Below are positions 1 through 64,000 of a stretch of 64,000 nucleotides of DNA, piece after piece. The DNA lies in the NCBI GenBank assembly GCA_013140985.1, contig JABFRU010000053.1, positions 1 to 64,000 on the forward strand, read 5' to 3'. Origin of the DNA: Chitinophagaceae bacterium (GTDB taxonomy: Bacteria; Bacteroidota; Bacteroidia; Chitinophagales; Chitinophagaceae). Positions within the stretch are counted from its first letter, which is position 1; each line of letters opens with the position of its first letter. The position numbers and the translations under genes were made by a program. Under the pieces are notes generated by a model, which saw nothing but the letters and a program-made list of their open reading frames with translations, did not search any database and had not been told where the DNA came from.

Positions 1-615
1 CGGGTACTGACCGATCCTTCCCCAAATAATAAAAGCGAAAGCAAAAAAACTGATCACATAATTAATGATGATCGTTTTTCTTTTTACAGTTGGCGTTAAA
101 TTTTTTCCGCTAAGCCGGTATAAAAAACGAACAGCAAAGAGCAAACCAGTGAACAGGATGATCCAGCCGAGAAAAATTTTTATCACAGGGTAACTTTCCC
201 ACACCATGCTCATAGAAATGCCGGCATCATCCATATAACTCAGTACACTTGCATTCAATCGCTGCCGCAGGTAAGCGAAATGTGCAAAATCAACCGTATA
301 AAAAAAGAGAAGAAGAAAATTAAAGACATGGCAGAAAGTAAAAAGTATCCGTCTTGAAACAGTATTGGTAAAAGGTTTAAAAAAACGGATCGTACCCAGC
401 AGCAAAATGATCAGTAAAAAAACACCGACTATCCTTGCATCATACCTGAAACCCAATAAAAATGATGTAAACAAATTTTGTTCCCCTGCCGGGGTAAATA
501 TGATATGAAATACTACCCTGAATAAAGTGAGTAATACGAGGTAGAACAGGCCTGCAAGCCAAAGAAACCGCAGCAGTCTTGAGTGAATGAACCGGGATAT
601 GTTTTGTTTGATCAT
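1..615 (-). CDS. LTA synthase-like membrane protein (N-terminal part, cut by window edge)
   Basis: This reading frame is open from the ATG at 615 to the left edge and covers 205 codons. The start is fixed because an in-frame TGA lies only two codons upstream (621-619). The sequence is the membrane part of a sulfatase-fold phosphoglycerol-transferase-like protein: about five hydrophobic segments (near residues 15-40, 55-75, 88-108, 145-165 and 180-200). It also carries the motif FAHFAYLRQRLNASVLSY, which in Bacteroidota members of the LTA synthase family precedes the periplasmic sulfatase domain. The catalytic domain is outside the window, so the substrate cannot be judged; a true lipoteichoic acid role is unlikely in a Gram-negative. 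It is divergent from the CorC gene. Confidence 0.75.
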   Translation of the reverse strand, partial: MIKQNISRFIHSRLLRFLWLAGLFYLVLLTLFRVVFHIIFTPAGEQNLFTSFLLGFRYDARIVGVFLLIILLLGTIRFFKPFTNTVSRRILFTFCHVFNFLLLFFYTVDFAHFAYLRQRLNASVLSYMDDAGISMSMVWESYPVIKIFLGWIILFTGLLFAVRFLYRLSGKNLTPTVKRKTIIINYVISFFAFAFIIWGRIGQYP

Positions 616-622
616 CAGTCAG

Positions 623-630
623 CAAAAATA
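623..630 (-). promoter_or_regulatory. -7 promoter element TATTTTTG of the LTA synthase-like gene
   Basis: TATTTTTG on the minus strand fits the Bacteroidota -7 consensus TAnnTTTG. It ends only seven bases before the ATG, so the message would have almost no leader. I see no TTG at the usual -33 distance, which lowers confidence. Confidence 0.4.
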
Positions 631-716
631 TCGGTTAATCCCCAATGAACAGGGGAAAACATAAAGAAACGGATGCATCCAATTTGTTATCTTCGATTAA
701 TCAATTTTTGGGTTAC

Positions 717-2012
717 ATGGAGATATTTATACTGCTGGCGCTGATCTTTATCAATGGTTTATTTGTCATCTCAGAAATAGCACTGGTTTCGGCAAGGAAA
801 TCAAGGCTGGAAAGCCAGGCAGAAAAAGGCGATGAAAGAGCTAAAAGAGCACTCGATCTTTCAAACAATCCTGAAAAATTTTTGTCGGCTGCGCAAATAG
901 GTATCACACTGATCGCTATCCTTACCGGTGTGTATTCCGGCGAACGTTTTTCCCGTTATCTCGAACCTTATATCAGGAAGATCGATTTTCTTAAAGAATA
1001 TTCTGATACGGTTGCCACAACGATCATTGTTATCATCGTTACGTTTCTTTCCATTGTTTTTGGTGAGTTGATACCAAAACGAATTGGTTTATTGCGGGCT
1101 GAACGTATTGCCAAGTGGGTGGCAGGGCCTATGAATTTTTTTGCAAGGCTTACTCACCCCTTTATGTGGCTATTGAACAAATCAAGTAACCTTTTTTTCC
1201 GCATATTCAATATCAAACGTTCAAAAGATGATGCGGTGACGGAAGAAGAAATTAAAACACTTATTGGCGAGGGAACGGAAGCCGGCACCATTGATGAAGC
1301 AGAACAGCATATCATTGAAAGGGTCTTTCACCTGGGCGACCGCAATATCACTTCGCTGATGACGCACCGCAGTGATATTATCTGGTTCAACCTTGATGAC
1401 AATGAAGATAAGATCAAAGAAAAAATATACCGGGAACCGCATTCAAACTATCCTATCTGCGATGGCGATATTGATAACCTGAAAGGAATTGTTTCGATCA
1501 AGGACCTGTATATAAGCCCGGACAGCACTTTGTTCAAAGACCTGATGAAGCCGGCATTATTCGTTCCTGAAAATAATTCAGCTTACCAGGTACTGGAAAA
1601 ATTCAAACAGACAAGGCAGCATTCCTGTTTTATTGTAGATGAATATGGAACTATTTTAGGCCTGATCACTTTGAATGATATACTCGAAGCAATAGTTGGG
1701 GAAATGCCACAGCCTGATTTTTCCAATTATGAAATTCAAAAAAGAGAGGATGGTTCTTATCTGATAGACGGGCAAATTCCTTTCTATGACTTCCTCACCT
1801 ATTTTGAAAAAGCAGAATGGATGAATGAAGGGGAACATGATTTTGATACATTGGCCGGGTTTATCCTCCATGAACTGGAACATATCCCAAAAACGGGAGA
1901 AACATTATCCTGGAAAGGTTTTAAGATAGAGATCATTGATATGGATGGCCATCGCATTGATAAAGTGCTGGTGAAAATAAGCCAGGAGCTCAAAGAAGAA
2001 ATGGAGGAATAA
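717..2012 (+). CDS. CorC/HlyC-type (CNNM family) membrane protein with CBS domains
   Basis: Membrane protein of the hemolysin C/CorC family, linked in other bacteria to Mg2+/Co2+ homeostasis. The order is: a DUF21 (CNNM) transmembrane domain over about residues 1-175, containing MEIFILLALIFINGLF and VSARKSRLES; a pair of CBS domains at about 195-320, including the segment SCFIVDEYGTILGLITLNDI; and a C-terminal CorC_HlyC domain with DFDTLAGFI. An ATG at 645 is also in frame and would add 24 polar residues. I prefer 717 because family members begin exactly at this hydrophobic segment. The heptad array at 2014-2041 follows directly. Confidence 0.88.
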   Translation: MEIFILLALIFINGLFVISEIALVSARKSRLESQAEKGDERAKRALDLSNNPEKFLSAAQIGITLIAILTGVYSGERFSRYLEPYIRKIDFLKEYSDTVATTIIVIIVTFLSIVFGELIPKRIGLLRAERIAKWVAGPMNFFARLTHPFMWLLNKSSNLFFRIFNIKRSKDDAVTEEEIKTLIGEGTEAGTIDEAEQHIIERVFHLGDRNITSLMTHRSDIIWFNLDDNEDKIKEKIYREPHSNYPICDGDIDNLKGIVSIKDLYISPDSTLFKDLMKPALFVPENNSAYQVLEKFKQTRQHSCFIVDEYGTILGLITLNDILEAIVGEMPQPDFSNYEIQKREDGSYLIDGQIPFYDFLTYFEKAEWMNEGEHDFDTLAGFILHELEHIPKTGETLSWKGFKIEIIDMDGHRIDKVLVKISQELKEEMEE

Positions 2013-2013
2013 A

Positions 2014-2041
2014 GTTTGAGGTTTCTGGTTTGATGTTTGAA
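2014..2041. repeat. Heptad array, GTTTnnn units x4
   Basis: Directly after the CorC stop codon the sequence steps in 7-bp units: GTTTGAG, GTTTCTG, then GTTTGAT and GTTTGAA. The first four bases are constant and the last three vary. It belongs to the class of phased spacer arrays described in the findings, and its word is close to that of the array at 45135-45242. Confidence 0.7.
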
Positions 2042-2069
2042 GTTAGCTTGGGTGAGTTAAATTAAAACG

Positions 2070-2468
2070 ATGGGAACTGCTGCTGCTTTTAGTTTGAAAG
2101 TTTGGGCTGTTGTAATATTTATTGCTCCGATCCTTATAGGTGTAATAGATATTACATTGCTTAATGGCGAATTTTATCTCATGGCAGTATTGTGGGCTAC
2201 CATGTTTTCTTTACCTGCTTTTATTTTATTTCTGGTATTTACTTTTATTATCAACAATCAGCAACTTCAATACCTAACAAAAAAACTGATGCTTGCTGCG
2301 GCCGGTTTTATAATGACCTGGCTCACTTTTGAGGTAGTCAAAATTCCTGAAGATATTTTTGGTGAAAATATGAGGTATACGTATGGAGCAATACTTGTAG
2401 CCGCTATTTTTATTTTTCCAATAAGATCGCCTGAAAAACCTGTTGAGGAAATTGAGACCAGTGATTAG
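2070..2468 (+). CDS. Small four-helix membrane protein, unknown function
   Basis: Unrecognised 132-residue protein. Four hydrophobic segments are visible (about residues 8-30, 35-60, 72-90 and 100-118), followed by a short acidic tail rich in Glu. There is no signal peptidase site and no motif I can name. Its stop codon TAG at 2466-2468 overlaps the stop codon of the convergent DUF6702 gene, so both genes end on a shared TTAG. Confidence 0.6.
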   Translation: MGTAAAFSLKVWAVVIFIAPILIGVIDITLLNGEFYLMAVLWATMFSLPAFILFLVFTFIINNQQLQYLTKKLMLAAAGFIMTWLTFEVVKIPEDIFGENMRYTYGAILVAAIFIFPIRSPEKPVEEIETSD

Positions 2469-3019
2469 AAACTAAAACTCGTTTCTTTATCGGGGTAATT
2501 AAGCTTGGTACTTTTCCTGTTGTCACCCACTTTTACATGCATGATGTTCATCTGGTCGTCAAACTTGTCGTAAAGGATATTATTGGTTACATCCAGTTTA
2601 CTGACTGAACTTATATTTTCTACTTCGATATAACCCCAGGATGCTTCCTTATCCACTTCATAGCCGATATAATTAAAGGTAACGGCTTTGCCACCTACTT
2701 TAAGCGATAAATGACTGGCAATATATTTTTTTACCAGCGTATCCATTGCTGCTTTATTCGGAGGGTTAGTGAGATCTACTTTTGTATTATAATTCTTCGC
2801 CAGGATCGTTTCAAAATCATCAGTAAATATCTTGCAACTTATCTCTAAGGTTTTATCGGTGGCATTATGCTCGATCTCTACAACACTTACATGAAAAGGA
2901 TGAGGCTCTTTGGAATGAGGTAATTTCGCCTCCTGTAATCCTTTTTTCCCTCCAATCATTAAAAAAAGGGAAAACGCCGGGAAAAAGAACCATTTATTGA
3001 GAGATGCCGCCATTGACAC
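2465..3019 (-). CDS. DUF6702 family secreted protein
   Basis: 184 residues. An N-terminal hydrophobic stretch (residues 8-24) acts as signal or anchor. The conserved body begins at HPFHVSVVEIEHN, continues with SCKIFTDDFE, and ends with the NIMHVKVGDNRKSTKLN block; I recognise these as hallmarks of DUF6702, a Bacteroidota family of unknown role. It is divergent from the HupE-like gene, and two M1 metallopeptidases follow that gene. As I recall, DUF6702 genes are often found near M1 peptidases in this phylum. The start may be the second Met, two codons in. Confidence 0.8.
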   Translation of the reverse strand: MSMAASLNKWFFFPAFSLFLMIGGKKGLQEAKLPHSKEPHPFHVSVVEIEHNATDKTLEISCKIFTDDFETILAKNYNTKVDLTNPPNKAAMDTLVKKYIASHLSLKVGGKAVTFNYIGYEVDKEASWGYIEVENISSVSKLDVTNNILYDKFDDQMNIMHVKVGDNRKSTKLNYPDKETSFSF

Positions 3020-3124
3020 AATTATTTGCTTTGAATTACAAAAGTCTGGATTATTTTGATGCCTTTAACCACAGATTCGTTAAAAGACTGGACAGGCGTA
3101 AGGACGGTAATAACTATTGATAAG

Positions 3125-3706
3125 ATGCAGGATTTTGGATTTTATTTTGGACCGGGCTGGAAGCATATCATCGGTAAAGATGCGCTGGATCACCAGTTAT
3201 TTATTGCTGCCCTGGCAGCTATTTATATGCTGAAAGACTGGAAGCAGGTGTTGATATTGGTTACAGCTTTTACTATCGGTCACTCTATGACTCTTGCTTT
3301 AAGTGTGTATAATGTTATTTCTATCAACAGCGAGCTTGTTGAATTCCTGATACCGCTTACCATTGTCATTACAGCTCTTTCTAACCTGTTCCAGAAAAAA
3401 TTCACACCAAAAACCATCCGTATCAATTATTTTCTGGCCCTGTTCTTTGGATTGATACATGGGCTTGGCTTTGCCAATTATATCCGCTTCGCTATTGAAG
3501 GCAGCGACCAGAGCATCGGCTGGAGTTTGTTTGGTTTCAATGTGGGGTTGGAAGCAGGACAGGTAGTGGTGGTGCTGGGGATACTTTTATTGACACAGCT
3601 CATTGTAAATATATTCAGGGTCAATCGCCGTGATTGGGTGCTATTCTTATCCGCCGGTGTATTTGCTCTTTCATTAAAAATGGTTCTCGATCGTATTCCA
3701 ACATAA
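3125..3706 (+). CDS. HupE/UreJ family membrane protein
   Basis: Polytopic membrane protein of the HupE/UreJ superfamily, members of which move Ni2+ or related metals. It shows about six hydrophobic segments and the conserved pattern HIIGKDALDHQLFIAALA, FTIGHSMTLAL and FGLIHGLGFAN; the repeated Gly-His pairs in membrane segments are the likely metal-coordinating positions. An upstream ATG at 3056 is in frame and adds 23 polar residues. I prefer 3125 because family proteins start right at this FxxGWxHI segment and are near 195 residues long. It lies 16 bases before the M1 peptidase gene and is probably cotranscribed with it. Confidence 0.82.
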   Translation: MQDFGFYFGPGWKHIIGKDALDHQLFIAALAAIYMLKDWKQVLILVTAFTIGHSMTLALSVYNVISINSELVEFLIPLTIVITALSNLFQKKFTPKTIRINYFLALFFGLIHGLGFANYIRFAIEGSDQSIGWSLFGFNVGLEAGQVVVVLGILLLTQLIVNIFRVNRRDWVLFLSAGVFALSLKMVLDRIPT

Positions 3707-3722
3707 AACAAAAGTAATCGTC

Positions 3723-6110
3723 ATGAAAAAAAATCTGTTACTGTATGTCATGGTGCTTTTAATAAGTACAAGCATCAAGGCACAAATTCAAAACAATGCC
3801 AGCTCCAATCATGCTAACAAGTTTGAGCAGTTGGGCACTATCCTGCCTACGCCCAATGAACAGCGTACGGCCAGTGGGGCACCCGGACCAAAATATTGGC
3901 AACAAAGAGTGGACTATGATATTAAGTGTGAATTGGATGAAGCCAATAATAAACTGACCGGAAGTGAAACGGTTACTTATTTCAATAATTCATCTGAAAC
4001 ATTGACTTATTTGTGGCTGCAGCTGGATGAGAACCAACATAGCACTACCAACAATGCCAATTACCAAAGCCAGAATACTCTTGGCACACAATACACCGAT
4101 AAAGTGCTGGACCGTTTTGAGGAAAGAAGAACAGATAACGGATATGGTTTCAATATCACAAAACTGACTGACGTAGCTGGTAAGTCACTTAAATACACCA
4201 TCAACAAAACGATGATGAAAGTTGATCTGCCAACTCCATTAAAACCCGGGCAGAAATACACTTTCAAATTGGACTGGAATTATAAACTGGCCAATCGTGG
4301 CGATTTCATCCGTTTTGGAGGCGCCAGGGGCGGTTATGAGAATTTTCCTGAAGACAATAATAATAATTATACGATCACACAATGGTATCCCCGTCTTTGC
4401 AAATACAGTGATGACCAGGGATGGCAGAATCACCAGTTTACCGGCACAGGCGAATTCACTTTATGCTTTGGAAATTTTAAAGTGCAGATGACAGTTCCTG
4501 CTGATCATATCGTAGGCGGTACAGGCGAATGCCAGAATTATGCACAAACATTATCTGCCACACAAATGGCGAGATGGCAAAAAGCACAAACAGCTAAAGA
4601 GCCTTTGCAAATTGTTACACTCGATGAAGCGCTGAAAGCATCTAAAACAAAAAGTACTGCAAAGAAAACATGGATATACAAAGCTGATAATGTCCGTGAC
4701 TTTGCCTGGACATCTTCCCGCCGTTTTGTATGGGATGCTATGCCCGCAATAATAGAAGGAAAGAAAGCTATGGCGATGAGCTACTATGCCAAAGAAGCTT
4801 ATCCTATTTACAGCAAGTATTCTACAAAAGCTGTTGCACATACATTAAGGACTTATTCCAAATTCTCTATTCCTTATCCATATCCCGTTGCTATCAGTGT
4901 GGAAGGAAACCAGGGAATGGAATACCCGATGATCTCGTTCAATCCTGGCAGGGCATTCCCCGATGGAACATATTCAGAAGGAGCAAAGAATGCTGCCATT
5001 TTTGTTATCATTCATGAAGTTGGTCATACATTTTTCCCGATGATCGTTAACAGCGATGAAAGACAATGGACATGGATGGATGAAGGATTGAATTCTTATT
5101 TACAATATCTCTCACAGGAATTATGGGATAACAAATTCCCTTCTAATGGCGGCCCGGCATGGACGATCACCAATTATATGAAATTGCCGAAAGACCAGTT
5201 GGAGCCCATTATGACGAATTCTGAGAACATCAACAATTTTGGAGCAAACGCTTATTCTAAAGTGGCAACCGGTTTGAATATTTTAAGGGAAACCATTGTT
5301 GGCCGTGAAGCATTTGATAATGCCTTCAGGGAATATTCAAGACGCTGGGCTTTTAAATCCCCAACCCCTGCGGATTTCTTCAGAACAATTGAAGATGCAA
5401 CAGGCGAAGACCTCGACTGGTTCTGGAGAGGATGGTTCTATGGCACTGATGCTTGTGATATAAAGATTGACACAGTAAAACATGCTGTGGCAGATGTGAA
5501 TGCTGTACCCGCACAGGTAAATGATACAACGATCATGCAGGCACTTGCAAAACCACAAGTGAATCCACGGGAAGACCTGGATATTTCAAAACTACGCAAC
5601 AAAGAAGACAAGGATATTGTATTTGAAACAGACAAGGACACTTCACTCCGTGACTTTTACTGGAAATATGACAGGGAAATGGAAAAATGGGATTCTACAA
5701 AATATCCGGTGCTGGTGAGGGCACAAACAGAAGCATTGGACCAGGCGGGAAGAGAAAAATATGGAAATAAGAATATGTATGAGATCACATTCAGCAATAA
5801 GGGCGGACTGGTAATGCCGATCATTATTGAATGGACATATAAAGACGGGACAAAAGAGATCGAAAGAATACCGGCGCAGGTATGGAGAAAGAATGAACAG
5901 AAAGTGATCAAAACATTTATGAAGGATAAAGAAGTGGCATCAATAAAACTGGATCCTTACAGGGAGACGGCTGATGTTGACGAAAGCAATAACACTTATG
6001 GCGATATCAAACCGCCAAGCAAATTCAAAGTGTTCAAACAAAAACAAAATGTACCGCCGGGCGGAGGCATCAATCCTATGCAAAAAGCACAGGAAAAGAA
6101 AGGGTTCTGA
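3723..6110 (+). CDS. Secreted M1 family zinc metallopeptidase, copy 1
   Basis: 795 residues with a signal peptide (cleavage near KAQ, residue 20). It is an M1 (gluzincin) aminopeptidase-like enzyme: HEVGH at 431-435 and the third ligand Glu454 in the WMDEG block, with exactly 18 residues between, as the family requires. The GMEYP motif upstream fits the exopeptidase loop. The N-terminal beta domain carries LWLQLDENQH. After the helical domain, a basic C-terminal module is followed by a Gly/Pro-rich linker and the tail NPMQKAQEKKGF. It is closely related along its length to the next gene. No type IX sorting domain is seen, so it is probably periplasmic. Confidence 0.9.
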   Translation: MKKNLLLYVMVLLISTSIKAQIQNNASSNHANKFEQLGTILPTPNEQRTASGAPGPKYWQQRVDYDIKCELDEANNKLTGSETVTYFNNSSETLTYLWLQLDENQHSTTNNANYQSQNTLGTQYTDKVLDRFEERRTDNGYGFNITKLTDVAGKSLKYTINKTMMKVDLPTPLKPGQKYTFKLDWNYKLANRGDFIRFGGARGGYENFPEDNNNNYTITQWYPRLCKYSDDQGWQNHQFTGTGEFTLCFGNFKVQMTVPADHIVGGTGECQNYAQTLSATQMARWQKAQTAKEPLQIVTLDEALKASKTKSTAKKTWIYKADNVRDFAWTSSRRFVWDAMPAIIEGKKAMAMSYYAKEAYPIYSKYSTKAVAHTLRTYSKFSIPYPYPVAISVEGNQGMEYPMISFNPGRAFPDGTYSEGAKNAAIFVIIHEVGHTFFPMIVNSDERQWTWMDEGLNSYLQYLSQELWDNKFPSNGGPAWTITNYMKLPKDQLEPIMTNSENINNFGANAYSKVATGLNILRETIVGREAFDNAFREYSRRWAFKSPTPADFFRTIEDATGEDLDWFWRGWFYGTDACDIKIDTVKHAVADVNAVPAQVNDTTIMQALAKPQVNPREDLDISKLRNKEDKDIVFETDKDTSLRDFYWKYDREMEKWDSTKYPVLVRAQTEALDQAGREKYGNKNMYEITFSNKGGLVMPIIIEWTYKDGTKEIERIPAQVWRKNEQKVIKTFMKDKEVASIKLDPYRETADVDESNNTYGDIKPPSKFKVFKQKQNVPPGGGINPMQKAQEKKGF

Positions 6111-6234
6111 CCTCACCCCATAAATATTTCCTTTTATAACGATCGGTCTTTTCAATCGCCCCCTCTCCTTCAGGAGAGGGGGCGATTGTTTAGCTGCTAT
6201 TCCCGGAACACAATAACTGTTGGGGGTGAGGTCA
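6108..6234. repeat. Nested palindromic element between the two M1 genes
   Basis: Outer inverted repeat of 12 bp: TGACCTCACCCC at 6108-6119 and GGGGTGAGGTCA at 6223-6234. Inside it sits a perfect 16-bp stem with a 4-base TTCA loop (6153-6188). The outer left arm includes the stop codon of the first M1 gene. The arrangement resembles a non-coding mobile palindromic element rather than a simple terminator. Confidence 0.6.
6153..6188 (+). terminator. Strong hairpin, 16-bp perfect stem
   Basis: Left arm 6153-6168, loop TTCA 6169-6172, right arm 6173-6188, then TTTAGC. The stem is GC-rich and perfect, so it should stop or attenuate transcription between the two M1 genes. The T tract is short. Confidence 0.6.
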
Positions 6235-6277
6235 CGCCGTCCGTAAAAGGGCGGCTTTTATTTTACCGCATTTACCT

Positions 6278-6285
6278 TAGATTTG
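6278..6285 (+). promoter_or_regulatory. -7 promoter element TAGATTTG of M1 copy 2
   Basis: Exact match to TAnnTTTG, 44 bases before the ATG at 6330. It suggests that the second copy is transcribed on its own after the hairpin. No clear -33 TTG is visible. Confidence 0.45.
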
Positions 6286-6329
6286 ACAGTCTCCACCGGT
6301 TTTTTGATCAAACACTAAAACAAGGAAAA

Positions 6330-8717
6330 ATGAAACGTTTTATTTTCTTATTCATTACAGTTCTTTCTTCTGTAATGGTCTTTGCACAGAACACACAAAA
6401 CAACCCCGGCAGCAATCATGGTAACAAATTTGAGCAGATGGGCGGCATCTTCCCTACTCCGAATGAATACCGCACTGCCAGCGGCGCACCCGGACCCAAA
6501 TATTGGCAGCAGCGTTGTGATTATGATATTAAATGTGAGTTAGATGAAAAGAACCTGAAGCTGAATGGCAGTGAGACAGTTACTTATTTTAATAATTCTC
6601 CTGATGTGCTTGATTATTTATGGCTGCAATTGGACGAGAACCAACACAGCAGTGTAAATAATGCCAATTACCAGACAAGCAACCCGATGAACCGGCAGAC
6701 AAGTCCGCAACAATTGGATAGAGTTGATGAAAATAAAACTGACAATGGATATGGCTTTAAAATTCTGAAATTGACTGATGCAACAGGAAAAGCGCTGAAT
6801 TATACAATCAATAAAACAATGATGCGGATAGAATTGCCGGCACAATTAAAACCCGGCCAGCGTTTTGTTTTTAAACTCGACTGGAATTATAAAATTGTTG
6901 ACCGGGGTGCCGGCGGTCGTGGTGGCCGTGGTGGTTATGAATTTTTTCCAGAAGATGGCAATCATCTTTTCACCATGACACAATGGTATCCCCGTCTTTG
7001 TGTCTATAGCGATTTCCAGGGATGGCAGAATCACCAGTTCACCGGCCGCGGGGAATTTGCATTGACATTTGGAAACTTTAAAGTGCAGATGACCGTTCCT
7101 GCTGACCATGTGATCATGAGTACCGGCGAATGCCAGAATTATGCAACTGTTCTTACACCAGCACAAATGGCCCGTTGGAACAAAGCGCAAACATCATCCG
7201 AACCTATAGAGATCGTTACACTGGATGAAGCCAAAGCTGCCGAAAAACAAAAAAGCGCTGCTAAGAAAACATGGATATTCAAAGCAGATAATGTAAGGGA
7301 TTTTGCCTGGGGTTCTTCAAGAAAATTCATCTGGGATGCTTTGGCAACAAAGATCGAAGGAAAGAAAATTATGTGCATGAGTGGTTATGCTAAAGAAGCT
7401 TATGGTTTGTACCGCAAATTCTCAAGCAAAGCAGTTGAACATACTATTCAAACTTATTCAAAATTCACTATCCCCTATCCATATCCTGTAGCACAAAGTA
7501 TCGAAGCATCCAATGGCATGGAATACCCGATGATCTGTTTCAATTTCGGCAGAACAGAAAAAGATGGCACTTACAGCGAAGGAACAAAGAATGGAATGCT
7601 GGGAGTTGTAATTCATGAAGTAGGCCATAACTTTTTCCCGATGATCATCAACAGCGACGAACGTCAGTGGAGTTGGATGGATGAAGGATTAAATACATTC
7701 GTAGAATATCTCACTGAAGAATTATGGGATAATAAATTTCCCAGCCGTCGTGGCCCTGCAGCTTTCATTACGGATTATATGAAATTGCCAAAAGACCAAC
7801 TGGAGCCGATCATGACAAACAGTGAGAACATCATCCAGTTTGGCCCTAATGCGTATTCAAAACCAGCTACTGGCTTAAATATTCTCCGTGAAACTATTAT
7901 GGGAAGAGATCTTTTTGATTATGCATTTAAACAATATGCGAAGAGATGGGCTTTCAAACATCCGGAACCTGCTGATCTTTTCCGCACACTGGAAGATGCC
8001 AGCGGTGAAGACCTTGATTGGTTCTGGAGAGGATGGTTCTACAGTACTGAAGTATGTGATATATCATTGGATTCAGTAAAGCATGCAAAACCAGACCTGG
8101 ATGCAATGACAACTGAAACAAAAGAGTCAACTGTATTAAGAAGTGCAGACAAACCAAACGTTCCAACATTTGATGACATATCCAAGATCCGCAACAGGAC
8201 AGATCCCAAAATTGTTTTTCAAACAGATAAGGATACTTCTATGCGTGATTTCTATTGGAAATATGCAAGGAATATAGAACCATATGATACGACCAAACTG
8301 GCTGCAACTATTCCTGCAAGACCGGCTGAAGGATTGACTGCTGATGAAAAAGCAAAATATGCTGATAAGAATATGTATGAACTTACTTTCAGCAATAAAG
8401 GCGGCCTTGTAATGCCCATCATTATTGAATGGACCTATAAAGATGGTACGACTGAAGTGGAAAGGATACCTGCCCAGGTATGGAGGCAGAATGAGAACAA
8501 AGTGGTGAAAACATTTATTAAAGACAAAGAAGTGGCTTCCGTTAAATTAGATCCAATGAGAGAAACAGCGGACATTAATACGACTAATAATAGCTGGAAT
8601 ACAATGCCGGAACCCTCCAAGTTCTCCATCTTCAAAGCAAGACAAGGTGGCGGCAGAGGTGCAGGCGGACAAGCCGGCAATCCAATGCAAAGGGCACAGG
8701 AGAAGAAAGGCTTTTAA
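6330..8717 (+). CDS. Secreted M1 family zinc metallopeptidase, copy 2
   Basis: 795 residues from the ATG at 6330. An upstream in-frame ATG at 6186 lies in the palindromic element and is rejected; AAGGA stands just before 6330 and a signal peptide (MKRFIFLFITVLSSVMVFAQ) starts there. Zinc motif HEVGH is at 429-433, with the WMDEG glutamate 18 residues further on. The protein is colinear with copy 1, including WLQLDENQH, GMEYP and the C-terminal tail NPMQRAQEKKGF. The Gly-rich linker before the tail differs completely from that of copy 1. This is a recent tandem duplication that kept both active sites. Confidence 0.9.
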   Translation: MKRFIFLFITVLSSVMVFAQNTQNNPGSNHGNKFEQMGGIFPTPNEYRTASGAPGPKYWQQRCDYDIKCELDEKNLKLNGSETVTYFNNSPDVLDYLWLQLDENQHSSVNNANYQTSNPMNRQTSPQQLDRVDENKTDNGYGFKILKLTDATGKALNYTINKTMMRIELPAQLKPGQRFVFKLDWNYKIVDRGAGGRGGRGGYEFFPEDGNHLFTMTQWYPRLCVYSDFQGWQNHQFTGRGEFALTFGNFKVQMTVPADHVIMSTGECQNYATVLTPAQMARWNKAQTSSEPIEIVTLDEAKAAEKQKSAAKKTWIFKADNVRDFAWGSSRKFIWDALATKIEGKKIMCMSGYAKEAYGLYRKFSSKAVEHTIQTYSKFTIPYPYPVAQSIEASNGMEYPMICFNFGRTEKDGTYSEGTKNGMLGVVIHEVGHNFFPMIINSDERQWSWMDEGLNTFVEYLTEELWDNKFPSRRGPAAFITDYMKLPKDQLEPIMTNSENIIQFGPNAYSKPATGLNILRETIMGRDLFDYAFKQYAKRWAFKHPEPADLFRTLEDASGEDLDWFWRGWFYSTEVCDISLDSVKHAKPDLDAMTTETKESTVLRSADKPNVPTFDDISKIRNRTDPKIVFQTDKDTSMRDFYWKYARNIEPYDTTKLAATIPARPAEGLTADEKAKYADKNMYELTFSNKGGLVMPIIIEWTYKDGTTEVERIPAQVWRQNENKVVKTFIKDKEVASVKLDPMRETADINTTNNSWNTMPEPSKFSIFKARQGGGRGAGGQAGNPMQRAQEKKGF

Positions 8718-8725
8718 CTAACAGG

Positions 8726-8799
8726 TAAAAGATAATAGATGAAAATTATCGTGACAGAACGAGCTTTTATCTATTATCTTTTAGTTTTTATCTTTATCA
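8726..8799. repeat. Inverted pair of heptad arrays
   Basis: Left array of 7-bp units at 8726-8746 (TAAAAGA, TAATAGA). Right array of five units at 8765-8799 (TTTTATC, TATTATC, and so on), which is its reverse complement in word. Arms 8727-8740 and 8769-8782 pair perfectly over 14 bp. The right array ends one base before the esterase start codon. It could also act as a weak terminator for the M1 gene. Confidence 0.65.
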
Positions 8800-8800
8800 C

Positions 8801-9634
8801 ATGTGTAAACGATTATTCATACCTGTCTTAATTTTCCTCGCTTTTAATGTTAGCGCTGCCACCGTTGATACGGTCAGTATTTACAGCAAGGCAATGAACA
8901 AAGAATTCAAATGTGTAGTAATAAAACCATTAATGATAGGGTTTGGGAATCCCCCGGTCAGGCTACCTGTTGTATATGTCCTGCATGGTTATGGCGGCTG
9001 GTATAGTAATTGGATCATCCGTGTGCCCGATCTCATCAGGTATGCAGATGAATACAAATTGATGATCGTTTGTCCGGATGGTGGCGTCAGCAGTTGGTAC
9101 TTTGATAGCCCCATTGACAGCACCATGAAATATGAAACCTATATCAGCAAAGAAGTACCTGAATATATTGATGCTCATTATCCGACTATCAAAGACCGGA
9201 AAGGAAGAGCTATTACAGGATTGAGCATGGGAGGTCATGGCGGATTATTCCTTGCCTTTCGTCATGCAGATATATTTGGTGCCTGCGGCAGTATGAGCGG
9301 AGGTGTGGACCTTAATTATTCCCGTAACAAATATGATATTATGAAACGTATCGGTGACACCATTCAATTTGCCGGTAACTGGAAAAAATATATTGTGTCA
9401 ACGGTGATAGAGAACTATCCAAAAGATTCACTGGCTATCACCTTTGATTGCGGCACAGAGGATTTCTATTATGAAGCCAATCATAAATTACATGAGAAGA
9501 TGCTAAAATTAAAAATACCGCATGATTATACAGAACGTCCCGGCAAGCATGACTGGGCTTATTGGAGGAATTCCATTCAATATCATTTGCTTTTCTTTCG
9601 GAATTATTTTGATAAAATGAACCCCGTTCAATAA
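8801..9634 (+). CDS. Secreted esterase of the Esterase D / PF00756 type
   Basis: 277 residues with a signal peptide (cleavage near VSA, about residue 19). Alpha/beta hydrolase fold: the oxyanion region is VYVLHGYGGW, the nucleophile elbow is GLSMGG, the acid lies in DCGTEDFYY, and the histidine is in PGKHDWAYW near the C terminus. This is the layout of the putative esterase family (feruloyl, S-formylglutathione and mycolyl esterase relatives). The natural substrate is not deducible. The gene stands alone after the M1 pair; its 3' end faces the MORN-like gene 12 bases away. Confidence 0.85.
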   Translation: MCKRLFIPVLIFLAFNVSAATVDTVSIYSKAMNKEFKCVVIKPLMIGFGNPPVRLPVVYVLHGYGGWYSNWIIRVPDLIRYADEYKLMIVCPDGGVSSWYFDSPIDSTMKYETYISKEVPEYIDAHYPTIKDRKGRAITGLSMGGHGGLFLAFRHADIFGACGSMSGGVDLNYSRNKYDIMKRIGDTIQFAGNWKKYIVSTVIENYPKDSLAITFDCGTEDFYYEANHKLHEKMLKLKIPHDYTERPGKHDWAYWRNSIQYHLLFFRNYFDKMNPVQ

Positions 9635-9646
9635 TAGCTGGGGTTT

Positions 9647-10342
9647 TCAATAACCCGTCTGTCCATCCCTTGTCTTTACTTTTTTCTTGCCGGAATTTTT
9701 CTTTTCGTAGTCGAGCACTACCTGTGGCTTGGCTTTTGTACCGGCCGTATCTGATTTGGATTTATTGACAATAGAAAGCGGTTTAATATCCTCATCACCG
9801 ATCATCTCATCATCTTCAGTGCGGATCTTTCCCAGCCAATAGTTTTCAGTTCCTGTTTCTATTCCTTCTACCGGGTCATAATAGGCCCACCTGCCATGTT
9901 TTACTGCATGACCGTCATTTTTAACCACTGCATATTCTTTTATTTTGGTAGGATCTTTCAGATCATACACAGCCACTGTATCAAAAGCAATGGCCGGGTC
10001 CATGGCTCTCCAGCTTTCCTCCCGCATCAGGCCGCCATTGTATGTAAAGTATTGTTGTTTGCCGTGCAGTTTTCCCCAGTGATAATTCTCTTCAGCGATC
10101 TTTATTCCTTCGAGAGAAAATCTTTTCCAGTTACCTTCTTTATTGTCATCCACAAAATATCCTTCTTCTTCATAACCCCTTTCACCACGAAGACCGGGCA
10201 CCTGGATAACCCATGGTCCTTGCTTCAGTCCTTTCATATCCACCCGGTTCAGCGTATCGCCACGAATACCGATCTTATAGCTTTTCCACTGGCTATACCC
10301 ATTGATGGAAATCAGAAGAAAAAAAAGGATGATAACCCGCAT
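9647..10342 (-). CDS. Secreted MORN-repeat-like (YwqK-type) protein
   Basis: 231 residues with a signal peptide (MRVIILFFLLISINGYSQ). The middle contains repeats of the kind found in YwqK/MORN-variant proteins: LKQGPWVIQ, NKEGNWKRF, GKLHGKQQYF, VKHGRWAYYD. Such repeats form stacked beta hairpins, and no enzyme function is known for them. The C-terminal 50 residues are Lys-rich and poorly ordered. The gene starts 46 bases from the divergent BNR-propeller gene, so the two share a short control region. Confidence 0.65.
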   Translation of the reverse strand: MRVIILFFLLISINGYSQWKSYKIGIRGDTLNRVDMKGLKQGPWVIQVPGLRGERGYEEEGYFVDDNKEGNWKRFSLEGIKIAEENYHWGKLHGKQQYFTYNGGLMREESWRAMDPAIAFDTVAVYDLKDPTKIKEYAVVKNDGHAVKHGRWAYYDPVEGIETGTENYWLGKIRTEDDEMIGDEDIKPLSIVNKSKSDTAGTKAKPQVVLDYEKKNSGKKKVKTRDGQTGY

Positions 10343-10388
10343 AGTTTAGTAAGTTTATACTCCTCAATAACGCCAAAACTGAACGTTT

Positions 10389-12989
10389 ATGTCTCCAAAA
10401 TTAAAGGAATTTATTTGCCTTGCAATTATCGTCATCAGTACTTTAACAAGCTTTGCCCAGGTAAGTCCCACTTCTGCAGGCGAAAGGATGCAGGGACTTG
10501 ACCAGCGAAGAAAACTCGGGGCGCTTTCTATTGTCAATGATATTAAGTTCAAAAATATCGGTCCGGCCATTATGAGCGGCCGTGTAGTTGATCTTGATGT
10601 AAACCCCGAAGACCCCACAGAGTTTTATGTTGCCTATGCCACCGGAGGTTTATGGCATACCACCAACAATGGCCAGTCTTTTACCCCCATTATGGATAGT
10701 TTGGATATGTTGTTCATTGGTGATATTGCAGTGAACTGGAAGAACAGGACTATTTGGGTAGGCACCGGCGAAGTGAACAGCAGCCGTTCTTCTTATGCCG
10801 GTGTTGGAATTTATAAAACCACTAACAACGGAAAATACTGGGAATATCTTGGCCTGCCTGAATCGCATCATATTGGAAAGATACAATTGCATCCTGCTGA
10901 TCCCAACACAGCATGGGTAGCAGCATTGGGTCATTTATATTCTGCCAATAAAGACAGGGGCATCTTCAAAACAACAGATGGTGGCAAAACATGGAAACAA
11001 ACTTTATACGTTGATGATAATACCGGCGGAGCAGATATTGATATCAATCCGGCCAATCCGCAGGAACTATATGCTGCCATGTGGTATCGCACCCGCAGGG
11101 CATGGCGGTTTGAAGAAAGCGGAAAGACGAGTGGTATCTATAAAAGTAATGATGGCGGAGAAACCTGGAAAATAATCTCTGCAGCAGGTTCGGGTTTTAT
11201 GACGGGTGACAAAATAGGACGTATCGGTGTTGCTGTTTATCCCAAAAACCCAAACATCGTTTATGCAATAGTCGATAATTACAATACAAGACCTGATACC
11301 ACAAAAAAAGTGGATACGCTGTACAAAAAAGATGATTTTAAAGATCTGACCAAAGAACAATTTGCACAATTGGATAATAAAAAGTTAGATACTTTTTTAC
11401 GAAAAAGTTTTTTTCCAAGAAAATACAACGCTGCTTCTGTAAAAGAAATGGTGGCGACTGATAAAGTAAAACCTACTGCTGTCTGGGATTACCTCGATAC
11501 CGGCGATGATGGTTTCCAGGGCACACCGACAGGCGCTGAAGTATATCGCAGCGATGATGGAGGAATGACATGGAAAAAAACAAATACAAAACTGATCAAC
11601 ATCTACAGTACGTTTGGCTATTATTTCGGTAAGATATATGTATCGCCGGTGGATGATAAAAAAGTGATCATATCAGGCATTCAATTGCAAATGTCAACAG
11701 ACGGAGGAAAGACTTTTAAGAACATCAATAAACCTAATGTGCATGCCGATCACCATGCTGTGTGGATCAATCCGAAAAAAGACTCACACATCATCAATGG
11801 CAACGATGGCGGCTGCAATATTACTTATGATAATGGCGACAATTGGTTCTTCGCCAATACACCACCGGTGGGCCAGTTTTATACTGTAACAACAGATGAT
11901 GACAGGCCCTATAATGTTTACGGTGGTTTGCAGGATAATAATGTCTGGTACGGACCCTCAAATTATGCAGCCAGCCCGAGATGGCAGAGCAACGGTGATT
12001 ATCCTTACAAATCATTGGTAGGCGGTGATGGCATGCAGGTGCAGGTGGATACAAGGGATAATACAACTACCTATGCCGGTTCGCAATTCGGTGTCTATTC
12101 AAGAATGAACCGAAGGACAAGAGCAGATCGTCGTTCTGTTCGTCCTACACATGAGCTGGGCGAAAAACCACTTCGTTTCAACTGGCAAACACCGATCCTG
12201 CTTAGCCGGCATAACCAGGATATTTTTTATATCGGCGCCAACAGGTTGTATCGTTCTTTTACAAAAGGTGACACACTGATCGGCTTAACGTCAGATATGA
12301 CCAACGGAAGACCTCCCGGCAATGTACCTTATGGTACAATGACCACATTAAGTGAATCATCACTACGTTTTGGGTTATTATATGCAGGTACTGATGATGG
12401 GAATATCCATGTTACAAAAGATGGTGGATATACATGGACAAAAATAAATGTGATGATACCTGCTGCTGCTCCTGCAAAAGCAAAGGGAAAACAAGCATCA
12501 ACAGTAAATACAATACCTGATGGGCTTTGGGTAAGCCGTGTCATTGCCTCCCAGCACAAAGAAGGAAGAGTATATGCTACATTGAACGGATACCGCTATG
12601 ATCATTTTAAGCCTTATTTGTTCATGAGTGATGATTATGGTGCCACATGGAAACAATTGGGACAAGACCTTCCATTTGAGCCATTGAATGTGGTAAGAGA
12701 AGATCCGAAAAATGACAGCATCCTTTATGTAGGCAGCGATGGCGGCTTATATGTAAGCTTTAACCAGGGCATTAGTTTCATGCTATGGAATGGGGGTATG
12801 CCTAAGTCAGTTCCGGTGCATGATATTGCCATACAACAAAGAGAGAATGAAATTATACTTGGTACGCATGGCCGTAGTTTATACCTGAGCAAGCTAACAG
12901 ATATACAGGGATTGAAAAAAGATCCGGATTGGCTGAAGAAGAAACCAAAGCCAAAAGAAGTGAAACTGACTAATGATGATGATGATTAA
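10389..12989 (+). CDS. Secreted BNR/VPS10-like beta-propeller protein
   Basis: 866 residues with a signal peptide (cleavage near SFAQ, about residue 24). It contains many Asp-box/BNR-type repeats of the form SxDGGxTW, for example FKTTDGGKTWKQ, YKSNDGGETWK, YRSDDGGMTWKK and HVTKDGGYTWTK. These mark two seven-bladed propellers of the sortilin/xyloglucanase-like type. The family is often annotated as glycosyl hydrolase, but no catalytic residues can be assigned. The C terminus is a charged tail ending in DDDD, with no type IX sorting domain. It shares the propeller layout with the larger protein at 56644-60210. Confidence 0.8.
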   Translation: MSPKLKEFICLAIIVISTLTSFAQVSPTSAGERMQGLDQRRKLGALSIVNDIKFKNIGPAIMSGRVVDLDVNPEDPTEFYVAYATGGLWHTTNNGQSFTPIMDSLDMLFIGDIAVNWKNRTIWVGTGEVNSSRSSYAGVGIYKTTNNGKYWEYLGLPESHHIGKIQLHPADPNTAWVAALGHLYSANKDRGIFKTTDGGKTWKQTLYVDDNTGGADIDINPANPQELYAAMWYRTRRAWRFEESGKTSGIYKSNDGGETWKIISAAGSGFMTGDKIGRIGVAVYPKNPNIVYAIVDNYNTRPDTTKKVDTLYKKDDFKDLTKEQFAQLDNKKLDTFLRKSFFPRKYNAASVKEMVATDKVKPTAVWDYLDTGDDGFQGTPTGAEVYRSDDGGMTWKKTNTKLINIYSTFGYYFGKIYVSPVDDKKVIISGIQLQMSTDGGKTFKNINKPNVHADHHAVWINPKKDSHIINGNDGGCNITYDNGDNWFFANTPPVGQFYTVTTDDDRPYNVYGGLQDNNVWYGPSNYAASPRWQSNGDYPYKSLVGGDGMQVQVDTRDNTTTYAGSQFGVYSRMNRRTRADRRSVRPTHELGEKPLRFNWQTPILLSRHNQDIFYIGANRLYRSFTKGDTLIGLTSDMTNGRPPGNVPYGTMTTLSESSLRFGLLYAGTDDGNIHVTKDGGYTWTKINVMIPAAAPAKAKGKQASTVNTIPDGLWVSRVIASQHKEGRVYATLNGYRYDHFKPYLFMSDDYGATWKQLGQDLPFEPLNVVREDPKNDSILYVGSDGGLYVSFNQGISFMLWNGGMPKSVPVHDIAIQQRENEIILGTHGRSLYLSKLTDIQGLKKDPDWLKKKPKPKEVKLTNDDDD

Positions 12990-13027
12990 GATGTGAAATT
13001 GTGATATAATCACTAATTATAGGAAAG

Positions 13028-14245
13028 ATGAAAAAGATAACAACCAGATTATTGTTATTAAATAAAAAGACGATTATATATTCACTTATTATTTCACTTT
13101 TTACTTGGCTATTTACTTTTCTTATTCATATAAATATCAAAGCCTTAACAATTATTGATACAGGGCTTGATGATGTTGACTTAACTGACATTGTGTATAG
13201 TCGTTCGTCGAAATCAACAAATTCAATTCATACCATTGAAAATAAAAATATCGTCTTAATAAACTCAGGAGATTTAAAAAGATATGATCTTGCAAGATTA
13301 CTCTCTAAACTGGAAGAATACCAAGTAAGGGTTATCGGGATTGATATAATTTTCAAAAACTTAGTAGGCAATCTTGCTGATACTCTACTGGCAGACGTAA
13401 TCAGTAAAAATGACAATTTGGTCTTCGCCACACTTATAGAAGATCAAAAAAAGATGATGGTTAAAAACTCCAATTCTTTCTTTAAAATTAAAGCTGAAGG
13501 ATATACGAATTTTTACAATTTGAAAGATTCTCTTTCAGTTGTAAGAGAGTTCAAGTCATACATTTATCATAAAAAAGACACCCTACACTCTTTTGCACTT
13601 AGCATTGTAAAAAAAATTGATCCTATTTCTTATAATAAAATGATCAAGTGTCATAAGAAAGGAATGCTTATCAATTATTCAGGTAATGAAAATAATTTTA
13701 TCATTTTAGAAGGCGATTCGATCCTGCATTCACAAAGGAGTTTTGAGAAAGAATTATATGATAAGGTTGTACTTGTTGGCAAGATCAATACAACACCAAA
13801 TTCTAAAAATTCAACGTTAGAAGACAGGTTTTATACGCCGATGAATTCGATAATTTTTGGTAAATCATATCCTGACGCATCAGGACTAATTATTCAGGCA
13901 AATATTTTGTCCATGATTTTAGATGGAAAGTATATAAAAAAGTCATCGAATCTTTTTAATCTTATTACAGTCTTGATTATCACCTATTTGGTAGTAACGC
14001 TTTTCCTAAGAATTGAACACTACTATCGTACTTGGCATCATATCATCATTAAAATTTTGCAAATTATTTTTTCAATTATTGTAGTTTTAATCAGCATATT
14101 GATTTACGAAAACCTTAGATTTAAATTCAATACTGGATTTCTTTTAACCAACATTATTATCAGCGCTGAAATGCTCAGTCTTATTCATGCTGTTGAAAAA
14201 AGCTATTTTAATCCACTCATAAAAGCTAAAACAGAAAAAAATTGA
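13028..14245 (+). CDS. CHASE2-domain membrane protein without output domain
   Basis: 405 residues. One N-terminal membrane segment (about 17-36) is followed by an extracytoplasmic CHASE2 domain, recognised from ENKNIVLINSGDL, YQVRVIGIDIIF and KVVLVGKINTTP. Three C-terminal membrane helices follow (about 312-333, 340-368 and 375-395), then only some 15 cytoplasmic residues. CHASE2 normally senses an external signal and passes it to a cyclase, kinase or FHA domain; here none is attached. The base composition is visibly more AT-rich than in the flanking genes. The next gene starts inside its stop codon region, so the two are coupled. AGGA lies just before the ATG. Confidence 0.75.
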   Translation: MKKITTRLLLLNKKTIIYSLIISLFTWLFTFLIHINIKALTIIDTGLDDVDLTDIVYSRSSKSTNSIHTIENKNIVLINSGDLKRYDLARLLSKLEEYQVRVIGIDIIFKNLVGNLADTLLADVISKNDNLVFATLIEDQKKMMVKNSNSFFKIKAEGYTNFYNLKDSLSVVREFKSYIYHKKDTLHSFALSIVKKIDPISYNKMIKCHKKGMLINYSGNENNFIILEGDSILHSQRSFEKELYDKVVLVGKINTTPNSKNSTLEDRFYTPMNSIIFGKSYPDASGLIIQANILSMILDGKYIKKSSNLFNLITVLIITYLVVTLFLRIEHYYRTWHHIIIKILQIIFSIIVVLISILIYENLRFKFNTGFLLTNIIISAEMLSLIHAVEKSYFNPLIKAKTEKN

Positions 14246-15078
14246 AATATCGATTACTAATGTTCATTATTCTTTGTCTGCTAGCAGGCGTTGTTAGGGG
14301 GCAACATACCTATTCATTAGATTATATCTCTGGAAACATTCAAGTCAAAAAATTTAATTCGATTGTTTTACAAAAAGGAAACATCAGCCAAAAAATATAT
14401 ACTGGTGATAAGTTATTCATAGCAGCTAAATCCTGGGTTATAATTTCAGATGAAAGAAATAATACATACAAAATTGAAATGCCAGGTGAATTTTCCGTAC
14501 AGCAAATAGATGATTTAATTAATGGGCAAAAAACAAAAGTTTTTCAAAAATATGCTCACCTAGTTAAAAAACATCTTATTAACACAAGTAATCGCAGGGG
14601 TTTGTCTGATATTGGTGGGGTGACAGAAAATACCGAATTAAGTAATACTCTTTTATACTTTGAAAGCGACACATTCTATTACTCAAAAGATGAAGAACTC
14701 ATGATACTACTGAAAGAGTGTGAGCAACCTTTTATTAAACTAGTCATTACCCAAAATAGTGAATCCATTTTGGATACTATTATCCATCAAACACAACGGG
14801 TAAATCTTTTATCTCTTACCCAAGCTATAAATACTTCAGAGCCTTTTTGCATTTTTTTTGATAAAGATCTGGGTTTGGATATTCAGACTGATTTAGTCAA
14901 ACCCGTTGTAGTAATAATTGATAAAAACAAAACCCCTGCTTGCCTCACTCATTTTATTGATCAGAATATTAAGGAATCAAACAATAATTCTTTGTTTAAT
15001 TTACTATTAAAAGCGTATTTTTTAATTGATAACAAGTATTACAATCTTGCGTACACACTGCTACAAACAAGTCAATGA
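14242..15078 (+). CDS. Secreted protein with FecR-like N-terminal domain
   Basis: 278 residues with a signal peptide (cleavage near VRGQ, residue 21). The start is TTG at 14242, overlapping the TGA of the CHASE2 gene (TTGA). An ATG at 14260 is possible, but the Lys/Arg of the signal peptide n-region lie before it, which favours TTG. The stretch from about 28 to 85 resembles a FecR fold: SGNIQVKK, then TGDKLFIAAKSWVIISD and YKIEMPGEFSV. The remainder is unrecognised. FecR-like proteins encoded with CHASE2 proteins are known from other phyla as part of signalling cassettes; that this one works with its neighbour is inference. Confidence 0.55.
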   Translation: MKYRLLMFIILCLLAGVVRGQHTYSLDYISGNIQVKKFNSIVLQKGNISQKIYTGDKLFIAAKSWVIISDERNNTYKIEMPGEFSVQQIDDLINGQKTKVFQKYAHLVKKHLINTSNRRGLSDIGGVTENTELSNTLLYFESDTFYYSKDEELMILLKECEQPFIKLVITQNSESILDTIIHQTQRVNLLSLTQAINTSEPFCIFFDKDLGLDIQTDLVKPVVVIIDKNKTPACLTHFIDQNIKESNNNSLFNLLLKAYFLIDNKYYNLAYTLLQTSQ

Positions 15079-15082
15079 TTTT

Positions 15083-16441
15083 CTATTTTTTATCTTTTCT
15101 TAGTGTTACTCTAACCTTTTTTACATCTACAGTAATATTATCTATTATAAACCCATCTTGGATTTTCTCTATGATTTCACTCATATCAGTTCCGTCGAAG
15201 CTCCGTATTGACCAGGTATCAACATCCGAATGATTCATAATAAAAGCAAAAAAATGTCCGTCCACATATTTCCAGCAATAAAGGTAGTTACTATTTTCCC
15301 TGTTTTCTCGATACCACTTATTAAAATTATCAGCATCATTAAAAAAACCAAATGCCGGTTCGTCGTTATCAGTAAGCACAGTTAATAATACATGATAACT
15401 ATCTCCATCATCAACAATATTTTGAACAGAATAATCCCTAGTAGATCTATTCAAAAAAGCCTCAAGACTATCTAAGAAATCATCTTTTTTGAAATATAGA
15501 GTTCTCTGGCTAAAAGAGTTCTGATGTTTTAGCAGGATAACAAACCATCTATCATCAATCTTTTCCATAAATTCTATATTATACCCATTGTCCATATCTT
15601 TCTGGATTTTATCCGAAGGAAATGATTTATATCCAAAGAAAAAGTCATAATCACTAACATTGTTGATTTTCTTCCAGACGGAGTAAAATTTGTCTTTATA
15701 CTTGAATATAGAAATAGGAAACAGATTATTTGAAGAATTATATTTAGAAAAGTAATCTTCAATATCCTGTCCTCTTAAAGTGCCCTCATATTCAAGGAAA
15801 GAATAATTACCCAACTTAATCATATAATCTTTATAGGGCGTTGCCTTAAATGCTTCTATCGGCTTTGGATTGGGTTCGAAGCCCTTACTGATTGCTAGTT
15901 TTCTATTGTCTAAAGAAGGATGCGGGAATAGCTCCTCCGTTTCATTTGCAGGGTTGAATTTCATCGATTCTACAGCTACATAACAATCATTTATCCCTCC
16001 CCCATTTGCCTTAACAAGTGATGCAGCCATTGAATCTGCTTTTAATTCATGAGCTCTTCTTTGAGCTAAAGTGGGATTTCTTATGAAAAAGTGGCGAAGA
16101 TAAATATGCGCAAACTCATGTGCTATTATAAAAAAATGGCTATGATACTTTTCATTAATATCTTTATACTGGTTTTCATCAATAAATAAGTATCTGTTAT
16201 TGCAATTTCCTTCAAATGCTTCAGCAGGGGTGCCTTCCGCAAGATCACAACTAATAATTTGGATATTATAACCAATAAGGTTAAGAGCCTTGTAGATTTT
16301 GGCCAGTTGAACTTCCGTCAATGTAGAACTCATGCGATAACCTGAGGTCAAATTGCATAAATTATCTGGTTCGTTACACTGAGAATTAGCTGAGTTAAAA
16401 AAAAATATGGCAAAAACAAATAAAGGAAGTGAATTTTTCAT
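15083..16441 (-). CDS. Secreted M48-like zinc metalloprotease
   Basis: 452 residues with a signal peptide (cleavage near ANS, residue 20). Zinc-binding motif HEFAH at 108-112, with the third ligand Glu132 in ELKADSMAA. This HExxH plus ExxxD pattern, and the later HPSLDNR, are typical of M48-type peptidases, but the usual membrane helices are missing, so the enzyme is soluble and exported. The C-terminal 250 residues are unrecognised and rich in aromatic and acidic residues. It overlaps the papain-like gene by ATGA, so both are made from one message. It converges with the FecR-like gene, with 4 bases between the stop codons. Confidence 0.75.
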   Translation of the reverse strand: MKNSLPLFVFAIFFFNSANSQCNEPDNLCNLTSGYRMSSTLTEVQLAKIYKALNLIGYNIQIISCDLAEGTPAEAFEGNCNNRYLFIDENQYKDINEKYHSHFFIIAHEFAHIYLRHFFIRNPTLAQRRAHELKADSMAASLVKANGGGINDCYVAVESMKFNPANETEELFPHPSLDNRKLAISKGFEPNPKPIEAFKATPYKDYMIKLGNYSFLEYEGTLRGQDIEDYFSKYNSSNNLFPISIFKYKDKFYSVWKKINNVSDYDFFFGYKSFPSDKIQKDMDNGYNIEFMEKIDDRWFVILLKHQNSFSQRTLYFKKDDFLDSLEAFLNRSTRDYSVQNIVDDGDSYHVLLTVLTDNDEPAFGFFNDADNFNKWYRENRENSNYLYCWKYVDGHFFAFIMNHSDVDTWSIRSFDGTDMSEIIEKIQDGFIIDNITVDVKKVRVTLRKDKK

Positions 16442-17892
16442 AGTCTTGTTTTAATTTTAATGATCAGGAAAATATCTTTCCCATTTTCAAATTTGAAATC
16501 AATACTATCAGAGCTTACCTTTAATAACGACCCTTCGTTCCTTATACCTGAATATATTTTAATTTTTTCATTAACTGCAATATTGGACTTATCTGATGAT
16601 ATTTGATCAAGAACTTTATTTAAATCAAAGTCAGCAGATTTTGTAAGTGTGATAACTGTATAAAATTCGTTTTCGAGTGCTTTTATGACACTATGAGCAG
16701 GAAATGTAAAGTTTGAACTATCTGTAAAAGTAAAACCTGACTCTAATTGATCGGGAAAATTAATTTCATAACTAGATCCTATACTCCCCATCTTTACATA
16801 ATATCCTTCAGGTAAATTGCTTAGTTTAATCTTAAAAATATCTTCTTTGTAAACATTGGTTGAGATAACTCCCGAAGTAATATCGATTGGTAAAATATTA
16901 TTGAATTCGACTTTACCATTATTCAATCTGTCATAATCCTCTATCTGAAGCCGCATTCGTAATAATGAAGGAGCGGTATGACTTTCAAGATACATAATAC
17001 CCGCCGAAGCGACGTATTTCTTGAAATCTTTGAATCTTATTTTCACAAACCCGTTTCCCTTTGCCTCTGGCCAGTCTCCCCAACTGTTCAGCACTTCAAA
17101 ATATTTCTGCCGTATATTATAACCAACTACAACCATTGCATGCCCATTCTTCAATACTGGTTTTAAACTATCAACTGGCGTCCAAAAATCATTATCAAAA
17201 TCTTCTCCATCCCAGAAAGAAACATCTTTATTGGTTGATTTTGGAATACGGATATCGATAACAACAGGAATTCCTTCTGCAATTTTAGTAATAACTTTAT
17301 ACACCTTATCTGGGTCTTTACCGTATTCTTCATTGTAAACTTCAGCTTCTGTAAACAACTCTGCAAAATCGTTAATTTTTGACAACGATGTATTAACCGG
17401 CAGTAAAATAGGCACAGCAGATTTACAAACCTCAGCGTCTGTCAAAGTCCTATTAGGTATATTTCCATTTGCTTTTAAAAAATCAAATGCTTTGAAAATG
17501 TTGATACCACATCCACCGCATGCATCCGTTCTTTCACATTTATCAGTATTCTCCAAGAGACTCTTATAAATATAAAGTCCTGAAAATGCTGATGCTGTTA
17601 TTTTATTCTTATCAGTAATTTTATTAGTTCTTGCCCACAGGATAGTTTGGGCACCGTATCCCACTGCCCACCCGGTACAAGAACCTATCTGTCCTTGGTG
17701 ACCAGGAGTTGGACAAAATTGTTTTAAACTAAATGAATCTGGAATTCCACCTGAAAACCCAAGAGAAAAACTTTCAGACACTTTGGGAATTCTTTCTTGT
17801 ATTGAATCATAAGTTGCACCCAGAGAATAATTCTGACCTGAGCTTTTTATAAAAAATGCAAATGCTAAGCTCAAAAAAATGGCTTGCCTCAT
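16438..17892 (-). CDS. Secreted papain-like (C1) cysteine protease
   Basis: 484 residues with a signal peptide (cleavage near SSG, residue 19). All catalytic positions of a C1 peptidase are visible: Gln66 and Cys72 in HQGQIGSCTGWA, His251 in KNGHAMVVVGYN, and Asn269 in NSWGD. No separate inhibitory propeptide is evident; the catalytic domain begins about 40 residues after the signal peptide. Residues from about 305 on form an all-beta C-terminal region of unknown role. It is the first gene of a two-protease operon. Like its neighbours down to 13 kb it is AT-rich relative to the surroundings. Confidence 0.82.
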   Translation of the reverse strand: MRQAIFLSLAFAFFIKSSGQNYSLGATYDSIQERIPKVSESFSLGFSGGIPDSFSLKQFCPTPGHQGQIGSCTGWAVGYGAQTILWARTNKITDKNKITASAFSGLYIYKSLLENTDKCERTDACGGCGINIFKAFDFLKANGNIPNRTLTDAEVCKSAVPILLPVNTSLSKINDFAELFTEAEVYNEEYGKDPDKVYKVITKIAEGIPVVIDIRIPKSTNKDVSFWDGEDFDNDFWTPVDSLKPVLKNGHAMVVVGYNIRQKYFEVLNSWGDWPEAKGNGFVKIRFKDFKKYVASAGIMYLESHTAPSLLRMRLQIEDYDRLNNGKVEFNNILPIDITSGVISTNVYKEDIFKIKLSNLPEGYYVKMGSIGSSYEINFPDQLESGFTFTDSSNFTFPAHSVIKALENEFYTVITLTKSADFDLNKVLDQISSDKSNIAVNEKIKIYSGIRNEGSLLKVSSDSIDFKFENGKDIFLIIKIKTRL

Positions 17893-18009
17893 AAACAGTG
17901 GGTGGTTTAATTTACACTGAATTTACAACGACTTTATTAAAGTACGAAGAATTGAACTCAAAAAAGACTATTTCCGCCTTGGCAGGTGTTCTCAAAGGGG
18001 TAACACGCC

Positions 18010-18115
18010 GTGGTCGGTGTTTTTCTCCACCGACCACCCGAATTAAGAACATATTTTTTACTCAAGAATACATTAGAAAACTTACAACAAATGGCGGGTG
18101 AAAGAGAAACACCCG
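18010..18115. other. Two hairpins with complementary loops
   Basis: Hairpin 1: stem 18010-18019 / 18028-18037 (10 bp, GTGGTCGGTG), loop TTTTTCTC. Hairpin 2: stem 18095-18100 / 18110-18115 (CGGGTG), loop AAAGAGAAA. The loop segments TTTCTC (18022-18027) and GAGAAA (18104-18109) are exact reverse complements, so a kissing interaction is possible. The region lies downstream of the S1C protease gene and upstream of the papain-like gene, both on the minus strand. It may terminate the former. Confidence 0.5.
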
Positions 18116-18137
18116 TCACGGCTCTCACATCAATTTA

Positions 18138-19496
18138 TTAGGCTTTCTTCCTTCTTCTCATCAACAGGACCACAATAATTATCAATACAACAGCTCCCCC
18201 ACCAATATAAAAATACATCGGGTCAATGCCTTTGGGTTCTTTATCCAGCCCTTTTTCAATATTACGTTCCGAATCGGAAATATATTTATCAATAAAAGGA
18301 AAAGAGGGATTCATATCTTTTACTTCTTTGAATTTCTCCAATGCTTTTTTATAGCGGTCTTTATCAAAAAGATCCATCGCACTTTCAAAAGCCAGTGATA
18401 TATCACTCATATCAGGTTCTATATCAGCTTTGCGAATAAATTCATTGACAATGGTAGCCGGTACAACGAAATTCATACCCTGCACTTCCTGTCCCCGTTG
18501 TGCATCAATACTACCAAATGTTGCAAGACCCACAACTTCTCCCCTTTCATTCATTACCGGCCCACCGCTATTGCCATGTGTAATAGAAGCATCTGTTTGC
18601 AAAACCTCCCAGCCGCCTTTCATATTCTTTTTGGCACTTACCAATCCTCTTGTCAGTGAGGCTTCGGACATAGATTCTTCAGAGATCAATGGATGAAAAG
18701 TTGCTACAGCAGGGTAGCCCAATACATATAACTGGTCTCCTACTCTCAGGTCTTTATCATCACCAATACGGATGGTTGGGTAGGTATGTTTTTCTGTGAT
18801 ACGTAAAATGGCAACATCTTTTCCCGGTATAGCAGCTCCCATCGTTACTAATTTCGCCGGAACATTCATGGGTTCTATTTTTCCACCTTTACCTGTAATG
18901 CCGATCACCACAGCAAATTCTTTTGTAATGCGGCTCACTTCCATGGTCTGGGAAAAATACCAGCTGTTAGCATCCAGCAATGCATTGGCCTCATCCTCGG
19001 TCAGTTTGCGCCCCATCGTTTCTTCCATTCCATTTAAATCATTGTCCAGTATTTCCTGGAAAGCCTGTTGGGCAAAACTTTTTCTTGTTTCTTCGTCATT
19101 CTCATCCACCACATGTGCATTGGTGATAACATAACCATCGGGTGTAACGATAAATCCTGAACCTACCATGGTTGTATTCAAATCCTTGCTTACTGTTTCG
19201 GTGCCTTTCCTCATATACTTGTCCACATTTGCACAGAAACTTTTTATATATACATTCCAGAAAAGATCCGAGGTGAATTTTCCTTCATTCTCGAGTTGCT
19301 GTTTTACTTCAAGGATCAGCGCTTCGACTGCCGGCTGGTCGATCTCAGGCTTGACAGCGGTAACGGTTCCTTTATAAGTTGCCAGTATCATTACCGTACC
19401 CGGCTTGTTGCGTTCAGCGATCTGTACAGGTGTTAATTGCTGGGCTGATGATTTAAAAGCGATAAGAATAGCTACGATACAATAGATCTTTTTCAT
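18138..19496 (-). CDS. S1C (DegP/HtrA-like) trypsin-type serine protease with C-terminal anchor
   Basis: 452 residues from the ATG at 19496, where the signal peptide MKKIYCIVAILIAFKSSAQ begins; a longer frame back to 19694 overlaps the next gene and is rejected. The catalytic triad is His128 (ITNAHVV), Asp227 (GKDVAIL) and Ser310 (HGNSGGP). There is no PDZ domain. After the protease comes a short helical TPR-like stretch (about 355-405), then a single membrane helix and a basic RRRKKA end. So the protease domain should face the periplasm while tethered to the inner membrane. A TATCTTTA element lies upstream. Confidence 0.85.
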   Translation of the reverse strand: MKKIYCIVAILIAFKSSAQQLTPVQIAERNKPGTVMILATYKGTVTAVKPEIDQPAVEALILEVKQQLENEGKFTSDLFWNVYIKSFCANVDKYMRKGTETVSKDLNTTMVGSGFIVTPDGYVITNAHVVDENDEETRKSFAQQAFQEILDNDLNGMEETMGRKLTEDEANALLDANSWYFSQTMEVSRITKEFAVVIGITGKGGKIEPMNVPAKLVTMGAAIPGKDVAILRITEKHTYPTIRIGDDKDLRVGDQLYVLGYPAVATFHPLISEESMSEASLTRGLVSAKKNMKGGWEVLQTDASITHGNSGGPVMNERGEVVGLATFGSIDAQRGQEVQGMNFVVPATIVNEFIRKADIEPDMSDISLAFESAMDLFDKDRYKKALEKFKEVKDMNPSFPFIDKYISDSERNIEKGLDKEPKGIDPMYFYIGGGAVVLIIIVVLLMRRRKKA

Positions 19497-19572
19497 ACAA
19501 TTAGTTTTTAACCGGTAAGGGATAAAGATAATTCTCCTGGCGGAGATTTCGTTCTCCCTCAAAAGAGGGATG

Positions 19573-20859
19573 TCAAAAAATATGAAACCGCTCAAAACAT
19601 AAGCGTTCCAGCATTTCCCTGTCACCGGGATGCGCAATATTGATAAGTTCTTTTGCCCGTTGGCGCAGGTTTTTGCCAAAAAGATAGGCGACACCGTATT
19701 CTGTTACCACATAATGAGCATGGGCTCTTGTTGTTGTTACACCGGCTCCGGGTTTCAGCATAGGTACGATCCTTGGGTCACCTTTAAGGGTACGGCTTGG
19801 TAATGCTATGATCGGTTTACCTCCCTCGCTTAAAGCGGCCCCCCGCATAAAGTCCATCTGGCCACCTACCCCCGAATATTGGTATGTACCGATCGAATCT
19901 GCACAAACCTGACCGGTTATATCAATTTCAATCGCACTGTTGATGGCCACCATTTTATGGTTTCGGCGAATGATGTGAGGATCATTAACATAGTTAATAT
20001 CGAGAAATTGGAAAGCAGGATTATCATTTACATAATCATAAAGACGCCTGGTTCCCAAAGCGAAGCCGGTCACCGTTTTGTTGGGATGTATCTGTTTGTA
20101 TTTATTATTAATAATATCCTTTTCAATAAGATCAATGATACCATCAGAACACATTTCCGTATGCACCCCAAGGTCTTTATGCCCGTGCAAACAATTCAAA
20201 ACAGCATCGGGTATGGAACCGATACCCATTTGCAAAGTGCTTCTGTCATCGATCAATCCCGCCGCATATTCACCGATCTTTTTTTCTGCTGCTGTTATCT
20301 TATCTCCAAACCTTACCTCGTATAAAGGATCTTCACAATACACCATGCTGTCAAAGCGGCTGCTATGTATCAGTCCATCGCCGTGTGTGCGGGGAACATT
20401 CGGATTTACCTGGGCAATAATATGTCCGGCATTATTTACGGCAGAACGGGCAATATCAACCGATACTCCCAGTGAACAATAGCCGTGAGCATCCGGGGGC
20501 GATACCTGTACCATAGCAACATCAAGAGGCAGGATATTTTGCTTGAAAAGCTCTGGTATTTCGCTTAGAAAAACCGGGATATAATCTGCCCTTCCTTCAT
20601 TTACATCTTTCCTGATGCTGGCCGAAACGAACATGGAATTTATATTAAAAATACCCGCATACTCAGGTTTATCTACATGTATATCTCCATATACAGAAAT
20701 AAAAACAAGTTCTACATTAGTTAGACTTTTGTGCTGATCTGCCAGTGCTTTCAACAGTAAAGCAGGAGTTTGTGCACTGCCATGCACATAAACCCTGTTT
20801 CCGGGCCGCACAATTGAAATTGCCTCCTGCGCCGATTTATATACAACAGGTATTTTCAT
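19573..20859 (-). CDS. Acetyl-CoA hydrolase/transferase family protein
   Basis: 428 residues. Family I CoA-transferase-like enzyme of the acetyl-CoA hydrolase/4-hydroxybutyrate CoA-transferase group. Visible signatures are QVSPPDAHGYCSLG, LQMGIGSIPDAVL, LGVHTEMCSDGI (which holds the candidate catalytic Glu) and TEYGVAYLFGK near the end. It moves CoA between acetate or another short acid and an acyl-CoA. An ATG at 20868 is also in frame and would lie inside the promoter element, so I chose 20859. It follows aroQ with 73 bases between. Confidence 0.85.
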   Translation of the reverse strand: MKIPVVYKSAQEAISIVRPGNRVYVHGSAQTPALLLKALADQHKSLTNVELVFISVYGDIHVDKPEYAGIFNINSMFVSASIRKDVNEGRADYIPVFLSEIPELFKQNILPLDVAMVQVSPPDAHGYCSLGVSVDIARSAVNNAGHIIAQVNPNVPRTHGDGLIHSSRFDSMVYCEDPLYEVRFGDKITAAEKKIGEYAAGLIDDRSTLQMGIGSIPDAVLNCLHGHKDLGVHTEMCSDGIIDLIEKDIINNKYKQIHPNKTVTGFALGTRRLYDYVNDNPAFQFLDINYVNDPHIIRRNHKMVAINSAIEIDITGQVCADSIGTYQYSGVGGQMDFMRGAALSEGGKPIIALPSRTLKGDPRIVPMLKPGAGVTTTRAHAHYVVTEYGVAYLFGKNLRQRAKELINIAHPGDREMLERLCFERFHIF

Positions 20860-20865
20860 AAGCAG

Positions 20866-20873
20866 CAAAAATA
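20866..20873 (-). promoter_or_regulatory. -7 promoter element TATTTTTG of the CoA-transferase gene
   Basis: Perfect TAnnTTTG on the minus strand, ending six bases before the ATG at 20859, which implies a nearly leaderless transcript. The same spacing is seen at 623-630. No well-placed -33 TTG is seen. Confidence 0.4.
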
Positions 20874-20932
20874 TCAGGGAGGATAAAGAAAATGAATGAT
20901 ATATCTTATTTCAATGACTGACCAGGGTCAGC

Positions 20933-21352
20933 TTATCTGCGAATAAACCATTCCAAAGCCAGTTCATAACCCTTTAATCCAAGGCCAATGATACAACCAG
21001 CCGCTTTACTGCTGACAAAAGAATGTTTCCTGAAATCTTCTCTTGCATGCACATTGGAAATATGTACTTCGACCACCGGTGTTTTAATAGCAGCTACTGT
21101 ATCGCCTATCGCTACTGAAGTATGTGTGTATCCGCCTGGATTTAAGATGATACCATCATGATCAAAACCGACCCGCTGTATTTCATTGATCAGCTCTCCT
21201 TCAACATTACTTTGAAAATAGCTGAGCTCAACACTTGAATATTTTTTTTTGAGTGAATCAAGGAACTGGTCGAATGACATGTTGCCATAAATATCAGTTT
21301 CTCTTTTACCAAGAAGATTGAGGTTGGGGCCGTTGATGATGGCGATCTTCAT
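20933..21352 (-). CDS. aroQ: Type II 3-dehydroquinate dehydratase
   Basis: 139 residues, the usual size of the dodecameric type II enzyme of the shikimate pathway (3-dehydroquinate to 3-dehydroshikimate). The family signature begins at residue 4 (IINGPNLNLLGKRE, with the flexible-loop Arg). It continues with the catalytic Tyr in DIYG, the substrate-binding NPGGYTHTSVAI block, and EVHISNVHAREDFR with the catalytic His. It starts 4 bases after the carA stop codon, so the two are translated from one message. Confidence 0.93.
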   Translation of the reverse strand: MKIAIINGPNLNLLGKRETDIYGNMSFDQFLDSLKKKYSSVELSYFQSNVEGELINEIQRVGFDHDGIILNPGGYTHTSVAIGDTVAAIKTPVVEVHISNVHAREDFRKHSFVSSKAAGCIIGLGLKGYELALEWFIRR

Positions 21353-21356
21353 AACA

Positions 21357-22463
21357 CTAATTAGAATTCGATTTAATTAACGAGATAAACTCATCAAACA
21401 AATACCTTGAATCATGCGGGCCGGGAGTAGCTTCCGGGTGATATTGTACAGAGAAAGCAGGTTTGCCTTTCACCCTTATGCCTTCTATTGACTGATCATT
21501 GAGATTGACATGCGTCACTTCAATATGTTTTGCTTTTTTCACCGCTTCCGGGTCAACACCAAAGCCATGATTTTGCGTAGTGATCTCAGATCTGCCGGTC
21601 ACTAAGTTTTTTACAGGATGATTTAGTCCCCTATGCCCATGATGCATTTTAAAAGTAGGAATATCATTCGCCAAAGCCAGCAATTGATGACCTAAACAAA
21701 TTCCAAAGACCGGTTTTTCTTCTTTTAATATTTGTTTCAATGTGCTGATCGCATAGTCCATAGGAGCCGGATCGCCGGGACCGTTGGAAATAAAATAACC
21801 ATGCGGCTGAAATTGTTTTACTTCCTCCAATTTTGTTTTGGCTGGGAATACTTTTACATAAGCCCCTCTTTCCACCATGCAATTCAAAATATTTCTCTTC
21901 ACTCCATAATCCATCACTGCAATCCGTATATCAGCATTCTTGTCGCCCAATTCATAAGTAGAAGTTGTACTGACTTTTGACGCCAGTTCCAGGCCATCCA
22001 TATTGGGAACTTCAGCCAGTTTCTTTTTCAATGTTTCAATATCTGTTGTCTCTGAAGAGATGATACAATTCATAGCGCCTTTGGTGCGGATATGCGCCAC
22101 CAATGCTCTAGTATCTACTCCTTCTATCGAAACGATCTTATTGGCTTTTAAATATTCATCCAATGAACCTTTCGCCAGTTTTCTTGAATATTGGTCTTCA
22201 AGATTCCTTCCTATCAATCCGTTGATCTTTACACCACTTGATTCAACATCTTCCGGTTTTACACCATAGTTACCGATATGGGCGCTGTTCATGATCAATA
22301 TCTGTCCAAAATAACTTGGGTCGGTAAACACTTCCTGGTAACCTGTCATGCCGGTATTGAAACAAATTTCACCGGTGGTAGTGCCATTTGCGCCGAAAGC
22401 CTGTCCATGGGCAACAGTACCATCAGCCAACAATAAAACAGCGGGGATAGAAGAATTAGGCAT
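21357..22463 (-). CDS. carA: Carbamoyl-phosphate synthase small (glutaminase) subunit
   Basis: 368 residues. Supplies ammonia from glutamine to the large subunit CarB for pyrimidine and arginine synthesis. The N-terminal CPSase_sm_chain domain contains GEICFNTGMTGYQEVFTDPSY. The C-terminal class I glutamine amidotransferase domain shows the nucleophile elbow GICLGHQLLAL (Cys), with His and Glu in QYHPEATPGP. carB is not in this window. It leads the unit carA-aroQ. Confidence 0.95.
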   Translation of the reverse strand: MPNSSIPAVLLLADGTVAHGQAFGANGTTTGEICFNTGMTGYQEVFTDPSYFGQILIMNSAHIGNYGVKPEDVESSGVKINGLIGRNLEDQYSRKLAKGSLDEYLKANKIVSIEGVDTRALVAHIRTKGAMNCIISSETTDIETLKKKLAEVPNMDGLELASKVSTTSTYELGDKNADIRIAVMDYGVKRNILNCMVERGAYVKVFPAKTKLEEVKQFQPHGYFISNGPGDPAPMDYAISTLKQILKEEKPVFGICLGHQLLALANDIPTFKMHHGHRGLNHPVKNLVTGRSEITTQNHGFGVDPEAVKKAKHIEVTHVNLNDQSIEGIRVKGKPAFSVQYHPEATPGPHDSRYLFDEFISLIKSNSN

Positions 22464-22568
22464 TAATTACCCTTTGTTCTTTTAAAAACAAATTGGGCAA
22501 ATGTAAGGATAAGCAATGAGCCGGGAGGAATGAGTTTTCCTTCTTTATTCACACAATACCCCACCGGC

Positions 22569-24000
22569 TTAATTCTCCTTCGGAAAACCAATAATACTCA
22601 CCAGCGACATCTTATTATCCGGATACATACGGCATAAGACCAGTTTTTTTGCATCCCTTACATATGCCATCACCTGAGTTACATAATGAGGAGATTCATT
22701 TCTATTGGGATCTTTCGACGCTTCATTGGAGTTGGAAAATGGTCTTACCTTTTGTATGCTGTCAATCCGCTGTTCATATAACTCATAAATACCACCGGCA
22801 TTGATATGATATTTGCCATTGATATTCACCAGTCCGAATGAACGATAAAAATCAGCCATGGCGTTGTAATCAATATGTAAGGCTTTGATACCTTTTACTT
22901 CGCCTTCAAAATTCATTACTATTAAATAAGATGCCCCAAACTTGTAAATAGGTTCTTCCGTAGTAAAGCTGCTCATTGGGTTGAGCTTTGTTTGGCGGGT
23001 GCCTGCTTTCACTTTGGCTTCTGTGAAAAGGTGTATCTCGTTGTTCTGCAAAAAAATATTTGTAAACTTTATGTTACTGATATCTTTTACAGAATTGAAT
23101 TCTTTGATCTTATTATTCTTAAGAATCTTGCCGTTGCCGAGATCATACAACATCAGGCTTTCATAGTCACCGCTCCTGAGTCCTTTTGCTGCATAATTAA
23201 AATCAACAAGGTAATCAGCCTGCCCGATGGAAATGGCTTTGGGATCATGCAGCATTACCGCTTCTTCAAATTGTTTTTCTTCCTGGCTTTCCTGTGATAC
23301 CACAACGAGATAATTGGACAACTTCAAACCCTTTGGAGACTTTAATATGACTGCTTTGCCTGAATTGGTAACGGTAAATGCCCTGTTATACATCTTATCC
23401 CCGAGCGGTACTTCTTTTTTCCAAAGTACCGTTGAAGTTGTTCCATCCATCATCACTACTTCATCTGTAATATCATCCTTACCATCTCTTTGATTGATGA
23501 AACTGATGTAACGGCCATTCTCGGAAACTTTGAGCACTGTTGTACCTGACTTCATCGCCGATGGGATCGGGTAAGAAACGACCAATGTAGTGGTGAACTT
23601 GCCATCTGCTTTATCAAAAATATATTGATAAATATCTTTCTTCTTCTCTTTGTTGGAATAGCTTTCGGCATACACAGCCACCTGGTGATCGTTGAGTTCC
23701 TTCCAGCCAAGATAATTATACAGCGTACCAATGTCTAATTTTTAACTCCTGCGCAAAAGTTCCGGTCAGTTGGTTCTTTTGATCAAACTTCCGGATGGTG
23801 ACTTTGTGGCTTGGCAGCATTCCATGCTCATTGGTGATGGAAAGAAGGTATGTATTATAATTATCAACCAACACCAGTTGAGGATTGGTTTCTTCAGGGT
23901 AATTATAAGAAAATTTTTCACCCCACTCATATTTTGGTTGTGCAAAAGATACCACGCCAATCAATAAGCCAGATAATAGCAATAATTTTTGTCTCATCAT
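22569..24000 (-). pseudogene. Secreted protein of unknown function, split by a one-base frameshift
   Basis: Two pieces belong to one gene. The 5' piece starts at the ATG at 24000 (signal peptide ending near SFAQ) and stops at 23716. The 3' piece is open from just before that point to 22569. The frames join if one base is removed from the A5 run on the minus strand (T5 at 23739-23743): the reading then runs on as ELKLDIGTLYNYLGWKELND without a stop. The whole product would be about 475 residues, exported, with repeated beta-strand patterns suggesting a propeller. It overlaps the upstream gene by ATGA, so they form an operon. A true mutation, a sequencing error or a slippery site are all possible. 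Confidence 0.7.
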
Positions 24001-25202
24001 TTATTTTTTTTGTAGATCAATTTTTCCAGTTCGTTCAACTCCCTTTCTTCTTCATTATTCAGGCTAATGTCAACGAGATTTTCCTGCAACTGGTTCAAAT
24101 ATTTTTCTGCTTCGGTCTTTTTATCCAACGCCAGGTTGATGCGCATCAGGTTGAAAAAAATGAATTTGGCGATCTTGCTGTTAAAGTCTGCTTTTGAATT
24201 CTTGTATTCAATCTTTTGTAATGTTTGCAGCCAGATGTCTATTCCTTTCTGCATATTGGTAAAAGCGATCGTATTAACGTCAGGATCTGGATCTGCCTGT
24301 AGTTTTTTCAAATTAGTGGTAACATAAATATTGGCTTTCTCAAGGTCATCATAACTGCCTTTGTTTTTTACACTAAGTATCTTCACAGTTCTCTTCACCG
24401 GCTGGTAGCCATACATTTCATTCAGATATTTATTGATAAATGACATCACCTTGCTTAAATACTTTTTCTCTTCCAGTGGCCGGTTGATATTATTGGTGGG
24501 GGATGAAGAAACGAATTCAAAGTCATTAAAAAAAGATGCATTGCTTTTTTCAACAGCCTCCGCCTTTACAATGATCCTTACAGGTTGGTTGACATAGGTC
24601 TGGCCGGCATTATCCTGGAAATTGGCTGCTTTGATATCAATATTTACATCGAGGTAATTGCCTCCTCTTTGCAAACCTGTAATCACCACCTGTGATGCCA
24701 GCACTCCATTATCTACAATGATATAGTCATTCAAATTCGGTTCCATGTAAACAGGCGGAGAAGGTTTATAGTATTCAGGTTTTGCAGGAATGGTAAGTTT
24801 TGGGTCCTTACCCTGCTCCGTCATTGCGAGGCGTTCCAGCAGCGTTCTTTTTTTAAATTCCGCTATTTCAATATCATATTTCTCTTTTGCTTTTTTTTCT
24901 TCTTCGGCATGTTCTTTTAATTTTTTCTGGTACTCTTTTTCACTTTCCGCCACTATTTTATCATAATTGTCCAATGCTTTTTGATGATCGGCTTTTGCCT
25001 GCCTGGTAATATCCTCTTTGGTAAGGTTATAGGGAGACGTTACTGTTATTTTATAATTCCGGGATTGTTCAGGAAGGATCGTTTTTGGCTGTTGCAGCAG
25101 TTGGATCTCTATACTCTCTGAATTGATATTTTGTGCATAGCTATTTACACAAACCAGTATAGTGCAAATAGCAATTAGTAAGACACGGCTCATTGATTTC
25201 AT
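23997..25202 (-). CDS. Secreted protein with central coiled coil, unknown function
   Basis: 401 residues with a signal peptide (cleavage near SYAQ, about residue 24). Residues 60-125 are Lys/Glu/Ala-rich and strongly helical, a likely coiled coil. A beta-rich middle region contains NPVNQP-like strands (GQTYVNQPVRIIV), and the C-terminal 130 residues are again helical. I do not recognise the family. It is translationally coupled to the frameshifted gene downstream (ATGA overlap), so the two products may act together in the periplasm. Confidence 0.6.
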   Translation of the reverse strand: MKSMSRVLLIAICTILVCVNSYAQNINSESIEIQLLQQPKTILPEQSRNYKITVTSPYNLTKEDITRQAKADHQKALDNYDKIVAESEKEYQKKLKEHAEEEKKAKEKYDIEIAEFKKRTLLERLAMTEQGKDPKLTIPAKPEYYKPSPPVYMEPNLNDYIIVDNGVLASQVVITGLQRGGNYLDVNIDIKAANFQDNAGQTYVNQPVRIIVKAEAVEKSNASFFNDFEFVSSSPTNNINRPLEEKKYLSKVMSFINKYLNEMYGYQPVKRTVKILSVKNKGSYDDLEKANIYVTTNLKKLQADPDPDVNTIAFTNMQKGIDIWLQTLQKIEYKNSKADFNSKIAKFIFFNLMRINLALDKKTEAEKYLNQLQENLVDISLNNEEERELNELEKLIYKKNK

Positions 25203-25325
25203 TATTATGTTTTTAGAGATGCGGGATCGGGGGTACAGGTTGGCAGATGATTATTGAAAAAGTGGTGCAAAGAAACTGAATCAGGGGATATCAGCCTTTT
25301 TTTTCTTTATACATGATCTAAATCA

Positions 25326-25352
25326 AAAACCCCGTTTTAATAACGGGGTTTT
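25326..25352 (-). terminator. Terminator of the infA-rplQ operon
   Basis: Perfect 11-bp stem AAAACCCCGTT / AACGGGGTTTT with a 5-base loop. On the minus strand it is followed by TTTTTGATTT. It lies 25 bases after the rplQ stop codon. Because of the A and T flanks it could work in both directions. Confidence 0.88.
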
Positions 25353-25377
25353 ATTGTCAGGTAACTTATTCTGCTGA

Positions 25378-25866
25378 TCACTCAGCTGCTTTCGTTTCTG
25401 TTGTTTCTTCTGTTTTATCCGCAGTTTCTGCTTTTTTCTTTGTTCCACCGGCACGGCGGGTTTTCTTTGTCGCAGTTTTTGTTTCGCCTTTACCCTTGCC
25501 ATAGATCTCATTGAAATCAACCAGTTCGATCATTGCTTTTTCAGCATTATCACCGGGGCGGGCACCTAATTTAATGATGCGGGTATAACCACCGGGACGA
25601 CCAGCTACTTTTTCTGCAACTGCTCCAAACAATTCAACGATGGCTGTTTTGTCCTGTAAATAACTGAATACAACACGACGCTGGTGTGTGGTATTTGTCT
25701 TTCCTTTTGTGATCAATGGTTCTACATATACTCTTAAAGCTTTTGCTTTAGCCAATGTAGTTACGATCCTTTTGTGTTCGATCAATTGACAAGCCAGGTT
25801 GCTCAGCAAAGCATCTCTGTGTGCTTTGGTGCGGCTTAGGTTTTTTACTTTGTCTCCGTGACGCAT
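25378..25866 (-). CDS. rplQ: 50S ribosomal protein L17
   Basis: 162 residues. The first 115 are canonical L17: [20 protein letters not shown] at the start and the segment [20 protein letters not shown]. The last 45 residues are a Lys/Ala/Thr/Glu-rich extension absent from E. coli L17 (127 residues) but usual in Bacteroidota. It is the last gene of the operon and is followed by a strong terminator. Confidence 0.96.
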
Positions 25867-25879
25867 GACGTTTTAATTT

Positions 25880-26036
25880 GAAAATATGGAAATGTGGAAA
25901 TGAGAAAATGAATCACACTCCTTACATTCATATTTGGTTTACAAAATTCGACTACACCGTGTCAGGAATTGTAGCCTACTTATTAAAAGAACTTGTTTAA
26001 ATAATTTTCACACTTTCACATTCGCACATTTGCATA
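25880..26036. repeat. Inverted pair of octad arrays filling the rplQ-rpoA spacer
   Basis: Left: four 8-bp units at 25880-25911 (GAAAATAT, GGAAATGT). Right: four 8-bp units at 26005-26036 (TTTTCACA, CTTTCACA), whose reverse complement has the same word type. The right array ends exactly at the rpoA stop codon. The core between them (25912-26004) shows no repeat. Confidence 0.65.
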
Positions 26037-27038
26037 TTAGAGTTCGCTCAGATCAACACCTAATTTCTGAAGATCCATTCCGAAATGCAGACCTCTTTCA
26101 GTCAGCACCTGCTCAATTTCAGCCAGTGATTTCTGACCGAAGTTGCGGAACTTCATCAGGTCTTCCTGTTCATACTGCACCAACTCGCTCAGTGAATTGA
26201 TCTTCGCAGCTTTTAAGCAATTGAAGGCTCTTACAGAAAGATCGAGGTCTTCCAATGGTGTCTTCAGCACTTTACGCAATTGTAAAGTTTGTTCATCCAC
26301 CAGGTCTTCTTTCTTCTCTTCTTTATTATCAAATGTGATATTCTCGTCGGTAATGATCATCAGGTGCTGGATCAAAATTCTTGATGCCTGCTTTACAGCT
26401 TCTTCCGGATGGATGGTACCATCTGTAGAAACCTCCATGATCAGTTTTTCGAAGTCCGTTCTTTGCTCCACACGGGTATTCTCAATGTGATATTTCACAT
26501 TCTTAATAGGAGTATAGATCGCATCAATAGGAATATAACCCAATGGTGCATCTTTTGGTTTGTTGTCTTCAGCAGGAACATAACCACGGCCTTTGCCGAT
26601 AGTTAGTTCAATATCCATGCGGGCAGAAGAATCCAGTGTGCAGATCATCAGGTCAGGATTCATGATCTGGAAGGAATGAGTCCCTTCGCCGATCATCCCG
26701 GCTGTGAATTCAGTTCTGTTCTTAATAGATAACATGATCTTTTCATTCGCCACTTCATGATCAACGATCTTTTTAAAACGGACCTGTTTCAGGTTCAACA
26801 ATATTTCTACCACATCTTCGCTGATACCTTTCATGGTAGCAAATTCATGCTCCACGCCTTCAATTTTCACACCGGCAATTGCATAACCTTCCAATGAATT
26901 CAATAATACACGGCGAAGTGCATTACCAATGGTTACACCATATCCGGGTTCCAGTGGACGAAACTCAAACTGAGCTTCAAAATCAGTTGCTTTTTGCAGA
27001 ATGATCTTATCGGGTTTCTGGAAATTTAAAATGGCCAT
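26037..27038 (-). CDS. rpoA: RNA polymerase alpha subunit
   Basis: 333 residues, full length. The N-terminal assembly domain shows FRPLEPGYGVTIGNALRRVLL and the dimerisation part up to about 235. The flexible linker is acidic. The C-terminal domain (about 255-315) binds UP elements and activators and contains LSVRAFNCLKAAKINSLSEL and the helix-hairpin-helix FGQKSLAEIEQVL. It lies between rpsD and rplQ as in other bacteria. Confidence 0.97.
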   Translation of the reverse strand: MAILNFQKPDKIILQKATDFEAQFEFRPLEPGYGVTIGNALRRVLLNSLEGYAIAGVKIEGVEHEFATMKGISEDVVEILLNLKQVRFKKIVDHEVANEKIMLSIKNRTEFTAGMIGEGTHSFQIMNPDLMICTLDSSARMDIELTIGKGRGYVPAEDNKPKDAPLGYIPIDAIYTPIKNVKYHIENTRVEQRTDFEKLIMEVSTDGTIHPEEAVKQASRILIQHLMIITDENITFDNKEEKKEDLVDEQTLQLRKVLKTPLEDLDLSVRAFNCLKAAKINSLSELVQYEQEDLMKFRNFGQKSLAEIEQVLTERGLHFGMDLQKLGVDLSEL

Positions 27039-27050
27039 ATTATTATTTTA

Positions 27051-27120
27051 GAATTTAGATTTACGATTTTAGATTCCTTCTAATGGCTGAATATTCACTA
27101 TTGACTATTCACCATTCACT
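27051..27120. repeat. Two heptad arrays filling the rpoA-rpsD spacer
   Basis: First array 27051-27078: GAATTTA, GATTTAC, then two more GATTnnn units. Second array 27093-27120: ATTCACT, ATTGACT, then ATTCACC and ATTCACT. The second ends one base before the rpsD stop codon. The two words are not clear reverse complements of each other. Phasing is exact at 7 bp in both. Confidence 0.65.
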
Positions 27121-27121
27121 C

Positions 27122-27727
27122 TTATTTAGAGTACAATTCCACGATAAGCTGCTCCTTGATATTCTCAGGAACACTTTCCCTTTCAGGATATGTGATGAAA
27201 GTACCTTTCATTTCTGTTTCATTCCAGTCAAGCCAGTTGAACTTTGGATTCTTAGGGCGAACCACACTTGTGATTGAAGTCCTTCCTTTGCTTCCTTCCT
27301 TAATAGTAATGACATCACCTGCTTTCAGTTGGAAAGAAGGAACATTCACTACAGTACCATTCACTTCGATATGCTTGTGGCTTACCAATTGACGGGCAGC
27401 AGGACGGCTGGGAGCAATACCCATACGGAAAACCGTATTGTCAAGACGGGCTTCACAAAGCTTGATAAGGTTCTCACCTGTTACGCCCCTGCGGCGGGCT
27501 GCTTCTTCGAATGTTTTACGGAATTGTTTTTCCAGGATGCCATAAGTGTATTTCGCTTTTTGTTTTTCACGAAGCTGCAAAGCGTATTCACCTAAAGTTT
27601 TACGCTTACGCTTCTCACCATGTTGTCCGGGAGGATTGCTGTTTTTGTTCAGCCATTTACCATTGCCTAAAATAGGCTCACCAAAAATGCGGGAGATCTT
27701 GGTCTTTGGACCATTGTACCTTGCCAT
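27122..27727 (-). CDS. rpsD: 30S ribosomal protein S4
   Basis: 201 residues. Early assembly protein that binds the 5' domain of 16S rRNA and, in E. coli, represses the alpha operon. It starts MARYNGPKTKISRIFGEP and has the central RRGVTGENLIKLCEARLDNTVFR helix region. The S4 RNA-binding domain follows at about 92-155 (SRPAARQLVSHKHIEVNG). There is no zinc-binding Cys cluster in the N-terminal part. A 157-base spacer with hairpins separates it from rpsK. Confidence 0.96.
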   Translation of the reverse strand: MARYNGPKTKISRIFGEPILGNGKWLNKNSNPPGQHGEKRKRKTLGEYALQLREKQKAKYTYGILEKQFRKTFEEAARRRGVTGENLIKLCEARLDNTVFRMGIAPSRPAARQLVSHKHIEVNGTVVNVPSFQLKAGDVITIKEGSKGRTSITSVVRPKNPKFNWLDWNETEMKGTFITYPERESVPENIKEQLIVELYSK

Positions 27728-27816
27728 AGTTTTTATTCATTTATGCTTTTTAGTAACGGTGCTTTGATCAGTAAAAGCATTAAAAAATCAATCAGGCACC
27801 CTTTTTTAAAATGAAC

Positions 27817-27876
27817 TGCTTTGATCCTTTCAAAGCAATTATAACTATATAAATTACCTTACTCCCCTTCAGGGGA
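27817..27876 (-). other. Hairpins in the rpsK-rpsD spacer
   Basis: Hairpin TGCTTTGA / TCAAAGCA at 27817-27824 and 27830-27837, and a small hairpin TCCCC-TTCA-GGGGA at 27863-27876. The second has the same TTCA loop with G/C stem as the palindrome at 6153-6188. They could attenuate or process the message before rpsD. Confidence 0.4.
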
Positions 27877-27884
27877 TGGAGGTA

Positions 27885-28301
27885 TTAAACTCTTCTTTTC
27901 TTCGGCGGACGGCAACCATTGTGCGGTAATGGAGTTACATCCTTGATCATTACTACCTCGATACCGGATTGAGAAATAGAACGGATCGCACTTTCACGAC
28001 CGGCACCAGGACCTTTTACATATACATCCACTCTTTTCAAACCAGCATCAAATGCCGTCTTTGCTGCATCACCAGCTGCGAGCTGCGCTGCATAAGGAGT
28101 GTTTTTCTTGGAACCTTTAAAACCCATTTTACCGGCGCTGCTCCATGAAATGACCTGGCCATTTTTATTGGTCAGGCTGATGATAAGATTGTTGAATGTT
28201 GCTGAAATGTGTGCATCACCATAAGGATCCACTTTCACCACTCTTTTCTTTGCTGCAGCTTTGGCGCTTACCGGCTGCTGTGCTTGTGTTGCTTTTGCCA
28301 T
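27885..28301 (-). CDS. rpsK: 30S ribosomal protein S11
   Basis: 138 residues from the ATG at 28301 ([20 protein letters not shown]). A frame-open ATG at 28355 lies in the structured leader and is rejected. The S11 core is clear: [20 protein letters not shown], the [12 protein letters not shown] loop and the C-terminal [13 protein letters not shown]. It forms the platform of the 30S subunit with S6/S18. The N-terminal Ala/Gln-rich extension is typical of the phylum. Confidence 0.96.
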
Positions 28302-28342
28302 AATCGTTGTACCGAGGTAGTCTTTTTCGTTTTTAATAATTT

Positions 28343-28422
28343 CCCGAAGTTTCATTCGGGATGAATCAATCCTCCTGCTGACTTACGAAGCGATCCGAAA
28401 TTGATTCAAGGTTTTGTAAGTC
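28343..28422 (-). promoter_or_regulatory. Pseudoknot-capable spacer before rpsK
   Basis: Two interleaved inverted repeats. TGAATCAAT (28362-28370) pairs with ATTGATTCA (28400-28408). GACTTAC (28380-28386) pairs with GTAAGTC (28416-28422). Their order left-left-right-right is that of an H-type pseudoknot. A further hairpin CCCGAA/TTCGGG (28343-28348/28355-28360) lies nearer to the gene. The E. coli alpha operon is controlled by S4 through a pseudoknot, but at a different position (the rpsM leader). Confidence 0.45.
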
Positions 28423-28441
28423 TTTATTTGAAGGGATACTG

Positions 28442-28469
28442 GACTATTGACTCCAGACTCCCGACTAAT
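28442..28469. repeat. Heptad array, GACTnnn units x4
   Basis: Units GACTATT, GACTCCA, then GACTCCC and GACTAAT in exact 7-bp phase. The last base is the first base of the rpsM stop triplet as written on the plus strand. Confidence 0.65.
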
Positions 28470-28849
28470 TACTTTTTCGCTGCCTTCTTTTTACCTGCAA
28501 CTGTTTTTCTCTTCCCTTTTCTTGTACGGCTGTTTGTTCTTGTACGCTGACCCCTTACCGGTAATCCTTTCCTGTGACGGAGGCCACGATAACAGGCGAT
28601 ATCCAGCAACCTTTTAATGCTCATTTGCACTTCTGAACGCAGCTGACCTTCAACTTTCAACTCTTCAGTTATCACATTACGAATAGCATTCAGCTCATCG
28701 TCATTCCACTCATGTACTTTCTTGTTGCGATCAATATTATTCTTGTCCAGAATATATTTAGCAGTTGAGGGGCCAATACCATAGATATAGGTAAGACCTA
28801 TTTCTCCTCTTTTATTTTTTGGTAAGTCAACACCGGCAATACGAGCCAT
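28469..28849 (-). CDS. rpsM: 30S ribosomal protein S13
   Basis: 126 residues. It starts [20 protein letters not shown] with the helix-two-turn-helix region [13 protein letters not shown], has [19 protein letters not shown] near the C terminus, and ends with a Lys-rich tail that reaches the decoding centre. S13 contacts S19 and the 5S/L5 bridge of the large subunit. Its upstream neighbour is rpmJ, 39 bases away. Confidence 0.96.
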
Positions 28850-28854
28850 ATTTC

Positions 28855-28889
28855 GATTTTAAATTTTGAGTTTTAAATTTCAGATTGAT
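28855..28889. repeat. Heptad array filling the whole rpsM-rpmJ spacer
   Basis: Five 7-bp units (GATTTTA, AATTTTG, then AGTTTTA, AATTTCA and GATTGAT) fill the spacer from 5 bases before the rpsM start codon to the first base of the rpmJ stop codon. Confidence 0.6.
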
Positions 28890-29005
28890 CAGCCCTGGCG
28901 CTGCTTGAACCGGGGATTCTTTTTGTTGATGATATACAACTTGCCCTTGCGGCGTACGATCTTACAATCTGCACTTCTTTTTTTAATAGATGCTCTTACT
29001 TTCAT
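28889..29005 (-). CDS. rpmJ: 50S ribosomal protein L36
   Basis: A 38-residue gene: it begins [20 protein letters not shown] and ends [10 protein letters not shown]36 is a late-assembling protein of the large subunit. The usual zinc form has Cys11, Cys14, Cys27 and His33; here only Cys14 remains, so this is the zinc-independent form common in Bacteroidota. It stands between infA and rpsM as in most bacteria. Confidence 0.93.
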
Positions 29006-29010
29006 TTTTC

Positions 29011-29105
29011 TTAGCTTTTAGCTATCAGCTATTAGCTGTTAGCAGTTTCCAAACTTTATTTTCTTTCTGGGCTAACAGCTAAAGGCTATCAGCTAACAGC
29101 TTACT
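29011..29105. repeat. Inverted pair of heptad arrays filling the rpmJ-infA spacer
   Basis: Left: five units at 29011-29045 (TTAGCTT, TTAGCTA, and variants). Right: GCTAACA, GCTAAAG, GCTATCA and GCTAACA at 29071-29098, running on with GCTTACT to 29105 into the infA stop codon. The right word is the reverse complement of the left one (TGTTAGC against GCTAACA). The core of 25 bases is unique. Confidence 0.75.
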
Positions 29106-29319
29106 TATACCTGAAATTGATTCTTCCTCTTGTCAAATCATATGGCGATAATTCAACCCCTACTTTATCACCCGGCAATATCCGGATATAGTTCATTCTC
29201 ATCTTCCCTGATATAGTGGCCAGTATCTCATGCCCGTTTTCCAGTTTTACCCGGAACATGGCGTTTGAAAGGGCCTCTATAATTGTCCCATCCTGTTTGA
29301 TGAGGGGTTGTTTCGACAT
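29101..29319 (-). CDS. infA: Translation initiation factor IF-1
   Basis: 72 residues, the normal length. OB-fold: [20 protein letters not shown] at the start, then [20 protein letters not shown], the [20 protein letters not shown] block and the terminal FRYK. Binds the A site of the 30S subunit during initiation. It is the first gene of the operon here. In related genomes secY and map usually precede it, but here an unrelated gene lies upstream. Confidence 0.96.
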
Positions 29320-29335
29320 ATATTTTTTGGGAACG

Positions 29336-29369
29336 CAAAGGTAGGAGTATCAGCCTGAAAAAAGAACAA
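29336..29369 (-). promoter_or_regulatory. Promoter of the infA ribosomal operon
   Basis: -7 element TACCTTTG at 29343-29336, a perfect TAnnTTTG, and TTG at 29369-29367, with 23 bases between. The expected transcription start lies about 10-12 bases before the infA ATG. This supports infA as the head of the transcript. Confidence 0.7.
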
Positions 29370-29442
29370 ATCGCCCCCTCTTTTTAGGCTTTGTGGGGAA
29401 AATGCCCCGGGAATCTCAATAAACCGGCTAATTCTATGCTTT

Positions 29443-29838
29443 TCAGGCTTTGTGCAGGTGTATTTTGGTCATATCGTAGTGAAGGTTCTGCAACTCATGT
29501 ACCCCCAGCGGGAAGCTGAAATGGCGCCTGTCCTCTCTCCACCACATTTCAATATTGGAAAAATCGCCTTTTTTAGGTGTTATTAACCGGAAGGAATCCT
29601 TCTTGTATTTAACAGCTCCGTCCATGTCTTCCCTGGAAAAACCAAGGTTCATCAGTTGGGCTTCATCCAGGGGAACAGCTGTCATTTCCTCAGGACTGTA
29701 CCAGAACTCCTGTACTCCATTATCTACGAGTGCCTGGTTTTCTTCATGACTGATGCTTACCACAGTGCCTTCTCTTATTATTCCTTCGTCATTCACTGAA
29801 ATAATATCTCCTTGTTTAAGATTTCCGATTTTGAGCAT
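29443..29838 (-). CDS. Conserved hypothetical protein, possibly SH3/KOW-like N terminus
   Basis: 131 residues, no signal peptide, cytosolic. The N-terminal 50 residues have the beta-rich pattern of a small barrel (IGNLKQGDIISVNDEG, REGTVVSISH). It then has FWYSPEEMTAVPLDEAQLMNLGF and a C-terminal HELQNLHYDMTK. The layout resembles a family of Bacteroidota proteins of unknown role that begin with an IGNL motif and end with HELQN. Upstream on the minus strand is TATATTCG, one mismatch from the -7 consensus. Confidence 0.6.
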   Translation of the reverse strand: MLKIGNLKQGDIISVNDEGIIREGTVVSISHEENQALVDNGVQEFWYSPEEMTAVPLDEAQLMNLGFSREDMDGAVKYKKDSFRLITPKKGDFSNIEMWWREDRRHFSFPLGVHELQNLHYDMTKIHLHKA

Positions 29839-29900
29839 TGCATTCGTTTTTAGTATGCCGAATATAAAAAAGGTTTTGTAAACTGTGAAATGAGTTCTTC

Positions 29901-31058
29901 TTATTCCGCCCAGCTCATCACATAATCTTTATTCTCGATATCGAGTGCCTGTTTGGTCAACATCAGCGGCCGGAAAGTATCAACCATTACTGCCAGCTCC
30001 TTTGTTTCTTTAGCGCCAATACTTTTTTGCACTGCTCCCGGATGCGGGCCATGCGGAATACCGGCAGGATGCAAGGTGATCATACCTCTTGTTACATTCT
30101 TGCGGCTCATAAAATCACCGTCCACATAGTACAACACTTCATCGCTGTCAATATTGCTGTGATTATACGGGGCGGGAATAGCATTAGGATGGTAATCATA
30201 CAGCCTGGGCACAAATGAGCAAACAACAAATGTACTTGTTTCAAATGTCTGGTGAATGGGAGGTGGCATATGCACACGGCCGGTTATCGGCTCAAAATCA
30301 TGAATGGAAAAAATATAGGGGTAGCAACATCCATCCCATCCTATCACATCAAAAGGATGCGTGCCGTAATGCAGGCCATACAACATTCCTTTCTTTTTTG
30401 CTTTGATCAGGTAATCGCCTTTCTCATCAAATGTTTTCAGGTCCTGCGGGGGACGGATATCCCTTTCACAATAAGGCGAATGTTCCATCAACTGACCGAA
30501 GCGGCTCATATACCTTTTTGGAAAACGTAAAGGAGTAAATGATTCTACAATGAACAATCGATTATTCTCATCCTTAAATTCAATTTGATAGATCGTTCCT
30601 CTTGGCAGTACGATATAGTCACCATAGCCGAATGGCAATTCGCCATACTGTGTATGCACTGTGCCGCTTCCCTCATGAACAAAGATCATTTCGTCGGCAT
30701 CGGTGTTTTTATAATAGTAATCTTTTGTTCCGCTTGTCGGCGCAGCCAGCACAATATGACAATCGTTGTTCACCAATACCGGCACCCGGCTTTGCAAAAA
30801 TTCACCGCCGGGTTTTACATGAAAGCCTTCGAAGCAACGATGTTTCAGCATTTTTTCTTCAGCAATCTGCGGGCTTACATCTACCTGCGGTTCTGTTTTT
30901 ATTATTTGCGTTGGCGGGTAACAATGATAGAGCAGTGAATAATCATCGCTGAACCCCTCGGTAGAGAATAATTGTTCGGCATACAGATCACCATTTGGTT
31001 TGCGGAATTGTGTATGACGTTTATGGGGAATAGTCCCGAGTTTATAATAATGTGCCAT
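29901..31058 (-). CDS. hmgA: Homogentisate 1,2-dioxygenase
   Basis: 385 residues. Opens the ring of homogentisate to maleylacetoacetate in tyrosine and phenylalanine breakdown. The cupin-type non-haem iron site is in the last third: His in APYNHSNID, Glu in SDEVLYYVDG and His in AGIPHGPHPG. The N terminus is MAHYYKLGTIPHKRHTQFRK. Bacteroidota enzymes are shorter than the human protein (445 residues), as here. No other genes of the pathway lie nearby. Confidence 0.92.
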   Translation of the reverse strand: MAHYYKLGTIPHKRHTQFRKPNGDLYAEQLFSTEGFSDDYSLLYHCYPPTQIIKTEPQVDVSPQIAEEKMLKHRCFEGFHVKPGGEFLQSRVPVLVNNDCHIVLAAPTSGTKDYYYKNTDADEMIFVHEGSGTVHTQYGELPFGYGDYIVLPRGTIYQIEFKDENNRLFIVESFTPLRFPKRYMSRFGQLMEHSPYCERDIRPPQDLKTFDEKGDYLIKAKKKGMLYGLHYGTHPFDVIGWDGCCYPYIFSIHDFEPITGRVHMPPPIHQTFETSTFVVCSFVPRLYDYHPNAIPAPYNHSNIDSDEVLYYVDGDFMSRKNVTRGMITLHPAGIPHGPHPGAVQKSIGAKETKELAVMVDTFRPLMLTKQALDIENKDYVMSWAE

Positions 31059-31083
31059 AGTTATTAGTTGAAAATTAAAAAAT

Positions 31084-31190
31084 GACCGAAAGACGGGAAG
31101 TCCGGAAGAATTGTCCAGAAGCCAGAAATGTCTTACCGTCTTTCCGGCTTACTGACTTTGGGACTCATTAAGCTTTCGGACCAATTCCAA
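31084..31190. repeat. Inverted octad-like arrays before hmgA
   Basis: Left: 8-bp units from 31084 (GACCGAAA, GACGGGAA, GTCCGGAA, then decaying). Right part (31136-31190) carries the complementary words CCGTCTTTCCGG and CTTTCGGACC. CCGAAAGACGG at 31086-31096 pairs with CCGTCTTTCCGG at 31136-31147 with one bulge. It lies between the divergent starts of hmgA and the phosphodiesterase. Confidence 0.5.
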
Positions 31191-31267
31191 TGAGACCATC
31201 AGGAAATAGTATTTCCATTTCCTCTTGTCTATATAATATGTGAAGTTCCTGTGGAAGGGCATAATCT

Positions 31268-31302
31268 GATTTTTGATTTCAGATTTTTGATTTTAGATTG
31301 CT
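31268..31302. repeat. Heptad array, GATTnnn units x5
   Basis: Units GATTTTT, GATTTCA, GATTTTT and GATTTTA, then GATTGCT, in exact 7-bp phase. It ends 21 bases before the phosphodiesterase start codon. The word is close to those at 27051-27078 and 28855-28889. Confidence 0.7.
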
Positions 31303-31323
31303 TATCAAACTTACAAATCTTCC

Positions 31324-31815
31324 GTGACACGCATAGGACTTATTTCTGACACTCATGGCTATCTTGATGAAAAGGTCTTTGAGCATTTCATCAATTGCGA
31401 TGAAATATGGCATATTGGCGATTTTGGGAATGGAGTAGCTGATAAGTTGAAAGAGTTCAAACTGTTGAAAGCTGTGTGTGGAAATATTGATGAACAAAAT
31501 ATCCGTTCTGAATTTCCCGAACAACTTGTTTTTGATTGTGAAGAAGTAAAAGTGATGCTGCGCCATATCGGCGGCTATCCACCAAAATATAATCCTGAAA
31601 CAAGAAAAGAATTACTGCTCCATAAACCACAGTTGTTCATTGCGGGCCATTCTCATATTTTAAAAGTGATCTATGATCCTGCCATTGATTGCCTGCACAT
31701 AAATCCCGGCGCTGCCGGTAAACAAGGCTGGCAAAAAGTAAGAACCATTATCCGTTTTACAATTGATGGAAAGAATATTAAAGATTGCGAAGTGATCGAA
31801 CTAAGCAAACGCTGA
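31324..31815 (+). CDS. YfcE/MJ0936-type metallophosphoesterase
   Basis: 163 residues with a GTG start. Calcineurin-like phosphoesterase fold with the dimetal ligands visible: SDTHG (Asp9, His11), HIGDFG, VCGNID and the late GHSH. It is the size of the MJ0936/YfcE group, small phosphodiesterases active on artificial or cyclic nucleotide substrates. The true substrate is unknown. No ATG exists near the start, and GTG-ACA-CGC lines up with the usual N terminus. Confidence 0.85.
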   Translation: MTRIGLISDTHGYLDEKVFEHFINCDEIWHIGDFGNGVADKLKEFKLLKAVCGNIDEQNIRSEFPEQLVFDCEEVKVMLRHIGGYPPKYNPETRKELLLHKPQLFIAGHSHILKVIYDPAIDCLHINPGAAGKQGWQKVRTIIRFTIDGKNIKDCEVIELSKR

Positions 31816-31901
31816 CCCATTATAATAGCCGCTCATACAAAATAACAAAGTGGCTGTCGGGCAACTCTTTATCTTTCAAAAAACACTTTTATGAAATGAG
31901 T

Positions 31902-31950
31902 CATAAAATTTTCGAGCTAACTTATTGCAAATAGCAATGAAAATTTTATG
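31902..31950. repeat. Nested inverted repeat in a 177-base spacer
   Basis: Outer arms CATAAAATTTT (31902-31912) and AAAATTTTATG (31940-31950), 11 bp perfect. Inside is ATTGC-AAATA-GCAAT (31924-31938). The right outer arm lies 43 bases before the SnoaL/lumazine-binding-like gene. It may be a regulatory palindrome or a terminator of the phosphodiesterase gene. Confidence 0.45.
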
Positions 31951-31992
31951 GGGAATTCTAGGTGGCCAAAAAACAATAAAAATCATTTACAC

Positions 31993-32418
31993 ATGAAACT
32001 AAAACTATTTCTTCTTGGCATTTCCTGCAGTTTATTCAATTCAATAAATGCACAAACACAAGAACAGGAAATTGAAGCGGTAAAAACTGTTTGCAATTAT
32101 TATATGGATGGCGGCACCAATGGTGATAGTGTTTTGTTCTCAAAAGCCTTTAGTCCCGGCGGCCAGATGCAGTATATGAGAAATGATACCGTTGTAGTTG
32201 TCTCCCTGAAAGACTTTATGGCAAGAATGCCAAACTCAGGCAAAAAAGCTGACCGTAAAACCAAAATAGAAAGCGTGGAAGTATATGGCAATGCCGCTGT
32301 GGCAAAACTTACCATTGAATACCCAACTTTTTATTTTCATGATATTATGAGCCTGCTGAAAACAAAAGACGGCTGGAAGATCGTCAGCAAAATTTTTTAC
32401 AGGGAAAACAAGAAGTAA
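31993..32418 (+). CDS. Secreted NTF2-like (lumazine-binding-like) protein
   Basis: 141 residues from the ATG at 31993, where a signal peptide begins (MKLKLFLLGISCSLFNSINAQ); a frame-open ATG at 31948 is rejected. The body is an NTF2-like cone: QEIEAVKTVCNYYMDGGTNGD, then FSPGGQMQYM, LKDFMARM, and the strand pair ending LKTKDGWKIVSKIFY. It matches the putative lumazine-binding family, which mostly lacks a known ligand. It converges with the next gene, 3 bases between stop codons. Confidence 0.72.
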   Translation: MKLKLFLLGISCSLFNSINAQTQEQEIEAVKTVCNYYMDGGTNGDSVLFSKAFSPGGQMQYMRNDTVVVVSLKDFMARMPNSGKKADRKTKIESVEVYGNAAVAKLTIEYPTFYFHDIMSLLKTKDGWKIVSKIFYRENKK

Positions 32419-32421
32419 AGA

Positions 32422-32889
32422 TTACATCCCGGGGAACCATGTCCTTCCGGCGCCGACATCCCTGAATGGCCATGGTACTGCTATCAAGATAATCAGCAGC
32501 GAAAGTCCGTAAAACAATAATGTTCTTTTATGCTTAGTGACATCCGGAACGTTCTTCTTCGCAAAAGAATAGCCTATATGAATAAGGATGATCGCTACCA
32601 GCATTAAAATAAGATGTTCGATAGCAAAGAACCGGAGCCCTGAATTTTTCATCACAACACTAAGGCCATTGTTCTGAATACTTTTTAGTCCCCAGTCTCC
32701 GGCAAACCACTGATAAAATCCCAACAATAACATGATGTCGGCACAGATCATCAGTATCATTCCTGCCTTCCGGTGAGAAGAAGTGAAAGGTTTTGCCTTA
32801 TCAACAAAACTTTTATACAAACAAACAAGCAGGAGGATCAATATTATCCAGCGGAGAACACTATGAAGATGAAGCATGCCGTTGTACAT
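32422..32889 (-). CDS. Four-helix membrane protein with conserved histidines
   Basis: 155 residues from the Met at 32889 (a frame Met at 32910 adds seven polar residues). There are four hydrophobic segments and histidines placed in or near them: MLHLHSVLRW, SSHRKAG, FAIEHLILM and IHIGYSF. This layout is annotated as cytochrome B-like in some Bacteroidota genomes, but I see no firm haem signature, so I call it unknown. It ends with a conserved WPF...GAGRTWFPGM motif. Confidence 0.6.
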   Translation of the reverse strand: MYNGMLHLHSVLRWIILILLLVCLYKSFVDKAKPFTSSHRKAGMILMICADIMLLLGFYQWFAGDWGLKSIQNNGLSVVMKNSGLRFFAIEHLILMLVAIILIHIGYSFAKKNVPDVTKHKRTLLFYGLSLLIILIAVPWPFRDVGAGRTWFPGM

Positions 32890-32978
32890 AGCAGTGGTTT
32901 TGAAGTTCAAAACTACAACAGCATAGCTGCAACTTCAAAACTTATTTGCCGCCTTCTGCCCTTTGAAACTTCTTAAAC

Positions 32979-34088
32979 TTACTCTTCCCAATCGGCGAGA
33001 AAAATATTGGTATCCCTTGTGCCGCCATTATTACGGTTGCTGCAGAAAATTATCCTCCTTCCATTAGGAGAAAACATGGGAAAAGCGTCGAAGATCTTTT
33101 CATTTGTCAATTTTTGGAGATCGCTTCCATCTTCATTGATCGAATAAAGGTTAAAAGGAAATCCTCTTTTGCTGGCATGATTGCTCGCAAAAATTATTCT
33201 TTTGCTGTCAGGAAAATAAGCAGGCGCCCAGTTAGCCTGGCCAAACTGTGTAACCTGTTTTACATTACTGCCATCTGCATTCGCAATAAAAACTTCCATA
33301 TTAGTTGGCGCCACCAGGTTTTCTGCCAAAAGGTCTTTGTATTCTTTTATCTCTGCTTCTGTTTTCGGTCTTGATGCCCGCCAGATGATCTTTGTACCAT
33401 CGGGACTGAACCATGCACCGCCATCATAACCCAAAGCATTCGTTACTCTTTTTTCCTCCCCAGTTTCGAGATTCATTGTATAAAGATCAATGTCACCATC
33501 CTTATCGCTTGTGTATAACATTACTTTCCCATCGGGGCTTATCGTTGCTTCAGCATCATATCCTTTTGAATGGGTCAATTGTTTTACGATGTTTCCATTG
33601 AAGTCGGCCATAAAAATATCATAGCTGTCATACAATGGCCAGATATAGCGGTTGCCATATTTTTTTCTGTCCGGGACCGGCGGACATGTATCAGCGCCTA
33701 AATGAGTAGAAGCATAAATAATATGCTTGCCATCTTTGGTAAATGCACCGCAGGTTGTTCTTCCCTTACCGGTACTTACCATTTTATAGCTGAATGGCTG
33801 ACCTTTTTTGGGAACTTTGCCAATAAACATCTGGTCACACATCAACCCTTCCTTCGTATTGGTGCGCTGAAAGATGATCCACTTACCATCAAAACTGAAA
33901 TAAGCTTCCGCATTATCACCGCCAAATGTGAGTTGTTGAACATTTTTAATATGCGTCTCTTCGGGATAATGAATGGTATCAGTTGATTGATTGGCAATGC
34001 CCGCCTTTGGAAGTGAACAGGTCGTTTCAAAAGAACTGAAACCCACGATCATCATTACAACAAGGGAAAGCAACAAAAAATTTTTCAT
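32979..34088 (-). CDS. Secreted TolB-like (PD40/WD40-like) beta-propeller protein
   Basis: 369 residues from the ATG at 34088 with a signal peptide (MKNFLLLSLVVMMIVGFSSF). It contains PD40-type repeats: AYFSFDGKWIIFQRT, CGAFTKDGKHIIYAS, ATISPDGKVMLYTSDKDGD, AWFSPDGTKIIWRAS, AYFPDSKRIIFAS and MFSPNGRRIIFCSN. Together these make a six-bladed propeller like the C-terminal half of TolB, here without the TolB N-terminal domain. It probably binds a protein or ligand in the periplasm. It is divergent from the TPR lipoprotein gene. Confidence 0.82.
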   Translation of the reverse strand: MKNFLLLSLVVMMIVGFSSFETTCSLPKAGIANQSTDTIHYPEETHIKNVQQLTFGGDNAEAYFSFDGKWIIFQRTNTKEGLMCDQMFIGKVPKKGQPFSYKMVSTGKGRTTCGAFTKDGKHIIYASTHLGADTCPPVPDRKKYGNRYIWPLYDSYDIFMADFNGNIVKQLTHSKGYDAEATISPDGKVMLYTSDKDGDIDLYTMNLETGEEKRVTNALGYDGGAWFSPDGTKIIWRASRPKTEAEIKEYKDLLAENLVAPTNMEVFIANADGSNVKQVTQFGQANWAPAYFPDSKRIIFASNHASKRGFPFNLYSINEDGSDLQKLTNEKIFDAFPMFSPNGRRIIFCSNRNNGGTRDTNIFLADWEE

Positions 34089-34178
34089 GGTTATTCGTTT
34101 ATCCGGCGCCGGCAAAGATATTTTCGTTAAAAAAGAGCTTTGTCAGGCCATTGTCATGTCTCCGTTTATAAAATCATT

Positions 34179-34186
34179 TAGTTTTG
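34179..34186 (+). promoter_or_regulatory. -7 promoter element TAGTTTTG of the TPR lipoprotein
   Basis: Perfect TAnnTTTG ending five bases before the ATG at 34191. TTG at 34151-34153 is 25 bases upstream, slightly more than usual. The message would be leaderless or nearly so. Confidence 0.45.
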
Positions 34187-34190
34187 GGTG

Positions 34191-35198
34191 ATGAATAAGT
34201 TGGCAAAAATAGGTATGACCATTGCTATGAGCATGATCTTGCTCAGTAGTTGTAATGATAATAATAAGCTCTCCCCTTATGATGAGATCCTGGAAAAACA
34301 ACCTTTTTCTCCACTAACCGACAGCATTAATAAAGATCCTCAAAAAGATGAGCTTTGGTTCCGAAGGGCAGTATTACTGAACAAAAATAATTTTCCTGAA
34401 CCTGCGCTGGCAGATTTCCGCAAAGCCTGGTCATTGAAAAAAGATGAACGCTATGCTTTTGGAGTAAGTACAATATTGACAGATAAAAAACCAGATTCAG
34501 CAATAGCTTTTTTAGAGGATGCCTTGAAAGAATTGCCGGGTAGTTTTTTATTGCAATTATCACTGGCCCGTTCATACGATGCGAAAGGCCTTATTCATGA
34601 TGCTCTGAAAATTTGTGATGAGATACTGGAGAAAAATCCTGAACAGGTAGATGTTTTAAAAATGAAAGCTGACCTCCTTGATAAAAGTGATGACCCTGCC
34701 GCCGCCATATCCTTATTGGAAAAAGCTTACACCATTACTCCTTTCGATGTTGATCTCAATTATTCGCTGGCCTTTAAATATGCAGAAAATAAAAATGTAA
34801 AAGTTGTTGCTCTTTGTGATTCGCTGATCCGGGTTGATTCAATAAACCTTCATGCAGAACCTTATTATTATAAAGGCATTTATTATTCCAATATCAATGA
34901 TAAGGCAAAAGCGATCGCTATGTTTGACCTGGCCATTCAGCGCAATTATCAATACCTGAACGCATATATAGAAAAAGCGTCTGTGTTATACGAACAGAAA
35001 AAATATTCCGAGGCATTGAAAACAGCTGTGCTGGCCAATACCATTTCTCCAAAATTTCCTGACGCATGGTATTGGATGGGCCGCTGCCAGGAAGCAATGG
35101 GTGATAAAGATGAAGCAAAGCTGAATTACCAGAGAGCATTGGGGCTGGATCCGGATTTTACAGATGCACAGGAAGCTCTTCAGAAAATTATTAATTAA
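34191..35198 (+). CDS. TPR-repeat lipoprotein
   Basis: 335 residues. Lipoprotein signal peptide with lipobox LLSSC (Cys near residue 21), so it is anchored to a membrane. The rest is about seven tetratricopeptide repeats, for example FRRAVLLNKNNFPEPALADF and AWYWMGRCQEAMGDKDEAKL. Such proteins serve as adaptors in envelope complexes; the partner is unknown. An ATG at 34188 precedes the chosen start. The stop codon lies inside a 14-bp tandem repeat. Confidence 0.8.
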   Translation: MNKLAKIGMTIAMSMILLSSCNDNNKLSPYDEILEKQPFSPLTDSINKDPQKDELWFRRAVLLNKNNFPEPALADFRKAWSLKKDERYAFGVSTILTDKKPDSAIAFLEDALKELPGSFLLQLSLARSYDAKGLIHDALKICDEILEKNPEQVDVLKMKADLLDKSDDPAAAISLLEKAYTITPFDVDLNYSLAFKYAENKNVKVVALCDSLIRVDSINLHAEPYYYKGIYYSNINDKAKAIAMFDLAIQRNYQYLNAYIEKASVLYEQKKYSEALKTAVLANTISPKFPDAWYWMGRCQEAMGDKDEAKLNYQRALGLDPDFTDAQEALQKIIN

Positions 35199-35217
35199 TA
35201 ATTATTAATTAATAATT
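35190..35217. repeat. 14-bp tandem repeat made of heptads
   Basis: ATTAATTAATAATT occurs twice in tandem; each copy is two 7-bp halves (ATTAATT, AATAATT). The first copy contains the stop codon of the TPR gene (TAA at 35196-35198). Confidence 0.75.
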
Positions 35218-35248
35218 GTCCTGAGTAACTTGCAACCTAATAGATTTC
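35216..35248 (+). promoter_or_regulatory. Candidate rpe promoter
   Basis: TTG at 35216-35218, a 22-base spacer, and TAGATTTC at 35241-35248, one mismatch from TAnnTTTG. The rpe ATG follows four bases later, so the transcript would have almost no leader. Confidence 0.45.
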
Positions 35249-35251
35249 AAT

Positions 35252-35899
35252 ATGCCCATCATCGCTCCCTCGCTTCTCTCTGCTAATTTCCTTGATCTGC
35301 AAGCTGACTGTAAAATGCTGAATGAAAGTGAGGCCGACTGGTATCATCTGGATGTAATGGATGGCCGTTTTGTTCCCAATATCAGTTTTGGCCCGATGAT
35401 CGTCGAGTTTTTCAGAAAAGCGACAAACAAAATTTGTGATGTGCACCTGATGATCGAAGAACCGGGAAAATTTGCAGAACAATTTAAAAATGCCGGGGCT
35501 GATAATCTTTCGGTGCATATTGAAGCATGTCCTCATCTCCATAGAAATATTCAGCAAATAAAGTCGTTGGGTATGAAAGCCGGGATTGCTATCAATCCGC
35601 ATACCCCTGTTTCAGCATTAAGTGATGTGCTGGCCGATATCGATCTTGTTTGTATGATGAGTGTGAATCCCGGTTTTGGCGGACAAAAATTCATCCCGCA
35701 TACCATTGAAAAAATAAAGCAGCTCCGAAAGATGATCGAAGAAAAAAATTTGAAAGTGCATATTGAGATTGATGGCGGGGTAACATTGGAAAATGCTCCT
35801 TCGATCATTGCTGCCGGCGCTGATGTGCTGGTGGCTGGTAATACGGTTTTCAAATCTGCAGACCCAAAAGCGACGATAGCACAATTAAAAAAGTTATGA
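35252..35899 (+). CDS. rpe: Ribulose-phosphate 3-epimerase
   Basis: 215 residues. TIM barrel that interconverts ribulose 5-phosphate and xylulose 5-phosphate in the pentose phosphate pathway. Signatures in order: IAPSLLSANFLDL, the metal-ligand block WYHLDVMDGRFVPNISFG, VHLMIEEP, the MSVNPGFGGQKFIP loop, EIDGGV and the phosphate-binding GADVLVAGNTVF. All catalytic Asp and His positions are present. Confidence 0.95.
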   Translation: MPIIAPSLLSANFLDLQADCKMLNESEADWYHLDVMDGRFVPNISFGPMIVEFFRKATNKICDVHLMIEEPGKFAEQFKNAGADNLSVHIEACPHLHRNIQQIKSLGMKAGIAINPHTPVSALSDVLADIDLVCMMSVNPGFGGQKFIPHTIEKIKQLRKMIEEKNLKVHIEIDGGVTLENAPSIIAAGADVLVAGNTVFKSADPKATIAQLKKL

Positions 35900-35904
35900 C
35901 CGTT

Positions 35905-35982
35905 CTGCGAAACTTTTAGTTTCGCAGTTCTATTCTGTCGCCTGGGGCGACAAAATAAATTTCCGAAACAAAATGTTTCGGA
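35905..35982. other. Three consecutive perfect hairpins
   Basis: Hairpin 1: CTGCGAAAC (35905-35913) / GTTTCGCAG (35919-35927). Hairpin 2: TGTCGCC (35936-35942) / GGCGACA (35946-35952). Hairpin 3: TCCGAAACA (35962-35970) / TGTTTCGGA (35974-35982). The first may terminate rpe. Three perfect stem-loops within 78 bases, in a 102-base spacer, exceed what a simple terminator needs. Confidence 0.6.
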
Positions 35983-36001
35983 CAGCATCAAACAAAATAA
36001 A

Positions 36002-36742
36002 ATGGCAAAAGATCTGTTCAGCACACAATCTGCTCTTTATGCCAGATACCGCCCTGACTACCCGCAAGAACTTTACGATCATATTCTTTCTTTTGTCAAT
36101 AAAAAAGATACAGCCTGGGATTGCGCTACCGGCAATGGACAAGCAGCTGTTGTTTTGGCTGACCATTTCAAAAAAGTGGTTGCTACAGATATCAGCGCTT
36201 CACAAATTGATAAAGCGGTTCACAAAGAAAACATTGAATATATCGTTTGTCCTGCCGAGTCAACTCCATTCGCTGATAATACATTCGATCTCGTAACAGT
36301 TGCGCAAGCCTATCATTGGCTCAAATGGGATGCATTCAAAAAAGAAATGACAAGAGTTTGTAAACGGGGTGCTGTGATCGCTGTATGGATGTACGACAGA
36401 ACGGATATTGAAAAAGTAGATGAGGCTGTCCGGGATTTCTATAAAAATATTACCGGCCCTTACTGGGATTATGAAAGAAAATATGTTGAAGAGAAATATG
36501 CAACCGTTGATTTTGATTATGAACTATTACCGGTAAAAGAATTTGAGACCATCCTGCATTGGAAGCGGGAAGATATGCTGGGTTATATTTCCACCTGGAG
36601 CGCTGTACAGAAGTATATAAAAGTAAACGGCCAATCTCCCCTTCCAATTATTGAAGAAAAGATAAAAGAATTGTGGCCGGACGATGAAATAAAGAAAGTC
36701 GTTTTCCCTGTTTATCTAAAGCTGGGCAGGATTAATAAATGA
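36002..36742 (+). CDS. SAM-dependent methyltransferase (class I)
   Basis: 246 residues, cytosolic. Rossmann-like methyltransferase of the Methyltransf_11 group: motif I is AWDCATGNGQAAVVLA, motif II ends in VATDISASQIDKA, and the post-motif is FDLVTVAQAYHWLKWDAF. The YHW segment after motif IV is typical of a subgroup related to trans-aconitate methyltransferase and yeast Crg1. The substrate is unknown. Confidence 0.83.
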   Translation: MAKDLFSTQSALYARYRPDYPQELYDHILSFVNKKDTAWDCATGNGQAAVVLADHFKKVVATDISASQIDKAVHKENIEYIVCPAESTPFADNTFDLVTVAQAYHWLKWDAFKKEMTRVCKRGAVIAVWMYDRTDIEKVDEAVRDFYKNITGPYWDYERKYVEEKYATVDFDYELLPVKEFETILHWKREDMLGYISTWSAVQKYIKVNGQSPLPIIEEKIKELWPDDEIKKVVFPVYLKLGRINK

Positions 36743-36753
36743 CCTGCTACAAT

Positions 36754-36789
36754 GCGGATTTTATTGAGTAATATTGTTAACAAATCCGC
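36754..36789 (+). other. Inverted repeat before the TonB-dependent receptor gene
   Basis: GCGGATTT (36754-36761) and AAATCCGC (36782-36789), perfect 8 bp with a 20-base AT-rich loop. The right arm ends nine bases before the ATG at 36799, so folding would limit ribosome access. It could instead be an operator. Confidence 0.4.
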
Positions 36790-36798
36790 TGCTACCGA

Positions 36799-39312
36799 AT
36801 GAACCGCCAGCTGAAACTGCTTTTCTTATTCCTTCTTCTTCCTGTTTTTCTTTTTGCCCAAAAGAAATTCGCCTACGTTTCCGGCAAAGTGGTTGACGAA
36901 AATGAAAATCCTCTTTCAAATGTTTCCGTTGTTATTTTAGGTCAGTCAAAAGGAATTATTACAAATGATTCCGGCTATTTCCGGATAAAAGTCGCAGCAG
37001 ACAAAGCCTTTGCCATCGTATTCAGTTATTCCGGCAGAAATACCGAACAGAAAAATTTCCTGCTCAGCGAAAATGAAGAAGAGAGCATCACTGTCAGGTT
37101 AGAGAAAGGTGAAAAAACTTTGGATCCTGTGGTTGTTACTGATCAAAGAGACAGAAGAGAAGCGGGGCTGATACGACCTAATCCCAAAACCGTTCTCAAT
37201 CTTCCATCAGCTGTGACAGGTGTTGAAAGTTTGATAAAAATATTTGTTGGCTCCAATAATGAATTGACCTCTCAATATTCCGTTCGTGGCGGCAGCTATG
37301 ATGAGAACCTGATCTATGTAAACGACTTTGAGATCTTTCGCCCTTATCTCGTCAGAAGCGGACAACAGGAAGGATTAAGTTTTATCAATCCTGAAATGGT
37401 TCGCAGTATTAATTTCTACAACGGCGGTTTCCAGGCAAAATATGGCGATAAGATGAGCAGTGTGCTCGACATTCAATATAAGAAGCCAAAAAGATTCGGT
37501 GGCTCGGCGTATGCAAGCATTCTTGAACAAGGATTAGAAATAGAAAACATAAGTAAGAATTCAAAATTCACTTACCTGCTCGGCATTCGTAACCGTAGCA
37601 ACAGGAATTTATTAAGCAGCCAGGATACAAAAGGCAATTATGTTCCTTCGTCCGCCGATTTCCAGGCATTGCTCGGTTATCAATTCAATAATAAATGGTC
37701 GGCAGAATTATTGGGGAATATTTCCAGGACAAAATTCAATCTTGTACCTCAGTTCAGCCAACTGACCACTTCTGTTTTCTCTCCATTCTTCAGCGCCACG
37801 ATCGGCGTGGACATAGAATTTGAAGGCCGGGAAAAAGATGAATACCAGACCAGCATGTTTGGTTTGGCGATCATCAATCAGCCAGGTAAAAACGTAAAGC
37901 TGAAATGGATGCTCTCGAGATTTGAAAATAATGAAGAAGAGAATATTGATATAGCCGGGGCTTATTTATTTGGCGAAAGGGATTTTGATAAACGAAATCC
38001 AACTTATGGTTTGATCATTAACCCGTTGGGAGCAGGCATCTTTCACAATTTTGCCCGCAATAAATTAGATATAGAGAACTGGAGTGTGGCACACAAAGGA
38101 AATTATGATGCCGGCAAACATGCTTTTCAATGGGGATTGAATTATGATAAGTCAACCATCACTGACAAATTAAATGAATGGGAATTCCAGGATTCGGCCG
38201 GTTATGCATTGCCTTATCAGCCCAACATGCTGCAATTAAGTAAGGTGATCAAATCAACTGCCGATCTCGGCATCAATAAATTTTCCGGTTATATACAGGA
38301 TAATATTTTATTGGGAAATGATTCCACTCATTCCACTACGATCACCGCCGGTGTTCGTTTCAACTATAATTCACTCAACAAAGAATTTTTAATTTCTCCC
38401 CGCATTGGCGCCAGTTGGAAACCTAAATGGAAAAAAGATATTGTTTTCAGAGCAGCGGCAGGTATGTATGCACAACCACCATTTTACCGGGAACTTAGAA
38501 GATATGACGGCTCTGTAAATATTAATCTCAAAGCACAAAAAAGCTGGCAGGCTGTTGCCGGGTTTGATTACAACTTCATTGGCATTGGTGGCAGACCGAT
38601 GCGATGGACAGCAGAAGCCTATTATAAAAGCATGACTGATGTGGTGCCTTATGATATTGACAATGTCCGCATCCGTTATTTTGGCGAGAACATAGCCAAA
38701 GCTTATGCTGCCGGTATTGAAATGCGTTTGCATGGTGAACTCGTTCCCGATGCAGAAAGCTGGATCAGTCTCGGTTTTATGAAAACAAATGAGGACATCA
38801 GCAATGATTTTTATTATCGCTATAAAAATGCCGCCGGAGAATTTATTACAGCGCAAACTCCAGACCAGGTGCCGGTGGACAGTGTGAAATTTGATGTGGG
38901 CTGGTTGCGCCGCCCCACTGACCGCCGGATAACTTTCGGAATGTATTTTGAAGATTATTTACCGACCAATAAAAATTTCAAAGCTTACCTCAATTTATTG
39001 TACGGGAGCAATATGCCGTATAATATTCCCAATGCAGTCCGCTATCGCAATGCAGCCGTGATAGAACCATATATCCGTTGCGATATTGGCTTCAGTGCAT
39101 TGCTGATGGATGATGACAGAAGTAAACGCCGCAGCCACTCTCCTTTCCGCAATTTTTCTACTATCTGGGCGACCCTCGAAGTATTCAACATCATTGACAG
39201 GGCTAATACGATCTCGTATTTATTCATCAAAGATTTTTCCAACACGGTTTATTTATTACCGAATCGTTTAACGCCGAGGCTGATCAATTTTAAGATCGTG
39301 GCGAGGTGGTGA
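36799..39312 (+). CDS. TonB-dependent receptor with carboxypeptidase-like N-terminal domain
   Basis: 837 residues, outer membrane. Signal peptide (cleavage near LFAQ, residue 21), then a CarboxypepD_reg-like domain (about 25-110, starting YVSGKVVDENENPLSNVSVV). A plug domain follows (about 115-230), with SQYSVRGGSYDENLIYVNDF, and then a beta barrel to the C terminus ending in an aromatic residue and Arg-Trp (INFKIVARW). It imports an unknown ligand with energy from TonB. There is no SusD-like partner next to it, so it is not a polysaccharide locus. Confidence 0.88.
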   Translation: MNRQLKLLFLFLLLPVFLFAQKKFAYVSGKVVDENENPLSNVSVVILGQSKGIITNDSGYFRIKVAADKAFAIVFSYSGRNTEQKNFLLSENEEESITVRLEKGEKTLDPVVVTDQRDRREAGLIRPNPKTVLNLPSAVTGVESLIKIFVGSNNELTSQYSVRGGSYDENLIYVNDFEIFRPYLVRSGQQEGLSFINPEMVRSINFYNGGFQAKYGDKMSSVLDIQYKKPKRFGGSAYASILEQGLEIENISKNSKFTYLLGIRNRSNRNLLSSQDTKGNYVPSSADFQALLGYQFNNKWSAELLGNISRTKFNLVPQFSQLTTSVFSPFFSATIGVDIEFEGREKDEYQTSMFGLAIINQPGKNVKLKWMLSRFENNEEENIDIAGAYLFGERDFDKRNPTYGLIINPLGAGIFHNFARNKLDIENWSVAHKGNYDAGKHAFQWGLNYDKSTITDKLNEWEFQDSAGYALPYQPNMLQLSKVIKSTADLGINKFSGYIQDNILLGNDSTHSTTITAGVRFNYNSLNKEFLISPRIGASWKPKWKKDIVFRAAAGMYAQPPFYRELRRYDGSVNINLKAQKSWQAVAGFDYNFIGIGGRPMRWTAEAYYKSMTDVVPYDIDNVRIRYFGENIAKAYAAGIEMRLHGELVPDAESWISLGFMKTNEDISNDFYYRYKNAAGEFITAQTPDQVPVDSVKFDVGWLRRPTDRRITFGMYFEDYLPTNKNFKAYLNLLYGSNMPYNIPNAVRYRNAAVIEPYIRCDIGFSALLMDDDRSKRRSHSPFRNFSTIWATLEVFNIIDRANTISYLFIKDFSNTVYLLPNRLTPRLINFKIVARW

Positions 39313-39324
39313 TTTTTCCCGAAA

Positions 39325-39332
39325 TATTTTTG
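39325..39332 (+). promoter_or_regulatory. -7 promoter element TATTTTTG before the gene at 39372
   Basis: Perfect TAnnTTTG, 39 bases before the ATG, directly after the receptor gene. No -33 TTG is seen at the usual distance. Confidence 0.35.
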
Positions 39333-39371
39333 TGTAAACAGGTTTGACATTACATCTCACATTTATCGCTG

Positions 39372-39890
39372 ATGAAAATATTTACAACTATACTTATTTT
39401 ATTCGTTTCGAATATCATCGTTGCACAAACCGCCTCTTTGTTCGGAAAAATAATTGACAGCAGGAAAGCAGAGCCTGTGCCTTTTGCAGCTATTACCATA
39501 AATCACCAGGCGCAAAAAGGTCTTTCAGGATGGGGAAGTAAAACAACAAATGCTGATGATAAAGGCTGGTTTCGGATAGACAGTTTGAAGGAAGGAGATT
39601 ACTCTATAATAATAACGGCAGTGGGTTACCTGGCAAAAACATATCCAGTTATTACTTTTAAAAAAGATACAGTGATCCTTCTTGAAGCAGACCTTTATGT
39701 TCCTTGCAAATACGATGACAAAAAAAATGATCCGACCTGTCCAAAATGTCATAAAAAAAATAAAGTGGTCCCGATCGTTTATGGATTACCTGTCGGCGAA
39801 CTGGATGAAGACAACTATTATTATGCCGGCTGCGAGATCAGTTTATGCGACCCCAACTGGTATTGCAAAAGAGATAAGACGAAATTTTAA
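39372..39890 (+). CDS. Secreted carboxypeptidase-regulatory-like domain protein with Cys-rich tail
   Basis: 172 residues with a signal peptide (cleavage near VAQ, residue 18). A single CarboxypepD_reg-like beta sandwich (about 22-110) starts SLFGKIIDSRKAEPVPFAA. Its C-terminal 60 residues contain six cysteines, among them CPKCHKK, which may bind a metal or form disulfides. Such a domain without a receptor barrel is unusual. Its role is unknown; the position after the receptor suggests a joint envelope function. Confidence 0.65.
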   Translation: MKIFTTILILFVSNIIVAQTASLFGKIIDSRKAEPVPFAAITINHQAQKGLSGWGSKTTNADDKGWFRIDSLKEGDYSIIITAVGYLAKTYPVITFKKDTVILLEADLYVPCKYDDKKNDPTCPKCHKKNKVVPIVYGLPVGELDEDNYYYAGCEISLCDPNWYCKRDKTKF

Positions 39891-39974
39891 ATAGAACTTC
39901 CCTGCCTGTTCTCAAAATCAAACTTCCCTGATAACCGGCAATTGCATTATATTTAGTTACCAAAACCAAACTAT

Positions 39975-40598
39975 ATGCTTACTTACGAAGTTCAATACCA
40001 GCAAGAATATTCAAGAGGTGAATTATTACTGCGCACATTTTTCGGATGGCTCTATATGGGGCTTCCGCATGGATTGTTACTATTATTTCTTGGGATAGCT
40101 CTCTGGTTCATGACCATTGCTACTTTTTTCATTGTCCTTTTTACAGGTGTTACTCCCAAATGGTATTATGAATGGGTGATTAAGATGCAACGCTGGGGAC
40201 TCAGGGTAAATGCCCGTATCTCGAATTTATGTGATGGTTATCCTGCATTTGGAATGAATGCAACAGATGACAAAACAAGTTTTGATCTACCATTCTGGCA
40301 GATCAGCAGAGGGCAATTATCGCTTAGGGCTTTGCTCGGATTCTTTTATGTGATCATACCTCATGGTTTTGTTTTATGGTTCAGGTGTATTGGAACTTTC
40401 GTGTTATCGTTCCTTGCTTTTTTTGCCGTTCTGTTCACAGGAAAATATCCGGAGAATTGGCATCGCTTCAATGCAGGAACAATGCGATGGGGTGCAAGAG
40501 TTAATTTATACCTGTCATGGCTATACCGGGATTATCCTCCTTTTGCCGGCAGGCCTGATGAAAATCTTCTTGGTAAACTTGACAATTTAAACAACTGA
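39975..40598 (+). CDS. DUF4389 membrane protein with two internal repeats
   Basis: 207 residues. Two copies of the DUF4389 unit are visible: each has a basic start (SRGELLLRTFFGW; SRGQLSLRALLGF), a hydrophobic helix pair, an FFxVLFTG turn followed by a W/Y-rich amphipathic stretch, and a terminal YPxF motif. About four membrane segments in total. The function is unknown. A TATATTTA element lies at 39948-39955. Confidence 0.75.
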   Translation: MLTYEVQYQQEYSRGELLLRTFFGWLYMGLPHGLLLLFLGIALWFMTIATFFIVLFTGVTPKWYYEWVIKMQRWGLRVNARISNLCDGYPAFGMNATDDKTSFDLPFWQISRGQLSLRALLGFFYVIIPHGFVLWFRCIGTFVLSFLAFFAVLFTGKYPENWHRFNAGTMRWGARVNLYLSWLYRDYPPFAGRPDENLLGKLDNLNN

Positions 40599-40660
40599 TC
40601 TTTCAAAAGATCATTTCTATTCTTTGAGCAGATCATTAACTAAAATTTCTTTCTCAGATA

Positions 40661-40691
40661 TTGTATTCACAACTGTGAATAAGTAACTTTA
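40661..40691 (+). promoter_or_regulatory. Candidate phoH promoter with a palindrome in its spacer
   Basis: TTG at 40661-40663, a 20-base spacer, and TAACTTTA at 40684-40691 (one mismatch from TAnnTTTG). The spacer holds a perfect palindrome: TATTCACA (40664-40671), AC, TGTGAATA (40674-40681). A dimeric regulator bound there would block RNA polymerase. The next start codon is 160 bases downstream. Confidence 0.5.
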
Positions 40692-40699
40692 GGTGAAAA

Positions 40700-40852
40700 C
40701 AATATTGCTAAGTAATATTGAAAATGAAGGGTGAGCTTCTGAAAATGGTCAGGAGACGCAGCATAAACCGGTACCACCCTGAGCCGGCATAATGAATACG
40801 GTTCGATCCCTCTCTACCGTACGAAGGATAGAACCAATTAAATTGAAGAGAT
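40700..40852 (+). promoter_or_regulatory. Structured leader or small RNA before phoH
   Basis: No open frame is supported here, but stems are: CAATATT/AATATTG around 40702-40722, AGGGTG (about 40729) with CACCCT (about 40779), and GGTTCGATCC (40800-40809) with GGATAGAACC (40826-40835, 9 of 10 pairs). It could be a long regulatory 5' leader or an independent RNA. I tried tRNA, SRP RNA and tmRNA and none fits. Confidence 0.35.
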
Positions 40853-41863
40853 TTGACAGACACAATTATCAACCTCGAAACCGTAAACCCTATTGAGTTT
40901 TTCGGAGTAAACAATGGCAAGCTGGACATCCTCAAAAAGAAATTCCCCCTGTTAAAAATTCTCTCCCGTGGCACTCAGCTTAAATTAAGCGGCGCACCTG
41001 AGCAGATCTCCACGGCAAGGGAGAAGATCGAACTAATTGTTGCCTACCTGGAAAGGAATGGCCACATGAGTGAGAATTATTTTGAGCAGGTGCTTGGCGG
41101 CGATGATGCTGAAACTGTTGATCATTTTACCGAAAGAAACCCCAATGAAGTATTGGTGTTTGGCCCCAATGGTAAATCGGTAAGAGCAAGAACCGCCAAT
41201 CAGAAAAAGATGGCGATCGATGCAGAAAAGAATGATATCGTCTTTGCTATTGGCCCTGCCGGTACCGGTAAAACCTATACCGCTGTTGCGTTAGCAGTGA
41301 GAGCATTAAAAAATAAACAGGTAAAGAAGATCATCCTCACCCGTCCTGCTGTGGAAGCCGGCGAAAGTCTTGGTTTTTTACCCGGTGATCTGAAAGAAAA
41401 GATCGATCCTTACCTGCGTCCTTTATATGATGCATTGGATGATATGATACCGGCTGATAAGCTTGGGTATTATATGACAACAAGAACGATCGAGATCGCA
41501 CCGCTGGCTTATATGAGGGGTCGTACATTGGATAATGCTTTCATTATTTTGGATGAAGCACAAAATGCTACCGACCTGCAGATAAAAATGTTCCTGACAA
41601 GGATCGGCGCCAATGCCAAAGCAATCATCACCGGTGACCTGACACAGGTTGACCTGCCAAGAAATCAACGCAGTGGTTTATCAACAGCCGTACGGATACT
41701 AAAAAATATTGATGGCATTGCTCATATAGAATTGGATGAGGAAGATGTAGTGCGTCACCGCCTGGTGAAGCAAATACTCCGAGCTTACACCAAAGAGCAT
41801 GAAAGAGAAAATCCGCAGGAGCATAAAACACCTCCGATCGTAAAGAAAGAGAAGCCCGAATAA
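40853..41863 (+). CDS. phoH: PhoH-family ATPase/ribonuclease
   Basis: 336 residues. Start TTG at 40853, fixed because a stop (TGA at 40844-40846) lies three codons upstream, no ATG is near, and the predicted N terminus TDTIINLETVNPIEFFG agrees with family members. An N-terminal KH-like part is followed by the PhoH ATPase domain: Walker A GPAGTGKTYTA, Walker B FIILDEAQNA, and the TRPAVEAGESLGFLPGDLKEK block. PhoH proteins relate to RNA processing under stress or phosphate limitation. It appears to lead a run with the lipoprotein, crcB, ppa and a permease. Confidence 0.9.
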   Translation: MTDTIINLETVNPIEFFGVNNGKLDILKKKFPLLKILSRGTQLKLSGAPEQISTAREKIELIVAYLERNGHMSENYFEQVLGGDDAETVDHFTERNPNEVLVFGPNGKSVRARTANQKKMAIDAEKNDIVFAIGPAGTGKTYTAVALAVRALKNKQVKKIILTRPAVEAGESLGFLPGDLKEKIDPYLRPLYDALDDMIPADKLGYYMTTRTIEIAPLAYMRGRTLDNAFIILDEAQNATDLQIKMFLTRIGANAKAIITGDLTQVDLPRNQRSGLSTAVRILKNIDGIAHIELDEEDVVRHRLVKQILRAYTKEHERENPQEHKTPPIVKKEKPE

Positions 41864-41896
41864 GCTCACTGGTCAAAGATTTATTACTTTGCAGGA

Positions 41897-42346
41897 ATGA
41901 AAAGATACCGTTTGTTCTTTTTGTTCCTGCTTTTTTCGTTTACAGCCTGTAAGACCAAAGACAAAGTTGTCAAACCGGAAAATGATATTGATGCTGCAAG
42001 AGATTTCATACAAGCAGCATTGGAAGGAGATTTTGATAAGGCAAGGACATACATGCTCTCCGATTCAGCGAATGTGAACTGGATGGATGTAGCGGAACGC
42101 AGCTACATGAAGAACGATGAGGAAACCAAATATAGTTATCGCAAAGCATCCATCCATATCCATGATATCTCCAATCCTGTAAAAGATTCAGTGACCATTG
42201 TTATTTTTTCCAATTCATTCAAAAATGATCATGACACATTAAAAGTGTTGAAGAAAGATGGCCAATGGCTGGTAGATTTCAAATACCTTTTTGAACATGA
42301 TAAAGACACTTTACCCCTAATGCCTGTACTTAAAGACAGTTTATAA
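41897..42346 (+). CDS. Small lipoprotein, DUF4878-like
   Basis: 149 residues. Lipoprotein signal with lipobox FTAC (Cys18). The body is NTF2-like: AARDFIQAALEGDFDKARTYM is the typical first helix of DUF4878/lumazine-binding-like lipoproteins, and it ends in the strand LKKDGQWLVDFKYLF. Ligand unknown. Its stop codon shares a base with the crcB start (TAATG), so the two are translationally coupled. Confidence 0.7.
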   Translation: MKRYRLFFLFLLFSFTACKTKDKVVKPENDIDAARDFIQAALEGDFDKARTYMLSDSANVNWMDVAERSYMKNDEETKYSYRKASIHIHDISNPVKDSVTIVIFSNSFKNDHDTLKVLKKDGQWLVDFKYLFEHDKDTLPLMPVLKDSL

Positions 42347-42717
42347 TGATCAAAAACGTATTGCTGGTAGGATTGGGCGGCGGCATTGGCAGTATTGCCC
42401 GCTATCTTTTTCAGCGATGGATGTATGCTTTGTATCCTCATCATTTTCCATGGGGCACTTTTGGTGTAAACGTGATAGGGTGTTTTGCGATCGGGTTGTT
42501 CTGGGGTTTAAGTTTCAGATCTTTCAATGATAATGAAAGCTGGAAACTATTTTTAATGTTCGCTCTTTGTGGTGGCTTTACAACGTTCTCTGCTTTTACA
42601 TTGGAAGGGATGGGATTACTAAGAGAACAGCGACTGTTTTTATTTCTCAGCTATATAGCTGCCAGTGTTATAGTAGGATTGCTTGCCACCTGGTTAGGCA
42701 TGCTGATTACAAGATAA
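42346..42717 (+). CDS. crcB: Fluoride exporter CrcB/Fluc
   Basis: 123 residues with four membrane helices, the usual size. It forms dual-topology dimers that let fluoride leave the cell. Motifs: GGGIGSIARYLFQRW, WGTFGVNVIGCFAIG and the Na+/F- site block CGGFTTFSAFTLE. It overlaps the stop codon of the lipoprotein gene and sits 10 bases before ppa. Pairing with pyrophosphatase makes sense because fluoride inhibits that enzyme. No fluoride riboswitch motif was recognised nearby. Confidence 0.93.
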   Translation: MIKNVLLVGLGGGIGSIARYLFQRWMYALYPHHFPWGTFGVNVIGCFAIGLFWGLSFRSFNDNESWKLFLMFALCGGFTTFSAFTLEGMGLLREQRLFLFLSYIAASVIVGLLATWLGMLITR

Positions 42718-42727
42718 ATTCAATCAC

Positions 42728-43270
42728 ATGTTAACTGTCAATCATCCATGGCACGGCGCTCATTACGGAGAAAAAGCTCCGGAAGTTGTAAATGGCCTGA
42801 TCGAAATTCCGCAAGGCTCCCGTTCAAAATATGAAGTAGATAAAGCAACAGGTTTGTTGCGATTGGACAGGGTCATCTATTCTTCTTTTCAATATCCCAT
42901 CAACTATGGTTTTATCCCACAAACACTGGGGCATGATGGCGATCCGCTGGATATATTAGTGTTATGTTCCCAATCTATTCAATCACTCTGCCTCGTAGAA
43001 GCCAATGTGATCGGTAATATGCAAATGATAGACCAGGGGCAACAGGATGACAAGATCATTGCGGTAGCGGCCAAAGACCCTTCCGTCAATCATATCAGCA
43101 AAGTGGAAGATCTTCCGACTCATTTTTTACTCGAACTGAAAAATTTCTTTGAACAATACAAAGTACTGGAGAATAAAAAAGTCGCCATTGATAATTTCCA
43201 GGATAAAAAAACTGCTTGCCGTGTGATCGCAGATGCCATTACACTTTATAAAGAAGTCTTTAAAAAATAA
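42728..43270 (+). CDS. ppa: Inorganic pyrophosphatase (family I)
   Basis: 180 residues. Hydrolyses pyrophosphate to drive biosynthesis. Active-site segments: IEIPQGSRSKYEVDK (substrate Lys/Arg/Glu), YPINYGFIPQT, the metal-binding DGDPLDILVL and later DDKIIAVAAKDP. It matches the soluble family I enzyme. It is encoded directly after crcB, and fluoride inhibits this class of enzyme. Confidence 0.94.
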   Translation: MLTVNHPWHGAHYGEKAPEVVNGLIEIPQGSRSKYEVDKATGLLRLDRVIYSSFQYPINYGFIPQTLGHDGDPLDILVLCSQSIQSLCLVEANVIGNMQMIDQGQQDDKIIAVAAKDPSVNHISKVEDLPTHFLLELKNFFEQYKVLENKKVAIDNFQDKKTACRVIADAITLYKEVFKK

Positions 43271-43297
43271 TCGGTGAATACCATTCAAAAAAACAAT

Positions 43298-43714
43298 ATG
43301 GCAACTCAACTGATCATTACAGCAGTATTGATAGGTCTTGCTGCGGGTATGCTGAGCGGACTGGTAGGTGTAGGCGGCGGCATCATCATGGTACCGGCCC
43401 TTGTATTTTTTATGAACTATACCCAACACCAGGCGCAGGGCACATCGCTGGCTGTACTCACCTTGCCTGTCGTCATACTGGCATCTCTTTCTTATTACTA
43501 TTACTGCCAGAAAGAAGGAACGCCTATTGATCTGAAGATAGTCGGGCTTTTATGTGCCGGTTTTATTGTCGGTGCATATTTTGGAAGTAAGTTAGCTGTC
43601 TCTATTGACCAGGAATTGATGAAAAAAATATTTGCCGTTATTCTTTTCTACACTGCTTTTAAAATGCTGCATTGGGATGAAGCGATCGTTAAGTGGGTGA
43701 AAAGCATTTTCTAA
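43298..43714 (+). CDS. Half-size TSUP (TauE/SafE) family permease
   Basis: 138 residues from the ATG at 43298 (a GTG at 43274 is in frame and less likely). Four membrane helices with the TSUP signature IGLAAGMLSGLVGVGGGIIMVPAL at the N terminus and GSKLAVSIDQELMKKIFA near the end. TauE/SafE transporters usually have two such halves; this one would have to dimerise. It may export sulfite or another small anion. It follows ppa by 27 bases. Confidence 0.78.
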   Translation: MATQLIITAVLIGLAAGMLSGLVGVGGGIIMVPALVFFMNYTQHQAQGTSLAVLTLPVVILASLSYYYYCQKEGTPIDLKIVGLLCAGFIVGAYFGSKLAVSIDQELMKKIFAVILFYTAFKMLHWDEAIVKWVKSIF

Positions 43715-43718
43715 CTGG

Positions 43719-44312
43719 TCATTGCAATTTCCGGAAACCAATTTTAAATCCCGCACCGCCTGCAACCGGCAGCCATCCCTCGGTGGTTTTTGCAAAATAA
43801 TAGATCGTATTGAGTGAAACAGGCAGTTTAAAAACCCTGAGTCCAACACCCACACTAAAAGAAGGAGCAATGCTGTTGAAATCCCACTTAGCATCCCTGC
43901 TTATGCCATATGCATACGTTTTTGCCAACTCATCATACTCATAAGTTTGTTCTGTACCCCGATCCTTTGCAAACATATATCCCAGTCCAATGCCTGCCAT
44001 CAAACCCCTGCCTTCTTTTTTGCCGGTACTATAAATGACCTTAACCGATGGTGTAATGGAACGGAAATCTCCTGTTGAATACATATCATCACAATAACAT
44101 TCATATCCTGTTTTCCAGTAATGAACATCATATGCAATTGACCAATTTGATTGGATGGGTTTCTGTATCCCCACGGCAAATTGAAAAGGGTTGTCAACAC
44201 ATCCGCCGGCCCATACAGCGATATAAGGAGTAAAGTCCTTCTTATCATTATCCTGGCCGGTCGCATTGAAGCCGGTAATGAAAAGAATAACAGTTAGAAG
44301 AAAATTTCTCAT
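43719..44312 (-). CDS. Outer-membrane beta-barrel-like protein, unknown
   Basis: 197 residues from the ATG at 44312, where a signal peptide begins (MRNFLLTVILFITGFNATGQ); the frame extends to 44342 but overlaps the NlpC gene. Alternating hydrophobic strands with Gly and aromatic residues (YIAVWAGGCVDNPFQFAVGIQ, GLMAGIGLGYMFA, SFSVGVGLRVF) suggest an 8-stranded barrel. It ends in a basic short tail. Function unknown. Confidence 0.65.
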   Translation of the reverse strand: MRNFLLTVILFITGFNATGQDNDKKDFTPYIAVWAGGCVDNPFQFAVGIQKPIQSNWSIAYDVHYWKTGYECYCDDMYSTGDFRSITPSVKVIYSTGKKEGRGLMAGIGLGYMFAKDRGTEQTYEYDELAKTYAYGISRDAKWDFNSIAPSFSVGVGLRVFKLPVSLNTIYYFAKTTEGWLPVAGGAGFKIGFRKLQ

Positions 44313-44338
44313 GACAATGGTTTTAATGGTGAGAAGGA

Positions 44339-45106
44339 TCACCAGATCCTCCTGATCAATTGCAGTGACAATATTTTTTTACCTGTCGCTGCATCGATCA
44401 ATCCCCTTTTGCTGATCGTATCGATCTTCACTTTTCCTGAAGAATGAATTATCTGGTCATTCCCCAATAGAATGCCAACATGAACTATATCTTCCTTGTT
44501 ATCAAAAAAAGCAAGATCGCCGGGTAAAGCATCTTTGAATTTCTTCACTGTTTTCCCTTCCTGTGCCTGCTGCCATGCATCCCGTGGAAGGTCAATGCCC
44601 ATTAATTTGAAAATGACTTGAACAAAACCACTGCAATCAACACCCAATGGTGTCCGGCCTCCCCATAAATAGGGTGCATTCAGCCAGGGCAATGCCAGTT
44701 GTTTTACCAATTCCTCAGAAGGTTGTTGTTCGTACGGCTTGCAATAATTTCCTTTAAATTCATATTCATCATTACCCAATTTACCTTTGCTGTTTTCAAA
44801 AAAAGGTAATGAAGAACCCGCAGGGATATTCATTTTCTTATCACTCATTGTGATTTCATTCAACAATCCGGCAGCAGCATAAACACTCATGGTATTAGCT
44901 GTTGCTTCATCGATTTCTGCCAGCAATGTATTGGTCATCCAGCCTTCATAATTATCATGCAGGCTGCGGACCTTTACCCACAAAGGGTCTCTTGTTTTTA
45001 ATACTTTAACGGTTTCGCCAAACAGCAATTGGTTCACCATTTCTTTGCGGTGCAAAGGTTTTCTTCTTACCGGTGCGGCAGGAACACTGACAATAGCATA
45101 TTCCAT
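44339..45106 (-). CDS. NlpC/P60 (C40) peptidoglycan endopeptidase with SH3 domain
   Basis: 255 residues. The N-terminal part (about 1-130) contains bacterial SH3-like sequence (LFGETVKVLKTRDPLWVKVR). The C-terminal NlpC/P60 domain has the catalytic Cys in GVDCSGFVQV, His in IVHVGILLG, and the third polar residue in IIHSSG. It resembles gamma-D-glutamyl-diamino-acid peptidases that trim muropeptides. No signal peptide is visible, so it may act on recycled cell wall pieces in the cytosol. Confidence 0.85.
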   Translation of the reverse strand: MEYAIVSVPAAPVRRKPLHRKEMVNQLLFGETVKVLKTRDPLWVKVRSLHDNYEGWMTNTLLAEIDEATANTMSVYAAAGLLNEITMSDKKMNIPAGSSLPFFENSKGKLGNDEYEFKGNYCKPYEQQPSEELVKQLALPWLNAPYLWGGRTPLGVDCSGFVQVIFKLMGIDLPRDAWQQAQEGKTVKKFKDALPGDLAFFDNKEDIVHVGILLGNDQIIHSSGKVKIDTISKRGLIDAATGKKILSLQLIRRIW

Positions 45107-45134
45107 TCAATTTATTTTGATCGAATCTACTGAA

Positions 45135-45242
45135 GTTTCTGGTTTCAGGTTTCTGGTTTCAGGTTTCTGGTTTCTGCTAACAGGCTTTGTAAAGTGAAAT
45201 TGGCCATTGCACGATAACCTTAAACCACAAACCTGAAACAGG
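45135..45242. repeat. Inverted pair of heptad arrays, GTTTCnG word
   Basis: Left: six units at 45135-45176, alternating GTTTCTG and GTTTCAG in exact 7-bp phase. Right: three units at 45222-45242 (AAACCAC, AAACCTG, AAACAGG). Read as reverse complement, the right array pairs with the left one at 17 of 18 positions. The core of 45 bases is unique. It lies between the divergent NlpC and sigma factor genes. It is the clearest example in the window. Confidence 0.8.
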
Positions 45243-45271
45243 AGACAATTTTTTATTGATTTTGAATGAAC

Positions 45272-45304
45272 TTGCATCATACTGCCAACAAATAGCTATT
45301 TTTC
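45272..45304 (+). promoter_or_regulatory. Candidate promoter of the sigma factor gene
   Basis: TTG at 45272-45274, a 22-base spacer, and TATTTTTC at 45297-45304 (one mismatch from TAnnTTTG). The GTG start follows five bases later. Confidence 0.4.
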
Positions 45305-45308
45305 GTTT

Positions 45309-45893
45309 GTGAAGAAGGATACCCACACCCAATTGACCGACCAGGAACTCTTAGAAAAGTTCTATAGCGATCATGACAATGAATGGCTGGGCATTTTATT
45401 GCAGCGCTATACATTGTTGTTGCTGGGTGTTTGCATGAAATATTTGAAAAATGAAGAAGAAGCGAAAGATAGTGTGCAGCAGGTCTTTTTAAAAGTGATC
45501 CAGGAGCTTCATAAATACAAAGTGGAATACTTCAAATCATGGTTGTATATGGTGGCAAAGAATCATTGCCTGATGCGATTGAGAGAAAAACAGGGAAAGA
45601 TCACAACGGAGGTCAATGATCGGCTTGCAGCACAACCGGAAGAAGAAACAGACCGGCAGACATTATTGCAAAGCGATCATACACTGGAACTGATGGGTGA
45701 TGCATTAAAAGAACTCAATGATGAGCAACGCCAATGTGTAACTTTGTTTTACCTGCAAAAGAAAAGTTATCAGCAAGTGAGTGATGAAACAGGATACAGC
45801 ATGTTACAGGTAAAAAGTTATATCCAGAACGGAAAAAGGAACTTGAAAATACTTATTGAAAAAAAATTGCAGGGGGAAATGCACAGAAAATAA
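45309..45893 (+). CDS. ECF-type RNA polymerase sigma factor
   Basis: 194 residues with a GTG start. Sigma-70 region 2 covers about 25-95 (LLLGVCMKYLKNEEEAKDSV, then FKSWLYMVAKNHCLMRLRE). Region 4 covers about 125-180 (LNDEQRQCVTLFYLQKKSYQQVSDETGYS). There is no region 3, as expected for ECF sigma factors. The next gene starts one base after its stop codon and encodes a small membrane protein, the usual arrangement for a sigma factor with its controller. Confidence 0.88.
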   Translation: MKKDTHTQLTDQELLEKFYSDHDNEWLGILLQRYTLLLLGVCMKYLKNEEEAKDSVQQVFLKVIQELHKYKVEYFKSWLYMVAKNHCLMRLREKQGKITTEVNDRLAAQPEEETDRQTLLQSDHTLELMGDALKELNDEQRQCVTLFYLQKKSYQQVSDETGYSMLQVKSYIQNGKRNLKILIEKKLQGEMHRK

Positions 45894-45894
45894 A

Positions 45895-46257
45895 ATGTCA
45901 GAGAATTATAAAGACATATTATCGAATTTATCAACCGAAGTTGACCAGGAAACACTGCTGTTATACCTGCAGGGAAAACTATCGGAAGAAAAAAAGCATG
46001 AGGTAGAAAAAAAACTCATGCAAAACGAATTCGATGATGATGCAATGGAAGGTTTGCAGGAAATAAAAGACAAGCAGCAGATACAGTACATGGTTGAAAT
46101 GCTGAACAGGGACCTGAAGAAAAAAACAGAAAAGAAAAAGAAGCGCCGGGAAAAAATGAAGATCAAAGATCAGCCCTGGTTATTTATTTCTATACTTATT
46201 CTTATTTTACTGATCGTACTTTGCTATATGGTCATCCGGAAGATGAACGGCAACTGA
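45895..46257 (+). CDS. Small membrane protein, probable anti-sigma partner
   Basis: 120 residues from the ATG at 45895 (a frame Met at 45856 lies inside the sigma gene). The N-terminal 85 residues are highly charged and helical, including DQETLLLYLQGKLSEEKKHEVE, which resembles the zinc-free N-terminal helices of Bacteroidota anti-sigma-like proteins. A Lys/Arg-rich stretch precedes one membrane helix (about 93-114). It therefore has its regulatory domain in the cytosol. The role is inferred from position and layout. Confidence 0.65.
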   Translation: MSENYKDILSNLSTEVDQETLLLYLQGKLSEEKKHEVEKKLMQNEFDDDAMEGLQEIKDKQQIQYMVEMLNRDLKKKTEKKKKRREKMKIKDQPWLFISILILILLIVLCYMVIRKMNGN

Positions 46258-46734
46258 TCAGTATTTTATTTTGCCTTCCCAGTTCTTCCAGTCTTCAAAA
46301 ACTTTTTTAGCAGCAGGGTGTGGCTGATGGATAAAAGGGATCTTTCTATCGGTCATCGGTGTATTGATCTCGGTATAAATAAAATCATCATCAAATTCGA
46401 TTTCCGCTGCATCTTCTTTTGTATTGGCATACACCACTCTTTTTGGCCTTGCCCAATAAATAGCACCAAGGCACATGGGGCATGGTTCGCAACTGGTAAA
46501 TATTTCGCAGTCGTTCAATTGATAGGTTCCTAATTTTTTGCAGGCCATCCTGATAGCAACTACTTCTGCATGAGCTGTCGGGTCATTGGAAGAAGTGACC
46601 TCATTACATCCCTCTCCTACTATTTCATCGCCCATTACGATTACACAACCAAAAGGTCCGCCACTCCCGCCCTGCATGCCTTGCCTGGAAAGTTCAATGG
46701 CCCGCTCCAAAAATTTTTTATCCCTCGCATCCAT
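46258..46734 (-). CDS. guaD: Guanine deaminase (cytidine-deaminase fold)
   Basis: 158 residues. The zinc site of the CDA superfamily is HAEVVAIRMA (His, Glu) with SCEPCPMCLGAIYWARP (two Cys). Sequence details such as LGTYQLNDCEIFTSCEPCPMC and the C-terminal FDDDFIYTEI match the Bacillus-type guanine deaminase GuaD rather than the tRNA adenosine deaminase TadA. It converts guanine to xanthine. Its stop codon abuts that of the anti-sigma gene. Confidence 0.83.
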   Translation of the reverse strand: MDARDKKFLERAIELSRQGMQGGSGGPFGCVIVMGDEIVGEGCNEVTSSNDPTAHAEVVAIRMACKKLGTYQLNDCEIFTSCEPCPMCLGAIYWARPKRVVYANTKEDAAEIEFDDDFIYTEINTPMTDRKIPFIHQPHPAAKKVFEDWKNWEGKIKY

Positions 46735-46890
46735 AGCCTAAGATTACTTAAAAAATGTGGATAAACCTCCTCTTTCGCACAGCTTATTCACCGAAAATGA
46801 TTTCAATATGAAGTTAATATTAATTTTAAGTTATCCGATTGTTACCCCCCAAAACCTTTGTATTTTTTCCCTCCACTAAATGGTTTTATT

Positions 46891-47382
46891 ATGAGATGGG
46901 AGATCGCTTCAACCGATACTAAAAAGGAAGTATATCATTTATTCAAAAATGATAAAAAGATCCTGACACTTGTTATCAATCCTTTTTCTCATACAGCAAG
47001 GGTGGAATGCGATAATGAAAAGAGGGTCTTTCAAATACGCAATGAAGGCTTTCTCCGCAACAAGGTCACACTCCGTAATGAATACGGAATCAAGATCGGC
47101 GAATTAGGCCAGGAGAACAAAGAGAATTTCATTGATGTAAATGATGAACGCTTCTACTATGACATTCATAATAACCCATTAGCAGAATTGATACTTTACA
47201 AAGGATCAAAAGAAAAACCTTTTGTTACCTGCGGCCTCAGCAGCAAAGAAGGTAGTGCAGCAATAAATTTCAAAAAAGATAAAAGTCTTTCTTCAGCTTC
47301 TCATCCCGGGTTATTAATGGCCTTATGCTGGTACATGTTCTTGCCGGTAGCAAAAGAGAATGTTGTTGAATACGCTTCTTAA
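46891..47382 (+). CDS. Conserved hypothetical protein
   Basis: 163 residues from the ATG at 46891; an ATG at 46858 is also in frame. It is not recognised. The main body is beta-rich (EIASTDTKKEVYHLFKNDKK, ARVECDNEKRVFQIRNEGF), reminiscent of LURP-one-related or tubby-like folds. A hydrophobic segment LLMALCWYMFLPVA near the C terminus could be a membrane helix. There is no signal peptide. Confidence 0.5.
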   Translation: MRWEIASTDTKKEVYHLFKNDKKILTLVINPFSHTARVECDNEKRVFQIRNEGFLRNKVTLRNEYGIKIGELGQENKENFIDVNDERFYYDIHNNPLAELILYKGSKEKPFVTCGLSSKEGSAAINFKKDKSLSSASHPGLLMALCWYMFLPVAKENVVEYAS

Positions 47383-47473
47383 TGAACAAAAGAACAGGCA
47401 AGCAATAGAACACCGGATGCCGAAGTTGCAGCCCTTCAATATTCTATATTCCTTGTTCACCTGTTTGATATTC

Positions 47474-48850
47474 TTACAACTGCTCCCAAACACTTTTTGC
47501 AAATTGTTCCAGCGATGGGTCCCTTGCTCCCATCAGCAGCAATACGCAATTATTCGTAAAATGCGGACGAACTTTTTTTAAGAAATCATTTCTCTTCTCA
47601 ACAAAAAAAGCTTTTTTACCCAGCGCTTTCAGATCATTGATAAGATCGTTGGCCGAAATATCTTTTACCGCTGTTCCACCCGCATAAAATATCTCACTCA
47701 TCCATATCTCATCTTCAGGACGTAAGGCTCCAGCAATTTCATTAACAAAATCATCCCGTAAAAATTTCGTAGGTTTATATCCATGAGGTTGAAACCACGC
47801 AATTATTTTCGGAGCTACCGGCTGGCATGCTTTTATGGCCGCCGCACATTTGACGGGGTTATGAGCATAATCATCAATCAGCCATACACCGTTATTGTTG
47901 CCATATGCCTGGTGGCGGCGATAGATGCCCTCATATTTCCTTAATGCTGCCGCACAATTGTCAAGGCTGACACCTATTCCATGAGCTACCGTTATTGCTG
48001 CAAGTGCATTTTCCATATTATGCTTGCCAAGAATATTCAGCTTGAAATCAACCCCTGAAATTTTGAAACTGATGGTTAATCCTTGCTGTCTGAAATCTGT
48101 TGTCATATAACCGGCAAAGGAATCGGGGTCAGTAGAAAAATCCTGCTGTTCATGCTGAGAAAACTGTTTGGCCAATGGATGGGCCTGGTTCACCGAAAAC
48201 ATTTTGCTGTTATTTTTAAAAATGCCGAACAGTTTCATCAATTCATCTATTTCCTGGTGATCCTTATCTATATTCAGCAATAAACCAAGTTCTGGTTTAT
48301 ATTGAACAATGGACCCATCACTTTCATCAGCTTCAATAACTAACCAATCACCTTTTCCCACTTTTGCATTCCCGATCTTTCCTTTTCTAATGAAGCTTAC
48401 CAAACCTGCACCGCTGATAATGCTCGGGTCAAAACCGGCATGTTCCAACATATCAAACAACATGGCGCTGGTGGTGCTCTTACCGCTTGTCCCTGCCACA
48501 GCAATCGTTCTTTTACTGACAGCTATCATCGCCAATAATTCAGAACGTTTGATGATGGGAATATTTAGTTGTTTCGCCTTTTGAACTTCTGCTACTGTAT
48601 CTTCTATGGCTGTTGATACTACGATAAGGTCTGTTGCTGGTGTGATCCCCTCCCCGTTTTGCACAAAACATTTGATCCCCTCGGCTTCTAATTTTTCTTT
48701 TGTTTCATTGTATTCCCCTTCCACAAAGAACCGGTCGCTGCCTGAAACATTTTTGCCAACACCCTTTAAATACTGGGCAATAGCACTCATACCAACTCCG
48801 GCAATGCCGATGAAAAAAGGATTTTTGAAGTCATTTATAGAAGCTATCAT
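47474..48850 (-). CDS. MurC/Mpl-type Mur ligase
   Basis: 458 residues, three Mur ligase domains. The N-terminal Rossmann-like domain begins PFFIGIAGVGMSAIAQYL. The ATP-binding loop is AGTSGKSTTSAM. The central domain contains EADESDGSIVQYKP and NIDKDHQEID, and the C-terminal domain has WLIDDYAHNPVK. The enzyme adds L-alanine (MurC) or a recycled tripeptide (Mpl) to UDP-N-acetylmuramate. It is away from the division/cell-wall cluster and shorter than typical MurC, so it may be a second, salvage-type ligase. Confidence 0.8.
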   Translation of the reverse strand: MIASINDFKNPFFIGIAGVGMSAIAQYLKGVGKNVSGSDRFFVEGEYNETKEKLEAEGIKCFVQNGEGITPATDLIVVSTAIEDTVAEVQKAKQLNIPIIKRSELLAMIAVSKRTIAVAGTSGKSTTSAMLFDMLEHAGFDPSIISGAGLVSFIRKGKIGNAKVGKGDWLVIEADESDGSIVQYKPELGLLLNIDKDHQEIDELMKLFGIFKNNSKMFSVNQAHPLAKQFSQHEQQDFSTDPDSFAGYMTTDFRQQGLTISFKISGVDFKLNILGKHNMENALAAITVAHGIGVSLDNCAAALRKYEGIYRRHQAYGNNNGVWLIDDYAHNPVKCAAAIKACQPVAPKIIAWFQPHGYKPTKFLRDDFVNEIAGALRPEDEIWMSEIFYAGGTAVKDISANDLINDLKALGKKAFFVEKRNDFLKKVRPHFTNNCVLLLMGARDPSLEQFAKSVWEQL

Positions 48851-49002
48851 ACTGCAAATAAAACAATTTATAGGTTGGCGAAAGGTTTTAAATGGTTAAG
48901 CGTCAAAGTTCCTGGTCTGATTTGCTGATATGAAAAATTTCGTAGTATCTTAAACCTTTAATTTATTGGCCGGTCAGAAGCCGGTACTAAAAAGCCCCCG
49001 AC

Positions 49003-50175
49003 ATGCCCGCCACCAAACCCAAATTATTTGCAAGTATTGCCCTGTCTGCCATCACCGTTTTCATAGCCTGTAACAAAAGTTCGGATGATACCGGCGCTAC
49101 TACCCCTACCGATCCTGTTGCTGCAGTGCTGAATCTTCCATCCACTCCTTTTAATTATGCCAATCCTGCATTACCGGCATATTTGAATTCGCCGCCAATA
49201 CAGGGGCAAATAAACACACCCGCCAATAACCCCATCACCGACAATGGCGCTACACTGGGCCGGGTTTTGTTTTATGATAAAAACCTTTCCATTAATAATA
49301 CGATTTCATGCGCTTCATGTCACAAACAAGCCAATGCATTTTCGGATCCATTGGCAAAAAGTGTTGGCTTCAATGGAGGTTTGACAGGAAGAAATTCCAT
49401 GCCGCTTACCAATGCAAAATATTATCCGAATGGCCGCTTTTTCTGGGATCAGCGGGCCGCCACTTTGGAAGACCAGGTACTGATGCCGATACAGGACCTC
49501 GTAGAAATGGGAATGACATTACCTCAACTGGAAACCAAACTCAAAGGGTTGGCTTATTACCCGGTGCTTTTTGAAAAAGCATTTGGCGATAACAATATTA
49601 CCAGCGACCGCATCTCAAAAGCCTTATCGCAATTTGTTCGTTCCATTGTTTCTTATCAGTCAAAGTATGATGCGGGACGTTCCACTTTCCCGGCTGCACC
49701 TGCGCCACCACCCAATGCAGTTTTCCCCAATTTCACTGCCGAGGAGAACATGGGTAAAGCAATTTTTCTTAACCCCCAGAATGCCTGCGCTGCCTGTCAT
49801 GGTTCAGAAACATTTACAGCGCCACAGGAAAAAAATAATGGTTTGGATCTGACAACTATTGACCGTGGCTTTGGCGCTGTAGCAAATAATACTGCATTGG
49901 ATGCTACATTTAAAGTTGGTTCATTAAGAAATATAGAACTTACCGCTCCATTTATGCATGATGGCCGTTTTACTACACTCGAGCAGGTAGTAGAACATTA
50001 CAGCACCGGTGTAAAAAATCACCCTAATCTTTCTCCCCAATTAAGATTACCCAATGGACAACCAAGACTGGCCAATCTTACTGTGCAGGAAAAAGCAGCA
50101 TTGGTAGCATTTATGAGAACATTGACTGATGTAAGTATGATAACGGATGTGAAGTATTCGAATCCGTTTAAATAA
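49003..50175 (+). CDS. Dihaem cytochrome c peroxidase (MauG/CcpA family)
   Basis: 390 residues. The signal sequence ends in a lipobox-like VFIAC, so the protein is probably lipidated. Two haem motifs are present: CASCH in the N-terminal domain and CAACH in the C-terminal domain. Further blocks are NAKYYPNGRFFWDQRAATLE and APFMHDGRFTTLEQVVEHY, which carries a likely distal ligand. It reduces hydrogen peroxide in the periplasm or acts in MauG-like oxidation. Its last eight bases overlap the 3' end of the convergent OmdA-type gene. Confidence 0.9.
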   Translation: MPATKPKLFASIALSAITVFIACNKSSDDTGATTPTDPVAAVLNLPSTPFNYANPALPAYLNSPPIQGQINTPANNPITDNGATLGRVLFYDKNLSINNTISCASCHKQANAFSDPLAKSVGFNGGLTGRNSMPLTNAKYYPNGRFFWDQRAATLEDQVLMPIQDLVEMGMTLPQLETKLKGLAYYPVLFEKAFGDNNITSDRISKALSQFVRSIVSYQSKYDAGRSTFPAAPAPPPNAVFPNFTAEENMGKAIFLNPQNACAACHGSETFTAPQEKNNGLDLTTIDRGFGAVANNTALDATFKVGSLRNIELTAPFMHDGRFTTLEQVVEHYSTGVKNHPNLSPQLRLPNGQPRLANLTVQEKAALVAFMRTLTDVSMITDVKYSNPFK

Positions 50176-50683
50176 ATTTTCCCGCCGCAGCCCTCAGCAT
50201 CTCCGGGTATCCCCATTTCTTGGAGAGTGCATTCACCGCCATCGCAATTCGTTTTGTTTTGGTCGGTTCTGTTTTGGCGCTGTCTATCCATTTGCTGAAA
50301 TAACGTTGGTGGGCGCCGGTCAATGATTTAAAATGCTTTTTTGCATCCGGTTCAAAATCCAGGCACTCCATAAAGTCTTTATTAAAAACAAAAGCGCTGT
50401 CGTCTGCTTCTAATTGCACTTTTATCATCGCACCATGCCGCTTGCCGATCGCTTTACGCATGGCTGCATTCACCGGCATGATAAAAGGGCCGCCGCCCAT
50501 CGGCATCAATGATACCCTGCTGATGACATAATTATCCAGCTTGCCTTTTACTTTGAACTCTTTTTTATTTCCCGGCTTTATTTTTTGCGCAATGTCAGCC
50601 GGCACTTCAAAGTAGGTCCAGCCGGTCTTTTCCCCTTTTGTTTCAAATTTGTGCAGCGTGGCGGTAAACTTCACCGGTTTCAT
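50168..50683 (-). CDS. DUF1905 / YdeI-OmdA-type protein
   Basis: 171 residues, cytosolic. The N-terminal DUF1905 domain (about 5-95: TGWTYFEVPADIA, VKGKLDNYVISRVSLMPMGGG) is a small barrel. The C-terminal YdeI/OmpD-associated region contains HQRYFSKWIDSAKTEPTKTKRI, seen in proteins annotated as bacteriocin-protection or OmdA. The biochemical role is not established. It overlaps the peroxidase gene tail to tail. Confidence 0.8.
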   Translation of the reverse strand: MKPVKFTATLHKFETKGEKTGWTYFEVPADIAQKIKPGNKKEFKVKGKLDNYVISRVSLMPMGGGPFIMPVNAAMRKAIGKRHGAMIKVQLEADDSAFVFNKDFMECLDFEPDAKKHFKSLTGAHQRYFSKWIDSAKTEPTKTKRIAMAVNALSKKWGYPEMLRAAAGKFI

Positions 50684-50761
50684 GAAATAAATTTATAGTT
50701 ATTACACGATGCTGCAAAGGTTAAACATATCTGAAAATCCGCCGTTCATCGGAATGATGCT

Positions 50762-50790
50762 TTGCCCGGGATGATATTTGGCTATTTTTG
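50762..50790 (+). promoter_or_regulatory. Promoter of the second TonB-dependent receptor
   Basis: TTG at 50762-50764, 18-base spacer, TATTTTTG at 50783-50790, which is a perfect -7 element. The expected start point lies about 22 bases before the ATG at 50819. This is the best complete promoter match in the window. Confidence 0.7.
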
Positions 50791-50818
50791 TCCATCCTAT
50801 TTTATAGTATAGCCAACC

Positions 50819-53236
50819 ATGAAAAAACAACTACTGCCCTTACCTAAATTCTTTTTTGGTATTACTTTATTTTTGATCGCTTCCGTTTCAAAAGCACAGG
50901 ATATTCCTGTTACTATCAAAGTGATCAATCACAAGAAAGAGCCGGTCACATTCGCTACTGTCATAGTTACTAACCATGCCGACAGTAATCAGGTATTTAA
51001 GAAAGTAGCAGACAGCAGTGGCAAAGCTGTCTTTCAACTTAAAAAGAACGGGCAGTATGCGGTAAGTATCACTTCCGTCAATTATCAGCCGATAGAAAAA
51101 GGTATCATTGTTTCCGGCGGACAAACTGTTTTCAGTTTTACAACAGAACCATTACCCAAGTCAATGCAGGGAGTAGTCGTTACTTCCAAAAAACCATTGA
51201 TGCGGCAGGAAGATGATAAAACAATTGTTGATCCCGAACCGATAGCTGCCACTTCCACTAATGGATATGAGATCATAGAAAAAATTCCCGGTTTGTTCGT
51301 TGACCAGGATGGAAATATTTATATCAGCAGTCTTACGCCTGCTGCAGTGCAGATCAATGGGCGGGATATGAAAATGAGCCCGGAGGATATGGCGACATTA
51401 CTGAAAAACCTTCCTCCCAATGCTATTGCTAAGATCGAGATCGTAAGAACACCTTCCGCAAAATATGATGCATCAGGCAGCGGCGGCGTAGTGAATGTTG
51501 TATTGAAAAAAGGGGTAAAGTTGGGGATGACAGGAAGTATAACAGGCGGTATGCAACAGGGAACCTACGGCAACCAGTTCCTCGGGTTCAACCTGAATAA
51601 TAACGATGGCAAAAGATCATCGAACATTAATATCAGCGTTGGTAATCGCAACAATTATGAGCGGATCAAAACTGATCGTTTCTTTGCTCCCGACTCTGTA
51701 TTGCAGCAGGATGCATACACCCGGTATATGAGTAAGAACATATATGCTTCTTATAGTACTACCTGGCAACTCAGCAAGAAGTGGGAATTTACCTATGACG
51801 GCGACATCAGTTATAATAAATATGATAACCGTTCTCATAACACAAATGGCATAAATAAGATCAGTACAGCACAGCAACTTTCCTATAGTCTCAATAATGT
51901 GAACAATGATGGATATACATTATCCATTGGCAGTGGTTTCGAAACAAAGTATAAGATCGACAGCACAGGATCTGAATGGACCAATGACTTTTATTTCACA
52001 CACTCTATCGGGCGGGCCGACCAGGTCTTTCAAACAAGTTATTTCTTTCCTGCTTTTCCTGAAGGCCGCGGCGATGGTACTATTGATAATGACCGGGATT
52101 ATTTTACCGGCCGTTCGGATCTTAAATTAAAAATGAAGGACAAATTCACTTTTGAATCCGGCGTACAGGTAACGATAAATTCTTTTCGCAATTACACCGC
52201 TTATTTCAATGAAACAAGCGGTGTTCGTACAAAGGATCCGGGACGTACCAATACATTCCGTTCCAATACCAATGTCAATTCGTTGTACCTGCAGGGATCA
52301 AAAACATTTGGAGATAATTTTATTCTCAAATTCGGTACAAGGCTGGAGAACACCAATATGAAAGGGCAACAACTTGTTCCGGGTGATACTTCTTTTAGTA
52401 TTCAACGAACCGATCTTTTTCCTTATGTCTATTTAAGTAAAGCATTAATGAAAATTGCAGGCTTTGAACTAAGGGGCTACCTCGTTTACCGCCGCACTAT
52501 TTCAAGACCTTCCTATACACAATTGAATCCTTTCCGCCGTTATGTGGACCAGTTTCTCACAGAAGCAGGTAATCCTTCATTACGTCCGCAGTTCACCAAT
52601 AATTATGAATTCAATATCAGCGTAGATGAAACTCCTTTATTAGCTGTTGGTATCAATGATACAAAAGATATTTTCACTAACGTCGTTTACCAATCGGATA
52701 CCAGCCAGAGCCAGGCCTTGCGAACCTTTGATAATGTAGGCAAGAACAAAGAATGGTATTTAAGAGGGCTTGGCGCATTGCCACCCGGTGGTAAATATTT
52801 CTTTGTGTTCGGCGCACAGTACAATCATAATTTCTACCGGGGATTGTATGAGAATAAACCATTGTCGTTCAAAAAAGGAACCTGGACCTTGTTCACTTAC
52901 CATTCATTGAAACTTGACAAGAGATCAAACTTTACGATGAATGGTTTTATACGGTTCAAAGGCCAGCAACAATTTTATGAGCTTTCTTCTTTTGGCCAAT
53001 TAAGCAGCAGCATCAACAGAAAATTCTTTAAAGACAAACTCACTGTTACATTGAGCATGAATGATATTTTCTACACTAATAAGAATGATTTTACCATCAA
53101 ACAAGGTTCGGTGAATGCCAGCGGCTACCGGCAGGGCGACACAAGGCGTTTCGGCATCAATCTCCGTTACAATTTTGGTATCCGGAAAAAAGAGGAGAAC
53201 AATAATTCAATTCAAACTGAAGTGCCTAATAACTAA
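50819..53236 (+). CDS. TonB-dependent receptor, outer-membrane beta-barrel family
   Basis: 805 residues with a signal peptide (cleavage near SKAQ, residue 27). An N-terminal CarboxypepD_reg-like domain (about 30-115, PVTFATVIVTNHADSNQ) is followed by a plug (about 140-235; VDQDGNIYISSL, VQINGRDMKMSPEDMATLL, YDASGSGGVVNVVLKKG). A long barrel of the OMP_b-brl_3 type makes up the rest, ending in RFGINLRYNFG and a short charged tail. It imports an unknown substrate. It is of a different subfamily from the receptor at 36799-39312. It ends on shared bases with the convergent oxidase gene. Confidence 0.88.
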   Translation: MKKQLLPLPKFFFGITLFLIASVSKAQDIPVTIKVINHKKEPVTFATVIVTNHADSNQVFKKVADSSGKAVFQLKKNGQYAVSITSVNYQPIEKGIIVSGGQTVFSFTTEPLPKSMQGVVVTSKKPLMRQEDDKTIVDPEPIAATSTNGYEIIEKIPGLFVDQDGNIYISSLTPAAVQINGRDMKMSPEDMATLLKNLPPNAIAKIEIVRTPSAKYDASGSGGVVNVVLKKGVKLGMTGSITGGMQQGTYGNQFLGFNLNNNDGKRSSNINISVGNRNNYERIKTDRFFAPDSVLQQDAYTRYMSKNIYASYSTTWQLSKKWEFTYDGDISYNKYDNRSHNTNGINKISTAQQLSYSLNNVNNDGYTLSIGSGFETKYKIDSTGSEWTNDFYFTHSIGRADQVFQTSYFFPAFPEGRGDGTIDNDRDYFTGRSDLKLKMKDKFTFESGVQVTINSFRNYTAYFNETSGVRTKDPGRTNTFRSNTNVNSLYLQGSKTFGDNFILKFGTRLENTNMKGQQLVPGDTSFSIQRTDLFPYVYLSKALMKIAGFELRGYLVYRRTISRPSYTQLNPFRRYVDQFLTEAGNPSLRPQFTNNYEFNISVDETPLLAVGINDTKDIFTNVVYQSDTSQSQALRTFDNVGKNKEWYLRGLGALPPGGKYFFVFGAQYNHNFYRGLYENKPLSFKKGTWTLFTYHSLKLDKRSNFTMNGFIRFKGQQQFYELSSFGQLSSSINRKFFKDKLTVTLSMNDIFYTNKNDFTIKQGSVNASGYRQGDTRRFGINLRYNFGIRKKEENNNSIQTEVPNN

Positions 53237-54378
53237 TCAAATCTTTTTAAACTCAGGAACTCAAGCGGCTGTTTTGTTTTCCCATTTATTGCAAGATCAG
53301 CCAATATCTCTCCTACCACAGAAACAAATTTAAAACCATGCCCGCTGAAGCCACAGGCAATGGTCACATCTTTATCATAACCGGGCAAATGGTCAATGAT
53401 AAAATTTTCATCTGTTGTATTTGTATATAAACAGGTTTTTGCTGCTGAAAATTCCGCATTGCCAACAGCAGGGATATATTCAGCCACCCAATTTACCAGT
53501 TCATCTATTTCTTTTTCAGAAATATCCCTGTTCACATGATCAGGGTCGGTTTCTTCAGCAGCATGGTGCCAGGCAAACTTCATTCCTGCCGGCTCACCGA
53601 ATTTTTCTTTTGATAAAAAAGGAAATCCATACAAAGCTCCTTCTCTTTTATCATCAGCGATCAGCCAGCAGGGAAAGTTTCCAGGGAAAAAAACATTTTC
53701 CTTTTTTGGTTTTACCCAAACGACCAGTTGCCTTGTTACTTTCAAAGAAACGTTTAACCCGGTTATTATTCTTTCCGCCCATGCTCCGGCGGTAATGATA
53801 AGTTTCTTTGCATAATAAGTATTCATATTGCTTACAACAGTGATCTGTCCATTCTCTTTCTTCCATTCCAATACTGCTTCATTTGCATGAATGATTGCTC
53901 CCTTTTTTATTGCTTCATCTTTATAAAGTGTAACAACTTTTTCCGGCCGTAAAAAACCTGCGCGGGGTTCGCAGATACTTTCAAAGTTTGAAGGGAGATT
54001 GAATTGAGAATATTTTTTTACAGCATCTTCAATTTGTAAACAATGAATTTTTGCTGCCTCTTTCACTCCTTTTATTACCGGGTGTTCAGATGATCCGTGA
54101 TAAACAATACCCGTTTGATAATATACCTGTTCGCCGGTTAATTCTTCCAATTTCTTCCAGTTGGTATAAGCTCTTTGCAGCAACGGCACATAATCCGGAT
54201 GTTCGAAATATGCTTTGCGGATAATGCGGCTTTGTCCCGTATGAGACCCCTGTTCATGAGGGATAATGAATTGTTCAAGTCCCAATACTTTATAACCTCT
54301 TGCAGCCAGCTCATAGCAAGTTGCTGATCCCATTGAACCGACTCCAATCACAATTATATCGTAGTCATTAACCGGCAT
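53233..54378 (-). CDS. FAD-dependent sarcosine / N-methyl-tryptophan oxidase-like protein
   Basis: 381 residues. DAO-type flavoenzyme: the dinucleotide-binding motif is DIIVIGVGSMGSATCYELAARG, followed by GLEQF and the HTGQSRIIRKAYFEHPDYV segment typical of SolA/monomeric sarcosine oxidase. Near the C terminus, CLYTNTTDENFIIDHLPG carries the Cys that binds FAD covalently in this group, and CGFSGHGFKF closes the site. It oxidises a secondary amine. Its stop codon TAG shares bases with the receptor stop codon TAA. Confidence 0.87.
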   Translation of the reverse strand: MPVNDYDIIVIGVGSMGSATCYELAARGYKVLGLEQFIIPHEQGSHTGQSRIIRKAYFEHPDYVPLLQRAYTNWKKLEELTGEQVYYQTGIVYHGSSEHPVIKGVKEAAKIHCLQIEDAVKKYSQFNLPSNFESICEPRAGFLRPEKVVTLYKDEAIKKGAIIHANEAVLEWKKENGQITVVSNMNTYYAKKLIITAGAWAERIITGLNVSLKVTRQLVVWVKPKKENVFFPGNFPCWLIADDKREGALYGFPFLSKEKFGEPAGMKFAWHHAAEETDPDHVNRDISEKEIDELVNWVAEYIPAVGNAEFSAAKTCLYTNTTDENFIIDHLPGYDKDVTIACGFSGHGFKFVSVVGEILADLAINGKTKQPLEFLSLKRFD

Positions 54379-54463
54379 TGCAATTTGTACTACGTAAAAA
54401 TATATTTAATGATTACTTCATGCTGAATTTAAAAATAAAAAACGATTCCTCGTTCATTAAGCC

Positions 54464-54599
54464 TATATTTGCCCCGTTAATTTGAGCGATAGAGCATTTT
54501 GTAAGTGAACGATTTTTTCTGCTACGCATTTTCTGCTAATAGTTAGTCTTCTTTACCCTTGCGTTATTCTCAAGTATTTTTAAAAGTTAATTTTTTTAC
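54464..54599 (+). promoter_or_regulatory. Promoter element and long leader of the RRM gene
   Basis: TATATTTG at 54464-54471 is a perfect -7 element. The expected start point near 54478 leaves a leader of about 120 bases, AT-rich and with T tracts, before the ATG at 54600. Long leaders are common in cold-inducible genes. A typical -33 TTG is not seen. Confidence 0.5.
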
Positions 54600-54893
54600 A
54601 TGAACATTTATGTTTCAAATTTAAGCTTCGCAGTAACTGACGAAGACTTAAGAAGTTATTTTGCAGAGTACGGAGAAGTTACATCTGCTAAAGTTATTAT
54701 GGACAAATACACTAACCGCAGCAAAGGTTTCGGTTTTGTGGAAATGAGTGATGATGCAGCTGCTCAAAAAGCAATTGCTGAACTCGACGGCGCTACTGTT
54801 GACGGACGTTCTATCAAAGTGAACGTTGCAAGACCAAAAGAAGAAAGACCGGCCAGAAAGCCTTCTTATTCTAACAGCAACAGCCGCTGGTAA
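54600..54893 (+). CDS. RRM-type RNA-binding protein
   Basis: 97 residues, one RRM: RNP2 is IYVSNL at residues 3-8 and RNP1 is KGFGFVEM at about 42-49, with beta-alpha-beta-beta-alpha-beta order complete by residue 77. The tail is Arg/Pro/Ser-rich (RPKEERPARKPSYSNSNSRW). Such Rbp proteins in Bacteroidota bind single-stranded RNA and take part in post-transcriptional control. Monocistronic, with its own promoter and terminator. Confidence 0.93.
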   Translation: MNIYVSNLSFAVTDEDLRSYFAEYGEVTSAKVIMDKYTNRSKGFGFVEMSDDAAAQKAIAELDGATVDGRSIKVNVARPKEERPARKPSYSNSNSRW

Positions 54894-54916
54894 TAACATT
54901 ATTCTCTATGAATACA

Positions 54917-54940
54917 AAAAGCCCCGTAAAAGGGGCTTTT
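54917..54940 (+). terminator. Terminator of the RRM gene
   Basis: Stem AAAAGCCCC (54917-54925) / GGGGCTTTT (54932-54940) with a 6-base loop, 23 bases after the stop codon. It can also serve the convergent DsbA-like gene from the other side. Confidence 0.88.
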
Positions 54941-54963
54941 CTGTTTTATCGAAACAAATAATA

Positions 54964-55533
54964 TCAGGCTCTTTGTTTTGAAGCTGGCTTTTTCTTTACT
55001 TTCCTCAATGCATTTTTGATAGCCGTACTCAGGTTAGCATAAGTAGGTTTGCCGGTCACAAACACATCATTAATGAAAAAAGCAGGTAACTCTTTCACAC
55101 CTCTTCCTATTCCTTCTTTGATGTCGTCCTGCACCTGCCAGCCATACACACCGTTAACCAGTTCGTCTAAGAATTTTTTACTCTTTACGCCAGCTTCTTT
55201 TGAATGAAGCTTAAGGCTGGTAGTACCCAATGTGCGGCGATTCTGGAAAAGGATATTATGCATTTCCCAGAACTTTCCTTCCTGGCCGGCAGCTACTGCT
55301 GACTCACTGGCCTTCAGGCTACGCTGGTGGATCAGTGTGAGCGGGAAGTGACGAAACTGGAATCTTATCTTTCCATCAAATTCTTCCAGCAATTGCTTTA
55401 CTACTTCATTAGCTTTAGCACAGTCCTCGCTTTCATACTCACCAAATTCCATTAATGTGATGGGGGCATCTTTTTTACCCACAAACATTTCCTTAGGTCC
55501 AATAATGATTACTTCTTCTTTCTTTAATGCCAT
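54964..55533 (-). CDS. DsbA-like thioredoxin-fold protein with degenerate active site
   Basis: 189 residues without signal peptide. Thioredoxin_4/DsbA fold: ITLMEFGEYESEDCAKANEV corresponds to the start of the domain, FQFRHFPLTLIHQRSLKASE to the helical insertion, and GVKELPAFFINDVFVTG to the cis-Pro loop and following strand. Where DsbA has CxxC this protein has S-E-D-C, so only one Cys remains in the whole protein. It cannot make the usual dithiol, and it stays in the cytosol. It may bind glutathione or act as a chaperone-like fold. The tail is Lys-rich. Confidence 0.78.
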   Translation of the reverse strand: MALKKEEVIIIGPKEMFVGKKDAPITLMEFGEYESEDCAKANEVVKQLLEEFDGKIRFQFRHFPLTLIHQRSLKASESAVAAGQEGKFWEMHNILFQNRRTLGTTSLKLHSKEAGVKSKKFLDELVNGVYGWQVQDDIKEGIGRGVKELPAFFINDVFVTGKPTYANLSTAIKNALRKVKKKPASKQRA

Positions 55534-55866
55534 TGTTAGTTCTCCTTTTTATTTATCCGGGCTTAGATCCCACCTTGTTTAACAAATTCCCCGCCAGTTG
55601 GTTGACCGAAAGGCAATTATGCCAATCCGTCACATTAGCGAACCGGCTGAAGATAATATATTTTTATACCCAGCCAAATCCACTTGACATTAATTTCCTA
55701 ACACGAAAGTCCCAATTTGATAGTCAGGGATTTAGCAAAAAAAAGGATGACTGCCGGGCTTTTTTTCGATCTTACCTCTATTTATAGAACATCCCAAAGC
55801 CTGGCTACGAAAACCTGTAGCCATTCTGGCTTTATTACACATATTTATGATACCTAACTTTAGAAA
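55534..55866. other. 333-base intergenic region with a bulged hairpin
   Basis: No gene is supported. It contains the control region of the divergent DsbA-like gene. It also holds a hairpin at 55796-55833: AAAGCC plus TGGCTAC on the left (55796-55808), GTAGCCA (55817-55823) and, after a 4-base bulge, GGCTTT (55828-55833). A TAACTTTA element at 55855-55862 lies four bases before the ATG of the next gene. I see nothing else in the first 240 bases. Confidence 0.5.
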
Positions 55867-56526
55867 ATGAAGATCATTATTACAGGCGCCACAGGTCTTA
55901 TCGGCAGCGAAGTGGTAAGGGCTGCTATCGCAGACAGAGTTATTGATGAAATTATATTGTTAGTGCGAAATAAATCTGAGCTCCGGCATCCGAAGATCAC
56001 CACTGTTATTCATAAAGATTTTTCTGATTACGCTGCCTGCAAAGAATATTTTGAAAGGACCGATGCACTGATCTGGTGTTTGGGCATTTCACAAACCCAG
56101 GTAAGCAAACAACAATATGAAGTGATCACTTATGATTACACCAAAGCCTGCATTGATTATTGCAAACAGGCAAAGCCTTCTATCCGTTTTGTATTTGTAA
56201 GTGGCGATGGCGCCGACAGGACTGAAAAAAGCAGGACATTATTTAAGCGTTTGAAAGGAAAAGCAGAAAATGCTTTATTACAATCAGGTTTGACCGATAT
56301 TATCATTGCAAGACCGGATGCAGTAAGACCAAGAAGAAAAAATAAAAGAGCCCCCTTCGCCTATAAGTTAGTTTATCCGTTGTTCCCATTAGTAGAAAAA
56401 TTGGCGCCGCATAAGATTATCTGGAGCGATGTATTAGCTAAAGCGCTATTAGAACTCGCAAAAGAAGGCCATGATGATGAAAACACCGTAGAAAATATTG
56501 AGCTGAGGGTGTTAGGCTCCCGGTAG
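55867..56526 (+). CDS. NAD(P)-binding oxidoreductase-like protein (atypical SDR)
   Basis: 219 residues. Rossmann fold beginning MKIIITGATGLIGSEVVRAA with the dinucleotide motif GATGLIG. Further on come LIWCLGISQ, FVFVSGDGADR and the NAD(P)H-binding-like RPDAVRPRRKNKR. The Tyr-x3-Lys catalytic pair of classical SDRs is not obvious, so it is closer to the atypical NmrA/YwnB-like group. Substrate unknown. Confidence 0.75.
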   Translation: MKIIITGATGLIGSEVVRAAIADRVIDEIILLVRNKSELRHPKITTVIHKDFSDYAACKEYFERTDALIWCLGISQTQVSKQQYEVITYDYTKACIDYCKQAKPSIRFVFVSGDGADRTEKSRTLFKRLKGKAENALLQSGLTDIIIARPDAVRPRRKNKRAPFAYKLVYPLFPLVEKLAPHKIIWSDVLAKALLELAKEGHDDENTVENIELRVLGSR

Positions 56527-56643
56527 GGAAAAACCCCGGTGGGAAATACTTCATTAAAAAGATTCCGTGTAAATATCCCCACGCTGTGTATTGATTATAG
56601 GATACCCTGTCGGAATAATTTTTATTTTTAGCAAAACTTCTTT

Positions 56644-59600
56644 ATGAAAATCTTAGTCCCCATCCTTACCTGTATGATCTTATTAGCAGCTTGCCAGTTA
56701 AAAAAACAACCTGGCAACAAAGAAAAAACAGGTGCCAGGGAAGCATTGCAACGGGATATTAAAATGATGAAAGACCCTGCGCTTGGATATGTTCCCGTCG
56801 AAAGATTGCTTGTTGCAAAACAATACAAGGATCAGTTAATGCGTACAGAAGCCGCATTGACAGGCGTAGAGTGGAATTCATTAGGGCCTAAAAACCAGGG
56901 CGGCCGTTCAAGAACATTATTAATAGACGCAAATGATGGAACCGGCAATACAATTTTCGCTGGAAGTGTTGGTGGTGGATTATGGAAGACAACAAATATT
57001 TCTGCAGCAAGTCCCTCATGGATTCCTGTTAACGACCTGATGGGCAATCTTGCTGTCACCTCCATTGCGCAGGACCCGTCAAATCCCCTGGTAATGTATT
57101 TCGGTACGGGAGAAGGTTATTTCAACTTGGATGCGATCCGTGGTTTGGGAGTATGGAAAAGTATAGATGGAGGAAATACCTGGGCACAACTTGCTTCAAC
57201 TAATAACGCTACTTTTCGGTTTTGTCAGAAAGTGACTGTTAATAGTACAGGTATTGTTTTTGTCACTACACAATCAGGAGGATTGCAGCGTTCAGCGGAT
57301 GGTGGTAGTACCTGGACCAAAGTATTGGGCACAGGGCTTGGTATTACAGGCGCCGCCAGCAATTTTTCATATGATGTGGAAATAGCTGCCAATGGAGATA
57401 TCTATTCTTCTCTTTCCGGCTCTGTTCATAAATCTACAAATGCGGGAGTAACTTTTGGTGCTGCACAAACATTACCTATTACAGTGGACCGTGTTGAACT
57501 TGCCTGTGCACCTTCTGATGGTAATTATGTATATGCTCTTTGTGAGAATGGCAGTGTTGTTGCCGGCATTTTAAGAACCGTTAATGGTGGTACTGCCTGG
57601 ACGGCCAGAACAGAACCTGCTGATGCTGATCCTGGAATTCCTGCTACCGATTTTTCCCGGAGCCAGGCATGGTATGACCTTTCTATTGCTGTTGATCCTA
57701 ATAACCGGGATCGTCTTTTTGTTGGAGGCATTGATATTTTTGTCTCTACAGATGGCGCCGGCACATGGTCACAGATCAGCCATTGGTATGGCGGATTTAG
57801 CGAGCAATATGTACACGCCGACCAGCATTATATTTTATTTAAATCCGGCAGTTCTACCGAGGCCTATTTTACCAATGATGGAGGTGTTTACCGCACCACC
57901 GATGCCAATGTTGCCAATCCAACGATTACAGATAAAGGAACTAATTATGTTACTGCACAGTTCTATGCATGTGCAATGCATCCAACAGCTCTCAATAGTT
58001 ATTTTTTGGCCGGCGCACAGGATAATGGTTCCCACCAGTTCACTTCGGGCACTGTTCAGAATACTATCCAGGTAACCGGCGGCGATGGAGCTTTTTGCCA
58101 TATTGACCAGGACCAGCCGCAGTACCAATGGACATCTTATGTATATAATGACTATTATCGTTCCAATGATGGTGGCAGCACATGGACAAACTTTTCAACC
58201 GGTGGAGGGCAATTCATCAATCCGACAGATTATGATGATGTAAATAATAGAATGTATGCCTGCAGAAACAGTAACGAATATCTAAGGTGGGATAATCCCC
58301 AAACCGGTGGCACTTTTACAACAGTTGCAGTAGCTGGTTTTGGCGGGCAGGTAACAGCAATAAAAGTTTCGCCCAATACAGCCAACCGTGTATTTTTTGG
58401 AGTTGATAACGGTGATGTATTCAGGGTAGATAATGCTCATACGGGGGCGCCAACCGTAACAAATATCAGTACAGGATTACCTTCCAGTTACCTGAGTTGT
58501 ATAGAAGTAGAAACAGGCAATGACAATCACCTGCTGGCGATGTATTCGAATTACGGAGTAAACAGTATTTGGGAAAGTACAAATGGCGGAACAAGCTGGA
58601 CAAGTGTGGAAGGTAATTTACCTGACATGCCGGTACGCTGGGCCTTATTCAATCCAGGTAACAGCGACCAGGTAATTATTGCTACCGAATTAGGGGTGTG
58701 GAGTACCGATGATTTAAATGGAGGCGCTACTAACTGGGGAGCCAGTAATTCAGGTCTTGCTAATGTAAGAGTTGATATGTTGCAGGTGCGTACTTCAGAT
58801 AAATTAGTGATCGCCGCCACTCATGGCAGGGGCTTATTTTATTCGGATATTTTTACCACCCCTACTGCTTTGTTTGATGCAGATAAAAAAACAACCTATA
58901 TAGGCAACTCAATAAATTTTACAAGCTCCTCCTATAAAGGCACATCCTGGCTTTGGAATTTTGGCGATGCTGCAACTTCAACTGCTGAAAATCCAACTCA
59001 TGCCTATTCTGCTCCCGGAAAATATGATGTGACATTAACAATCAACAGTGGCGCTTCATCACTCACCAAAACCCAGTTCATTCATATCCTTCCCAATAAA
59101 GGAACGCCTTATCTTATTGCCAATGGCGGTGGATTTGAAACTAATACAAATGATTTTGGTGTTGACCATATTGCCGGCACCACCTGGGAAAGGGGAAATT
59201 CTGCAGTTGCCGGTAAAAACGGGACACATGCAGGAAGCAATGCATGGGTGACAGGACTTGTCGGTAATTATACAGACAATGGCGAGACAAGGTTGTTGAC
59301 ACCAAATTATAATTTCAGCATCGCTGGTACTTATACATTATCCTTCTGGTCGAAATACATTACTGAAACAGGTTTTGATGGTTATAGAGTAGAGTACAGT
59401 ACCAATAAAGGCACTTCCTGGTTACCATTGGGAACTACTACTGCAGCAGGCTGGTATAATTTTGCCAATACAGGCGGAACTGCAGTTTTCCCTGTCAATG
59501 AAGCATTTTTTAACGGCAATTCTTCCGGCTCTTATACACAACGGACAAGGGACGTTTCATTTCTAGCCGGAAATCCAAATGTTACATTCAGGCTGATCTT

Positions 59601-60210
59601 CAAAACGGATGTGAACACCACAGCTGCTGGTGTGGCTGTTGATGATTTTGAAATAAACGGCCCGGCCAATGTGGCGCTGCCCGTATCACTCACCAGTTTT
59701 ACAGCTTATAAGAATAATGCCGATATACTACTTAAGTGGAATACGGAAAATGAAATGAACCTATCGAAATATATTATTGAAAGAAGCAATGATGCCGTTG
59801 CTTATTCAATGATAGGAACCGTAACGGCTAAAAATCTGCCTCAAAACCAATATGGTTTTCCTGATCTTATTTCTCAACAGGTACCGAGGCCAGCAGGATA
59901 TTTATACTACCGGTTGAAAATAATAGATGCTGATGGCAGTTATCAATATAGTTCTGTTGCAAGAATAGCTGTTGAGAAAACAACGCCTTTAACTGTCGGG
60001 CCCAACCCATTCAATGATCATTTACTCGTTTATTCAGCAGCCGAAGTAAAAGGAGTCACCATCTATGATATGAATGGAAGAGAAGTATTCCGGACCAACA
60101 CTATCCTTGGTAATAAAGTTTCAATCACCCGGCCATTGCCGGGCGGAACATATGTTGTAAAAATTCAAACTGCAGAAGGTGTGGAAACAAGAAAAATGAA
60201 TAAACAATAA
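56644..60210 (+). CDS. Large BNR-propeller / PKD lipoprotein with type IX sorting domain
   Basis: 1188 residues. The signal peptide ends in a lipobox (LLAAC, Cys17). Residues about 70-735 hold many BNR/Asp-box-like repeats (KSIDGGNTWAQL, QRSADGGSTWTKV, YRSNDGGSTWTNF, ESTNGGTSWTSV) that form propellers. A PKD domain (about 740-815; WLWNFGDAATSTAENPTHAY) and a jelly-roll-like region (about 825-1010) follow. The last 75 residues are a type A type IX secretion sorting domain (VGPNPFNDHLLV, IYDMNGREVF, PGGTYVVKIQ). A lipobox together with this sorting domain is unusual. It probably acts at the cell surface. Confidence 0.83.
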   Translation: MKILVPILTCMILLAACQLKKQPGNKEKTGAREALQRDIKMMKDPALGYVPVERLLVAKQYKDQLMRTEAALTGVEWNSLGPKNQGGRSRTLLIDANDGTGNTIFAGSVGGGLWKTTNISAASPSWIPVNDLMGNLAVTSIAQDPSNPLVMYFGTGEGYFNLDAIRGLGVWKSIDGGNTWAQLASTNNATFRFCQKVTVNSTGIVFVTTQSGGLQRSADGGSTWTKVLGTGLGITGAASNFSYDVEIAANGDIYSSLSGSVHKSTNAGVTFGAAQTLPITVDRVELACAPSDGNYVYALCENGSVVAGILRTVNGGTAWTARTEPADADPGIPATDFSRSQAWYDLSIAVDPNNRDRLFVGGIDIFVSTDGAGTWSQISHWYGGFSEQYVHADQHYILFKSGSSTEAYFTNDGGVYRTTDANVANPTITDKGTNYVTAQFYACAMHPTALNSYFLAGAQDNGSHQFTSGTVQNTIQVTGGDGAFCHIDQDQPQYQWTSYVYNDYYRSNDGGSTWTNFSTGGGQFINPTDYDDVNNRMYACRNSNEYLRWDNPQTGGTFTTVAVAGFGGQVTAIKVSPNTANRVFFGVDNGDVFRVDNAHTGAPTVTNISTGLPSSYLSCIEVETGNDNHLLAMYSNYGVNSIWESTNGGTSWTSVEGNLPDMPVRWALFNPGNSDQVIIATELGVWSTDDLNGGATNWGASNSGLANVRVDMLQVRTSDKLVIAATHGRGLFYSDIFTTPTALFDADKKTTYIGNSINFTSSSYKGTSWLWNFGDAATSTAENPTHAYSAPGKYDVTLTINSGASSLTKTQFIHILPNKGTPYLIANGGGFETNTNDFGVDHIAGTTWERGNSAVAGKNGTHAGSNAWVTGLVGNYTDNGETRLLTPNYNFSIAGTYTLSFWSKYITETGFDGYRVEYSTNKGTSWLPLGTTTAAGWYNFANTGGTAVFPVNEAFFNGNSSGSYTQRTRDVSFLAGNPNVTFRLIFKTDVNTTAAGVAVDDFEINGPANVALPVSLTSFTAYKNNADILLKWNTENEMNLSKYIIERSNDAVAYSMIGTVTAKNLPQNQYGFPDLISQQVPRPAGYLYYRLKIIDADGSYQYSSVARIAVEKTTPLTVGPNPFNDHLLVYSAAEVKGVTIYDMNGREVFRTNTILGNKVSITRPLPGGTYVVKIQTAEGVETRKMNKQ

Positions 60211-60230
60211 GATCATACATATTACCTGGA

Positions 60231-60263
60231 AATGCTCCTGCTGATTGCAGGGGCATTTTTTTT
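60231..60263 (+). terminator. Terminator of the T9SS protein gene
   Basis: Stem AATGCTCCTGC (60231-60241) / GCAGGGGCATT (60247-60257), 10 of 11 pairs plus one G-U, followed by a run of six T. Confidence 0.85.
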
Positions 60264-60421
60264 GAATTCTGCAGCCAGCCGAAGGATACGGAAGATTTGT
60301 CGATGAATTTCTCTTCGATGATGATGAAATGTGCCACTCGCTCAGCAGTTCTCTTATACTATTACACCGGACAAGGAATAGAAAAACTTAAATCTATGTT
60401 ATTCTAAAGTTTTTGCTGAAA

Positions 60422-60449
60422 AAAGGCAGGGTGCCTTTCATTATCTTTA
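60422..60449 (+). promoter_or_regulatory. Hairpin next to a TATCTTTA promoter element
   Basis: AAAGGCA (60422-60428) and TGCCTTT (60432-60438) form a perfect 7-bp inverted repeat. TATCTTTA (60442-60449, one mismatch from TAnnTTTG) follows three bases later. The ATG of the next gene is at 60468. The repeat may be an operator. Confidence 0.4.
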
Positions 60450-60467
60450 GCCACACAAAATCAACTC

Positions 60468-62015
60468 ATGAGAAAGATAACCCTGCTCAGTGCATTTGCT
60501 TTAGTTTTTTGCTCTGCCGTTGCGCAAAAAGAAGTGCAACCCCTGCAACCGGCAAGGATCGGCATTTTTAAGAATGGCACTTTCTTTATAAAAAGAGAAG
60601 GAAACGTAAATGTTGCCGATAAAAGTTTTTATATAAAAGCTCCGGAGAAAGTGTTGATGGGAACCTGGTGGGTGGCAGTGGGAAAAGAAGCCTCGCTTCA
60701 TTCCATTGTTGTAAAAACAGATACATTCAAAGTAACACATACCGTAAAAGAGTTAACTGAATTACTACAGACCAATATTGGACAAAATATAACAGTGTTT
60801 AGTAATGCTGCTAATCCGGAACTTCGGAAATTGACCGGCAAGCTTGTTGATTTTGATTACCCTACTAATACAATGAGAGTGCTAACTGCTACCGGGAAGA
60901 CCATTCTGGTAAAATCCGATTCCTTTGAGTGGTTTGAATTAAACGGCACTATCAATGATAAAACACCTGCTGACAGCATCATCGCTGTTGCCAAAGTAAA
61001 ATTGAATAAGGAAGCAAACAAAACGATGGCTTCCACTATCAGCCTGGAAAGAGGTGTGCAATGGTTTCCTTCTTATTTATTCACTATAATCAATGATAAG
61101 GAAGCAAAACTTGAACTGAAAGCAACCATTGCTACCGGGGCAGAAGAATACCGTAACATGCCGGTCGATATCATCATTGGCAGTCCTGAAATGTTTTATG
61201 CTAAAATCCTCGACCCGGTTTGCATTGATTATTTGAGTGAAAGCTTGTTAGGGAACGGCTACGATAACAATGGTTTCATGGCCAATGGATCACTTGCTTC
61301 TTATAACTATTCTCAAGCTATCAGCACATCGGGGTTGACCGATAACTATGAATGGAATGATGGCGATGAAAAAGACAACCAAAAAGAAGGACAAAAATTG
61401 GAAGATCTTTTTTATTACCAGCTCGGCAATATTGATCTGGAGAAAAATTCGAGGATTATTGTACCGGTAATGAACAGCACCGTCACTTATTCTGAAATTT
61501 ACACAGCTGACCTGCCCATTGGCAGTCCTTCAGCGGATGGAGAAAATTCTATCCAGGCTTATCATAGTTATTTAATAGCAAACAATACAACAGCTCCTTT
61601 CACTACCGGGCCGGCATTGGTGATAGATCAAATGGGACAGCCGCTGGCACAGGCACAGTTGACATATACTCCTGTAAAAGGGAATTGCGATATGCAGCTT
61701 TCCAAAGCTGTGGATGTGCAAATAAAAAATGAAGAAGAAGAAAGCAGCCGGGAAAAAAGCAGTGTCAAAAAAACAACTTCCACTTATTATGAAAAAATAA
61801 CTACCTCCGGCAATATTACCATTACCAATTTCAAGGATAAAAAAATAAAGATCCGTGTGGCTAAAAATGTGAACGGTGTATTTTCCACGGCTGATAATGC
61901 CGGCAAAAGCCGTAAAGGAAAAGCCGGTGCCGCTATTACCGAGATCTATTGGGAAGTAGAAGTGGAAGCCGGTGCCAAATTGCTGTTGAAATATGATTAC
62001 TATAATCTAAAATAA
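60468..62015 (+). CDS. Secreted DUF4139-like protein
   Basis: 515 residues with a signal peptide (cleavage near AVAQ, residue 20). The N-terminal half starts with RIGIFKNGTFFIKREGNV, and the middle contains ISLERGVQWFPSYLFTI followed by LKATIATGAEEYRNMPVDIIIG. This pattern of a ruled strand followed by a pair of beta sandwiches resembles DUF4139. The last 100 residues contain EEEESSREKSSVKKTTSTYYEK and a final beta strand EVEVEAGAKLLLKYDYY. No enzyme function is known for it. Confidence 0.6.
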   Translation: MRKITLLSAFALVFCSAVAQKEVQPLQPARIGIFKNGTFFIKREGNVNVADKSFYIKAPEKVLMGTWWVAVGKEASLHSIVVKTDTFKVTHTVKELTELLQTNIGQNITVFSNAANPELRKLTGKLVDFDYPTNTMRVLTATGKTILVKSDSFEWFELNGTINDKTPADSIIAVAKVKLNKEANKTMASTISLERGVQWFPSYLFTIINDKEAKLELKATIATGAEEYRNMPVDIIIGSPEMFYAKILDPVCIDYLSESLLGNGYDNNGFMANGSLASYNYSQAISTSGLTDNYEWNDGDEKDNQKEGQKLEDLFYYQLGNIDLEKNSRIIVPVMNSTVTYSEIYTADLPIGSPSADGENSIQAYHSYLIANNTTAPFTTGPALVIDQMGQPLAQAQLTYTPVKGNCDMQLSKAVDVQIKNEEEESSREKSSVKKTTSTYYEKITTSGNITITNFKDKKIKIRVAKNVNGVFSTADNAGKSRKGKAGAAITEIYWEVEVEAGAKLLLKYDYYNLK

Positions 62016-62037
62016 AGACAGCAATATATCGCCAGGA

Positions 62038-62670
62038 TCATTTGGACGGCTTTGGTTCCTGCATTCCCGGCAGCAGGTTATACATTTCAAAAGAAGCTGT
62101 CTTCTTTTTTCCTCCATCGGCAATGATATATTGAAGAGCAGAGATATTGTTTTTCTCAAATGTATTGATGATCGTATTCTTCATTGTTTTTAACTGGGCA
62201 TCCGTAGTGCTGTACAGGTAAATGAACGCTGTCTGAGGGATAGTATGATCATTTAATTTGATCTCTGTAATCAGCTTTTGTACCACTGCTACCAAATCTT
62301 GCGGTGTAGTATAATTAGCAGCAATTATTTTTTCCGGAGCCGCTACCACATCTGTTGTTGCAGAAGAAGATGAGCTGCAATTACCGGAAAGACCGCCAAT
62401 AGCAACAGTAGCCGTTACAGACATACCCGAAAGATCCTTTGTCGCCACTTTGATCACTGAAGTACCTTGTCCTGACAGGATCGTTCCGGCACTGATCGTC
62501 CAGTTATAAGTAACCCGGGCAGAAGTGCCTTTTATTGCAGCTGTAAATACAAGTTCATTACCGGCCACTACTCCTTCCAAAGGAGGAGTCACAGTTATTA
62601 CCGGGCAATTTTGTGCTTGTACAGCAGAATAAATAAAAAAGGCAGTTATTGCAATGGCTATTTTTTTCAT
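62038..62670 (-). CDS. Secreted protein with Ig-like domain, unknown function
   Basis: 210 residues with a signal peptide (MKKIAIAITAFFIYSAVQAQ). Residues 22-110 form an Ig/PKD-like beta sandwich (CPVITVTPPLEGVVAGNELV, TYNWTISAGTILSGQG), with two Cys that may bridge. The remainder (about 120-200) is alpha/beta (LVAVVQKLITEIKLNDHTIP, FIYLYSTTDAQLKTMKNTI). I do not recognise the second domain. Confidence 0.6.
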   Translation of the reverse strand: MKKIAIAITAFFIYSAVQAQNCPVITVTPPLEGVVAGNELVFTAAIKGTSARVTYNWTISAGTILSGQGTSVIKVATKDLSGMSVTATVAIGGLSGNCSSSSSATTDVVAAPEKIIAANYTTPQDLVAVVQKLITEIKLNDHTIPQTAFIYLYSTTDAQLKTMKNTIINTFEKNNISALQYIIADGGKKKTASFEMYNLLPGMQEPKPSK

Positions 62671-62859
62671 ACTGTTAATTTGAGCAACTAAAATTAGTAC
62701 AAATTGAATATTTATAGCGGAGAAAATTAATAGCCTTCCCCTGCCTGATAAAGCTTACCTTCGCCGCAATTGAGTTCCTTGTTTTTGTAAGAGAATTTTT
62801 TTCCACCCGGTTCCTTTACACCTGCATTCTTCTCAAGCATTACACTTAATTCCTCTAAT

Positions 62860-63105
62860 ATGACCAATGAACAAATAGAAAAATTTGTGGCGAGCAGGAA
62901 AACTGCAGTGAGTATCCATTTTAAAGACCGTCAACCTGTTTCCGGTGTTTTTATACAACTGGCAGATTTTGTAGAACTCAGATCAAAGAATTTGTGGAGG
63001 GTCGTTAGCAGCAAGAATATTGAAGAGTGGAATAAAACCCATGATCAAAACCTGAGCCGTATCTTCAACGGCATGTCTTTTACCCGCATTTCAGAAGAAA
63101 AATAG
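62860..63105 (+). CDS. Small cytosolic protein, unknown function
   Basis: 81 residues. Compact alpha-beta pattern: a helix MTNEQIEKFVASRK, strands TAVSIHFKDRQPVSGVFIQL and LRSKNLWRVVSS, and a C-terminal LSRIFNGMSFTRI strand. The strand set is reminiscent of an Sm/Hfq-like small barrel, but I see no conserved RNA-binding motif. TACCTTCG about 100 bases upstream is one mismatch from the promoter consensus. Confidence 0.55.
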   Translation: MTNEQIEKFVASRKTAVSIHFKDRQPVSGVFIQLADFVELRSKNLWRVVSSKNIEEWNKTHDQNLSRIFNGMSFTRISEEK

Positions 63106-63135
63106 AAGACATCCTGATAACTAGCGGAGCAAAAT

Positions 63136-63576
63136 TCAGGATTGCTTTTTTACATTGACGGCCATCGGTCCTTTAGGGCCATGTCCTATCTCAAAACTTA
63201 CTTTATCATTTTCGTTGACCGGTTCTGAGAGATTATTGATATGTACAAAAACGCTTTGCTGTGTCTGCTGATCCTTTATGAATCCAAAACCTTTTTCATG
63301 ATTGAAAAAAGTGACTTTACCGGTATGCGTTAATTCTTCTTCTGTTGGCGGCACATATTCAGGCACACCAATCTCAATATCTTCCAGCTTTATTTCTTTT
63401 CTTTTGCGGGGGTCTGGTGGGGTATCCGAGATGTTACCGTTTTCATCCACATAAGCGATCATACTATCATTTCCACTGGCAGCATTTTCTTTTCTCTCTT
63501 TTTTTCTCGCTTCTTTTTCTTTCTTCTCTTGTTGCTTTTTCTTTTCTCTTTCCTTTTTATTCCATGAATCGCCCAT
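63136..63576 (-). CDS. Cold-shock-domain protein with Lys-rich N-terminal extension
   Basis: 146 residues from the ATG at 63576 (a frame extends upstream to 63681 but the extra part looks non-coding). The first 35 residues are almost only Lys, Glu, Arg and Gln (KKEREKKKQQEKKEKEARK). A short acidic linker leads to the cold-shock domain (about 82-145), with RNP1-like KGFGFIKD and RNP2-like VFVHINNL. Such long-tailed CSD proteins bind single-stranded RNA/DNA. Confidence 0.85.
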   Translation of the reverse strand: MGDSWNKKEREKKKQQEKKEKEARKKERKENAASGNDSMIAYVDENGNISDTPPDPRKRKEIKLEDIEIGVPEYVPPTEEELTHTGKVTFFNHEKGFGFIKDQQTQQSVFVHINNLSEPVNENDKVSFEIGHGPKGPMAVNVKKQS

Positions 63577-63737
63577 TCGTTGTTTATTTTTGTTTAACGT
63601 ATTTGTTTGTGCCCAGTGAAGGTAGGCTATTTCTGGCTGGTGAAGGACTTTAGTTCGGGACAGGAGGTAAATCAGTCCCATACGGCATCAAAGGTTCATG
63701 CCTATAAAAACTTCTATTTATTATATTTATATATCCA

Positions 63738-64000
63738 ATGATAGATCCTGAACTCATAAAAGAAACATATGCGGATATGCCCGACGAAAAACTTATCCGG
63801 TTAGTGAAACAGGACGGAACAAGTATAACTTATGAAGCTTTCATTCTTCTTAAAAGGGAATATTCAAAACGCAAACTTGACCCCCTTGTATTAGCTGAAG
63901 CAGAACAATTAAGAGAAGAAGAATCCAAAAACAAGATCAGGAATAACCTGGAGAGAGAATCTATCCTTATTAATGATCTCCTCTGGAAGGGTGTGTTTCA
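63738..64000 (+). CDS. Unknown protein, 5' part only (cut by window edge)
   Basis: An open frame of 87 codons from the ATG at 63738 to the right edge. It begins MIDPELIKETYADMPDEKLI and continues as a charged helical region (REYSKRKLDPLVLAEAEQL). The start pattern of helices with the spacing YxxMxDEKLIRL is common in small Bacteroidota proteins of unknown function; no domain can be named from this part. Confidence 0.5.
   Translation, partial: MIDPELIKETYADMPDEKLIRLVKQDGTSITYEAFILLKREYSKRKLDPLVLAEAEQLREEESKNKIRNNLERESILINDLLWKGVF

Follow-up and report, generated by a model that had tools for sequence, protein, structure and literature searches.

A 4.9-kb block of four genes (positions 13028-17892) in the window, a 64,000-nucleotide stretch of a contig from a Chitinophagaceae bacterium, encodes a CHASE2 sensor, a partner protein and two predicted proteases, one M48-like and one papain-like, and a check of the open reading frames indicates that all four products are apparently exported or membrane proteins. 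We consider it somewhat probable that these genes form one acquired module, in which the CHASE2 sensor would act via a periplasmic partner on the two exported proteases.

The island is organized as two pairs on opposite strands (Table 1). The CHASE2 and partner genes overlap by four bases (TTGA, 14242-14245), with the TTG start of the partner lying over the CHASE2 stop; the M48-like and papain-like genes also overlap by four (ATGA, 16438-16441), and a gap of four bases (15079-15082) separates the pairs. As these are convergent, the island is not a single transcript. The coordinates, overlaps and gap agree with those given in a sequence-only reading of this DNA, whose open reading frames were recovered. 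That reading had also described the four genes as more AT-rich than both flanks, and this is borne out: the GC content of the island is 0.317 vs 0.416 and 0.403 in the 10-kb flanks, and that of the individual genes is 0.286, 0.307, 0.327 and 0.339 vs 0.412 ± 0.021 (minimum 0.372) for the 46 other open reading frames of at least 150 aa in the window. Third-position GC of the island genes is 2.9-3.8 sd low relative to those frames. The distinctness of composition extends to GC and not to codon use, as the codon-choice distance of the island genes is ordinary (z 0.2-1.4).

Table 1. Coordinates of the island genes, their junctions and the flanking genes in the window
Feature	Position	Strand	Length and basis
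Sortilin/BNR-type flanking protein	10389..12989	+	Pfam PF15902; 39/42 genus genomes, own included
Left junction	12990..13027	.	38 bp, sortilin-like stop to CHASE2 start; read by eye
CHASE2 protein	13028..14245	+	405 aa; Pfam PF05226, hydropathy, 25-33% identity to 19 relatives
Partner (MtxA-like, better than the earlier 'FecR-like')	14242..15078	+	278 aa, TTG start; family HMM, model
M48-like HExxH metalloprotease (predicted)	15083..16441	-	452 aa; PF01435, motif, G352 homologue
Papain-like (C1-type) cysteine protease (predicted)	16438..17892	-	484 aa; conserved residues, collinear relatives
Right junction	17893..18137	.	245 bp
Trypsin-like flanking protein	18138..19694	-	Pfam PF13365; 13/42 genus genomes, own included

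In relatives without the island, the trypsin-like gene adjoins the sortilin-like gene. The gap between them measures 18-448 bp in nine of the 12 genus relatives with both flanking genes, and in two of the 12 (G405 and G004) the slot is filled by other AT-rich cargo; the slot is therefore an insertion hotspot. The left junction contains a short inverted repeat (GTGAT-ATA-ATCAC, read by eye) and the right junction a terminator-like hairpin with a T-rich tail at 18005-18020. A mobile or viral origin was considered and rejected: the window has no tRNA, the two junction stretches compared share no direct repeat of at least 9 bases, and searches of viral contigs confirmed no relative of CHASE2. A promoter scan gave 28 sites vs 26.0 ± 4.5 in shuffled sequence and is uninformative. 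The island was seen at this slot in a single genome, and its close relatives lack it there.

The CHASE2 protein is a clear member of its family (PF05226, E 1.3e-22, 81.1 bits vs a cut-off of 26.3). Hydropathy predicts four transmembrane segments (residues 15-33, 309-327, 339-357 and 371-389), and the last is followed by 16 residues, which therefore leave no room for an output domain. In a Pfam scan of the protein CHASE2 was the sole domain, with no cytoplasmic output of the sensor kinase or cyclase type, and the earlier description of a CHASE2 protein lacking an output domain is thus upheld. A CHASE2 homologue occurs in 10 of 22 genus relatives and a caspase-like gene lies beside CHASE2 in seven of eight fetched loci of such relatives, which looks like a kept rather than a passing function. 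The same genome contains a second CHASE2-partner locus (the C32 paralogue), also with a caspase-like gene. In trees of CHASE2 and of the partner, very long branches (2.13 and 4.81) lead to the window sequences, which are unplaceable.

The gene adjoining CHASE2, as in the MtxA-like gene order, encodes a protein with a predicted signal-like stretch at its N-terminus, which the sequence-only reading had called FecR-like. A family HMM of CHASE2-linked partners built without the window protein matches it at E 2.2e-5 and, after an iteration that incorporated it, at E 9e-44. Pfam returned no family for it at E up to 1, FecR (PF04773) included, and when 48 partners were compared with Pfam, FecR was absent among the 25 listed of 50 matched families. 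FecR identity of the partner was rejected at the Pfam level. A DUF928 match at E up to 1 was obtained for six of the 48 partners (the best at 5.5e-5); the window protein is not one of these six. The AlphaFold model of the partner (pLDDT 77.6) aligns by VIA-align with the C-terminal domain of MtxA (4z29_B) at Z 5.9 and rmsd 5.0 over 122 residues, below the safe level of the tool. The partner profile matches the MtxA chain at E 0.051 only, ranked under many TPR proteins, which also make up most of its PDB sequence matches. VIA-align ranks 5ix9 first (Z 9.5 over residues 21-94; 'cell surface anchoring domain'), which is a lead only, and Foldseek with the model gave nothing at E 0.001 or better. 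As modelled, the partner appears to resemble MtxA, the closest named relative found, and the FecR-like label is doubtful.

Both remaining genes encode predicted proteases. The M48-like protein scores above the cut-off for Peptidase_M48 (PF01435, E 5.6e-6, 26.7 bits vs 20.3) and has the HExxH motif (HEFAH at residue 108) and the downstream Glu (ELKAD from residue 132, the Glu being aligned in relatives) expected of that family. Its C-terminal domain is of unknown kind, and a full-length homologue in G352 shares 33-34% identity. The papain-like protein falls under the cut-off for Peptidase_C1 (15.9 vs 20.7) and is collinear, at 23-26% identity, with five CHASE2-linked papain-like proteins, one of which matches PF00112 at E 1.4e-12. 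Gln66, Cys72, His251 and Asn269 are invariant among the six sequences; the oxyanion Gln and the catalytic Cys, His and Asn point to a protease of papain family C1. Relatives occur in 130 of 396 genomes of the order, its own included. A contig scan with this protein alone gave 73 pattern matches, none confirmed, and a structure model from the six sequences (mean pLDDT 44.8) was discarded. No called gene of the window matches a caspase HMM, so that this CHASE2-partner pair has no C14 neighbor there. In a rough scan for hydrophobic N-termini the partner and both proteases pass, as do about half of unrelated open reading frames (263 of 523). The earlier statement that all four products are exported or membrane proteins holds for CHASE2 through its transmembrane segments, and export of the other three is likely from their sequences.

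Recurrence of this neighborhood was counted in two sets, which have genomes in common and are not independent. For the order set, 52 CHASE2 places were reduced to 49 by omitting G021 and the window and C32 copies. The CHASE2 HMM recognized 47 of these, at least four of which (L148, L149, L151 and L152) are short CHASE2 frames only, with neither partner nor protease. For the named set, 184 relatives were ranked by similarity to the CHASE2 protein of the window, and the best 80 were used. The HMMs were iterated on loci that were also counted. Greedy gene calling missed genes, so six-frame open reading frames were used for the partner, protease and frame-length counts. The M48 domain of the window protein served as the seed of the HExxH family, of which one scanned Saprospiraceae member is below the Pfam M48 cut-off (14.6 vs 20.3).

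CHASE2 has a partner gene no more than 2.5 kb away in 40 of the 47 order loci and in 73 of the best 80 named loci; the named set has no partner match beyond 6 kb. A protease gene of the caspase-like, HExxH or papain-like family is found up to 6 kb away in 38 of the 47 order loci and in 58 of the best 80 named loci. Where the flank extends 6 kb or more in both directions, the counts are 33/40 and 36/47, leaving 7/40 and 11/47 with none of the three families. By simple arithmetic, the six C14 genes in the 3.86 Mb of the island's own genome would give about 0.02 per 13 kb; the chance expectation is higher in caspase-richer genomes. Of the loci with short CHASE2 frames, 38 of 45 in the order set and 58 of 79 in the named set have a protease gene at up to 6 kb, compared with three of 19 loci with frames of at least 550 aa, the latter being the recognized members of a control of 20 loci hand-chosen from E-value-ranked rows; three additional long frames inside the order and named sets have none. 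Two of the three long-frame loci with a nearby protease carry a cyclase domain and one SpoIIE, and the protease link is therefore not limited to output-less CHASE2. The partner HMM, which was trained on short forms, matches in two of the 19 control loci, a low count that is no sign of absence.

The suggested search for CHASE2 near C1 and M48 genes succeeded in part: output-less CHASE2 genes do usually lie near protease genes, the commonest being caspase-like and not papain plus M48. The sequence-only reading would have been weakened had the four genes come together in no other genome, but the four kinds do recur jointly, all on the same strand, in the genome of an uncultured Flavobacteriaceae (L276), the sole other fetched locus with all four. 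These are not four orthologues; the HExxH proteins have the protease domain alone in common, and TPRs replace the C-terminal part of the window protein. CHASE2-partner-papain runs occur in Ignavibacteria (L236, L239, L275 and, with an S9 gene inserted, L289), four cases that are probably one event. No papain gene lies within 6 kb in the 40 order loci with full flanks. Within three genes of 20 papain loci there is a caspase-like gene in 13, an HExxH gene in seven and either in 18 (17 of 19 without L058, which was fetched for its M48 gene). In G352, the gene for the closest M48 homologue is coupled to a different papain gene, and 18 kb there contain no CHASE2; G352 is absent from the 43 genomes in which CHASE2 was matched, its inclusion in that search being presumed. 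Simple motif counts (Cys 24/32 and Asn 30/32 for papain-like, His 131/145 and Cys 128/145 for caspase-like proteins) fall below the totals, and not all relatives are therefore clearly intact. Neighborhoods of this sensor-protease kind recur in Bacteroidota, and the gene make-up of the island is probably not accidental.

CHASE2 is already known with partners of the FecR or MtxA type and with a cyclase or kinase as output, and the comparisons below follow the available portions of the published texts. In magnetotactic bacteria a CHASE2-adenylate cyclase gene comes after mtxA (PMC4439547); the model of the window partner aligns with the C-terminal domain of MtxA, under the safe level (Z 5.9, 122 residues), whereas CHASE2 there goes with a cyclase and the window CHASE2 ends past its last transmembrane segment among protease neighbors. 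A Campylobacterota cluster of CHASE2-adenylate cyclase, FecR-domain, TPR and phosphodiesterase genes (PMC9239204) likewise combines CHASE2 with an envelope protein, there with a FecR domain that Pfam does not find in the window partner, but has a cyclase output and, in the portion available, no protease is named. In the Burkholderia BiofilmReg operon (PMC5192318) an exported FecR-type protein also adjoins CHASE2, but CHASE2 is a histidine kinase with two-component output and the partner carries LysM. CHASE2 is tied to a caspase-family protein in Trichodesmium (PMC3501461, PMC2853523), where the two are fused and the protease is predicted to be cytoplasmic, whereas the window proteases are separate and apparently exported. 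A Nostoc cluster has CHASE2 near a gene for DUF928, the family matched by six of 48 partners and not by that of the window, with WD40 proteins in place of proteases (PMC5587647). No description of an output-less CHASE2 tied to exported proteases was found in the literature searched, so the claim of novelty stands there for the protease link and falls for CHASE2 with a FecR/MtxA-type partner.

Two unrelated modules, a CHASE2-partner sensor and a papain-M48 pair, could instead share one hotspot, which we regard as rather unlikely. The pairs are convergent, G352 has a papain-M48 pair without CHASE2 nearby, other cargo occupies the same slot in G405 and G004, all four kinds recur in just one other fetched locus, and papain is missing within 6 kb from the 40 order loci; against this, low GC is common to all four genes, the same-strand run of L276 and the CHASE2-partner-papain runs of Ignavibacteria join the halves, and each half is linked independently to caspase-like genes.

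A role in conflict or programmed death, in which the sensor would respond at the envelope to phage, predators or rivals and the proteases would damage cell or attacker, seems improbable. PADLOC matched the M48-like protein weakly (E 0.005-0.2, best 0.0052) and the other three not at all, short of a known anti-phage system; the CHASE2 homologues in 10 of 22 genus relatives, with caspase-like neighbors in seven of the eight fetched, look like a kept function, no CHASE2 relative was confirmed in viral contigs, and the island proteins look exported vs the cytosolic published models. The hotspot location, single-genome copy and caspase-like relatives would nevertheless suit such a role, as would, in the text available, the Trichodesmium CHASE2-metacaspase fusion (PMC3501461, PMC2853523). 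Inward signaling by CHASE2 via an unlinked cytoplasmic protein, the proteases being bystanders, is to us very improbable given the 16 residues past the last transmembrane segment and a protease link much commoner for short CHASE2 forms, even though same-phylum CHASE2 relatives carry cyclase domains and the available texts describe CHASE2 and FecR-type pairs with kinase or cyclase outputs (PMC5192318, PMC9239204).

If the four genes are one acquired module, CHASE2 would be an inner-membrane receptor whose sole sizeable soluble part is periplasmic, in putative physical contact with an exported partner of MtxA-like build. An envelope signal would alter the CHASE2-partner complex and, with no cytoplasmic output domain, would exit on the side of the periplasm by way of the partner. 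The partner may free or position the papain-like and M48-like proteases, and these would cut envelope, periplasmic or surface proteins. The island would then be a variant of the commoner arrangement with a caspase-like C14 protease. More tentatively, output-less CHASE2 with an MtxA-like periplasmic partner may constitute, in Bacteroidota and their relatives, an undescribed receptor class activating exported proteases that are interchangeable (caspase-like, papain-like, HExxH and occasionally S9).

Were this so, a receptor would directly control caspase-family enzymes acting in the envelope, and the window would hold a version that lacks a caspase and has two proteases as its output. Many Bacteroidota have caspase-like proteins, and we know of no receptor that triggers them there; the neighborhood rule of a caspase-like, papain-like or HExxH protease with an output-less sensor would provide a concrete candidate. 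It would also add extracytoplasmic proteolysis to the kinases and cyclases known as CHASE2 outputs. The natural protease swap in the window suggests that CHASE2 and the partner are the fixed parts and the protease the variable one, and hints at a little-noticed route from an outside signal to protein cutting in the bacterial cell envelope.

The first island protein was confirmed as a CHASE2 protein by Pfam and, as the sequence-only reading proposed, it carries no output domain; four hydrophobic segments are followed by 16 residues to the C-terminus, and therefore there is no room for such a domain. The source genome has a second CHASE2 gene on contig C32 (31% identity to the window protein), with two partner genes in tandem behind it (41% identical to each other) and a divergent gene whose 1109-aa product combines TPRs with a caspase domain (PF00656, E 1.2e-12). 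CHASE2 homologues turned up in 10 of 22 relatives from the genus, so the gene is common there without being genus-wide. Eight of these ten loci were extracted, and the partner gene follows CHASE2 in seven, the eighth (L026) stopping at a contig end; a caspase-TPR gene adjoins CHASE2 in seven, the exception being L024. Three further loci (L255, L263, L274) contain two CHASE2 genes and then four partner genes in a row.

Features in the window and in loci extracted from other contigs and genomes
Feature	Sequence	Coordinates	Strand
Sortilin-like gene	window	10389-12989	+
Convergent slot	window	12990-18137	
CHASE2 gene	window	13028-14245	+
Partner gene	window	14242-15078	+
M48-like gene	window	15083-16441	-
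Papain-like gene	window	16438-17892	-
Trypsin-like gene	window	18138-19694	-
Its N-terminal part	window	19500-19694	-
Tandem partner genes, C32	L003	7044-8901	
Second papain-like gene, C59	L018	8399-10003	
CHASE2-SpoIIE and proteases	L320	2421-10551	
S9 peptidase gene	L289	11180-13135	
~165-aa protein	L239	13466-13960	
~165-aa protein	L236	3901-4398	
~165-aa protein	L289	15502-15993	

Neighborhoods of CHASE2 were counted with iterated HMMs applied to six-frame ORFs, using caspase-like (C14), papain-like and HExxH proteases, in 47 loci from genomes of the order and in the best 80 of 184 relatives (the named set), which share genomes. CHASE2 has a partner gene no more than 2.5 kb away in 40/47 order and 73/80 named loci, and a protease of these kinds within 6 kb in 38/47 and 58/80. 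In the named set, whose titles include Chitinophagaceae, Saprospiraceae, Bacteroidales, Cytophagales, Sphingobacteriales, Flavobacteriales, Ignavibacteria, Kapaibacterium and others, matches thin out with distance: partners are most frequent at 1-2 kb and absent past 6 kb, HExxH genes are most frequent at 1-3 kb, and caspase matches number 58 up to 6 kb but 5 across the 7-10 kb bins. The HExxH motif is present in all 74 members of its family, which was itself collected via that domain. Proteases were near CHASE2 in 3 of 19 hand-chosen control loci with long frames (at least 550 aa) versus 38/45 and 58/79 short frames. Four long proteins were scanned, giving a cyclase domain in L303, L310 and L315 and SpoIIE in L320. 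Since the three long-frame loci with a protease are L310, L315 and L320, the link is far commoner in output-less CHASE2 but not exclusive to it. At L320, the CHASE2-SpoIIE gene adjoins two caspase-domain genes and a papain-like one, so that proteases are present despite the cytoplasmic output.

Pfam confirmed the M48 protein of the window; its papain-like neighbor scored under the cut-off and retains Gln66, Cys72, His251 and Asn269. In a second papain-like protein of the source genome (535 aa), a TM-like segment lies at 51-69 and none at the N-terminus; the only two CHASE2 matches of the genome lie on contigs other than C59. The four protein kinds recur on one strand in an uncultured Flavobacteriaceae (L276: papain-like, 163-aa gene, HExxH-TPR, CHASE2, partner, second CHASE2), though not as four orthologues: the papain-like proteins align over their full length at 25% identity, and TPRs replace the different C-terminal part of the window M48 protein. 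Ignavibacteria loci L236, L239 and L289 have the order CHASE2, partner, papain-like, ~165-aa gene, caspase; in L275 the caspase is upstream instead. L289 also has a prolyl oligopeptidase-type gene between CHASE2 and partner, a fourth protease kind near CHASE2. The conserved ~165-aa protein between papain-like and caspase genes has a C-terminal hydrophobic stretch, and its L239 copy had no match in a Pfam scan. A caspase-like or HExxH gene lies within three genes of the papain gene in 18 of 20 papain loci, one of which (L058) was picked for its M48 gene; the other two are contigs under 6 kb. The HExxH proteins near papain-like genes in L062, L063 and L068 have C-terminal parts that, judging from their motifs, may resemble the SUMF1/formylglycine-generating fold. 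Counting against a four-gene unit, no papain gene lies within 6 kb of CHASE2 in the 40 order loci with full flanks, and the gene for the sole close M48 homologue (in G352, 1 of 395 other genomes) is coupled to a papain gene, while CHASE2 is absent nearby.

The architecture of the island held as described, with four ORFs, 4-base overlaps in both pairs and a 4-base convergent gap, and so did its AT-richness (31.7% GC vs 41.6% and 40.3% over 10 kb on either side), each gene having lower GC than all 46 other window ORFs of at least 150 aa. Counting the source genome, the sortilin-like gene is present in 39 and the trypsin-like gene in 13 of 42 genus genomes. The two adjoin in the genus, separated by 18-448 bp in 9 of 12 relatives having both; in G405 and G004 about 8 kb of other AT-rich genes intervene (35.6% and 35.9% GC vs 38.8-47.9%), and in G020 the two are on separate contigs. 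These short gaps and alternative cargo indicate that the four genes fill one variable slot. One insertion would explain this most simply, and two in succession are possible. The slot is a cargo hotspot, holding several small genes in G405 and what we take to be an RND-type efflux operon in G004. The trypsin-like ORF probably extends too far at its N-terminus: at least one stop codon falls within the aligned stretch in 7 of 12 relatives, and in several others alignment starts only at about residue 57-63.

The label 'FecR-like' for the partner was not upheld, since a Pfam search with the window protein gave nothing at E ≤ 1. FecR is absent among the 25 of 50 Pfam families listed for 48 partners; TPR_2 matches 14 and DUF928 six. 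In the AlphaFold model (pLDDT 77.6), two beta domains, the first of them N-terminal, are followed by helices at the C-terminus; the top-ranked VIA-align match is 5ix9 (Z 9.5, over residues 21-94), with the MtxA domain 4z29_B in fourth place (Z 5.9, rmsd 5.0, over residues 142-278). In the literature, mtxA precedes a CHASE2-cyclase gene (PMC4439547), CHASE2 is paired with FecR-type proteins in Burkholderia (PMC5192318) and Campylobacterota (PMC9239204), Sinorhizobium CHASE2 cyclases respond via the outer-membrane protein NsrA (PMC13001267), and Clr targets there include a FecR-domain protein (PMC5498481). CHASE2 with FecR-type proteins is in print with other outputs. The claim that a combined sensor-protease cassette is not described agrees with the literature examined, which covered few subscription papers and no preprints and in which output-less CHASE2 with exported proteases did not appear; this absence is no proof that none has been published.

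In a rough scan of the named set, N-terminal hydrophobic stretches occurred in 86/94 partners, 63/66 caspase-like, 5/6 papain-like and 29/31 HExxH proteins compared with 263/523 other ORFs of the same loci, and because of this excess the cargo looks exported. As CHASE2 has no cytoplasmic domain, the simplest route would be periplasmic, from sensor to partner to protease; the opposite direction, in which the proteases would trim the receptor, is also possible. We interpret CHASE2 and its partner as an ancient sensor unit with altered output.
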